The notes under the pieces were generated by a model that was not told where the DNA came from, searched no databases, and saw only the letters and a program-made list of their open reading frames with translations. Of a stretch of 33,836 bases of DNA, positions 1-33,836 are shown piece after piece. Both the position numbers and the translations under genes were made by a program. How positions within the stretch are numbered: position 1 is the first letter of the stretch; each line of letters starts with the position of its first letter. Source of the stretch: Candidatus Heimdallarchaeota archaeon (GTDB taxonomy: Archaea; Asgardarchaeota; Heimdallarchaeia; Hodarchaeales; Hodarchaeaceae); assembly GCA_020351745.1 (NCBI GenBank), contig CP070665.1:1321274-1355109 (forward strand). Direction: 5' to 3'.

Positions 1-539
1 TTTTTTGCTGATAAAGAATATCCAGAATCTAATGAAATTGTTTCACCATCATCAATGACATTAATTCGTAAAACAGTTCTAACAGATTCTCCAACTTCTA
101 TTGTGAGCAAACGATAAAAAAATTCGTCATCTGGGAGTATAGAATCTATATCTGTGTTGTTGAAAATTTTTTTCATACGTTGTTGAAATGGAAGAGTTGA
201 ATGTTTGGGGATAATAATAATCAAAGGTTCTGTTGTCCTTTTTTCTTTTTCTAACAACATTATACGATGAATAATATGAGGTACTCCCCCCCAATGATCA
301 AAATGAAGATGAGATAGGATAATATGGGTAATTTTTCCGAAAGTCGGTTTTCCTAATGCTGTAAGTCCAGTATTTGTTGATATATTTGGCAGTTTCATCC
401 AATATTGTTGAAATCTACGAAACGCCTGAACAATTTCAGAAGGACACTCGAATAAAAATCGATTATCAATTAGGAATGAGACCGTTGCTACCTCGGCTGT
501 TGGTACTGTACCTCTTGAGCCAATTAAACCGAGAATCAT
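1..539 (-). CDS. Metallo-beta-lactamase fold hydrolase, RNase Z-like (partial, 3' end outside window)
   Basis: The minus strand reads 179 codons without a stop from an ATG at 539 to the window edge, so the C-terminus is missing. The N-terminus (MILGLIGSRGTVPT) has the glycine-rich first strand and turn typical of RNase Z-like proteins. SHLHFDHWGG at residues 76-85 is the HxHxDH zinc motif (H77, H79, D81, H82). Such enzymes hydrolyse phosphodiesters or thioesters at a two-metal site. The fold is clear; tRNA 3'-processing is only one possibility, because the distal His/Asp ligands lie outside the window. A GGAG sits about 9 nt before the ATG, and an A/T-rich TATA-like stretch near 561-570 lies only about 26 nt before it, so the leader would be very short. 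Confidence 0.8.
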   Translation of the reverse strand, partial: MILGLIGSRGTVPTAEVATVSFLIDNRFLFECPSEIVQAFRRFQQYWMKLPNISTNTGLTALGKPTFGKITHIILSHLHFDHWGGVPHIIHRIMLLEKEKRTTEPLIIIIPKHSTLPFQQRMKKIFNNTDIDSILPDDEFFYRLLTIEVGESVRTVLRINVIDDGETISLDSGYSLSAK

Positions 540-890
540 TCACTTTACTCCATATGTAGATTTTATAATGATAAATTTCTTTTTCTGGGGTATATATTTT
601 GTCCTATAACTAGTTAAATCTAGATTAACCAATTAATTTATTTTATAAACCATTTGGGTAAATTGTAATCTCTTCATTCCGAATAATGTCTAATAAAATT
701 TCTCTAACTCCTTCATATATAAGAAAACACATTTTTATTCCAACAAAAGAGAATAATATAAGCAAAAATCATTGATAACAATTAAAGATCTCTGACACTA
801 TATTGCTTTCAAAATGTGTGTGGTTAAGATCTCAGGGATAATTGATAAAATAAGTTAATATTGATTAATTCGAATAAATTACCTAGAGAT
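540..890. other. Intergenic region, no convincing gene
   Basis: A/T-rich spacer between the eL41 stop and the start of the metallo-hydrolase, both on the minus strand. It should hold the promoter of the downstream hydrolase (TATA-like sequence near 561-570). A 29-40 codon minus-strand reading frame at about 643-765 was considered and not accepted. I see no RNA gene or repeat. Confidence 0.5.
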
Positions 891-959
891 TTATCTTGTT
901 CTCCGGCGTTCTTTTCGTTTTCTTCTTCTTAGACGTTTCTTTTTCCATTTATTGCGCAT
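891..959 (-). CDS. rpl41e: Ribosomal protein eL41 (22 aa)
   Basis: A 22-residue reading frame, ATG at 959 and TAA at 891-893, encodes MRNKWKKKRLRRRKRKERRR followed by TR. This is the size, composition and pattern of eL41, the tiny, almost wholly basic large-subunit protein shared by archaea and eukaryotes (families start MR-x-KW-[RK]KKR). It starts 6 bp after the thioredoxin stop codon with GAGTGA overlapping that stop as a possible ribosome site, so the two genes form an operon. Genes this short are usually missed by automatic annotation. Confidence is high because Met-Arg, Trp5 and the unbroken Arg/Lys helix all match. Confidence 0.88.
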   Translation of the reverse strand: MRNKWKKKRLRRRKRKERRRTR

Positions 960-965
960 GATTAT

Positions 966-1403
966 TCACTCTGCTTTTTGGATCCTGTGAAGAATTTCCT
1001 CAATCCAAGCTTTGAATTTCGCCTTTTGAATCGCCCCAGATCGTTGGTTTATTCTATTTCCAGCATTAAATATCATAAATGTAGGTACAGAGAAGATTCT
1101 GTATTTTGCTGTCGCTTGTGGATTGTGATCAGTGTTGATTTTCACAAAAAGAACCTGATTTACAAACTCATGGCTCAATTCCTCATAAACAGGACCCATG
1201 ACTTGACAAGGTTTACACCATGCATCAGCAGAAAAGTCTACTAGGACAGGTAGAGGAGACGATCGAATGATTTCATCAATATTGGCATCAGTTATAATCG
1301 TGACACCATTACGATTAACCTTATCAAAAAATGCTACTTTTTCATGTAAGGAGGCTGCTTTTTTTCTAAGGATCGCTTGAAGTTCAGGATCAGGATCAGT
1401 CAT
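966..1403 (-). CDS. Thioredoxin-family protein
   Basis: 145 residues. The thioredoxin fold covers about residues 35-143, with the redox motif WCKPC (C63, C66) and the cis-proline segment SVPTF (P107). The first 35 or so residues are a charged, probably helical extension beyond the usual 105-110 residue thioredoxin. No signal peptide or membrane segment is visible, so it should be a cytosolic disulphide reductase. The CKPC active site differs from the classical CGPC, so redox potential and partners cannot be assumed. The ATG directly follows an in-frame TAA, which fixes the start; a GGAG lies 14 nt upstream, rather far. A TATA-like CTTTTTAAAACC (minus strand, about 1484-1496) is a promoter candidate. 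It is transcribed with eL41. Confidence 0.9.
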   Translation of the reverse strand: MTDPDPELQAILRKKAASLHEKVAFFDKVNRNGVTIITDANIDEIIRSSPLPVLVDFSADAWCKPCQVMGPVYEELSHEFVNQVLFVKINTDHNPQATAKYRIFSVPTFMIFNAGNRINQRSGAIQKAKFKAWIEEILHRIQKAE

Positions 1404-1858
1404 TTAATAAATTCATTCTCCTAATGTGCCGCGAATGACCTAAATTAGTTGGAAAATTCCGTTTTACCCGAGAGGAGGAGGTTTTAAAAAGATTTCATCC
1501 CCTTTAAAATAGGGAAGTAGTATCCTAAAGGACTTCAACTAAAAATTGTTCGATGCGGAAGTTTAATTGCCGAAGTCAAAGAATTGATAAAGGTGACTTT
1601 GCTTAAGTGGTTAAAAGTCTACAGACAAGAAATTGCTTGATAGTATGAAGTATATTATAAAAACATGAATAAAAACTTCAAAGGTTCCATTTTTTGAGTA
1701 TTATCAATCTGATAGCATTAGACCTTTCTAGGATATAATGAAAAATTACAATTCTCTTAATAAGTTAAAATTTCACCACAAACATGAAAGATTGAAAAAA
1801 AGGCAGGAACTGTCGTAAGGAATTCTTTTATACGAATTCACTTAATGGAGGAATCTTT
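1404..1858. other. Divergent intergenic region upstream of thioredoxin and GT2 genes
   Basis: About 455 bp between divergent genes. The thioredoxin side has a TATA-like element on the minus strand at about 1484-1496. The GT2 side has CTTTTATAC at about 1824-1832 and a GGAGG at 1847-1851. In between I see only short A/T-rich sequence and no supportable reading frame, tRNA or repeat. Confidence 0.45.
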
Positions 1859-1861
1859 ATC
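1847..1861 (+). promoter_or_regulatory. Ribosome-binding site before an AUC start
   Basis: GGAGG at 1847-1851 is followed after 7 nt by ATC (1859-1861), the first codon of the conserved GT2 domain. The frame is closed upstream by TGA at 1793-1795. No ATG, GTG or TTG occurs in frame between that stop and 2282, far inside the domain. The site therefore decides the start. Confidence 0.6.
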
Positions 1862-2704
1862 ACAAAAGTATTAATCGGAATACCGCTATATAATGAACAA
1901 GCATACCTTTCAAAGTGTATTAGCTCTCTTTATGGATACATTAACCAAGAATGTCAAGATTTTGAAATTTCTGTATTATTAGTAGATGATGGAAGCACTG
2001 ACAGATCACAAGAAATATATGAAAAACTAGCCAAAACTTATCCATTCAGCTATACACGTCACAGTAGTGGTCCTCTTGGGTATGGTAGTACTATTCTTAC
2101 CCTATTTCAGGAATCGAAAAAAAATTATGATGTTCTAATCACTTTCGATGCAGATCTCCAACATGCCCCTTTCAGTATTAAAGAGATCCTTGAAGCTTTT
2201 GAAAAATACTCTGAAATTGACTTAGTTTCTACAAGTCGTTATCTTTCATATCGTTTTTGGAAAGAGAATACAAAAACACCAGTGGATCGGTACATTACTA
2301 ATATGTTGGTTACAAAGACAATCAACAATTGTTTTTATCTTAATCTTACAGATAGTTTTTGTGGATTAAAAGGATATAGGACTAATAAACTCCCATCCAG
2401 CCTTGATGAAGCGGGGTATGCATTTCCTCTCGTTTTCTGGCATTATGTATCTCAGAATAACCTTACACTCCAAGAAATTGAGACCCCAATAATATATAGG
2501 TTAGACCGTCGGACACGGGGGGAGTGGAAACATAGAATGAAGGAATATTATTTAAAAATAGAATCACTTGTTTCACCATCAGAACTCAAACAATTAGTTA
2601 AGCAAGATTATGAACATGGAATTGAGAAAATGCCCGAGATGATTATTCATTTTAACAATCGTCCAATACAGATTTACCAGGATTTTATCAAAAGTAATTG
2701 GTAG
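1859..2704 (+). CDS. GT2-family glycosyltransferase (dolichol-phosphate sugar synthase-like), near-cognate start
   Basis: 281 residues from the proposed ATC start. The N-terminus ITKVLIGIPLYNEQAYLSKC is the first beta strand and P-loop-like turn of GT-A enzymes. LLVDDGSTDRS and TFDADLQHAP carry the nucleotide- and metal-binding Asp residues (DDGS, DxD). DSFCGLKGYR matches the D-x-x-CG-[FL]-K segment of polyprenyl-phosphate mannosyl/glucosyl transferases. No membrane segment is seen, so it probably acts at the membrane face on a lipid carrier or soluble acceptor. A canonical start first appears at GTG 2282, which would remove both catalytic Asp motifs, so the gene must begin earlier. Sugar donor and acceptor are unknown. 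It stands alone on its strand, divergent from thioredoxin. Confidence 0.82.
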   Translation: MTKVLIGIPLYNEQAYLSKCISSLYGYINQECQDFEISVLLVDDGSTDRSQEIYEKLAKTYPFSYTRHSSGPLGYGSTILTLFQESKKNYDVLITFDADLQHAPFSIKEILEAFEKYSEIDLVSTSRYLSYRFWKENTKTPVDRYITNMLVTKTINNCFYLNLTDSFCGLKGYRTNKLPSSLDEAGYAFPLVFWHYVSQNNLTLQEIETPIIYRLDRRTRGEWKHRMKEYYLKIESLVSPSELKQLVKQDYEHGIEKMPEMIIHFNNRPIQIYQDFIKSNW

Positions 2705-2873
2705 AATAAAGTCTGACATATTCCCACAATAAAGATATCAATGTTTCCTAGTGAAACTAAAATAACAAGGGGGAGTTGAAGTCCCATTTAACGTATCTGT
2801 AAAGGATCGGTTCATCTTAGCTAGAGATTATAATTTTTGTATTATTCTTTAAATGAATTCAAGGAAAATAGAA

Positions 2874-2979
2874 AGCCGCTGGTGGGACTTGAACCCACGG
2901 CCAACAGATGTCTTGAGTTTTTCTCTCAATAAAGGATAGCTTTACGAGTCTGTCGCTCTACCAACTAAGCCACAGCGGC
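2874..2979 (-). tRNA. tRNA-Thr(CGT) with 33-nt anticodon-loop intron
   Basis: The 7-bp acceptor stem (GCCGCTG with CAGCGGC), D arm, and T arm (GTGGG TTCAAGT CCCAC) are complete, with discriminator U73 and no encoded CCA. The anticodon stem ACAGA/TCTGT brackets CTCGTA and then A, giving anticodon CGT (Thr, ACG codons). An intron at plus 2910-2942 interrupts the loop at canonical position 37/38; it contains an internal hairpin (TTGAG, 7-nt loop, CTCAA). Without the intron the tRNA is 73 nt. A TATA-like TATTTAAAG on the minus strand near 3023-3033 lies about 50 nt upstream. Confidence 0.95.
2910..2942 (-). other. tRNA-Thr intron
   Basis: 33-nt archaeal intron at position 37/38, to be removed by the tRNA-splicing endonuclease at a bulge-helix-bulge. 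The predicted central helix pairs exon CTCG (positions 32-35) with intron CAAG: three pairs and one C-A mismatch, at anticodon position 34. Confidence 0.8.
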
Positions 2980-3266
2980 TTACTATACTATTTTTTTTCC
3001 AAGGTTTTAACTCTAGCGGCTTGAACTTTAAATACAAATAATTAGAGAGGAGACCCATAACAAAACTTTTTTTGAAGCTTTTCTGATCTTAATACTTTGG
3101 AGTTTTTACGCGAGGGAACTTATTTGAGTTATTGTCAAAAGAGGCTACAACCGGATAAAAGCAGAAATAAGAGCATTATTCCGTTCATGTACACTTTTCC
3201 AAGTGTTTTTTGCTTAAATTTATCATATTCTTAGCAAAAATGCAGTACTTATAGAAGGAATCAGAG

Positions 3267-3545
3267 ATGGCCGCGATAGAAGTTGGTAGAGTTATTGTGA
3301 AGACCGCTGGTCGCGAGGCGTTAATGAAGGCAATTATTGTAGATTTGGTTGACCAAAATTTTGCCCTGATCTCTGGAGCAGGAATTTCTCCAGTCAAAAG
3401 GCGTCGGTGTAATATCAAGCATCTTCGTCCTCTAGATCTAAGCGTCTCAATAAAGCGTGGAGCAAAGGACGAGGACATTGCGAAAGCAATCGATAAAGCA
3501 AAAATTGTAAACGAAATCAAGACTCCATTAAAAATCACCCTATAA
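3267..3545 (+). CDS. rpl14e: Ribosomal protein eL14
   Basis: 92 residues, beginning MAAIEVGRVIVKTAGREA, the KOW-like SH3 barrel start of archaeal eL14 (typically 80-95 residues). KAIIVDLVDQNFALISG and RRRCNIKHLRPL are the other conserved family segments. It is a large-subunit protein. An AAGGA about 6 nt before the ATG serves as ribosome site. It lies 40 bp upstream of cbf5 on the same strand; eL14-cbf5 is a known archaeal pairing, often with cmk or eL34 nearby, and those two are absent here. Confidence 0.93.
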   Translation: MAAIEVGRVIVKTAGREALMKAIIVDLVDQNFALISGAGISPVKRRRCNIKHLRPLDLSVSIKRGAKDEDIAKAIDKAKIVNEIKTPLKITL

Positions 3546-3585
3546 TAGGTCATTCTGACTGTTGTGTTAAGTAGGTGAGGGTGAA

Positions 3586-4569
3586 ATGGAAAACATCCTC
3601 AAAATCATTGATAAAGTTCCAAATTATATTACTGACCATGAAGTTGGAAAATTTCCACAAAACAGAAGTGTAGCAGAACTCCTAGATCTGGGAATAATTA
3701 ATCTTGATAAACCTGCCAATCCTACATCACATGAAGTAACAGCATGGGTTAAGCGAATCCTAGGAATTGTTAAAGCTGGACATGGAGGAACACTAGATCC
3801 TGCTGTAACAGGATGTTTACCAATTGCTTTAGGACGAGCAACACGTGCTTTACGTATTTTACTTCTTGCAGAAAAAACATACATTTGTGTCATGAAATCT
3901 CACGCTCCTGTATCTAGAGAATTACTTCTATCTATTCTTGATAATTTCAAAGGCAAAATATATCAAACACCACCCCTAAGAAGCAACATCAAACGAAAAC
4001 TTCGTGTTAGGCGGATCTACGACTTGAAAATGCTAGATCATTATCCTAACTCTCAGCTCTCATTACTTCGGATAAGTTGTGAAGCTGGAACCTATATTCG
4101 AAAGCTCACTCATGATATTGGTCTTCTTTTAGGAACAGGAGCGCATATGCAGGAATTACGACGTATAAAAACCGGTCCTTTTTCTGAAAAAACTTGTGTT
4201 ACGCTTCAAGATTTACGTGATGCTTGGTACTATTATAAAATGGAAGGAAATGAGACATTCATTAGAAAAATGATTCAGCCAGTTGAAATAATTTGTCAAA
4301 ATATTCCTAAGTTATTCATACGTGATTCTGCTGTTGATGCGATATGTCATGGTGCAGCTTTGACACTTCCAGGAGTTGTACGAGTAACTGAAGGTATTGA
4401 AAAAAATTCTCTTATAGCAATCTTTACAATGAAAGAAGAACTCATTGCCTTTGGTCAGAGTATATTATCTACAAAAGAAATTTTGACACTGTCAAATGGA
4501 ATCTGTGCTCGCACTAATACTGTTTTCATGGAAAAGAAAACCTATCCCTCAATGTGGAAGGCCTCATAA
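3586..4569 (+). CDS. cbf5: rRNA/tRNA pseudouridine synthase Cbf5 (dyskerin/TruB family)
   Basis: 327 residues, the normal size for archaeal Cbf5. Residues 38-48 (INLDKPANPTS) are family motif I. KAGHGGTLDPAVTG at 63-76 is motif II with catalytic Asp71. SCEAGTYIRKL is motif III and GAHMQELRR follows. A PUA domain fills about residues 240-320. Cbf5 is the catalytic subunit of H/ACA RNPs, with Nop10, Gar1 and L7Ae, isomerising uridines in rRNA and also acting on tRNA U55. The start has GAGGGTGAA just upstream. It is cotranscribed with eL14 and converges on uS11. The C-terminus (KKTYPSMWKAS) lacks the long Lys-rich tail of eukaryotic dyskerin. Confidence 0.95.
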   Translation: MENILKIIDKVPNYITDHEVGKFPQNRSVAELLDLGIINLDKPANPTSHEVTAWVKRILGIVKAGHGGTLDPAVTGCLPIALGRATRALRILLLAEKTYICVMKSHAPVSRELLLSILDNFKGKIYQTPPLRSNIKRKLRVRRIYDLKMLDHYPNSQLSLLRISCEAGTYIRKLTHDIGLLLGTGAHMQELRRIKTGPFSEKTCVTLQDLRDAWYYYKMEGNETFIRKMIQPVEIICQNIPKLFIRDSAVDAICHGAALTLPGVVRVTEGIEKNSLIAIFTMKEELIAFGQSILSTKEILTLSNGICARTNTVFMEKKTYPSMWKAS

Positions 4570-4695
4570 AGGAACTGGTAAGGAAATCCAAGAATCTTTT
4601 GGGGGAGGAATTGCTAAGAGGATTAATCAATAAATTTTTCGAAAATGAGGAACAAACGAAGCACTCGGTACACCACACTAAGTGAGAGGTGATAT

Positions 4696-4714
4696 TTCAC
4701 TCAGAACGAGTGAA
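4696..4714. other. Perfect 7-bp hairpin between convergent genes
   Basis: TTCACTC, AGAAC loop, GAGTGAA lies between the stop codons of cbf5 and the convergent rps11. It could form in either transcript as a 3'-end structure. No poly-T tract follows directly, so a terminator call is not justified. Confidence 0.3.
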
Positions 4715-4798
4715 TTCAATGCATTCGGCCAAATTCAACTAAGGAATACATTGACTAGAACGAACTAGGAGGAGGTTAATAATCTTGGTAATCAAGTA

Positions 4799-5200
4799 TT
4801 AAACGCGCCGTCCACGCCGCCCTCCACGTGCCCTCGTACTATCATGAGGGATAGGTGTGACTTCCTCAATCCTCGTAATTTGTAATCCCGAACGTGCGAT
4901 AGCTCGAATTGCAGCTTGAGCACCTGGGCCTGGATTACGTGCGCCAGAACCTCCAGGGGCACGAACTCTAACAACAATTTTTTGAATTCCTCTTTCTTTT
5001 GCAACACGTGCTATAACATGTCCAACTTTCATTGCTGCATAGGGAGATGATTGATTTCTATCAGCTCTGACAACTTGCCCTCCTGATGATTTAGCAATTG
5101 TTTCTGCGCCAGTCATATCAGTAAGAGTAATGATAGTATTATTGTATGAGCTTAAAATATGAGCAATTGCCATCACAGGGCTTTGATTCCTTTTTGACAT
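4799..5200 (-). CDS. rps11: Ribosomal protein uS11
   Basis: 133 residues from ATG 5200 ([20 protein letters not shown]). A GTGA five nt upstream supports this over a GTG nine nt earlier. Conserved segments are [22 protein letters not shown], cited here only as the family core, then [20 protein letters not shown] and the basic C-terminal tail [11 protein letters not shown]. It is a small-subunit platform protein. It is the third gene of uS13-uS4-uS11, the classical archaeal order. In many archaea rpoD, eL18, uL13 and uS9 follow; here the operon stops at uS11 and meets convergent cbf5. Confidence 0.96.
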
Positions 5201-5222
5201 GTCTTTCACATTTAAAGTATGT

Positions 5223-5786
5223 TTAATCTTCCATTGAAATATTACTAGAAGCAGCTGGAGAACTAGACGGGGGGAGAGTAAGAGCAGGGTGAGTTGGGTC
5301 GTTATATGAGGAACTAGGGGCGTACTTGATTAATTCCTCCTCTCCACGAGTGACGTGATAACTTGGTGAAGTTACTTTCTTTCCACGAATAGCTATATGT
5401 CCATGAGTAATCATTTGTCGTGCTTGCCAAGGAGATTTAGCTAGTCCAAGTTCGTGAACAATTGACTGGAGGCGTCTTTTCAGAAACTGTTCTATAGTGA
5501 GGGATAAAACTTCATCAATTAAACCATCTTCATTGGGCATTATACCCATACGATAGAGTTTTTTCACTAGAATGAGGCGTTCTCCCTCGCGTTGATGTTC
5601 GGGAAGAGCTAAAGAAGCTCGGGCTCTAGCTCGAAAATTTCGAAGGATAGTTTGAGCTTTCCAAATCTCCTTTTTATTCCTAAGGCCAAAATTACCAATA
5701 TACTTCATCTCCTCCTCAATTCGTGTCTTACTGAAAGGATGTCGTGGTCCTACAAGTTTTTTTCTTAATCTACGCGGATCACCCAT
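5223..5786 (-). CDS. rps4: Ribosomal protein uS4
   Basis: 187 residues. It starts [18 protein letters not shown], the archaeal/eukaryotic uS4 (S9e-type) N-terminus. The S4 RNA-binding domain lies at about 100-160 ([24 protein letters not shown], then [11 protein letters not shown]). The last 20 residues are a Pro/Ser-rich tail ([18 protein letters not shown]) that looks flexible and is not part of the conserved fold. uS4 nucleates small-subunit assembly. It follows uS13 after 10 bp, with GAGGG as ribosome site overlapping the uS13 stop, and precedes uS11 by about 22 bp. Confidence 0.96.
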
Positions 5787-5796
5787 TCATTGACCC

Positions 5797-6249
5797 TCAT
5801 TTCTTGATAAACTTCTTTTTTGACACACCGATGGTAGCTCCGCCACGACCCGATGTTTTCGTACGTTGCCCACGAACTGGTAGACCTAGATAATGGCGAA
5901 TTCCTCGATAAGAGCGGGTTTTCTTTTCACGTTCAATGTCAATTCGAAGATTATCAATCAAATCATTACTAATAATGTGAATATCCTCACCTGTAACAAG
6001 ATCTTTTTGACGGTTTAACATCCAAGAAGGTATCCCAAATGCTAAACAGTTCATTAAAATATCTTCAATTAGCTGAATTTCTTCATCCGTTAAGAAACCA
6101 CATCGCATTTCGGGGTCAAGATCGGCTTTTTCACAAACTTGGGACGCCAATCGAAATCCTACACCTCTTATTTGTGTGAGTGCATGACTTAGTAGCCAAT
6201 CACCTCGACAATCGGCCCCTGCAATTCTTAATTGATGGTTGTACTCCAT
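5797..6249 (-). CDS. rps13: Ribosomal protein uS13
   Basis: 150 residues, matching archaeal uS13 (S18e-type). MEYNHQLRIAGADCRG and LTQIRGVGFRLA are the N-terminal core with the IxGVG helix-two-turn motif. The C-terminal SYRGIRHYLGLPVRGQRT, then KTSGRGG and a basic tail, contacts tRNA in the small-subunit head. AGGAACTCAGT directly before the ATG supplies the ribosome site. It is the first gene of the uS13-uS4-uS11 operon. Confidence 0.96.
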   Translation of the reverse strand: MEYNHQLRIAGADCRGDWLLSHALTQIRGVGFRLASQVCEKADLDPEMRCGFLTDEEIQLIEDILMNCLAFGIPSWMLNRQKDLVTGEDIHIISNDLIDNLRIDIEREKKTRSYRGIRHYLGLPVRGQRTKTSGRGGATIGVSKKKFIKK

Positions 6250-6442
6250 ACTGAGTTCCTACTTAGTTTTATCACATGAAAAATTCATTAAACATGCAAT
6301 GATGGTTAAACATCCGAGTATTCATATTCTACTCTTGTTATTAGGGAGTTTCGAGGGTCTATATTATCTTTTGTAGTTCAGATTAATGATGATACTTTGA
6401 ATCATGGGGGAATGAAGGCCAGTATTCAGTTAATAATTAAAG

Positions 6443-6560
6443 CGCCGAGGGAGAGATTTGAACTCTCGAGCTCAAAGAGCACATGCTACCTGGAGTAGAG
6501 AAAGGATTCCTTTCATCAAACTTTCCAGGCATGCTTCCTACCGGACTAGAATACCTCGGC
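6443..6560 (-). tRNA. tRNA-Ser(GGA) with 35-nt anticodon-loop intron
   Basis: The acceptor stem is GCCGAGG/CCTCGGC with G73 and no encoded CCA. The T arm is GAGAG TTCAAAT CTCTC. A long variable arm (GCTC ttt GAGC) marks a class II tRNA. The anticodon stem CATGC/GCATG frames CTGGAA and A, giving anticodon GGA (Ser, UCC/UCU). The intron at 6488-6522 is at position 37/38. The mature tRNA would be 83 nt. A TATA-like stretch on the minus strand near 6610-6620 lies about 50-55 nt upstream. Confidence 0.95.
6488..6522 (-). other. tRNA-Ser intron with canonical bulge-helix-bulge
   Basis: 35 nt. Exon CTGG (positions 32-35) pairs with intron CCAG, flanked by 3-nt bulges AAA and GTA, with splice points after A37 and before A38. 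An internal hairpin GAAAGG-AAT-CCTTTC stabilises the intron. This is the textbook archaeal motif. Confidence 0.85.
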
Positions 6561-7014
6561 TATTGATCTTGGTTTTCTTAAGATGAAAGAGTGTTTAGTC
6601 ACTATTTACTATATTTTTTGGCATGGAGAGTCATCTCTCGAATATTATTTATGTTTTCTTTTCTAAGTTATCTATGGTCAATCCAATCATGATTTTTCAA
6701 AGAAGAATGTTATATAGTTCCTTAATTGACTGAATAAAGCAAAAATTCCATATTTCTAATGATTTTTTTCTTCTACATTCGGTTTAAAACAGAGTTAAGG
6801 AATTACAAAGATCAAACATCAAAAATACCTTTTTATTCCATTTACAAGAGATTGAAGTGACAAAATATACTGTTTGAGTGTGCTAAGAAAGATTTATTTT
6901 CGTGGTGAATAGCAACTCGGGATGTTTTTTAGGTTTCACTAGACTTTTTAAGTTGACTTTTGAAATAATGATAATAATGGATTTTTCAGAATTGGTGATA
7001 AGGAGATCTAATAG
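6561..7014. other. Intergenic region with tRNA-Ser and membrane-protein promoters
   Basis: About 450 bp of A/T-rich sequence between divergent units. The left end should hold the tRNA-Ser promoter (minus strand), and the right end the promoter block 6934-6985. Between them I see only reading frames under 40 codons and no RNA structure. Confidence 0.5.
6934..6985 (+). promoter_or_regulatory. Promoter block of membrane-protein copy 1 (repeated at 9144-9195)
   Basis: TTTCACTAGACTTTTTAAGT and the following ATAATGATAATAATGG are nearly identical to the sequence upstream of the second copy. TTTTTAAG at about 6945-6952 is the likely TATA box. The block lies about 65-69 nt upstream of the start codon in both copies. 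An AAGGAGAT ribosome site precedes the TTG start. Confidence 0.55.
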
Positions 7015-8685
7015 TTGAGAAAAATAGTTGTAAGATCATCAAATATACTTCTCACCTTGGCTGGTATTGGTATATTAACCATGATTCTTGGTGTGATATA
7101 CTTTTCAGGTGCTGGAGGTATTGAAGGTGGACTTTTTTATGGATTTAATTATGGTATATTATTAGCTTTTGGTTTTTATTTATCTTTGATAGGATTTTTC
7201 CCCGTCTTAACGTCATTAGATGCTAGCGCGAAAAATACAGTAAAAAAATTCAATCCTCATTTACTCCTTATAACTGGAATCGGTGTAATTTTCTTGATTT
7301 ATTCGGCTTTAGTTCCCCATATTCTTGCACCATTAACTCCTAGTCATACATGGTTTGATTATTACATTTTAGGTGCTGTGTTAATCATCTTTGGTTTTTC
7401 AACGATTCTGTTGGCTGTTCGCGATCGCGAGAGGCTATGGAATTTTAAAATAATCCTCTTCCTTATATTTGTTGTTGGGATCCTCGTTGAGATCACCAGT
7501 TTATTGACGTATTTCGGCCTTCTAGAGTTCATTGATATCGGAAAGAGCATGTGGCTCACCTTTTACCTTTTTGGAGGCGTAATACTATTCATTGGAATGA
7601 TTCCCCTCTTGATAAGCGCCAGTTCGCGCTTCAGGGGAATAATTCATCGCTTACGTTTCATATTGATTCTGATTGCATTAATCGGTATAATCGCCTATAT
7701 CATTCCTACTTTGGCTCTAAATGAAATTCTTCCTTTAACAGTATTTGATTTTATGAATTACTACGATTTCTTATTATTTGGAAGTCTCGCAATAGTAATT
7801 GGTCTATTGCTGCTTTCAGCTTCAGATCGGGCTTATGACTTTATTTACAAGCTTCGTTTTGTATGGTTATTACTTCTCTTTGCAGGAACTATCCAATTAA
7901 TTATCTCTTTCGTTCTCGTGCTTCCCACTTCTGAATTCATTGGTATTCCACAACTTGAATCCATTCCTTTTATGACAATATCTGACTTTCCAGCCACATA
8001 TGGAATGCTAATGCTGGTAGGAATGACTTGGGATGTGTATTATGTCAATGGAATAATAATGACTTTCATTTCTATCATATTCATTTGTTCCATTGTATTT
8101 TTCGAATCTGAAGAAGTTAGTGTTGATATTGGAGCACTTATGGCCGTTGAAGGTGATAAATTACCTGGTATTGATACCACACCAAGTGAAATGTTAACTT
8201 ATTTAGAAATTGTGAATAGATCCCAAGTAGAGATGATCAAATATTTTAAAGAAGCTGTTAGACAGGACAGATTTCGACCACGAATATTCGAGGCAATAAG
8301 TAAACAATATCAAGACCTAAATAAACTAATAAAAGCAAAGATCAACGATTATCGAGAGAAAGTTCCTAGTAGTGCAAAGTTTTTATTTGATGCTGCATTA
8401 AGCGAAGAACCTACTATAACTCCTTCGGTTCCAGAAGAAAAAGTAACCCCAGCTCCAACCCCACCCCCAAGTGGCCCGCCACCATCTCCTCCTATACCTC
8501 CAAGCGCCCCCTCCATTCCTTCACCACCCCCTGCTGCACCTCCTTCTGCACCCGTATCCCCACCAGCTCTCCCAGCGCAATCTTCTCTTGATTTGATAGC
8601 AGACGCTAGATCTACAAGCATAGCTGAACTACGTGGAGAGATGCTGAAGGAATTGTCAAGACTACGAGAGATATTCAAAGAATAA
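7015..8685 (+). CDS. Multi-pass membrane protein with proline-rich C-terminus, paralogue 1
   Basis: 556 residues, TTG start with AAGGAGAT 7 nt upstream. About 10 hydrophobic segments occupy residues 1-370. They look like five degenerate two-helix units, each second helix reading roughly Y-x-[YF]-h-h-h-G-h6-G-h-h-P-h-L and ending in Arg/Lys-rich loops (RERLWNFK, SRFRGIIHRLR, DRAYDFIYKLR). A soluble helical part follows (TTPSEMLTYLEIVNRSQ to NDYREKV, about 390-450). A Pro/Ala/Ser-rich linker covers about 465-520, and the tail is SLDLIADARSTSIAELRGE through LREIFKE. Function is not recognised. The tail is the part best conserved in the paralogue at 9225-10913, so it may be a docking helix. The basic loops suggest which side is cytoplasmic but do not prove it. 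Confidence 0.85.
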   Translation: MRKIVVRSSNILLTLAGIGILTMILGVIYFSGAGGIEGGLFYGFNYGILLAFGFYLSLIGFFPVLTSLDASAKNTVKKFNPHLLLITGIGVIFLIYSALVPHILAPLTPSHTWFDYYILGAVLIIFGFSTILLAVRDRERLWNFKIILFLIFVVGILVEITSLLTYFGLLEFIDIGKSMWLTFYLFGGVILFIGMIPLLISASSRFRGIIHRLRFILILIALIGIIAYIIPTLALNEILPLTVFDFMNYYDFLLFGSLAIVIGLLLLSASDRAYDFIYKLRFVWLLLLFAGTIQLIISFVLVLPTSEFIGIPQLESIPFMTISDFPATYGMLMLVGMTWDVYYVNGIIMTFISIIFICSIVFFESEEVSVDIGALMAVEGDKLPGIDTTPSEMLTYLEIVNRSQVEMIKYFKEAVRQDRFRPRIFEAISKQYQDLNKLIKAKINDYREKVPSSAKFLFDAALSEEPTITPSVPEEKVTPAPTPPPSGPPPSPPIPPSAPSIPSPPPAAPPSAPVSPPALPAQSSLDLIADARSTSIAELRGEMLKELSRLREIFKE

Positions 8686-8726
8686 TCAATTTTGATGATT
8701 CATTATAATTCTATGCTGAGACAATC

Positions 8727-9126
8727 CTATACTCGTATTCCAATTCATAAATTTCGTCACCAAGACGGTCTATAAGAGAGAGTAACAGTTTTTTCTAATG
8801 ATTTTTGTTTGGTTTATGATTTGATCTAAAAAATCAAAATCAAGGTCTTCTCCTTCGGAAGTGGAAAAAAAGACCGTTTTACTTAACGATTGACTTGGCT
8901 TTCCTCCATGAGTATAAATTCGTAATGGAGCAGTGATTCTTGTTCCCATCTGTGCAACCACGATTTTGATGGTCTTTGTAAACCAGATAATGGCTACAAA
9001 AATACTTATTGAATTTAGAAAAAGGAGTAACAATCTCAGAAGAGTTAGCTCGTTCCATTGTTGTAGAATTATTAACTTCTTTTCGTCCCCGATCGATTAG
9101 AAGAAGAATTTCTTCAATTATTCCTG
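8727..9126 (-). pseudogene. Truncated, decayed copy of endA
   Basis: The minus strand matches the intact endA at 13558-14190. GTRITAPLRIYTHGGKP and DFLDQIINQTKIIRK align with GTQITAPFRIYSRGGKP and DFLDQLVNQTKIDRK. Nucleotide similarity continues upstream past a broken frame (GTAACAATCTCAGAAGAG, GATTAGAAGAAGAATTTCTTC) and downstream through CAAGACGGTCTATAAGAGAG to a remnant of the acidic tail codons. It lacks the first 50 or so residues and an internal piece, and the frame is interrupted. The 5' truncation falls exactly where the second membrane-protein promoter begins, so it arose with the segmental duplication. The longest open stretch (8770-9033) should not be annotated as a gene. Confidence 0.85.
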
Positions 9127-9147
9127 ATTTATAAGAAGAAGAATTTC
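9100..9147. repeat. Direct repeat at the duplication junction
   Basis: AGAAGAAGAATTTC occurs at 9100-9113 and again at 9134-9147. The first copy belongs to the endA remnant; the second abuts TTTCACTAGAC, the left edge of the repeated promoter block. Short homology of this kind fits an illegitimate recombination junction. Confidence 0.5.
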
Positions 9148-9195
9148 ACTAGACTTTATAAGTAAACTTTTGATATAATGATAATAATGGGTTTT
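9144..9195 (+). promoter_or_regulatory. Promoter block of membrane-protein copy 2
   Basis: TTTCACTAGACTTTATAAGT then ATAATGATAATAATGG repeats 6934-6985. TTTATAAG (9155-9162) is a better TATA box than the copy 1 version (TTTTTAAG). AGGAG lies shortly before the TTG start. Confidence 0.55.
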
Positions 9196-9224
9196 ATAGT
9201 ATTGATGATTAGGAGTTTATTTTG

Positions 9225-10913
9225 TTGAGAATAATAGTTATTAGATCATCAAAAGTGCTTCTCACTCTGGCTGGTATTGGTATACTGATCATGGCCATTG
9301 CTCTTCTTTTTTTCACTGGAGTAGCATCATCAGTTGATATTACTGTAGATCCTCCAACTTGGAATCGCCTGGTTTATGGATTTGATTATCGGATATTAAC
9401 TGCATTCGGATTTTTCTTGTTACTATTCCTCTCGCCTGTTCTTGCCTCTTTGGATGTCAATGCAAAGAAGAGTGTTAAAAAAATATATGTACACTTAGTC
9501 TTAATAGTTGGACTGGGCGTTCTAATGCTGATTTATTCAGCTTTGGTCTCTGTAGATCGTCTTACTCCATTCGATTTATTACATACATGGTTTGACTATT
9601 TTATTGTTGGAGCATTGTTGATTATTGTTGGTTTGTCACCCATATTGTTTTCTGTCCAAAATCGTGAACGAGTGTGGAATTTTAAGCTACTATTTATATT
9701 ATTCATTTTAGTTGGACTTCTACTGCATGTCTTAAGTCTGGTTCTTTATAGTCAAACAGTTGAAATACCAGAAATTGGATGGGAAATTCTCTTCTTGTTT
9801 GGAGTTATAATACTATTCATCGGAGTGTTTCCTCTTTTATTGACTGCTAGTACACGCTTCCGTAATATCCTTCGCCGCTTGGGAATTATTTGGATATTGG
9901 GTGCTTTAATTGGAATTTTAATAATCATTGGATCCATTTTGATTTATGCCGACATTGTCCAACTGCTTGTTCCAAAGGAAGATTGGTTTGTAATCTTAGC
10001 ATATGGTAGTCTTCTCACTTTGTTATTTATTTTACCATTAGCAAGTGTAGGGTATGAAATTATTCATAAATTGCGATTTATTTGGTTGGTTACATTATTC
10101 CTCGGAATAATATTTGTTGTCATTTCCGCGATTTTAGTTTTACCAGAATCACCTGAAATTAAGGCAGCAGTCGGAACTCTCCTTGGAAATTCACTCCTCG
10201 GAGCAACGTGGGATATATTTTATATGTATGGAATCATAATTATAATTTTTTCCCTCTCATTCATATGTTCGATTTTGTATTTTGAAACAGAAGAGATAAT
10301 TGGCCCAGAAGGCCTATTGGAAGTCGTAGATAGACTACCTGATGTTGAAACCACACCAAGTGAGATGATAGCATACCTAGAGATCCTAAGCAAATCACAT
10401 GAAAACTTAGTAAATCAGTTTAAAGAAGCAGTCAGAGCAGATAAGTTTCGACCAAGGGTATATGAATCAATTGTTAAGATATACCAAAATCGGAGTCGAA
10501 CCATAAAATCGAGAATAGAAAGTTTTCAGAAAGCTGGGCCACTTGTTTCTGCCGCGGAAGATGTCGAGGCAATCTTCGATGTAGCATTAGGTGAACCTTC
10601 TGAAGTTACTCCACCAGGAAAACCAGTAATTTCACCTACCCCCTCTACAGCCGAAGTATCACCTGAACCCCCGCCCATACCCCCTAAAGTTCCACCAAGT
10701 GCTCCACTCATGCCACCCCCCTCAGTCACTCCACCTGTTCCACCCCCTAGTCCATTAACAACTGCCCCTCCTGCTCCTGGAGCTGCACCCGCTCAACCCA
10801 CTGAATCGCCACTTGATTTAATAGCTGATGCGAGGTCAACAAGTATTGCAGAGTTGAGAGGGGAAATGTTAAAGGAGTTACGAAGACTTCGAGAAATCTT
10901 CAAAGAAGAATAG
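9225..10913 (+). CDS. Multi-pass membrane protein with proline-rich C-terminus, paralogue 2
   Basis: 562 residues. Two consecutive TTG codons (9222, 9225) could start it; comparison with copy 1 (TTG AGA AAA ATA GTT) favours 9225. It has the same architecture as copy 1: about 10 membrane segments as five two-helix units, a helical soluble part (TTPSEMIAYLEILSKSH to ESFQKAG), a longer Pro-rich linker (about 475-530) and the tail SPLDLIADARSTSIAELRGE through LREIFKEE. Identity is high in the first helix (LLTLAGIGIL), in HTWFDYF, in TTPSEM and in the tail, and low in the periplasmic-side loops and linker. Function unknown. rpiA follows after about 20 bp and may be cotranscribed. Confidence 0.85.
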   Translation: MRIIVIRSSKVLLTLAGIGILIMAIALLFFTGVASSVDITVDPPTWNRLVYGFDYRILTAFGFFLLLFLSPVLASLDVNAKKSVKKIYVHLVLIVGLGVLMLIYSALVSVDRLTPFDLLHTWFDYFIVGALLIIVGLSPILFSVQNRERVWNFKLLFILFILVGLLLHVLSLVLYSQTVEIPEIGWEILFLFGVIILFIGVFPLLLTASTRFRNILRRLGIIWILGALIGILIIIGSILIYADIVQLLVPKEDWFVILAYGSLLTLLFILPLASVGYEIIHKLRFIWLVTLFLGIIFVVISAILVLPESPEIKAAVGTLLGNSLLGATWDIFYMYGIIIIIFSLSFICSILYFETEEIIGPEGLLEVVDRLPDVETTPSEMIAYLEILSKSHENLVNQFKEAVRADKFRPRVYESIVKIYQNRSRTIKSRIESFQKAGPLVSAAEDVEAIFDVALGEPSEVTPPGKPVISPTPSTAEVSPEPPPIPPKVPPSAPLMPPPSVTPPVPPPSPLTTAPPAPGAAPAQPTESPLDLIADARSTSIAELRGEMLKELRRLREIFKEE

Positions 10914-10920
10914 GCCCCTT

Positions 10921-10935
10921 GAGGGATCATTAATA
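10921..10935 (+). promoter_or_regulatory. Ribosome-binding site before an AUA start
   Basis: GAGGGA at 10921-10926 is followed after 6 nt by ATA (10933-10935). The frame has TAA at 10870-10872 upstream. No ATG, GTG or TTG occurs in frame from there to TTG 11098, which lies beyond the conserved RpiA glycine motif. Confidence 0.55.
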
Positions 10936-11643
10936 TCGAAAAATGGATTAAAAGGATCTAAAGAGATCTCAAAACAAGCAGCTGCAAGTTCAGCTCTAAA
11001 TTGTATTTCTTCTGACCAATATGTAGGAGTAGGTAGTGGGACAACTATTCATTGGTTAATTTCACTTCTACCTGAAAGTGAAATCTCAAATCTTTATTTG
11101 GTACCTTCTTCTTTGGATTCTCTAGTTAGATTACAAAATAACATTAAACAAAACTATAAAATTATTGATTTACCTCCTCATGGTTTAGATATCACTATTG
11201 ATGGAGCAGATAAAGTCAATCCCGAGAGACAATCTGTAAAAGGTGGAGGAGGGGCATTAACACGTGAGAAAATCATAAGGGAAGCTTCAAAAAAGTTTAT
11301 TTTAGTAGTTAGTTCTGAAAAAGTTGTTCCAAAGCTTCCAATGTTTCCAATTGCAGTTGAAATCCTTCCTTTCGGATGGAGGCATACCATAAAACGGTTA
11401 GAATTGTTTGGAAAAAGAGCTATTCTACGAATGGCTAAAAACAAGCTTGGTCCAGTTATTTCTGATAATAATGGTTACATTGTTGATCTCGATCTAGGTG
11501 AGCGATTTCTAGAACCTAATGAAGTTCAATTATTAGAAGAACAACTGAATACTGTTCCAGGAGTTATTGAAAATGGGCTGTTCGGTCATGCTGCTGATGA
11601 AGTGATTGTTGGACACAATTCAGGTCGGGTTACAAGCTATTAA
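10933..11643 (+). CDS. rpiA: Ribose-5-phosphate isomerase A, near-cognate start
   Basis: 236 residues from the proposed ATA, close to the usual 225-235. VGVGSGTTIHWLI (normally GLGTGST) binds substrate phosphate, DITIDGADKV carries the DGAD motif, and VKGGGGALTREKI contains KGGGG and the catalytic acid (Glu in TREK). VEILPFGW and the C-terminal NTVPGVIENGLF are also diagnostic. It interconverts ribose 5-phosphate and ribulose 5-phosphate for nucleotide synthesis. Starting at TTG 11098 would delete the first 55 residues including GSGTT, so the upstream start is required. It follows membrane paralogue 2 and is convergent with the PIN-ATPase, with 17 bp between stops. Confidence 0.9.
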   Translation: MSKNGLKGSKEISKQAAASSALNCISSDQYVGVGSGTTIHWLISLLPESEISNLYLVPSSLDSLVRLQNNIKQNYKIIDLPPHGLDITIDGADKVNPERQSVKGGGGALTREKIIREASKKFILVVSSEKVVPKLPMFPIAVEILPFGWRHTIKRLELFGKRAILRMAKNKLGPVISDNNGYIVDLDLGERFLEPNEVQLLEEQLNTVPGVIENGLFGHAADEVIVGHNSGRVTSY

Positions 11644-11660
11644 AGAAATTTAAACAGTTA

Positions 11661-13553
11661 CTACATCTGTTTCCAGTATATCCTCACAGTATTTACGTCT
11701 AGTTTTTCTTTAAAGATACGACCAGCGTCACTGCGAGACGATAACTTGATTTTTCCTGATCTAGAGGTTGTTCCTATAAAAAATGGTTTCTTTTTCTTAT
11801 TATGCAAGTCTCCTCTAAAGAACTGGATGTTTAAATTTTTCATTTTTTTTGGAAAACTGATAATCATTGTTCGTTTTCTATGTGATAGCATTGAGTCATT
11901 CAAAAGAGAATATCCAGATACAATAGTATCCTTTTCTGATTTATTTACATCCAATTTAACATGGAAGCTTCTTTCGAGCATCTTAATATTCTCTCCTCCT
12001 CTACCAAGGATTAAGGGAATGTCATTTTGAGCGCATTGAATCTCATATCTTCTCCCATAACGATCTTTGGGAATCAAGACAACAGGTTGAGTCGAAAACT
12101 CTTCGATGGCTTCTGTAATATCCTGAATAGTACGACTATCAACCTTAACCAGATTCAACTCCTCATTTTCTAACGGAATAACTACTGTCTGCTCTCCAAA
12201 AGTATACATCTCATAAACTGGCTCTCTAGTCTCAAAATCCCTTACCTCAACAACGGGTCGTGCTAAATCACTTACAACCAATCCTGCAGGAACCTTAACT
12301 GTCATCTTTACATCCAAAACCCGATTAATTCTTCCTGCTTCAATATATATAATTGTATCCAGAACACTAGGGATCATTCCCAATTCCAATCTTCCGATAA
12401 AACGCTGAATAGCATCTATTGCTGTACTAGAGTGGATTACACCCACTAAGCCGATCCCAGCCAGTCGAAGATCTGTGTATAGCTTAAAATCTTCTGTATC
12501 CCTTATTTCATCAAAAATAGTGTAATCAGGACGGGAAAGAAGGAGTATATCATGAATCTCAGAGTGGGTACCGAAATTCTTAGAATATTGGGTAATCTCA
12601 GCTTTCAGATCTAAATCACGTGGTGATTCAATCGTCTTTACTACTTTAGATTTACTTTCAAAAAAGAGAGCTAAAGCTCTAGTAAATGTAGTTTTTCCTG
12701 CACCAGGACTCCCTGCAACAAGTACTCCTTCAGCCTTATCTTTTAAACGTGTATAGAGGTTGGATGAGAGGTTATAATCCTCAATTGTAAGTTTTTTCAG
12801 TGGACGAGCTGCTGTTATTTCCCACCCGTCTGAAAATGGAGGCCTACAGATCACAATTCGAATATTACCATATTGAATAATAGTTGAACCTCTACGGTCG
12901 ATTTCAATGAAAGTATCTTCAAATTCTTGTGCTTTTTCAATAATCTCCTCACTTAATTCTTTGAGAAAGTTTTTAGTACAAATTTTTTGAGAAAGTTGAT
13001 CGAAACGAACATTACCTGGCGATCCACGTTTTCTAAAAATAGGAACTCCTTGCTTCAGATGGACACTCATGGTTTCTTTATCGAAATAATCCTCTAAGTG
13101 AAGAGTTTTTTCAAGAGTAGGTTTTTTTGTAGGAATATATATAACTTGAATTCCAACTGAGGTTGCGACTAAATGTTGAATCTTATCTGATGTGACAAGA
13201 ATACCGTTTTCTTTCCAGGCAAAATCTCGGATGATGGCATCAATTTCCCCGCTCCGAGCCCTTTTAATCTCAGAAAGGTGTGGCCTTCGTCCCCCGTATT
13301 CTAAAAGAATACCCAAATCACCACAAATCTGTCGAATTATCGTAAGTTCTTTTAATCCTTTGATACCGCTTTTCCTTCCAGAATTTGCCTGATGTTCGAG
13401 TTCTGCAATTAATGATGCATGAATCGCTACTCTAGATTCAGTTTCGATCTTTTTAGTTTCGAGAATGTCTCTTAAACCACCATTGATAATAGCTGATGTA
13501 TCAGGGACGTAAAAAGTTTCTTCCGAGGCTATTGAATATCTTCTCTCCTCCAT
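11661..13553 (-). CDS. PIN domain - ATPase - KH protein (PilT/VirB11-like ATPase)
   Basis: 630 residues from ATG 13553; GAGGAT 8 nt upstream, inside the end of endA, supports this over the TTG eight codons earlier. Residues 10-150 are a PIN nuclease-like domain (FYVPDTSAIINGG with D18; DAIIRDFAWKENGILVTSD). A secretion-type ATPase domain follows: Walker A GSPGAGKTT (281-289) and Walker B YTIFDE (344-349). A KH domain occupies about 490-545 with GRGG (517-520), and a basic tail ends the protein. This architecture is widespread in archaea; an RNA-related role is inferred from PIN plus KH. It overlaps endA transcriptionally (4-bp gap between endA stop and this ATG), so both lie in one operon. 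Confidence 0.9.
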   Translation of the reverse strand: MEERRYSIASEETFYVPDTSAIINGGLRDILETKKIETESRVAIHASLIAELEHQANSGRKSGIKGLKELTIIRQICGDLGILLEYGGRRPHLSEIKRARSGEIDAIIRDFAWKENGILVTSDKIQHLVATSVGIQVIYIPTKKPTLEKTLHLEDYFDKETMSVHLKQGVPIFRKRGSPGNVRFDQLSQKICTKNFLKELSEEIIEKAQEFEDTFIEIDRRGSTIIQYGNIRIVICRPPFSDGWEITAARPLKKLTIEDYNLSSNLYTRLKDKAEGVLVAGSPGAGKTTFTRALALFFESKSKVVKTIESPRDLDLKAEITQYSKNFGTHSEIHDILLLSRPDYTIFDEIRDTEDFKLYTDLRLAGIGLVGVIHSSTAIDAIQRFIGRLELGMIPSVLDTIIYIEAGRINRVLDVKMTVKVPAGLVVSDLARPVVEVRDFETREPVYEMYTFGEQTVVIPLENEELNLVKVDSRTIQDITEAIEEFSTQPVVLIPKDRYGRRYEIQCAQNDIPLILGRGGENIKMLERSFHVKLDVNKSEKDTIVSGYSLLNDSMLSHRKRTMIISFPKKMKNLNIQFFRGDLHNKKKKPFFIGTTSRSGKIKLSSRSDAGRIFKEKLDVNTVRIYWKQM

Positions 13554-13557
13554 TTTT

Positions 13558-14190
13558 TTAATCCTCAATTTGCTCATCAGACGGCGTTAATTCATCTCTA
13601 TATTCATATTCCAACTCATTAGGGTCAAGCTCTAATTGTGAGGCTTGGTAATAAGTAACATCCCCAAGACGATCAACTACAGAGAGCAGTAAAATTTTTC
13701 GGTCAATTTTTGTTTGATTTACAAGTTGATCTAAAAAGTCAAGATCAAGATGTTCACCCTCGGAGAGAGGAAAAATGACCTTTTTACTTACTGATTCCCC
13801 TGGTTTGCCTCCCCGAGAATAAATTCGAAATGGTGCTGTGATTTGAGTTCCTATACGGACTACATACCCCCGATTTCGAAGATCCTTATACACAAGATAA
13901 CGACTCCAGAAGTCATTCTTTTTTTCTGTGAAATGAGCTACAATCTCTGAAGAGGTGATTTTTTTGTTGGTAGTTGAATTGAAAACTTTTATGCGTCTAC
14001 GATCCATGAGAAGCAGAATTTCTTCTGGTTCTAAGACAAGAGAATTCTCTGTAGTCCATTGACCGAAGTAGCCATTATTGAAGATTTCATGAGCAATGTG
14101 ATCGTTGACTGTTAAAGTCGAGCATTCCATATCAAAATATAATATTGGAACTGAAATCTCTTCATTAGCAGAATCCAAGTCAGGGGCCAT
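13558..14190 (-). CDS. endA: tRNA-intron endonuclease homologue lacking the catalytic His
   Basis: 210 residues. The N-terminal domain (about 12-90) has the LVLEPEEILLLMDRRRIKV pattern of EndA. The C-terminal nuclease fold begins at SRYLVYKDLRNRGYVVRIG, an EndA hallmark. Family knowledge gives the triad Y115/H125/K156 in the Methanocaldococcus enzyme. Here Tyr124 and Lys165 align at the same spacing (10 + 31), but the His position is Val134 (GESVSKK). The protein may be the structural subunit of a heteromeric enzyme, with the catalytic subunit encoded elsewhere. An acidic tail (YEYRDELTPSDEQIED) is extra. Intron-bearing tRNAs Thr and Ser nearby show that splicing is needed. It is the first gene of the operon with the PIN-ATPase; no clear ribosome site precedes its ATG. 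Confidence 0.85.
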   Translation of the reverse strand: MAPDLDSANEEISVPILYFDMECSTLTVNDHIAHEIFNNGYFGQWTTENSLVLEPEEILLLMDRRRIKVFNSTTNKKITSSEIVAHFTEKKNDFWSRYLVYKDLRNRGYVVRIGTQITAPFRIYSRGGKPGESVSKKVIFPLSEGEHLDLDFLDQLVNQTKIDRKILLLSVVDRLGDVTYYQASQLELDPNELEYEYRDELTPSDEQIED

Positions 14191-14660
14191 GATGAGTAAG
14201 TACCAACCAAATAAGTGAATATTATGACGATAATATATTCTAAGTCTCTCTTCACTAGTTATATAAGCAGAGGCTTCGTGTCTAGCCTTAATTTCTTTCC
14301 CTTATTAAGTTAAATACTGTAAGATACTCGATAAACGTTAGAATTTATAATTATTATCGGCTAATCACCAAAATGAAAAAGAACCAGAAGGTGTAAGGTC
14401 TGTGAACATTCCGACGATATTGTTTTTTCCAAAGATAACGGGAACTTCAAGAAATTCTGTAGAGACTATCCCTCAATAGCGTTTATTTAACTGGTCTCCA
14501 ACCAATCAAGTTGGATTTTTAAGAAGTTGATTGAAAGAGTACGGAGGGTTTAAATCAGTTGTCGAAAACTGACGACAACGACGTGTACCAGACTTTACAA
14601 ACAAACCTGTTTGCTAGAGCACATATATTCCGAAATAATTAGAGATAGGAGACTGTAAGT
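14191..14660 (+). promoter_or_regulatory. Hairpin-rich leader/promoter region of the uL3 operon
   Basis: 470 bp without a gene, between divergent endA and uL3. TATA-like elements are at about 14480-14489 (TTTATTTAAC) and 14549-14556 (GTTTAAAT). Inverted repeats cluster after the first one: CAATCAA/TTGATTG (14503-14509 with 14527-14533), overlapping the alternative CCAA/TTGG (14502-14505 with 14511-14514); GTTGTCG/CGACAAC (14558-14564 with 14573-14579); and CAAAC/GTTTG (14598-14602 with 14609-14613). If transcription starts near 14510 these lie in the mRNA leader. Autoregulation by a ribosomal protein is a reasonable guess only. GGAG precedes the uL3 ATG. Confidence 0.4.
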
Positions 14661-15668
14661 ATGGGTCATAGGAAAAAACACGCGCCACACCGAGGATCTC
14701 TTGGATATCGAAGGAAAAGAGCAAGAAGACATACAGCTCGATTGAGAACGTGGCCAGAGTCAAGTGATTCAGCTGAACCTAGATTATTAGGACATGCAGG
14801 ATATAAAGCTGGAATGACACATCTAGCAATGGTAAATACTGATAGAAAATCCCCTTTTTTTAAACAAGAGCAGTTTGTGCCTGTTACCATTATTGAAACA
14901 CCTCCAATAGTCATTTTTGGTATACGAATATACATAACTGATCAAGTCACCAAAAAACCTCGGGTTATGACCCAAATATGGGGAGAAAACATCGAAAAAG
15001 ATCTAAGTCTTCGGATTAAGATTCCAAAAGAAATACAAAATAAAGAACAACAAATCAATGATGTACGAAAAGTCCTAGAAAATGTAAACGAAATCCGTAT
15101 ATTAGCTCATACTTCACCCAGAGAAGCCGGTTTTCCCCAAAAAGCTCCTGATATTTTGGAAATTAAAGTAGGGGGTTCAATTAATGATGCTTTCAATTAT
15201 GCTTTAAAAATTTTAGATCAAAAAATCTCTATAGATGACGTCTATAAACCTAATGATTTTATAGATGTGATCGCTACCACAAAAGGGAAAGGGTTTGCTG
15301 GGCCTGTTAAACGACATGGAATTAAAATTCTACCTCGTAAAACTCGAAAAGGTCGAAGAGTAGTAGGATGTATTGGACCCTGGCATCCTGCGCGAGTTAT
15401 GTGGACCGTTCCCCGAGCTGGACAGCTAGGTTATTTTGCACGAACAGAATATAACAAGCAAATTCTAAAAATAGGTGAGGATGGCGAGGAAGTAACTCCC
15501 GTAAGTGGATTTAAACGATATGGAAAAGTTGGAAAACATTGTGTTCTTCGCGGAAGTTCTCCTGGATCATCAAAGCGTCTAATTCGACTGAGAGACCCAG
15601 TAAGACCAAAACCCACAGAAATTGAAGATCTCCAAATTACCTATATCAGTACCGTGGCGAAGAATTGA
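14661..15668 (+). CDS. rpl3: Ribosomal protein uL3
   Basis: 335 residues, normal for archaeal uL3. It starts MGHRKKHAPHRGSLGYRRKR. KAGMTHLAMV and TKGKGFAGPVKRHGIK are conserved core segments, the latter leading to the loop that reaches the peptidyl-transferase centre. HPARVMWTVPRAGQLGYFAR and the C-terminal LRGSSPGSSKRLIRLRDP complete it. GGAG lies 9 nt upstream of the ATG. It opens the uL3-uL4-uL23-uL2 operon. Confidence 0.97.
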   Translation: MGHRKKHAPHRGSLGYRRKRARRHTARLRTWPESSDSAEPRLLGHAGYKAGMTHLAMVNTDRKSPFFKQEQFVPVTIIETPPIVIFGIRIYITDQVTKKPRVMTQIWGENIEKDLSLRIKIPKEIQNKEQQINDVRKVLENVNEIRILAHTSPREAGFPQKAPDILEIKVGGSINDAFNYALKILDQKISIDDVYKPNDFIDVIATTKGKGFAGPVKRHGIKILPRKTRKGRRVVGCIGPWHPARVMWTVPRAGQLGYFARTEYNKQILKIGEDGEEVTPVSGFKRYGKVGKHCVLRGSSPGSSKRLIRLRDPVRPKPTEIEDLQITYISTVAKN

Positions 15669-15687
15669 ATATAATCTGGCGAGAAAA

Positions 15688-16494
15688 TTGAGTTCCTTCA
15701 TAGTTCCTGTATATGATTTAAAAGGAAAAGAAATCGATAAGATCGATGTTGGTTCAATATTCACAACTCCTTTTCGTCCTAATATGATCAAGCGTTCCGT
15801 TTTAGCTAGTCGTAGAAATCGACAGATACCTTATGGTGTCGATCCTCGTGCTGGGAAAAAGACATCCGCAGAAAGCTGGGGTACTGGTCGTGGAGCAGCA
15901 AGAATCCCAAGAGTAAAAGGATCTCATACACATTCAGCTAGTCGTGGAGCATTGATTCCATTCGCTGTAGGGGGTCGCCGTACACATCCGCCTAGCGGAT
16001 TTCAAAATTTTAAAGAGAAGATAAATAAGAAAGAAAAGATTTTAGCAAAAAAATCTGCGATTGCTGCAACAGCTAATCCAGTTTTAGTTGAATCACGTGG
16101 TCACATCATAGAGGAGATCAAGTCTTTACCTTTGATAATAAGTGATGAGCTGGAGTCATTAATTAAAACCAACGAAGTACAAGTTGTTTTCCAAAATTTA
16201 GGTTTATCATATGATTTGGCTAAAGCTAAAAGACGTAATTCTCAGATTCGGCCAGGTAAAGGAAAAAGACGTGGAAGGAAATATAAGAAGGGGAAATCAG
16301 TACTGATTGTTATTGCTCATGATTATGGAGTTGTAGCTGCAGCGAGAAATCTACCCGGTGTTGATGTCGTTGTTGTTGACCAATTAAATATAGAACATCT
16401 TGCACCTGGAACTCATGCAGGACGCTTAACATTATGGACAAAATCTGCGATTTCCAATTTAAACGAACTCCTAATTGAAGAAGTAATGAATTAA
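15688..16494 (+). CDS. rpl4: Ribosomal protein uL4
   Basis: 268 residues from TTG 15688. VPVYDLKGKEIDKI is the family N-terminus, so longer versions from TTG 15622 inside uL3 are unlikely, although no strong ribosome site decides it (GGCGAG upstream). QIPYGVDPRAGKKTSAESWG, then GRGAARIPRV, is the tunnel-lining loop. HAGRLTLWTKSAI is near the C-terminus. uL4 is an early assembly protein and contacts the exit tunnel. It starts 19 bp after the uL3 stop. Confidence 0.93.
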   Translation: MSSFIVPVYDLKGKEIDKIDVGSIFTTPFRPNMIKRSVLASRRNRQIPYGVDPRAGKKTSAESWGTGRGAARIPRVKGSHTHSASRGALIPFAVGGRRTHPPSGFQNFKEKINKKEKILAKKSAIAATANPVLVESRGHIIEEIKSLPLIISDELESLIKTNEVQVVFQNLGLSYDLAKAKRRNSQIRPGKGKRRGRKYKKGKSVLIVIAHDYGVVAAARNLPGVDVVVVDQLNIEHLAPGTHAGRLTLWTKSAISNLNELLIEEVMN

Positions 16495-16520
16495 TCATTC
16501 AAAATGACTCTGGAGAATTG

Positions 16521-16536
16521 AGGTGAAACCAAGCTG
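16521..16536 (+). promoter_or_regulatory. Ribosome-binding site before a CUG start
   Basis: AGGTGA (16521-16526), 7-nt spacer, then CTG (16534-16536). An in-frame TGA at 16519-16521 leaves only GGT GAA ACC AAG before CTG, so no ATG, GTG or TTG can start the conserved N-terminus. The same AGGTGA element precedes the uL2 ATG. Confidence 0.7.
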
Positions 16537-16809
16537 AAATTTAGACAACCTCAGGATATTATTAAATATCCATTAATAACAGAGGCGGCCTTCAACAAAA
16601 TGGATAATATTTATGAAAATGCTTTGGTTTTCATTGTCGATCGCCGAGCTACAAAACACGAAATTAAGCAGGCCTTCGAGACACTTTATAAGGTAAAGAT
16701 AGTTAAGGTCAATACCCTTATAACTCCCCAAGGTGAGAAAAAAGCATTCATAAAGCTTTCACAAGATTATAGTGCCTTGGATCTAGCGACTGAAGTTGGA
16801 ATCATTTAG
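16534..16809 (+). CDS. rpl23: Ribosomal protein uL23, CUG start
   Basis: 91 residues. QDIIKYPLITEAAFNKMDN is the conserved uL23 N-terminus; NALVFIVDRRATKHEIKQAF and VNTLITPQGEKKAFIKL complete the fold. uL23 lies at the exit tunnel and docks SRP and Sec61. The first ATG (16600) lies after the conserved IKYPLITE segment and would cut into the fold. The CTG at 16534 is preceded by AGGTGA at ideal spacing, and TGA closes the frame 15 nt upstream. The stop is 13 bp before the uL2 start. Confidence 0.93.
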   Translation: MKFRQPQDIIKYPLITEAAFNKMDNIYENALVFIVDRRATKHEIKQAFETLYKVKIVKVNTLITPQGEKKAFIKLSQDYSALDLATEVGII

Positions 16810-16822
16810 ATAGGTGAAAACG

Positions 16823-17566
16823 ATGGGAAAACGGATTTTAGTTCAACGTCGTGGCCGAGGATCACCAACCTTTCGATCTTTATCACATAGAAAACGAGGT
16901 AAAGCTCGATATTTACCTCTAACAAGAAAAGAACTTAACGATAAAATCGAATACACGATCATTGACTTCACTCATGAACGGGGCCGTGGTGTCCCGTTAA
17001 TGCTTGTAAAGTATGAGGATGGAAGTGAATGTTTTCTTCCTGCCCCCGAAGGAGTGCATATAGGTCAAAGACGAGAGCAAGGTGTAAATGCAGCTTTAGA
17101 AGTTGGAAATATTTTGCCTATTAACAAAATTCCAGAAGGGATATGGATCTGCAATGTAGAAATGCGTCCTGGTGATGGAGGAGCATTGTGTCGGTCTTCA
17201 GGAACCCATGGGTTAGTAAGAAGCCAATCAAAAGAAGGCTCTTCCGTCCAATTGCCCTCTCGACGAGTTAAAACGATTAACAATAATGCTCGTGCAATGA
17301 TCGGTGTTATTTCTGCAGGTGGAAGACCAGATCGTCCCTTTATCAAAGCTGGTCTTAAAAGAGCTTTCATGCGAGCAAAAGGACATAAATCATTTCCAGT
17401 AGTTCGTGGTGTGGCGATGAACATAGCATCACATCCATTTGGAGGAGGTGCCCACCAAGGTCCTGGTCAACCCACTACTGTTTCCAGGAATGCTCCACCA
17501 GGGAGGAAAGTGGGTTTGATCGCAGCTCGTCGAACTGGATTAAGACGTGGACGTATACGATATTAA
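16823..17566 (+). CDS. rpl2: Ribosomal protein uL2
   Basis: 247 residues from ATG 16823 (MGKRILVQRRGRGSPTFRS). AGGTGA five nt upstream supports this over an earlier GTG that overlaps that site. GTHGLVRSQSKEGSSVQLPS and VVRGVAMNIASHPFGGGAHQ carry the conserved region near the peptidyl-transferase centre, including the His of the NP/SHPFGGG loop. It is the last gene of this operon. In most archaea uS19, uL22 and uS3 would follow, but here the next gene, atpD, is on the opposite strand. Confidence 0.97.
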   Translation: MGKRILVQRRGRGSPTFRSLSHRKRGKARYLPLTRKELNDKIEYTIIDFTHERGRGVPLMLVKYEDGSECFLPAPEGVHIGQRREQGVNAALEVGNILPINKIPEGIWICNVEMRPGDGGALCRSSGTHGLVRSQSKEGSSVQLPSRRVKTINNNARAMIGVISAGGRPDRPFIKAGLKRAFMRAKGHKSFPVVRGVAMNIASHPFGGGAHQGPGQPTTVSRNAPPGRKVGLIAARRTGLRRGRIRY

Positions 17567-17592
17567 GATCTCTTTCCCATATTTCTTGCGTT

Positions 17593-18234
17593 TTATTGTT
17601 TCGAGAGTTTCTTTTTCACTTTCTTTAATCGTACAAAGGCCTCTCGCTCTCGCTCTGCCAAGGTTAATTTAATCCATCTTACTGTTGCTTGGATACGAGG
17701 GATTATGATATAATTCAATGCGTTAACACGACGTTTTGTTTCGATTATTTCTCCTGCAAGTCTAGTTAATGTTGATTGAGTCTCTGCTAGATTTACAATT
17801 GCTTGAAGAGCCTCCTCAAAGATTTCCAGAGCCGAATCAAACTTTGCAGTAGTTTCATGCATGGAGTACTGGATTGAATCACCAAGATCTTCTTTTAGAA
17901 TCTTTAAAATTGGGACAGAAATTCCCATTAATCTTCTACTCTTACTCTCAATTTGAAACTTACGTGGATAACTCAATGCTACGTTTTGGATAGAAAATTC
18001 TCCCATCTGAAGTTTGAGCTGAACCAATTGATTTTGAGAGTCTCGTATTGTTCCCTGAACCTTTTCTCGTTTTTGTTTGTATAGCATGACCGTGGAGAAC
18101 AATTCCCCTGTTAAAGCTTCAAGCTTTTCACTCAATAGTTCATAACCCTTGTTAGCTAGTTCTAATCTCTGCTTTAACTCTAGTAATTGCATACGAGTTG
18201 GTGTTATTCCAGGAATTATGTTTTCTGTACTCAT
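17593..18234 (-). CDS. atpD: A-type (V/A) ATP synthase subunit D
   Basis: 213 residues, typical of the family. GITPTRMQLLELKQRLELAN at the N-terminus and the C-terminal RRVNALNYIIIPRIQATVRW (subunit D consensus RRVNALE-x-x-x-IP) are diagnostic. The protein is nearly all helical, with two long terminal coiled-coil helices that form the central rotor shaft between the A3B3 head and the membrane ring. The ATG has GAGG about 8 nt upstream. No other ATP synthase subunit is in the window, so atpD is detached from the usual operon. It converges with uL2. Confidence 0.95.
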   Translation of the reverse strand: MSTENIIPGITPTRMQLLELKQRLELANKGYELLSEKLEALTGELFSTVMLYKQKREKVQGTIRDSQNQLVQLKLQMGEFSIQNVALSYPRKFQIESKSRRLMGISVPILKILKEDLGDSIQYSMHETTAKFDSALEIFEEALQAIVNLAETQSTLTRLAGEIIETKRRVNALNYIIIPRIQATVRWIKLTLAEREREAFVRLKKVKKKLSKQ

Positions 18235-18336
18235 ATAAAAACCTCAGTAGAAAATAAGAACCATCTGATTGATTAGGATTAACAACTTTTAAGGAGGAGA
18301 TTGATATCAATTAATTTAAGGGTTTCCTGAATAAAC

Positions 18337-18424
18337 TGGTGCGGGGGGTGAGATTTGAACTCACGAACGCCTATGCGAACAGATCTTGAGTCTGTCCCCG
18401 TTGACCTGGCTAGGGAACCCCCGC
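18337..18424 (-). tRNA. tRNA-Leu(CAA), CCA encoded
   Basis: The acceptor stem is GCGGGGG/CCCCCGC, discriminator A73 and a genomic CCA (plus TGG at 18337-18339). The anticodon arm ACAGA CTCAAGA TCTGT has anticodon CAA, for UUG. A long variable arm and the T arm GTGAG TTCAAAT CTCAC confirm a class II tRNA. There is no intron. The encoded CCA contrasts with tRNA-Thr and tRNA-Ser in this window. A TATA-like TTTTAAATAAATC on the minus strand lies about 55 nt upstream. Confidence 0.95.
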
Positions 18425-18608
18425 AGCCAATTAAGGACGTGTTAACATTTCTATTACTCATCCTTTCCATTTATCCTGATTTATTTAAAATTTTGGAGTC
18501 ATTCCTCAATTCAAACCAAGAACTTCACTTTTGGAAAAGACACTTTTAGATTAATCTTAAAAAATAAAAAATAAAATCTTAATACCGATTTAGGAGAAAT
18601 TAATAGTA

Positions 18609-18776
18609 ATGCCTGTTCTAAGCATTTTTCCCATAAAAGATTCCTTTTTTATTGGTAGCTCAATCGCAACCTCAAGTACCATTATATCAGAACTACCCTT
18701 TTTCATTGTTTTGTTTGGATCCTTAATAATCTTGGCTCTCTTATTCAGATATTTTAGTAGGAAATCTTCACATTAA
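18609..18776 (+). CDS. Small single-span membrane protein (55 aa), unknown
   Basis: ATG to TAA, 55 residues. The first 30 are polar and Ser/Thr-rich (MPVLSIFPIKDSFFIGSS), and residues 30-46 form one hydrophobic helix (PFFIVLFGSLIILALLF), followed by the basic end RYFSRKSSH. The positive charges after the helix and its C-terminal place suggest a tail-anchored or N-out topology. TAGGAG lies about 12 nt upstream. It sits alone on the plus strand between tRNA-Leu and the SPOUT gene. I do not recognise a family. The membrane helix with flanking basic residues favours a real gene, but the frame is short enough to occur by chance. Confidence 0.4.
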   Translation: MPVLSIFPIKDSFFIGSSIATSSTIISELPFFIVLFGSLIILALLFRYFSRKSSH

Positions 18777-18790
18777 AAATCTATTTTTTG

Positions 18791-19618
18791 TTAAAAGGCT
18801 TCATATTTGCTAAAAGTAATCATCATGGCTTCCTCTAATCGTAAAGAACGAGTACCATAGCTCTGAAGAATATTGATACAGCAATCAAACAATTCGCTGA
18901 CTTTTTTCCCTTCTGCTTTTACCATTTCTGGGATTCCTTTATAAGGTCCACCAAATGCTACCAAAAGATTATCATTCTTTCTTATTTCACTAGAAAAAGA
19001 TGTTATGGGTTGACAAGATCTGGAAGTAGCAATTTTAAATTCAGATCTATTTAATAGCAGTTTTCCAAGAGTCGCTGCCGATGGATGGACAGAGAATCCC
19101 CAGTATATGTTTTTAGGAGGTTCATGAAGGACAATTGCTTTGTATCCCTCTTTGAATTTTTGAATTTTTGTCGTGACTCTTAGAGTTTTATTCAAAAGCG
19201 ACTTTTTAGGAGGAGAAAGCACTTCAAGGAGTTGTGTCCCTCCTACATCTGCGACAACACGATTTTGATTAAGAAAAATTGCTGCTTCTCTGATTTCGTT
19301 TGGTTTTAACTCCCGTGAACGAATGTGGTGTGGCGTTGCTAAGGGAGAAAGAACACCAACAGCGGAAGTATCACGAGAAAGAGGGAATAACCTCTTTCGA
19401 AGATATTGAGGACACTCGATATATTGAAGGATTCTAGTAATGATACGTCTTTCACGGTTTGAACGGGAGGGTTTTAGAAAAGGATCGTGGAAAATAAGTA
19501 TTTTTTGGATTTTAAAAATTGCTACAATTCGTGCAATCTGAAAGATCTTTTCAGTTTTTGACCGGAGGTCGTTACAATCAGTAACAGCCGAATCTGGAAT
19601 AGCGATTGTAAGTAACAA
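18791..19618 (-). CDS. SPOUT-class RNA methyltransferase (DUF171/C9orf114 family)
   Basis: 275 residues, TTG start. LLTIAIPDSAV, then ARIVAIFKIQKILIFHD, is the start of the trefoil-knot fold. An inserted OB-like region lies at about 95-190 (LKPNEIREAA through VTTKIQKFKEGYKAIVL). NDNLLVAFGGPYKGIPEM is the SAM-binding loop of the knot, and SYGTRSLRLEEAM matches the family's C-terminal knot segment. Members are putative RNA methyltransferases; the archaeal gene often stands directly before rpl3, while here it is about 4 kb away on the other strand. The start is uncertain because no strong ribosome site is seen. Substrate unknown. Confidence 0.85.
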   Translation of the reverse strand: MLLTIAIPDSAVTDCNDLRSKTEKIFQIARIVAIFKIQKILIFHDPFLKPSRSNRERRIITRILQYIECPQYLRKRLFPLSRDTSAVGVLSPLATPHHIRSRELKPNEIREAAIFLNQNRVVADVGGTQLLEVLSPPKKSLLNKTLRVTTKIQKFKEGYKAIVLHEPPKNIYWGFSVHPSAATLGKLLLNRSEFKIATSRSCQPITSFSSEIRKNDNLLVAFGGPYKGIPEMVKAEGKKVSELFDCCINILQSYGTRSLRLEEAMMITFSKYEAF

Positions 19619-19673
19619 AGGGGAAATCCACTTCTAGTGTTCAAAATATAGCTAGAGAATTTAATAGACTGTA

Positions 19674-20561
19674 TTAAGTTATAGATTCTTCGTAATACGA
19701 GTCAACATAAGCTCTAATAACATCCTTTTGATTGATAATTCCAAGAAGCTTACCATCTGCACTTACTACAGGGAGTTGGTCGAATTGTTTTGAGCTCATT
19801 TTTCTTGAAACATCGCTAATTGTACTGCCTTTGTAACAAACTTCAACATTTCGTTCCATTATCTCACCAACTCTCATGTTAGAAGGTAAAGTTAATGTTT
19901 TTGAACCAATAATTAGAACTGATTCACTATCCCAAGAGGAGCTATCATTTTCCGCACCGTGTCCTGTACGACTTTTACTTTGAGAGTCGAGAATTTCTGC
20001 TACCTTAAGAAAATCATGCTGTGTTATTATCCCCACCATTTTCGATTCATTTATTACTGGAATCCCTTTTTGATGACTCAATCGAAGCATCATCGCTGCA
20101 TCAGGAAGCGGTGTTCCTTCCCAAATGGTCGTAATATTGGGAGAAAAATAGTGCACTACATCAGATAGGATTTTTGCTGGTACAATAACTTTTTTTACAA
20201 GGTCATTTCGTGAAACAATGCCAACAAGAGACTTTCCGTCTTTCTCATCAACAATGGGGATTCGTTGAAAAACCTCTCGGACAAAAATACGCGCAGCAGT
20301 AATAGCTTTATCGTTGGGTTTGAGTGTGATAACATCCCGGATCATTAATAACGAAAGTTGGGTTTCATCAGGATTTCTGAAAAGATCAGAGCGTGAGACA
20401 ATGCCAACAAGTTCATCCGAGTCTTTTTTCAAAACAGGGTATACACTTAAGCCTGTTTTTCGGATTTCATCTAATAGAATGTCCCTATTCCCAGGAATGG
20501 TCATTGTAACCAGATCTTCTCTCTTTGTCATAATCCTGGAAATTGGAATATCTTTTACCAT
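19674..20561 (-). CDS. Four-CBS-domain protein
   Basis: 295 residues from ATG 20561 (MVKDIPISRIMTKREDLVTM). AGGTGG six nt upstream fixes this start over one 24 codons earlier. It is made wholly of four CBS motifs in two Bateman modules: DELVGIVSRSDLF, KSLVGIVSRNDLV, SKMVGIITQHDFL and GKLLGIINQKDVI are the four second-half signatures, spaced about 60-80 residues apart. Such stand-alone proteins bind adenine nucleotides or SAM and act as sensors on partners. No enzymatic or membrane domain is fused. The partner is unknown; the neighbours (SPOUT methyltransferase, Sec61 beta) do not identify it. Confidence 0.93.
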   Translation of the reverse strand: MVKDIPISRIMTKREDLVTMTIPGNRDILLDEIRKTGLSVYPVLKKDSDELVGIVSRSDLFRNPDETQLSLLMIRDVITLKPNDKAITAARIFVREVFQRIPIVDEKDGKSLVGIVSRNDLVKKVIVPAKILSDVVHYFSPNITTIWEGTPLPDAAMMLRLSHQKGIPVINESKMVGIITQHDFLKVAEILDSQSKSRTGHGAENDSSSWDSESVLIIGSKTLTLPSNMRVGEIMERNVEVCYKGSTISDVSRKMSSKQFDQLPVVSADGKLLGIINQKDVIRAYVDSYYEESIT

Positions 20562-20671
20562 AAGTTTCCACCTATTTAACAATTTTATTCTGTTTTTCAA
20601 CGAAAATTGATTTTTTCTAATTTCCCCAGTCAAGAAATGAAAGGAAAATAAGATAAGAGTAAAAACATTAG

Positions 20672-20857
20672 CTAAGTGTTAAGCTCTATCAAATTTATGA
20701 TCAAAATTATTGCTATAAAAACGACAGCTATCGCAACAGTCCAGTACGGCCCCATTTTTAAACCTGGTGAATCTGATTCTGAATAAAACCTTATTAATCC
20801 AGCTCCAGTCGCAGGCATCGGAGATTCATCTCGTCGCTTAGCTTTTCTAACACTCAA
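20672..20857 (-). CDS. secG: Preprotein translocase subunit Sec61 beta (SecG)
   Basis: 61 residues, TTG start with GTGGGAT about 5 nt upstream. PMPATGAGLIRFYSESDSPG, then LKMGPYWTV, is the archaeal Sec61 beta pattern (AGL-[IV]-R-[FY]-[FY]-x5-G-[LI]-K-[IV]-[GS]-P), followed by one membrane helix (VAIAVVFIAIILIINLI). It is the non-essential third subunit of the SecY-SecE channel. An N-terminal basic stretch (RKAKRRDES) precedes the motif. It lies 110 bp upstream of the CBS gene on the same strand. Confidence 0.93.
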   Translation of the reverse strand: MSVRKAKRRDESPMPATGAGLIRFYSESDSPGLKMGPYWTVAIAVVFIAIILIINLIELNT

Positions 20858-21092
20858 TATAAAATCCCACTCGTTTTTTAGTAATAAATTGAAATATGCT
20901 TGTTGTAACCAACTTCAATTATCATTATAAAGTTTTATATAATGGAGTTTGACAATTATAAGATTTTTCTAGAATTCGATGAAAAAATCCTCCAATTGTT
21001 TATGTTGTGTACAATTTTCTATTAATCTATGAATTATTTAATATAGTTTCTGAGAACATCATATTTCTCAATAGTTTCAACAATATCCGATC

Positions 21093-21866
21093 TCAATGAA
21101 AAATTCGTGAGAAAATCCCACTTACTCGCCACCACATCCAATCTAACCAGTCTGCAAATTGATCGATAATGGGAACTCCCATTTTTTCAATAACAAATGC
21201 GAATAGAATAGTTCCAAAAAAGCCAATTACCTTTGATGAGACATCATGAGCCCAGTAAAAAGCTTCAGTAGGATCCATTTGAAACTGCATAATTAGGATA
21301 TAAACGCACCATAAATGGAATGTGATTCGTAAAGCATTACCAACAAAGAGTACAGAAAAGAAAGCAAGACTAGCGCGGATCTTAGCAATCCATGGAGCCT
21401 CTGTTACCATAATGATGGCAATTAGTAATCCACCAGCCTGCATCCCTGTGCACGCTTTAACGATCCAGTAATCTCCGTCTGGAAGGGGATCTGGATATGG
21501 GATTTTTATACCTGGCGTATGAATCGTTGCTTCTAGAAAAGGGAAGGATCCTCCTCTTAGTGGTTCAGGGATGATAGTACTGGGGTCAGTAGTTGGAATA
21601 AGAGAGTTTTCAATACCTATAATACTCAGTAACATATGTATAATGTCTCGTGTGGGAATCTCTATGAATACCCAATCAGGAAGAGTATACAATAAGAATG
21701 TAATGAGCGTTGCTATCCCCAAAGTCATTAACATAAGTTTATCGTCGTGAAATCGTTTCGGAACAGTTTTGACAGTCTCGTGTTGAGATTCGGACGTTAT
21801 TTTATCTAAAGTTTTTACTTCAGGGGAATAAACAGGGGTTGATGGTGTTTGTGTATCGCTTGTCAT
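21093..21866 (-). CDS. Archaeosortase/exosortase-family transpeptidase
   Basis: 257 residues with about six to seven membrane helices after a 40-residue polar N-terminus. The family's three active residues are present: Cys139 in KACTGMQAGGLL, Arg180 in GNALRITFH, and His207 in WAHDVSSKVIGF. Archaeosortases cleave a C-terminal PGF-CTERM-like tripartite signal and attach surface proteins to a lipid. No substrate with such a tail is in the window. The loop between helices 2 and 3 (about 85-130) is long and Pro-rich. It stands alone, with 130 bp to the upstream winged-helix gene. No good ribosome site is seen. Subfamily not assigned. Confidence 0.88.
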   Translation of the reverse strand: MTSDTQTPSTPVYSPEVKTLDKITSESQHETVKTVPKRFHDDKLMLMTLGIATLITFLLYTLPDWVFIEIPTRDIIHMLLSIIGIENSLIPTTDPSTIIPEPLRGGSFPFLEATIHTPGIKIPYPDPLPDGDYWIVKACTGMQAGGLLIAIIMVTEAPWIAKIRASLAFFSVLFVGNALRITFHLWCVYILIMQFQMDPTEAFYWAHDVSSKVIGFFGTILFAFVIEKMGVPIIDQFADWLDWMWWRVSGIFSRIFH

Positions 21867-21996
21867 AGGATTCTATCTTCTGCTATATAATTCAGATTGA
21901 ATGAAAAGAAGTAGCTTCATTTAAATCATTTTTTCTTCGAAGGAGGACAGTATTCGGGCACAAGATATTAATTAAAAATTATTCCTTGATTATACT

Positions 21997-23751
21997 TCAA
22001 GACGACTGAAATTGTTTTGGATCCTTTAAACAATACCAGCCAAACTTTACAGTGCAAATACCCTTTTCTACTAACTCTCTTAACACTTGCTTGATTTGTT
22101 CCTTGGGTAGTCTGACATCAGATGTCAGAAGATTTGATTGAGCTTTATAATGGGGCCGTTGTAAAAGAGCTTTGATGACTTGTTCTTCAGATGAAGTCAG
22201 CTTTAATCCCCTTGGTAATTTATATTTCACAGACTCTTTAACTTGATCAAGCGTAGAGCCTCTTTTGTGTTCTAGGATATTCTTGTCCTTTAAAATATAC
22301 CAACCATAGGAAACACGCAAAATTCCTTTTTCCACTAAATTCCTCAAAACTTCTTTCAGAATGCTCTGTTTTAACCCAGTTGGGCGTGTGAGGAGATTTG
22401 ATTGCGCTTTAAGGTTTGGTCTTGCTTTAATTGCCTTAATTGTGGCAATTTCTTCAGGTGTCAATCCTTCACCAACACGGGAGATACGAGGAGACTTCTT
22501 TTTTTTCTTTTTTTTCTCACCATCACTGAAGGTTTTCTTAAAGAAGGGTAAATGACTTTTCTTGATAATGTACCATCCGACTTGAGTTCGAAGAAGGCCT
22601 TTTGATATGAGAGATCTTAAGTATGTTTCTGCTTCATCAATAGCGATGTTCAAATCCTTAGCTAAAATTTCTGGCTTCGTCCGATGCTTAATCCTCATAT
22701 ATGTGCGTTCAAGAATTTCCATCTCGATTTCTGTTGGTAAATCTTCTTCCCAGTTATCACGTCTAAATAATGAAGTTGTTTGTTTTAAATAGGGCTCGAT
22801 ATTCCGTGAATAGGCTTTTTGAGGTGGCTTTGGATGGAAGAGATCTTCTTCTAAATCTTCAGTTCTTATTTCGTTGTCATAGAATTTGTCATTCGGAAAT
22901 TCTTTTCCTTCTTGAGGACTGTCAAAATCTTTCTCTATATAATCGGTGGTATCTTTATCATTCGGTGTTGAGCTCGCTATGATTGATAGTGGAGTTTTTC
23001 TATCAGCCGTTGAAGATAGAGGAGATGGTTTTATAACTTCTTTCATTGAAAGTGGAATATCTTCTGATTGAGAAGTTTTGTTTGATTGATCTAAATAATC
23101 CGAAGTTGGAATTGTACCATGCTCGGGATATATTTCCTCTTCTTGAAAAGAAGAATCTTTGTCAAAACTTTCAGAAATAACTCTTTGTGATGTTATTGTA
23201 GATACTTTAGAGGGTATTGTGTGATTTCGAGTTTGTGGCTTAATTATTTGACGTGCTTGTAATTTTTGACCTTTAGACTCAATAACATCAGGACTAAAGA
23301 CAAGTGTTTTTTGAAACGAAATGATAGAGTAATGCTGAGTATCAAATAGAGTGGTAAGATGATGTGTCATAGTTTCAAATGGTGGACCAATTCCCTCGGC
23401 TTCAACAACGAGGGAATCGCCAGTCTTGGTAGTAAGGTAGTATTTTCCTTTAACTTTCTTTAAACCCAACTGATTTAGTTGAAAAAATTCTTGGATCTCT
23501 CGATTCATAACAGTTGATTCATTACCATGAATTTCAAGAGTATAATGTTGTTCTTGACGGTTTTCTTCGATATAAAAAACAAGAGACGGGAAATCTGGAA
23601 TTCTAGGAGTCGCATGGACGCTGTTATCTATAAATTCAATTTCACGAAACCGACCTCGTGCTTTCAAGAAATTCACAAAATCATTTAAAACCGTGTTTTG
23701 ACGGAACAACTTAAAACTTTTCCTTGAATTTAGAATAAAGCCCAAAAACAT
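21997..23751 (-). CDS. Large protein with three winged-helix repeats and a novel N-terminal domain
   Basis: 584 residues. Residues 1-155 form a compact, unrecognised domain (beta-rich, LVFYIEENRQEQHYTLEIHG). Residues 156-330 are low-complexity, acidic and Ser/Thr-rich, probably disordered. Three winged-helix units follow, each ending in the same wing: VGWYIIKK (391-398), YGWYILKD (482-489) and FGWYCLKD (570-577). Units 2 and 3 are close copies (both contain KAQSNLLT, and LVEKGI before the wing); unit 1 is diverged. A Lys run (413-419) separates units 1 and 2. The units suggest DNA or RNA binding. Function not known; not part of an obvious operon. Confidence 0.85.
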   Translation of the reverse strand: MFLGFILNSRKSFKLFRQNTVLNDFVNFLKARGRFREIEFIDNSVHATPRIPDFPSLVFYIEENRQEQHYTLEIHGNESTVMNREIQEFFQLNQLGLKKVKGKYYLTTKTGDSLVVEAEGIGPPFETMTHHLTTLFDTQHYSIISFQKTLVFSPDVIESKGQKLQARQIIKPQTRNHTIPSKVSTITSQRVISESFDKDSSFQEEEIYPEHGTIPTSDYLDQSNKTSQSEDIPLSMKEVIKPSPLSSTADRKTPLSIIASSTPNDKDTTDYIEKDFDSPQEGKEFPNDKFYDNEIRTEDLEEDLFHPKPPQKAYSRNIEPYLKQTTSLFRRDNWEEDLPTEIEMEILERTYMRIKHRTKPEILAKDLNIAIDEAETYLRSLISKGLLRTQVGWYIIKKSHLPFFKKTFSDGEKKKKKKKSPRISRVGEGLTPEEIATIKAIKARPNLKAQSNLLTRPTGLKQSILKEVLRNLVEKGILRVSYGWYILKDKNILEHKRGSTLDQVKESVKYKLPRGLKLTSSEEQVIKALLQRPHYKAQSNLLTSDVRLPKEQIKQVLRELVEKGICTVKFGWYCLKDPKQFQSS

Positions 23752-24037
23752 AAAGATAATCTGTAAAATCCGAGTAGAAGCTCTTTTATATCGTCTTGAA
23801 AAACTTTTTGGTGATCCTGAGAAAATTCCTAGCCATTTAAGAAGTGTCTACAGTATAACGTTTAAAAACTTGGATTTTTCAGATTTTTTTTTGAATTCAA
23901 TACAGGAATTCTAACTTCAAGTTATTCGTATGTCAGTAATATGGAGAAAAGGATTAACAATTGGTTTTAGGGTAATGATTTAAATATCAACATTCTTTAG
24001 ATAACATATTGAAAAATATGGGAGAAAGAAGAGAGTA

Positions 24038-24499
24038 TTAATGAGATTTTTTTAACAATTTAAGACGAATTTCTTCCAGCGTTAAATTTTCAATTTCTTT
24101 TCGAAGATAATTAGGGATTGTGAAGATCCAGCTGTTAATCTTACTGGAATTCAATCGATTAGGATGTTGGACTACTTCTTCCCATAAAGAAACATAATCG
24201 TATAGAGGAATTCCTAATGGCGTTGTATAAATCTTTGGCCAGGGGTCTTGAAGTAACTCTTCTGATGAAATTTGATTTTGAGTGGGAGAATTCACTGCTG
24301 GTGGTTCAAACCGTTCTATCAGACCAAAGTGATAAAGCTCTCCTAGGACTGCAATTACTGATTGCATGTCAGCATCAATGTTTTGTAAGGATTTAGTAAT
24401 TTGAGGTATAGACAATTGCTTTTTAGTCAGTAATTTCAATATTGGAATTGAAAGCGGATTATCCAAGAGCTTTGTTATCCTATTATGAAACTGCATCAT
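24038..24499 (-). CDS. Winged-helix (ArsR-like) protein
   Basis: 153 residues. Residues 5-65 look like a winged helix: LLDNPLSIPILKLLTKKQLS, then IPQITKSL, with the recognition helix around ADMQSVIAVLGELYHFGLIERF. The second half (WPKIYTTPLGIPLYDYVSLW through LEEIRLKLLKKSH) is unfamiliar and may be a dimer or sensor region. It is divergent from the ABC ATPase gene across about 230 bp and could regulate it, but no operator was identified. No ribosome site is evident before the double ATG. Confidence 0.7.
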   Translation of the reverse strand: MMQFHNRITKLLDNPLSIPILKLLTKKQLSIPQITKSLQNIDADMQSVIAVLGELYHFGLIERFEPPAVNSPTQNQISSEELLQDPWPKIYTTPLGIPLYDYVSLWEEVVQHPNRLNSSKINSWIFTIPNYLRKEIENLTLEEIRLKLLKKSH

Positions 24500-24731
24500 T
24501 CGAAAGAAAAATCAATTCAATGTCTTAAGTATCATCCAAATATTCATAAAAAAATTTGTTCCAAAAAAAGACAACTTAAATACATTGTCAAAAAATCAAA
24601 TATAGAGTGTAAATATCGAAGAAAAAGGAGAAAAGAGAAGAGCAAGCAAACAATACTAATAAATGCTACGCTTACAAGCAGTGAATATTATTCTAGTATA
24701 TTCTCTCATAGATCAAATAGAGGAATCAAAG

Positions 24732-25445
24732 ATGGTAGAAGAAACACCAAATGGAAGTGATGTAATTGTCGAATGTATCGATTTGAGAAAATCATATATT
24801 TTAGGAGAGGTGAAGGTAGAAGCGTTACGGGGGATCGATATGAAGATACAGCGTGGAGAAATGGTTGCTATACAAGGCCCTTCTGGATGTGGGAAGACAA
24901 CCTTACTGAATATCATTGGATCATTAGATTCTCCTACTTCGGGTAAAGTTCTTCTCGAAGGAAGAGAAATCTCTAACGCTTCTGAAAGAGAACTCACAGA
25001 AATCCGAAGAAAGAGCGTGGGATTTATCTTCCAGTTCTACAATTTACTCCCAGTCTTGACTGCACTAGAGAATGTTGAGCTACCAATGTTAATCGCAGGA
25101 AAATCCAAACCAGAGAGACAAGAAAGAGCGATCGATCTATTGGGGAAAGTAGATTTACTTAACAGGAAAGATCATAAACCTGACGAATTGAGCGGAGGGG
25201 AGCGCCAAAGAGTGGCAATAGCACGTGCATTGGCAAACAATCCTTTAATTCTTTTGGCAGATGAACCTACTGGTGACCTGGATACGGAAACAGGGTTATC
25301 TGTTTTAAAATTATTGAAAGACGTGAATCGAAAAGAAAAACAAACACTAATCATTGTAACTCATGATGGAAATATAGCAAATCAATCTGAACGAATTTTT
25401 CATATTAAGGATGGAATAATTGAATCAGTAGTAGATGTGATCTAG
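24732..25445 (+). CDS. ABC transporter ATP-binding protein (LolD/MacB type)
   Basis: 237 residues from ATG 24732, with AGAGGA 7 nt upstream. Motifs in order: Walker A GPSGCGKTT, Q-loop FQFYNLLP, signature LSGGERQRVAIARAL, Walker B ILLADEPTGDLD and switch His in IVTHD. The LLPVLTALENVELPM and EPTGDLDTETG segments place it with the LolD/MacB/FtsE group that pairs with FtsX-like permeases. No permease is adjacent: upstream is a divergent regulator, downstream the convergent tfb. It may work with a permease encoded elsewhere. Confidence 0.93.
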   Translation: MVEETPNGSDVIVECIDLRKSYILGEVKVEALRGIDMKIQRGEMVAIQGPSGCGKTTLLNIIGSLDSPTSGKVLLEGREISNASERELTEIRRKSVGFIFQFYNLLPVLTALENVELPMLIAGKSKPERQERAIDLLGKVDLLNRKDHKPDELSGGERQRVAIARALANNPLILLADEPTGDLDTETGLSVLKLLKDVNRKEKQTLIIVTHDGNIANQSERIFHIKDGIIESVVDVI

Positions 25446-25468
25446 TTTCAGGAAAGACTTATCCATCT

Positions 25469-26416
25469 TTAAATAAGTAAAGTACGAAGCGAATCGTTCC
25501 CTGTACTTTTAGATTCAGCATCTAGAATTTTCACCAGCTCTTTAAAACGATTCCTTATTGTCACAGGGGTGATTTTAGCGATATTAGCAATCTCCTGTTG
25601 CGTTCGGCGTTCCCCAGTCTGGATCGTGGAGATGTATAGTTCTGCAGCGGCAAGACTCATAGGATTTTTACCTACAGTAGCACCTTTTGATCGCGCAATA
25701 TTGAGAATGACAACAGCCTGTCTCCGAGCTTTCATAGTAACACGAAGACTTATACCCAAACGATGGACTAACGCTGAATAATCGCTTGGAAAAACCTTCA
25801 GGTCTAATTTTTGGAGAATTATTCGAATGCAACGTCCAAGTTCTTTAGATGAAATATTAGATACTGAAGCAATATCCTTTAGAGTCTGAGGCAGCTTCTT
25901 TTTCCGACATGCTAAGTAGAGACTGGCTGAGATCATGCCATCAATCGAACGCCCCCGAATAAGATTCTTTTTCAACGCTTTTCGATAAATCATTGCTCCC
26001 ATTTCAGCAACATCTTCAGGGAGTTCCAGCTGACTTTTAATTCGCTTCAGTTCTTTCAACGCAAATCTAAGGTTTCGTATTTCTGATTTTCGGGTACGAT
26101 TGTCAATTCGTGATAAACGTCGATATTTTGTTTGAGAGGAAAAGGGCAATGTTCGGCCAGTAATGTCTTTTCTGATATTCCCAATCTGTGTCCGCAAACC
26201 CATTTCTGCTTTCAATGGAGTGATTGGACTCCCAGCACGAGAGCGTTCAGCGAGCTCACTGGAGTTATAAGCTCGCCATTCAGGGCCCATGTCAATTTGC
26301 ATATCGAGCACCAAACCACAAGATGCACAAATCGATGTCCCTTTGGTAGAGTCCACAACAATGTCGGTGCTACCGCATTCAGGACATTTAGGTTCTTGTG
26401 GCGAAAGAGGCGGCAA
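25469..26416 (-). CDS. tfb: Transcription initiation factor TFB (TFIIB homologue)
   Basis: 315 residues. The TTG start has GGAGGG 7-8 nt upstream. The N-terminal zinc ribbon uses C11, C14, C30 and C33 (CPECGS, ICASCG). A B-reader/linker follows, then two cyclin folds: FALKELKRIKSQLELPEDVA through SDYSALVHRLG, and TMKARRQAVVILNIARSKGA through ITPVTIRNRFKELV. TFB bridges TBP on the TATA box to RNA polymerase and binds BRE. It is divergent from tbp across about 270 bp. A minus-strand TATA-like ATTTAAAAG at 26457-26465 lies about 45 nt before the start. Confidence 0.97.
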   Translation of the reverse strand: MPPLSPQEPKCPECGSTDIVVDSTKGTSICASCGLVLDMQIDMGPEWRAYNSSELAERSRAGSPITPLKAEMGLRTQIGNIRKDITGRTLPFSSQTKYRRLSRIDNRTRKSEIRNLRFALKELKRIKSQLELPEDVAEMGAMIYRKALKKNLIRGRSIDGMISASLYLACRKKKLPQTLKDIASVSNISSKELGRCIRIILQKLDLKVFPSDYSALVHRLGISLRVTMKARRQAVVILNIARSKGATVGKNPMSLAAAELYISTIQTGERRTQQEIANIAKITPVTIRNRFKELVKILDAESKSTGNDSLRTLLI

Positions 26417-26687
26417 AAAAAGGCCCTCCGGGAATTTACTCAGGACATGTGAAAAAGCTTTTAAATGTCTATTGGGAGCTTACTTGAGTCATGACTTCTG
26501 TTCATCTTATAAAAATGTTTAAACCTTTATTTTAACTAGATTGATTCATCAAGTTGCATTCCTTTATAAAGTATTTAAACCAAGGTATTTAAATCAGGGA
26601 GAAAACATTACTGAATGTCAATTACTCTCCATTCTTGTGTCCATATAGAACTTGTGGTCTTAGTATAATTTTATTTTGGTGAGGTTC
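26417..26687. promoter_or_regulatory. Divergent tfb-tbp control region
   Basis: Towards tbp there are three TATA-like elements in a row: TTTATAAAG (26562-26570) and the tandem near-repeats GTATTTAAACCAAG (26570-26583) and GTATTTAAATCAGG (26584-26597), identical at 12 of 14 positions. Towards tfb there is ATTTAAAAG on the minus strand (26457-26465), with GGTTTAAAC further out. A 10-bp palindrome AGTCATGACT (26487-26496) lies between the two promoters and could be an operator. The repeats may allow TBP/TFB autoregulation; this is inference. Confidence 0.5.
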
Positions 26688-27281
26688 GTGCCCAACGATT
26701 CAGAAAGAGATGACCTGTTTGCAGAGGTTCAAAATGTAGTTGCTTCAGTTGACTTGAGATGTAAAATTAAGCTAGAAAAAGCAGCTAGTCGTTTACCTGG
26801 AGATGTACAGGTATCGTATATTCCCGAGCAATTCCCAGGAGTGGTTGTGAAGATCAAGAAACCTAAGGTTTCGATATTAGTTTTTTCATCGGGTAAGTTA
26901 GTAGTTACAGGTGCAAAGTCAGTACCCATGATTGAGGAAGCTGTTGAAGTAATTTCGGAATTACTTCGGCAAGCTGGCCATAATGTGAAGCATGAAGCGA
27001 CTATTACTGTTCAAAATATTGTTGCCTCTGGAACTTTAGGTAAAAGGATAAATCTAGAACTTGCTGCACTATTGTTAGAACATTCAATGTATGAACCAGA
27101 GCAATTCCCAGGATTAATCTATCGAATGCAAGAACCTAAAGTTGTTCTTCTCCTTTTTCAATCGGGGAAGCTAGTTTGTACAGGAGCTAAGAAAGAGGAG
27201 TATGTATATCAGTCAATACAAAAAATTTATGGGATACTCGAAGAGATAGACGCGTTTGAAGTTACTGGGATGCAGTTTTAA
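26688..27281 (+). CDS. tbp: TATA-box-binding protein TBP
   Basis: 197 residues from GTG 26688; GGTGA 5 nt upstream favours this over TTG 26676. The two direct repeats of the saddle are clear: VQNVVASVDLRCKIKLEKAA with PEQFPGVVVKIKKPKVSILV, and VQNIVASGTLGKRINLELAA with PEQFPGLIYRMQEPKVVLLL. Both have FSSGKLVVTGAK / FQSGKLVCTGAK. The N-terminal extension is short and acidic, and the C-terminus lacks the acidic tail of some archaea. Its last 20 bp overlap the convergent nnr gene. Confidence 0.97.
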   Translation: MPNDSERDDLFAEVQNVVASVDLRCKIKLEKAASRLPGDVQVSYIPEQFPGVVVKIKKPKVSILVFSSGKLVVTGAKSVPMIEEAVEVISELLRQAGHNVKHEATITVQNIVASGTLGKRINLELAALLLEHSMYEPEQFPGLIYRMQEPKVVLLLFQSGKLVCTGAKKEEYVYQSIQKIYGILEEIDAFEVTGMQF

Positions 27282-28800
27282 TAATAGAATCATTTTGAAT
27301 AAAGTCAAAACCCTCCTGCAAAGCAACAGGAATTTGACGAAGGAGATTTGAAAGGTTAAAATTTCTTTCTGCAAGTTCTCCTGACCTACCATTAATGTAT
27401 GTACCGATACAAGCAGCATAAAATGGTATTTCAGCTTGTGTAACAAATCCTGCAATTAATCCTGCCAATACATCTCCAGTTCCTCCTCGTGTCATCCGAG
27501 GTGTACCAGTTTTATTGATCTTCATCAAGCCAGAATTGTCAGTAACAATATCCCAGTGTCCCTTTATTACCCATACGTTTGGAAACTGTGTTGAAACCTC
27601 TTGAACCATCTGACACCGTTTATGGAACTCATGGGTACTACTAGGAATAGAAATGTCTGTTAATACAGCAAATTCTCCAGCATGAGGCGTCAAAATAGTA
27701 TTTGAAGTAACTTCTGCCATGTCTAGGAGTTTAAGGGCATCTGCATCTATAACAATCAATTTATCAAATTTTTTTACTGAAGTCATGACTTTTGAGACTG
27801 CATCTTGTGTATCAGAGTGCTGCCCAAGTCCAGGCCCAAGAACAATGACATCATTTTGCTTTATTAGCTCTGTTGAGAGTACTTCTTCTGTTAAATGAGG
27901 AGTAGCATAATCATACACAATGAACTCAGGTGAATAAGATCGAATGGCTGAACTGACTTTTTGAGGTGTTATAATTGATACCAAATCGACCCCTGATTGA
28001 ACTGCACCCATAGCAGCAAGCGCAGGAGCACCAGAATATGTTTCACTTCCTCCAATGACTAAAATTCTTCCATTATCGCCTTTTTTTGACCATAAAGAAC
28101 GGGATCTAAGCGCTAATAAGTCACCTGGACCAATAATTCTTTCAGCTTCAGGAGGTACCCCGATAGGGATGATTCTAATCTTTCCAGCATTTTTTGATGA
28201 AAGTCCATTTTTTTGTTTGTGAAATATTCCAGTCCATTGTGGTGATAAAAACACATTTGCACTCTCTCCCGTGTTAGGGTCAATCCCTGTAGGTGTATCC
28301 GCACTGATAACAATAACTCCGTTTTCCTGCCATTTTCTAATTGAATGCACCAATGTTGCTAGTGGTTCCCTCAGAATTCCACTTATCCCTGTCCCAAGTA
28401 TAGAATCTACGATGAGTGATGTTGAATTAATTTTAATCTTTTTTATATCTCCAACTTGTTTTAATTCAACAAGTTCGACAGATTCCTGCATATTCTGCAA
28501 AATTTTCCAATTTTGGAGTGTTGATCGTTTTGTAATATCTTTGTGGACACCTACTAAATACAATCGAATTGGTAAATTTCGTGAAAGATGTCGCGCCGCA
28601 ACCATCCCATCGCCGCCATTTCCACCTTTCCCTGCAAATATTACGATATCAGATCTATTGGCTGAATTGTAGACCTCCCAAGCTAACTCCGCTAGACCTC
28701 TTCCAGCATTCTCCATTAAAAGAATTCGGCTTACTCCTAGATATTCGGAGTTTACATCTGTAATACTCATTTCAAGCGTGGAGATCTTCTCTGAATTCAC
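27262..28800 (-). CDS. nnr: Bifunctional NAD(P)H-hydrate repair enzyme (epimerase + ADP-dependent dehydratase)
   Basis: 512 residues, GTG start with GGTGA about 6 nt upstream. The N-terminal epimerase half (about 1-210) has LLMENAGRGLAEL, IVIFAGKGGNGGDGMVAARH and IVDSILGTG. The C-terminal dehydratase half has GRILVIGGSETYSGAPALAA, VLGPGLG, VIDADAL, LTPHAGEFAVL and RGGTGDVLAGLIAG, where the GTGD Asp is catalytic. Together the halves repair hydrated NADH/NADPH. The fused form is normal in archaea and bacteria. The 3' end overlaps tbp by 20 bp in convergent orientation. Confidence 0.96.
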   Translation of the reverse strand: MNSEKISTLEMSITDVNSEYLGVSRILLMENAGRGLAELAWEVYNSANRSDIVIFAGKGGNGGDGMVAARHLSRNLPIRLYLVGVHKDITKRSTLQNWKILQNMQESVELVELKQVGDIKKIKINSTSLIVDSILGTGISGILREPLATLVHSIRKWQENGVIVISADTPTGIDPNTGESANVFLSPQWTGIFHKQKNGLSSKNAGKIRIIPIGVPPEAERIIGPGDLLALRSRSLWSKKGDNGRILVIGGSETYSGAPALAAMGAVQSGVDLVSIITPQKVSSAIRSYSPEFIVYDYATPHLTEEVLSTELIKQNDVIVLGPGLGQHSDTQDAVSKVMTSVKKFDKLIVIDADALKLLDMAEVTSNTILTPHAGEFAVLTDISIPSSTHEFHKRCQMVQEVSTQFPNVWVIKGHWDIVTDNSGLMKINKTGTPRMTRGGTGDVLAGLIAGFVTQAEIPFYAACIGTYINGRSGELAERNFNLSNLLRQIPVALQEGFDFIQNDSIIKTASQ

Positions 28801-28937
28801 TTTAAATCACCAGAGAGAATGTAAAGAAGGATTATGGTGAGCGATTAGACAATTACTATTTCTCTCTGAAAAATTTTGTTACCAATAAATTTTCAAAGTC
28901 CTCAAAATTCAATATAGTTTTGAAGGATAGATGAGCT

Positions 28938-30401
28938 TTGGATTATCTATTTCTGTTCATCTTAAGTGTTAACATGATTTCAGGAATTCTTCTTCTTCCT
29001 TATCCAGTTAATATACTTCTACTTGCGATTTCTTCTCGTAAATGGAAGGATCCTCAAATTCAAGAGTATTATGAAGATTCCGAGCTTCCAAGTGTCACAG
29101 TTCAGTTGCCAGTTTTCAATGAGTCAAGGGTCATTCAACAAACTCTTTCCAACATTTCTCGAGTATTATATCCCCCAGAAAAACTACACATCCAGATTCT
29201 TGATGATTCTACTGACCAAACGTCGGCAATTATCGATGAAGAGGTTTCATCTCTGCAAAAACAAGGATTTAATTTCGAGATAATCCGTAGAAATAGTAGA
29301 GAAGGTTATAAAGCTGGAGCACTTGCGAATGGACTAAGACATGGGGTATCCGAGTTTGTAGCGATTTTTGATGCTGATTTTATTGTCAATCCCCATTTTT
29401 TGGAACGGTGTATTCACTATTTCAAAAATAATGATCGTATTGGAGCAGTTCAAACTAGATGGGCTCATTCAAATCTTCATTATTCATTATTTACCCGTTC
29501 AATGTCGATTGGGCTGGATGGCCACTTTCTTGTGGAAAAAATTGGAAGAAAGAAAAGAAATGCTTTCATTACCTTCAATGGAACGGGTGGAATATGGCGA
29601 CGTTCAGCAATAGAAGAGAGTGGGGGGTGGTCTTCAACAACGCTTGCAGAAGATTTAGATCTAGCTTATCGTACTCAAATGAATGGGTATGAAATTATCT
29701 ATCTGAGGGATGTTACAAACTTACAAGAAATTCCACCTACAGTACGATGCTGGATTATCCAACAAAGTAGATGGGCAAAAGGATTTTCTCAAAACTTTAG
29801 AAAGAATTTTGTTTCCTTTTGGAATAATTCACAAGGAAAATCACGTATTCAAGGCACAATTCATTTCACTCAATATTTCGTACCAATTTTTATTATAATT
29901 AATACCAGTACAAGTTCATTATTACTGTATTTTCCGCAGTTTGAAGGTGAAATGTTTTTCATATTTGGAATATTGTTTTCTATTGCAGCCATCTTTGGAG
30001 TACTCGCATATTTATTTGCCATTTTGCGAGCGAAAAGACCTATAACAAATATTATATTAATTCCACTATTTCTGTTTTGGGGAGCTGGATTAATAGTCAG
30101 AATGGGATTAGGTGCTCTTAATGGACTATGGAGAAAGGGAGGGGAATTCGTTAAAACGCCTAAATTCGGCCTATCAGATAATTACAAAAGTAAAAGCATT
30201 AGTATTCGCAAGAAAATTCCCTTGGATAAGATATTTATTGCTGAGATAGTATATATTGGGATTATATGGCTGGGTATAATGAAAGCTCTTGAATTAGGAG
30301 TTTCATATTTATCACAAGTGGTATTTTACTTGTTTCTTCTTTTTAGTATGATTAATTTAGTCATTTCTGAAATCTTACACGCTATAAGTACTCATAAATA
30401 G
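28938..30401 (+). CDS. Membrane GT2 glycosyltransferase (cellulose synthase-like)
   Basis: 487 residues. TTG start; an in-frame TGA two codons upstream makes an earlier start impossible. One membrane helix (about 3-32) precedes the GT-A domain. The processive-type motifs are all present: LDDSTDQT (88-95), FDADF with DxD at 145-147, AEDLDLAYR with the catalytic Asp (237-245) and QQSRWAKG (275-282, the QxxRW motif). Four to five membrane helices form the C-terminal half. QxxRW implies either repeated addition or a lipid-linked acceptor. The product is unknown. It converges with the AN1-finger gene, stops 2 bp apart. Confidence 0.92.
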   Translation: MDYLFLFILSVNMISGILLLPYPVNILLLAISSRKWKDPQIQEYYEDSELPSVTVQLPVFNESRVIQQTLSNISRVLYPPEKLHIQILDDSTDQTSAIIDEEVSSLQKQGFNFEIIRRNSREGYKAGALANGLRHGVSEFVAIFDADFIVNPHFLERCIHYFKNNDRIGAVQTRWAHSNLHYSLFTRSMSIGLDGHFLVEKIGRKKRNAFITFNGTGGIWRRSAIEESGGWSSTTLAEDLDLAYRTQMNGYEIIYLRDVTNLQEIPPTVRCWIIQQSRWAKGFSQNFRKNFVSFWNNSQGKSRIQGTIHFTQYFVPIFIIINTSTSSLLLYFPQFEGEMFFIFGILFSIAAIFGVLAYLFAILRAKRPITNIILIPLFLFWGAGLIVRMGLGALNGLWRKGGEFVKTPKFGLSDNYKSKSISIRKKIPLDKIFIAEIVYIGIIWLGIMKALELGVSYLSQVVFYLFLLFSMINLVISEILHAISTHK

Positions 30402-30403
30402 TA

Positions 30404-30817
30404 TTAACGAAGTTTCATTCTCACACAACCATGCTTCTCTGGTAGACGGTGTTCTGTACAAAAATAACCTTCACAATAACTACATGTAAAACCCATTAGT
30501 TCTTTTTTACCACAATATTCGCATGAACCTTTCAGTGTAGTTTTTTTGACTTTTTTAGTAGGAGGGATTATAGTGGGCCTGAAAGATGGAGAAGTGTAAT
30601 ACTGATTATATTGGGAAGGTGGTATCTGTTGTTCCTTCATAGGTTGAATAACAAAGATATAAATAATTAATAAAGAAATGCCAGTAGTTGTTCCACCTAA
30701 AAAGAGTGTATGTGCCATCAAATTCGATGAAAAAAATAATATCTCTAAAACAATTAATATCACCGAAACTACCCCAATTATCAGAGCTATTTGCTCTTGT
30801 TGCGTAAGCTTATACAA
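30404..30817 (-). CDS. Membrane protein with C-terminal AN1-type zinc finger
   Basis: 137 residues, TTG start with a strong AGGAGG 7-8 nt upstream inside the M50 gene. Two membrane helices (about 10-30 and 36-58) precede a Pro-rich linker. The AN1 finger has the full ligand set C99, C102, C112, C115, C120, H123, H129 and C131 in the family spacing (CxxC...CxxCx4CxxHx5HxC). AN1 fingers bind ubiquitin-system or protein-quality-control partners in eukaryotes; in archaea they are often joined to membrane proteases. It overlaps the M50 gene by 8 bp, and its first 15 residues resemble those of that protein. Confidence 0.85.
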   Translation of the reverse strand: MYKLTQQEQIALIIGVVSVILIVLEILFFSSNLMAHTLFLGGTTTGISLLIIYIFVIQPMKEQQIPPSQYNQYYTSPSFRPTIIPPTKKVKKTTLKGSCEYCGKKELMGFTCSYCEGYFCTEHRLPEKHGCVRMKLR

Positions 30818-31412
30818 TAATTATCCCTCCTAAGATTCCTTGTGGGTGAAATAACCATAATACTAGGACTAAGGAAAATATTAAGGCAAAAATTGCCTGA
30901 TTCCATCTGAGAACCTTGGCACCATCGAGTACATAGAACGGTAACATGTTAAACAAGGCTAGGTCAAAAGAAGCCTTACTTGCATATAAAAAAACGACCA
31001 TAGCCCAATCGAGCTGCATAAAAGACGAAAAAAGTAAAAAAATGCCTCCTAAGAGAATGTTTGTCAGAGGTCCTGCTATAGAAATACGACCTGATGTATC
31101 CAACCGATACTCACCAGAAGAAAATACAACGCCTGGAGCTATGATTTTTATTGGTATTATTGGTATTATCGAAAGTAAAGAAACAATCGCCATATTTGGG
31201 TCAAGTTGAAAGTACGAAGTTAATCCATTACCTTGAGCTACAAATTTATGCGCTAATTCATGAAAAAACCAGAGAGGGATGATGAGTAAGCTTAGAATTA
31301 GCAGTTCTAAAAGTGTATTGAAATCGTAAATTGCTATAGACAGTTCGACTAGAACAAATATCGTTGTTCCAATTAGTAAATCTCGTTTTTCAGTTTGAGT
31401 GAATGAATACAT
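30810..31412 (-). CDS. M50-family (site-2 protease-like) membrane metalloprotease
   Basis: 200 residues with about six membrane helices. HELAHK (51-56) is the HExxH zinc motif with H51, E52 and H55. GPLTN (114-118) and NMLPFYVLDGAKV (155-167, third ligand D163) are the other M50 signatures. There is no PDZ or CBS domain. Such proteases cut transmembrane helices of regulators or misfolded proteins. It overlaps the AN1 gene by 8 bp, so the two are probably one functional unit, the finger perhaps supplying substrate choice. AGGTAAC lies upstream of the ATG. The RHH gene lies 21 bp further on, on the same strand and upstream. Confidence 0.9.
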   Translation of the reverse strand: MYSFTQTEKRDLLIGTTIFVLVELSIAIYDFNTLLELLILSLLIIPLWFFHELAHKFVAQGNGLTSYFQLDPNMAIVSLLSIIPIIPIKIIAPGVVFSSGEYRLDTSGRISIAGPLTNILLGGIFLLFSSFMQLDWAMVVFLYASKASFDLALFNMLPFYVLDGAKVLRWNQAIFALIFSLVLVLWLFHPQGILGGIIIV

Positions 31413-31433
31413 CCTAATTAGTTACCTCTCTCC

Positions 31434-31616
31434 TCACTTCTCACTAATTTGGTTTACTAATTTTTCCCAAGTACCTAGTTCCTGTTTCAGGAGTTCCTCA
31501 ATAGCAATTCTTAAAAAATGAGACCGAGATTCATATTGTTCGAGCCGTACAAAATTATCGATTAGTATCAATATTTGGTCTGGAATTTTGATACTTATGG
31601 GTTTCTGACGTGTCAT
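31434..31616 (-). CDS. Ribbon-helix-helix (CopG/Arc-like) regulator
   Basis: 60 residues from ATG 31616; a GTG at 31628 is an alternative. KPISIKIPDQILILIDNFVR is the beta strand and first helix of RHH proteins, and YESRSHFLRIAIEELLKQEL is the second helix with the conserved SRSxFLR start. It should bind DNA as a dimer. Position just before the M50-AN1 pair (21 bp) suggests one operon and a role in its control. No toxin partner is adjacent, so an antitoxin role has no support. Confidence 0.85.
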   Translation of the reverse strand: MTRQKPISIKIPDQILILIDNFVRLEQYESRSHFLRIAIEELLKQELGTWEKLVNQISEK

Positions 31617-31906
31617 CGATGTTACCACTCACTACTTTAGTTTAAAACCAGTTTCTTCATTTCTTGAACTAATTCTACAATTTTTTAAATGGTTTCTCTG
31701 CGCTATTAACTTTTTTTATTTCTTTAAAAACAGTGAATTTGTATGTCTAGTATTTTCTATTGGAGAACAAAGGAATTGATACAAGAAAGTACCCATTCTT
31801 ACTTCCTTTCTTAATAAAAACAAGAAAGAAACAATCAGTTATCAAAAAAAGAAACAGTTTTATGTCTTGATCATCTTGCTTAATTCTTAGAATCAGGTGT
31901 TCTAAA

Positions 31907-33160
31907 TTGAAATGCGTTCTATTAGTGGCAACTGGTATTCTCATTGGGGAAAAAATAGAAGATTCTTCTAGAATAATTGAGTCTATATGGTTTGACGAGG
32001 AAACCACCGTAACTAATGAAAATTTGAAGGATTTCATCGATCAAAAGGGAGACGAAATTGTTGAACTTCTTGATCAAACCCAAGAAGAAATTATTTCCGA
32101 CAATTCGCACATCGTGGACTTTTTGCGACAGAAAGGGTTTGAGAATGCTAGATTCGCTGTTACAGGGGAATTAAGTTCTTTTCGTGCATTGATAACTGAT
32201 TTTATTCGCAATACTTGGAAGATGGGGACTTCTATTGCGGTATCTCAACTTATTCGGGAAAAAGCAATGCATCGGACACGCATGCTCTTGAAGGAGAAAG
32301 TCGAAGCACGAGATGTTTATATTGCACAAGCGATTAAGAGTATTGATGATGTTAATTCCATTCTTAACTTGATTTATGCTCGCTTATCCGAGTGGTATGG
32401 AATTCATTTTCCTGAATTACAGGAGTTAGTTCGAGATAATCCCCAATATATTAAGTTAATTTCCAAAACACGTGGTGCCATTCGCTCCAATCTAGATGAA
32501 GATTTATTATCCCATTTATCTGATAAACGACGTGAGCTCATTTTACAAGCAGCGAAACAATCTCTTGGTACTGAAATTTCAACTTATGACATGAATCCTG
32601 TCTCCCAGCTAGCACGTTTTGGGGTTGAGATTCTTAAAATAAAAGATAATCTGGAGACATACATAGAGGAAAGTATGAAAGAAGTTGCTCCAAATATTCA
32701 ATGTCTTGTTGGAAGTCTTCTTGGAGCACGTTTGATAGCTCTTGCTGGTAACCTTGAAGACTTAGCTAAAAGCTCATCAGGGACAATTCAGGTTCTGGGG
32801 GCGGAAAAAGCATTATTTCGACATCTTCGATCAGGAGAGGATCCACCAAAACATGGAGTTATTTTTCAGTCTTCCTACATTCATTCATCTAAAAAGCATC
32901 AACGAGGGAAGATTGCACGAGCACTAGCTGGTAAATTAACCATTGCTGCTAGAGTTGATTTTTTTAGTGGTGAATTTATTGGGACTACTCTTTTAGCGGA
33001 TCTGGAAAAAAAAGTTGAGGATATTAAATCCTCATTTCCAGAGCCATCAGAACAACAGTTAGAACAGAAGCGTCTTCAAAAAAAGAGAAAACGTAAACCA
33101 ACATTTAAAAAAGGAAAAAAGGATTTTAAAGGCAGAAGAAAGCATAAAAAGCAAAGATAG
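31907..33160 (+). CDS. nop5: C/D box RNP scaffold protein Nop5 (Nop56/58)
   Basis: 417 residues, TTG start with AGGTG about 7 nt upstream. An N-terminal fibrillarin-binding domain (about 1-120) is followed by a coiled coil (about 125-245). The Nop domain (about 250-375) has GARLIALAGNLEDLAKSSSG, TIQVLGAEKALFRHL, PKHGVIFQSSYIHSS and RGKIARALAGKLTIAARVD, all hallmark segments. A Lys/Arg-rich tail (KKRKRKPTFKKGKKDFKG) ends it. Nop5 joins L7Ae-bound C/D guide RNA to fibrillarin for 2'-O-methylation. The fibrillarin gene follows after 43 bp, the usual archaeal operon. Confidence 0.96.
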   Translation: MKCVLLVATGILIGEKIEDSSRIIESIWFDEETTVTNENLKDFIDQKGDEIVELLDQTQEEIISDNSHIVDFLRQKGFENARFAVTGELSSFRALITDFIRNTWKMGTSIAVSQLIREKAMHRTRMLLKEKVEARDVYIAQAIKSIDDVNSILNLIYARLSEWYGIHFPELQELVRDNPQYIKLISKTRGAIRSNLDEDLLSHLSDKRRELILQAAKQSLGTEISTYDMNPVSQLARFGVEILKIKDNLETYIEESMKEVAPNIQCLVGSLLGARLIALAGNLEDLAKSSSGTIQVLGAEKALFRHLRSGEDPPKHGVIFQSSYIHSSKKHQRGKIARALAGKLTIAARVDFFSGEFIGTTLLADLEKKVEDIKSSFPEPSEQQLEQKRLQKKRKRKPTFKKGKKDFKGRRKHKKQR

Positions 33161-33203
33161 GTAGATTAAGGAAGAGAATAAGCAATTAGTGAGAGTAAAA
33201 GGA

Positions 33204-33836
33204 ATGAAACTAACAAAAACCAGAATAGAAGGATTATTTCAAGCAAAAACTAATGGAAAATCTCGACTAGTAACACATAACAAAGTCCCAGGCAATTCTG
33301 TTTATGGTGAACAATTGCTCTCTATCAATGATGAAGAGTATCGCGTTTGGGATCCCTATCGGTCAAAATATGCAGCTGCCTTTTTATCAGGGATGAAGAA
33401 ACTCCCGCAAATCCACCAAAAACGGATTTTATATTTAGGAGTATCAACTGGAACAACTGCTTCTCATTTTTCTGACATTTTGAATAATGGGATATTATTC
33501 GGAATTGAATTTTCACCCAAGGTAATGCGAAGATTCTTTCGTTTATCAGAACAAAGATCGAATCTAATTCCGATCCTCGCTGATGCTAGACGGCCAGAAG
33601 AATACTCTCCTTTTGTTTACGAGGTTGACTTGATCTATCAGGACGTTGCACAACCAGACCAGGCAACAATTTTTGGTCGAAATGCTCTAGAATTTTTAAA
33701 ACCTGGAGGATTGGGTTTCTTAGCGATCAAGTCTCAAAGCATTGATGTTGTTCTCAACCCTGATGAAATATTTTCCAAACAGATAGCCGAGTTAGAACGA
33801 GAATTTGAATTTGAAATTCAGGAATATCAATCTATC
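33204..33836 (+). CDS. flpA: Fibrillarin, rRNA/tRNA 2'-O-methyltransferase (partial, 3' end outside window)
   Basis: 211 codons run open to the window edge from ATG 33204; GTG 33189 is a possible alternative, since neither has a clean ribosome site. YRVWDPYRSKYAAAFLSGMK is the archaeal fibrillarin N-domain signature (normally RxWNPxxSKLAAAI). ILYLGVSTGTTASHFSDI is the SAM-binding loop. FGIEFSPKVMR, ILADARRPEEY and LIYQDVAQPDQ are the other methyltransferase motifs. It is the catalytic subunit of C/D RNPs and binds Nop5, encoded directly upstream. About 15-20 residues should be missing. Confidence 0.95.
   Translation, partial: MKLTKTRIEGLFQAKTNGKSRLVTHNKVPGNSVYGEQLLSINDEEYRVWDPYRSKYAAAFLSGMKKLPQIHQKRILYLGVSTGTTASHFSDILNNGILFGIEFSPKVMRRFFRLSEQRSNLIPILADARRPEEYSPFVYEVDLIYQDVAQPDQATIFGRNALEFLKPGGLGFLAIKSQSIDVVLNPDEIFSKQIAELEREFEFEIQEYQSI

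Follow-up and report, generated by a model that had tools for sequence, protein, structure and literature searches.

The stretch of DNA analyzed here (the window; 33,836 nucleotides) spans positions 1321274-1355109 of contig C1 of genome G000, whose assembly is a single 1.39-Mb contig that is 71.5% complete. It carries the ribosomal protein genes uL3, uL4, uL23 and uL2 in this order. The same-genus genomes used for comparison (G000-G011) are filed in public records as Candidatus Heimdallarchaeota or Hodarchaeota archaeon, and the relatives of G000 among them are metagenome assemblies. The features of the locus, together with start sites found elsewhere, are collected in Table 1.

Table 1. Features of the uL23 locus, neighboring genes and selected near-cognate starts (positions in the window unless a genome coordinate is indicated).
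Feature	Position	Strand	Remarks
rpiA (ribose-5-phosphate isomerase A)	10933..11643	+	probable AUA start behind GAGG, in normal SD register
uL3	14661..15668	+	starts with ATG; orthologue column has TTG (G003) and GTG (G004)
uL4	15688..16494	+	most likely start TTG 15688, aligned with ATG in five same-genus genomes
Five-codon ORF (ATG ACT CTG GAG AAT TGA) in the uL23 frame	16504..16521	+	ATG unconserved in relatives
In-frame TGA upstream of uL23	16519..16521	+	bars a start farther upstream unless UGA is read through
Shine-Dalgarno (SD) sequence GAGGTGA	16520..16526	+	7 nt before CTG; complements 16S 3' end GGATCACCTCCT
uL23 coding sequence	16534..16809	+	91 codons from CTG; Pfam PF00276 match, orthologue alignment
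uL23 start codon CTG	16534..16536	+	orthologue column; frame without ATG/GTG/TTG after TGA
uL2	16823..17566	+	ATG start; AGGTGA at 16812-16817
Membrane protein ACG start, G000	1201556 (genome coordinate)	-	
Membrane protein ACG start, G005	1273081 (genome coordinate)	+	

A preliminary description, made from the letters of the window, had proposed that uL23 begins with CUG, and its readings of the sequence were borne out. Only four sense codons (GGT GAA ACC AAG) separate the in-frame TGA from the CTG at 16534; the AGGTGA that it placed 7 nt ahead of this codon (16521-16526) is part of the longer match GAGGTGA; the conserved segment IIKYPLITE is encoded upstream of ATG 16600; and uL2 starts at ATG with the same AGGTGA element, there with a spacer of 5 nt. 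ATG 16600 is the first canonical in-frame start of uL23 and lies within the conserved domain. Translated from the CTG, the protein matches the PF00276 Ribosomal_L23 profile from residue 8 onward with 59 bits against a cut-off of 30.8, and its best-scoring relatives of solved structure are eukaryotic uL23 proteins. The distance between GAGGTGA and the CTG falls within the range observed for ATG codons behind SDs here (mostly 4-7 nt).

uL23 is present in 11 of the 12 genomes of the family, and the start comparison covers these 11. In an oriented alignment, the start column reads NTG in every one of them: CTG in three different species (G000, G005 and G003), TTG in G009 and G006, and ATG in G004, G011, G008, G001, G010 and G002. 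The start of G006 is ambiguous, as an ATG sits two codons upstream of its TTG. As in G000, the G003 frame holds no ATG, GTG or TTG between the upstream stop and the conserved protein start, while G005 has a longer open frame with no in-frame stop there, yet again without an upstream ATG, GTG or TTG. In G000 and G005, only 6-7% of the codons for Leu are CTG, and of 162 elongator CTG codons of G000 that align with Leu in G005, 18 are CTG there as well. With so rare a codon and such fast turnover among Leu codons, CTG in three divergent species would be unexpected for an elongator codon, and a column held at NTG, with ATG in sister species, likewise argues against an elongator Leu codon. From the alignment, the uL23 CTG is thus almost certainly a start codon, neither a sequencing error nor an elongator codon, and the proposal of a CUG start gains strong support from the SD spacing together with the exchange of CTG, TTG and ATG at one column in all 11 genomes. 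In the tree, in which several nodes are weakly supported, either CUG or UUG may have been the earlier codon at uL23.

The preliminary description had also called for a look at the 3' terminus of 16S rRNA. The G000 assembly yielded no 16S gene; in the same-genus genome G001, which was used instead, the 3' end GGATCACCTCCT provides an anti-SD match to GAGGTGA over seven bases. The GAGGTGA is identical (7/7) in G000, G005, G009 and G003; among these four genomes, 26 of 33 bases after the start are kept, 2 of 7 in the spacer and 3 of 11 before the SD. The codons of the spacer vary accordingly (ACC AAG, ACC AAG, ACT GAA and ATT GAA). The uL23 genes with ATG carry SD-like sequences that are weaker and irregular. 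Within the genus, SD matches are somewhat longer for genes starting with GTG or TTG than for those starting with ATG (p=0.011 over 86 families, the rows not being independent), the canonical starts of these families having been set without use of the SD. A survey of prokaryotes that included archaea reported the same trend toward stronger SDs in GUG and UUG genes (Belinky, Rogozin and Koonin 2017, PMC5622118). Sequence comparison establishes, as far as it can, the position of the uL23 start, its conservation, its interchange with UUG and AUG and the strong SD in the CUG genomes.

We consider it very likely that uL23 initiates at CUG 16534, placed by the strong SD and read by initiator Met-tRNA. 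According to this model, the duplex between GAGGTGA and the 16S 3' end would position the 30S subunit so that CUG occupies the P site, where initiator Met-tRNA (CAU anticodon) would start despite the first-position mismatch, the weakness of the CUG codon presumably being offset by the strength of the SD. We infer that uL23 is translated from this CUG in vivo; its first residue would presumably be Met, giving the N-terminus (M)KFRQPQDIIKYPLITE. The same relaxed initiation would then also give rise to the handful of near-cognate starts found elsewhere in the genus. ARAGORN, run on genome stretches, returned few tRNAs overall and no initiator tRNA.

It appears very unlikely that translation begins instead at one of the other codons around the SD (AAG or ACC of the spacer, or the AAA after the CTG) or internally at ATG 16600. 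AAG 16531 does lie at an acceptable spacing, 4 nt from the SD, but the spacer codons are not conserved, and a start at ATG 16600, which has no SD at normal spacing, would cost the protein the initial 17 positions of the PF00276 profile. There is only a very slim chance that Leu-tRNA reads the CUG, so that uL23 would begin with Leu; the switching of the column among CTG, TTG and ATG fits a single initiator tRNA, although initiation with Leu-tRNA at CUG has been described in mammalian cells. We give almost no weight to a sequencing or assembly error behind which the true codon would be ATG or TTG: the G000 assembly is incomplete and its relatives derive from metagenomes, but CTG stands at the same place in the assemblies of three species, and G000 and G005 share about 75% DNA identity over alignable stretches. 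Hardly any probability falls, finally, to a start at ATG 16504 with the TGA read through or recoded, since this ATG, though in the uL23 frame and only five codons before the TGA, is absent from G005, G009 and G003 in the orthologue alignment, since G005, whose frame is open there, likewise offers no canonical codon for such a start, and since the sequence ahead of the SD is unconserved; the five-codon ORF is probably a product of chance.

CUG 16534, read by initiator Met-tRNA, thus remains our reading of the uL23 start, and start-codon usage was compared more broadly in 131 well-scored families from up to six same-genus genomes, with 69 families from one genus of the same class as a control. 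The 349 starts of the genus comprised 272 ATG, 52 TTG, 13 GTG and 12 other codons, as against 172 ATG, 8 TTG, 2 GTG and no near-cognate codon among the 182 control starts, corresponding to a non-AUG share of 22% (mostly UUG) versus 5%. Any non-ATG start occurred in 46 of 131 families compared with 5 of 69 in the control (p=7e-6, for gene sets that were not matched), and the nine families shared by both genera had non-ATG starts in 11 of 35 versus 0 of 26 cases. Collectively, these counts point to a likely genus-wide relaxation of start choice that shows mainly as UUG. Near-cognate starts were found in 7 of 131 families, three of the seven being ambiguous on inspection, versus 0 of 69 in the control; this excess is not significant (p=0.098).

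We also counted codons behind SD hexamers relative to shuffled SDs in 1.47 Mb from four genomes (400 kb each from G000, G005 and G009, and one contig of 266 kb from G006), considering ORFs of at least 100 codons, a threshold that leaves uL23 uncounted. Canonical starts exceeded the shuffled expectation (ATG 49 vs 10.2, TTG 15 vs 4.0, GTG 6 vs 2.4), and near-cognate counts were ACG 4 vs 0.5, ATT 5 vs 2.6, CTG 1 vs 0.5, ATA 1 vs 2.0 and ATC 0 vs 1.2. A general excess of CTG, ATA or ATC after SDs was thus absent from this sequence, with ACG alone among the near-cognate codons clearly above the shuffled level. It had been suggested that the uL23 start, together with AUC and AUA cases, reflects a genome-wide habit that should appear as an excess of ATC, ATA and CTG at the expected spacing; the scan comes close to showing none. 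What stands of this suggestion is a minority pattern: well-supported starts at ACG, AUU, AUA and CUG do occur, in roughly 2-3% of genes.

Among the individual cases, a roughly 550-residue membrane protein has an ACG start directly after an in-frame stop and behind GGAGGT in both G000 and G005. An OB-fold-like protein, named by eye and with no Pfam match, starts with ATA in G000, ATT in G005 and ATG in G006, with an alternative start possible at an ATG nine codons further in. The proteasome alpha gene of G006 has an ATT start directly after a stop, and a DUF389 protein of G009 a CTG start. Within the window, the rpiA frame (10873-11643) contains no ATG, GTG or TTG before the conserved N-terminal part, so that AUA 10933 is probably its start, with AUC 10966 as the alternative. 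An AUA start is plausible for rpiA, whereas an AUA reading of uL4 at ATA 15701 was rejected, this gene being better explained by UUG 15688, which aligns with the ATG of relatives and is most likely the start of that gene. In G000 this TTG has no clear SD, and the mechanical ORF call begins at TTG 15622. Three further candidates were dropped on inspection: an ACG start of eL15 in G005, which is directly preceded by TTG, an AUC/AUG pair in gene 292, and an AUU start of serA in G006, which has a GTG three codons upstream.

The preliminary description had tentatively linked the unusual starts to the properties of the initiation factors. No aIF1 gene was found in the G000 assembly; in all 10 same-genus genomes in which aIF1 is present, it carries the motif QGNF with M, L or I, all hydrophobic, as the next residue, while the other members of the class that were sampled have QG(D/N)H followed by R, K or E. 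The combination of QGNF with a hydrophobic residue was not found in 23 further Asgard families sampled. In solved structures, the motif reads QGDH in aIF1 (4mo0 and 5zcy), QGDQ in eIF1 (6zvj) and QGNW in an eIF1 of trypanosomatid type (7ase). QGNF aligns with QGDQR of eIF1. In yeast, this site governs the stringency of start selection, and Sui- alleles at eIF1 D83 and Q84 within the motif raise UUG initiation. Species with ATG at uL23 carry the same QGNF motif, and the QGNW of 7ase indicates that the aIF1 change may not suffice alone. The gene for aIF1A was found in the genus, and aIF2 gamma displayed no striking change around the first GTPase motif. The proposed tie to initiation factors thus yields one candidate, the aIF1 motif. 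The QGNF change is a possible cause of the relaxed starts, by a correlation in which one clade counts as one data point. A tentative idea, which we regard as rather unlikely, is that altered aIF1 loosened start selection throughout the genus, so that even genes for ribosomal and proteasome proteins could normally begin with CUG, ACG, AUU or AUA when one of these codons follows a strong SD.

In E. coli, infC starts with AUU, an autoregulatory device that acts through IF3. uL23 resembles it as an essential translation gene with a rare start codon; the known autoregulatory IF3 loop is that of infC. Relaxed start-codon choice is likewise seen in eukaryotic CUG initiation and in yeast Sui- mutants of eIF1 and other factors; unlike these cases, the uL23 start would be placed by an SD and not by scanning, and the effect of aIF1 is putative. 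The closest parallel is offered by SD-led GUG and UUG starts, in that uL23 combines a weak start codon with a strong SD and has UUG at the same site in a sister species, but CUG is far rarer as a start codon (PMC5622118). In that survey, 2 of 61,358 ancestral AUG starts had switched to CUG, and AUG was under the strongest selection in genes that are both conserved and highly expressed (PMC5622118). CUG starts are known but very rare, and uL23 provides an instance that has been conserved, within one genus of Asgard archaea, at an essential gene for a ribosomal protein; a literature search that covered few subscription papers found no report of a CUG or other non-canonical start in an archaeal ribosomal gene. 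Because CUG is rare and most selected against in genes of this kind, its retention across species in uL23 offers a natural test of what determines start-codon stringency. In practical terms, gene callers limited to ATG, GTG and TTG trim 22 residues from uL23 and misplace or lose starts such as that of rpiA.

Two minor observations concern the surroundings of the start. In a predicted fold of the leader, the uL23 SD (UGAGGU) pairs over 6 bp with ACCUCA at 16547-16552, in codons 5-7, with the CUG in the loop; a regulatory hairpin over the SD was discarded as a candidate, the fold being not stronger than that of shuffled sequences (z -0.71). Downstream of uL2, the translation of a minus-strand gene at 17593-18234 resembles V/A-type ATP synthase subunit D, which it likely encodes, so that the ribosomal cluster would end after uL2 here.
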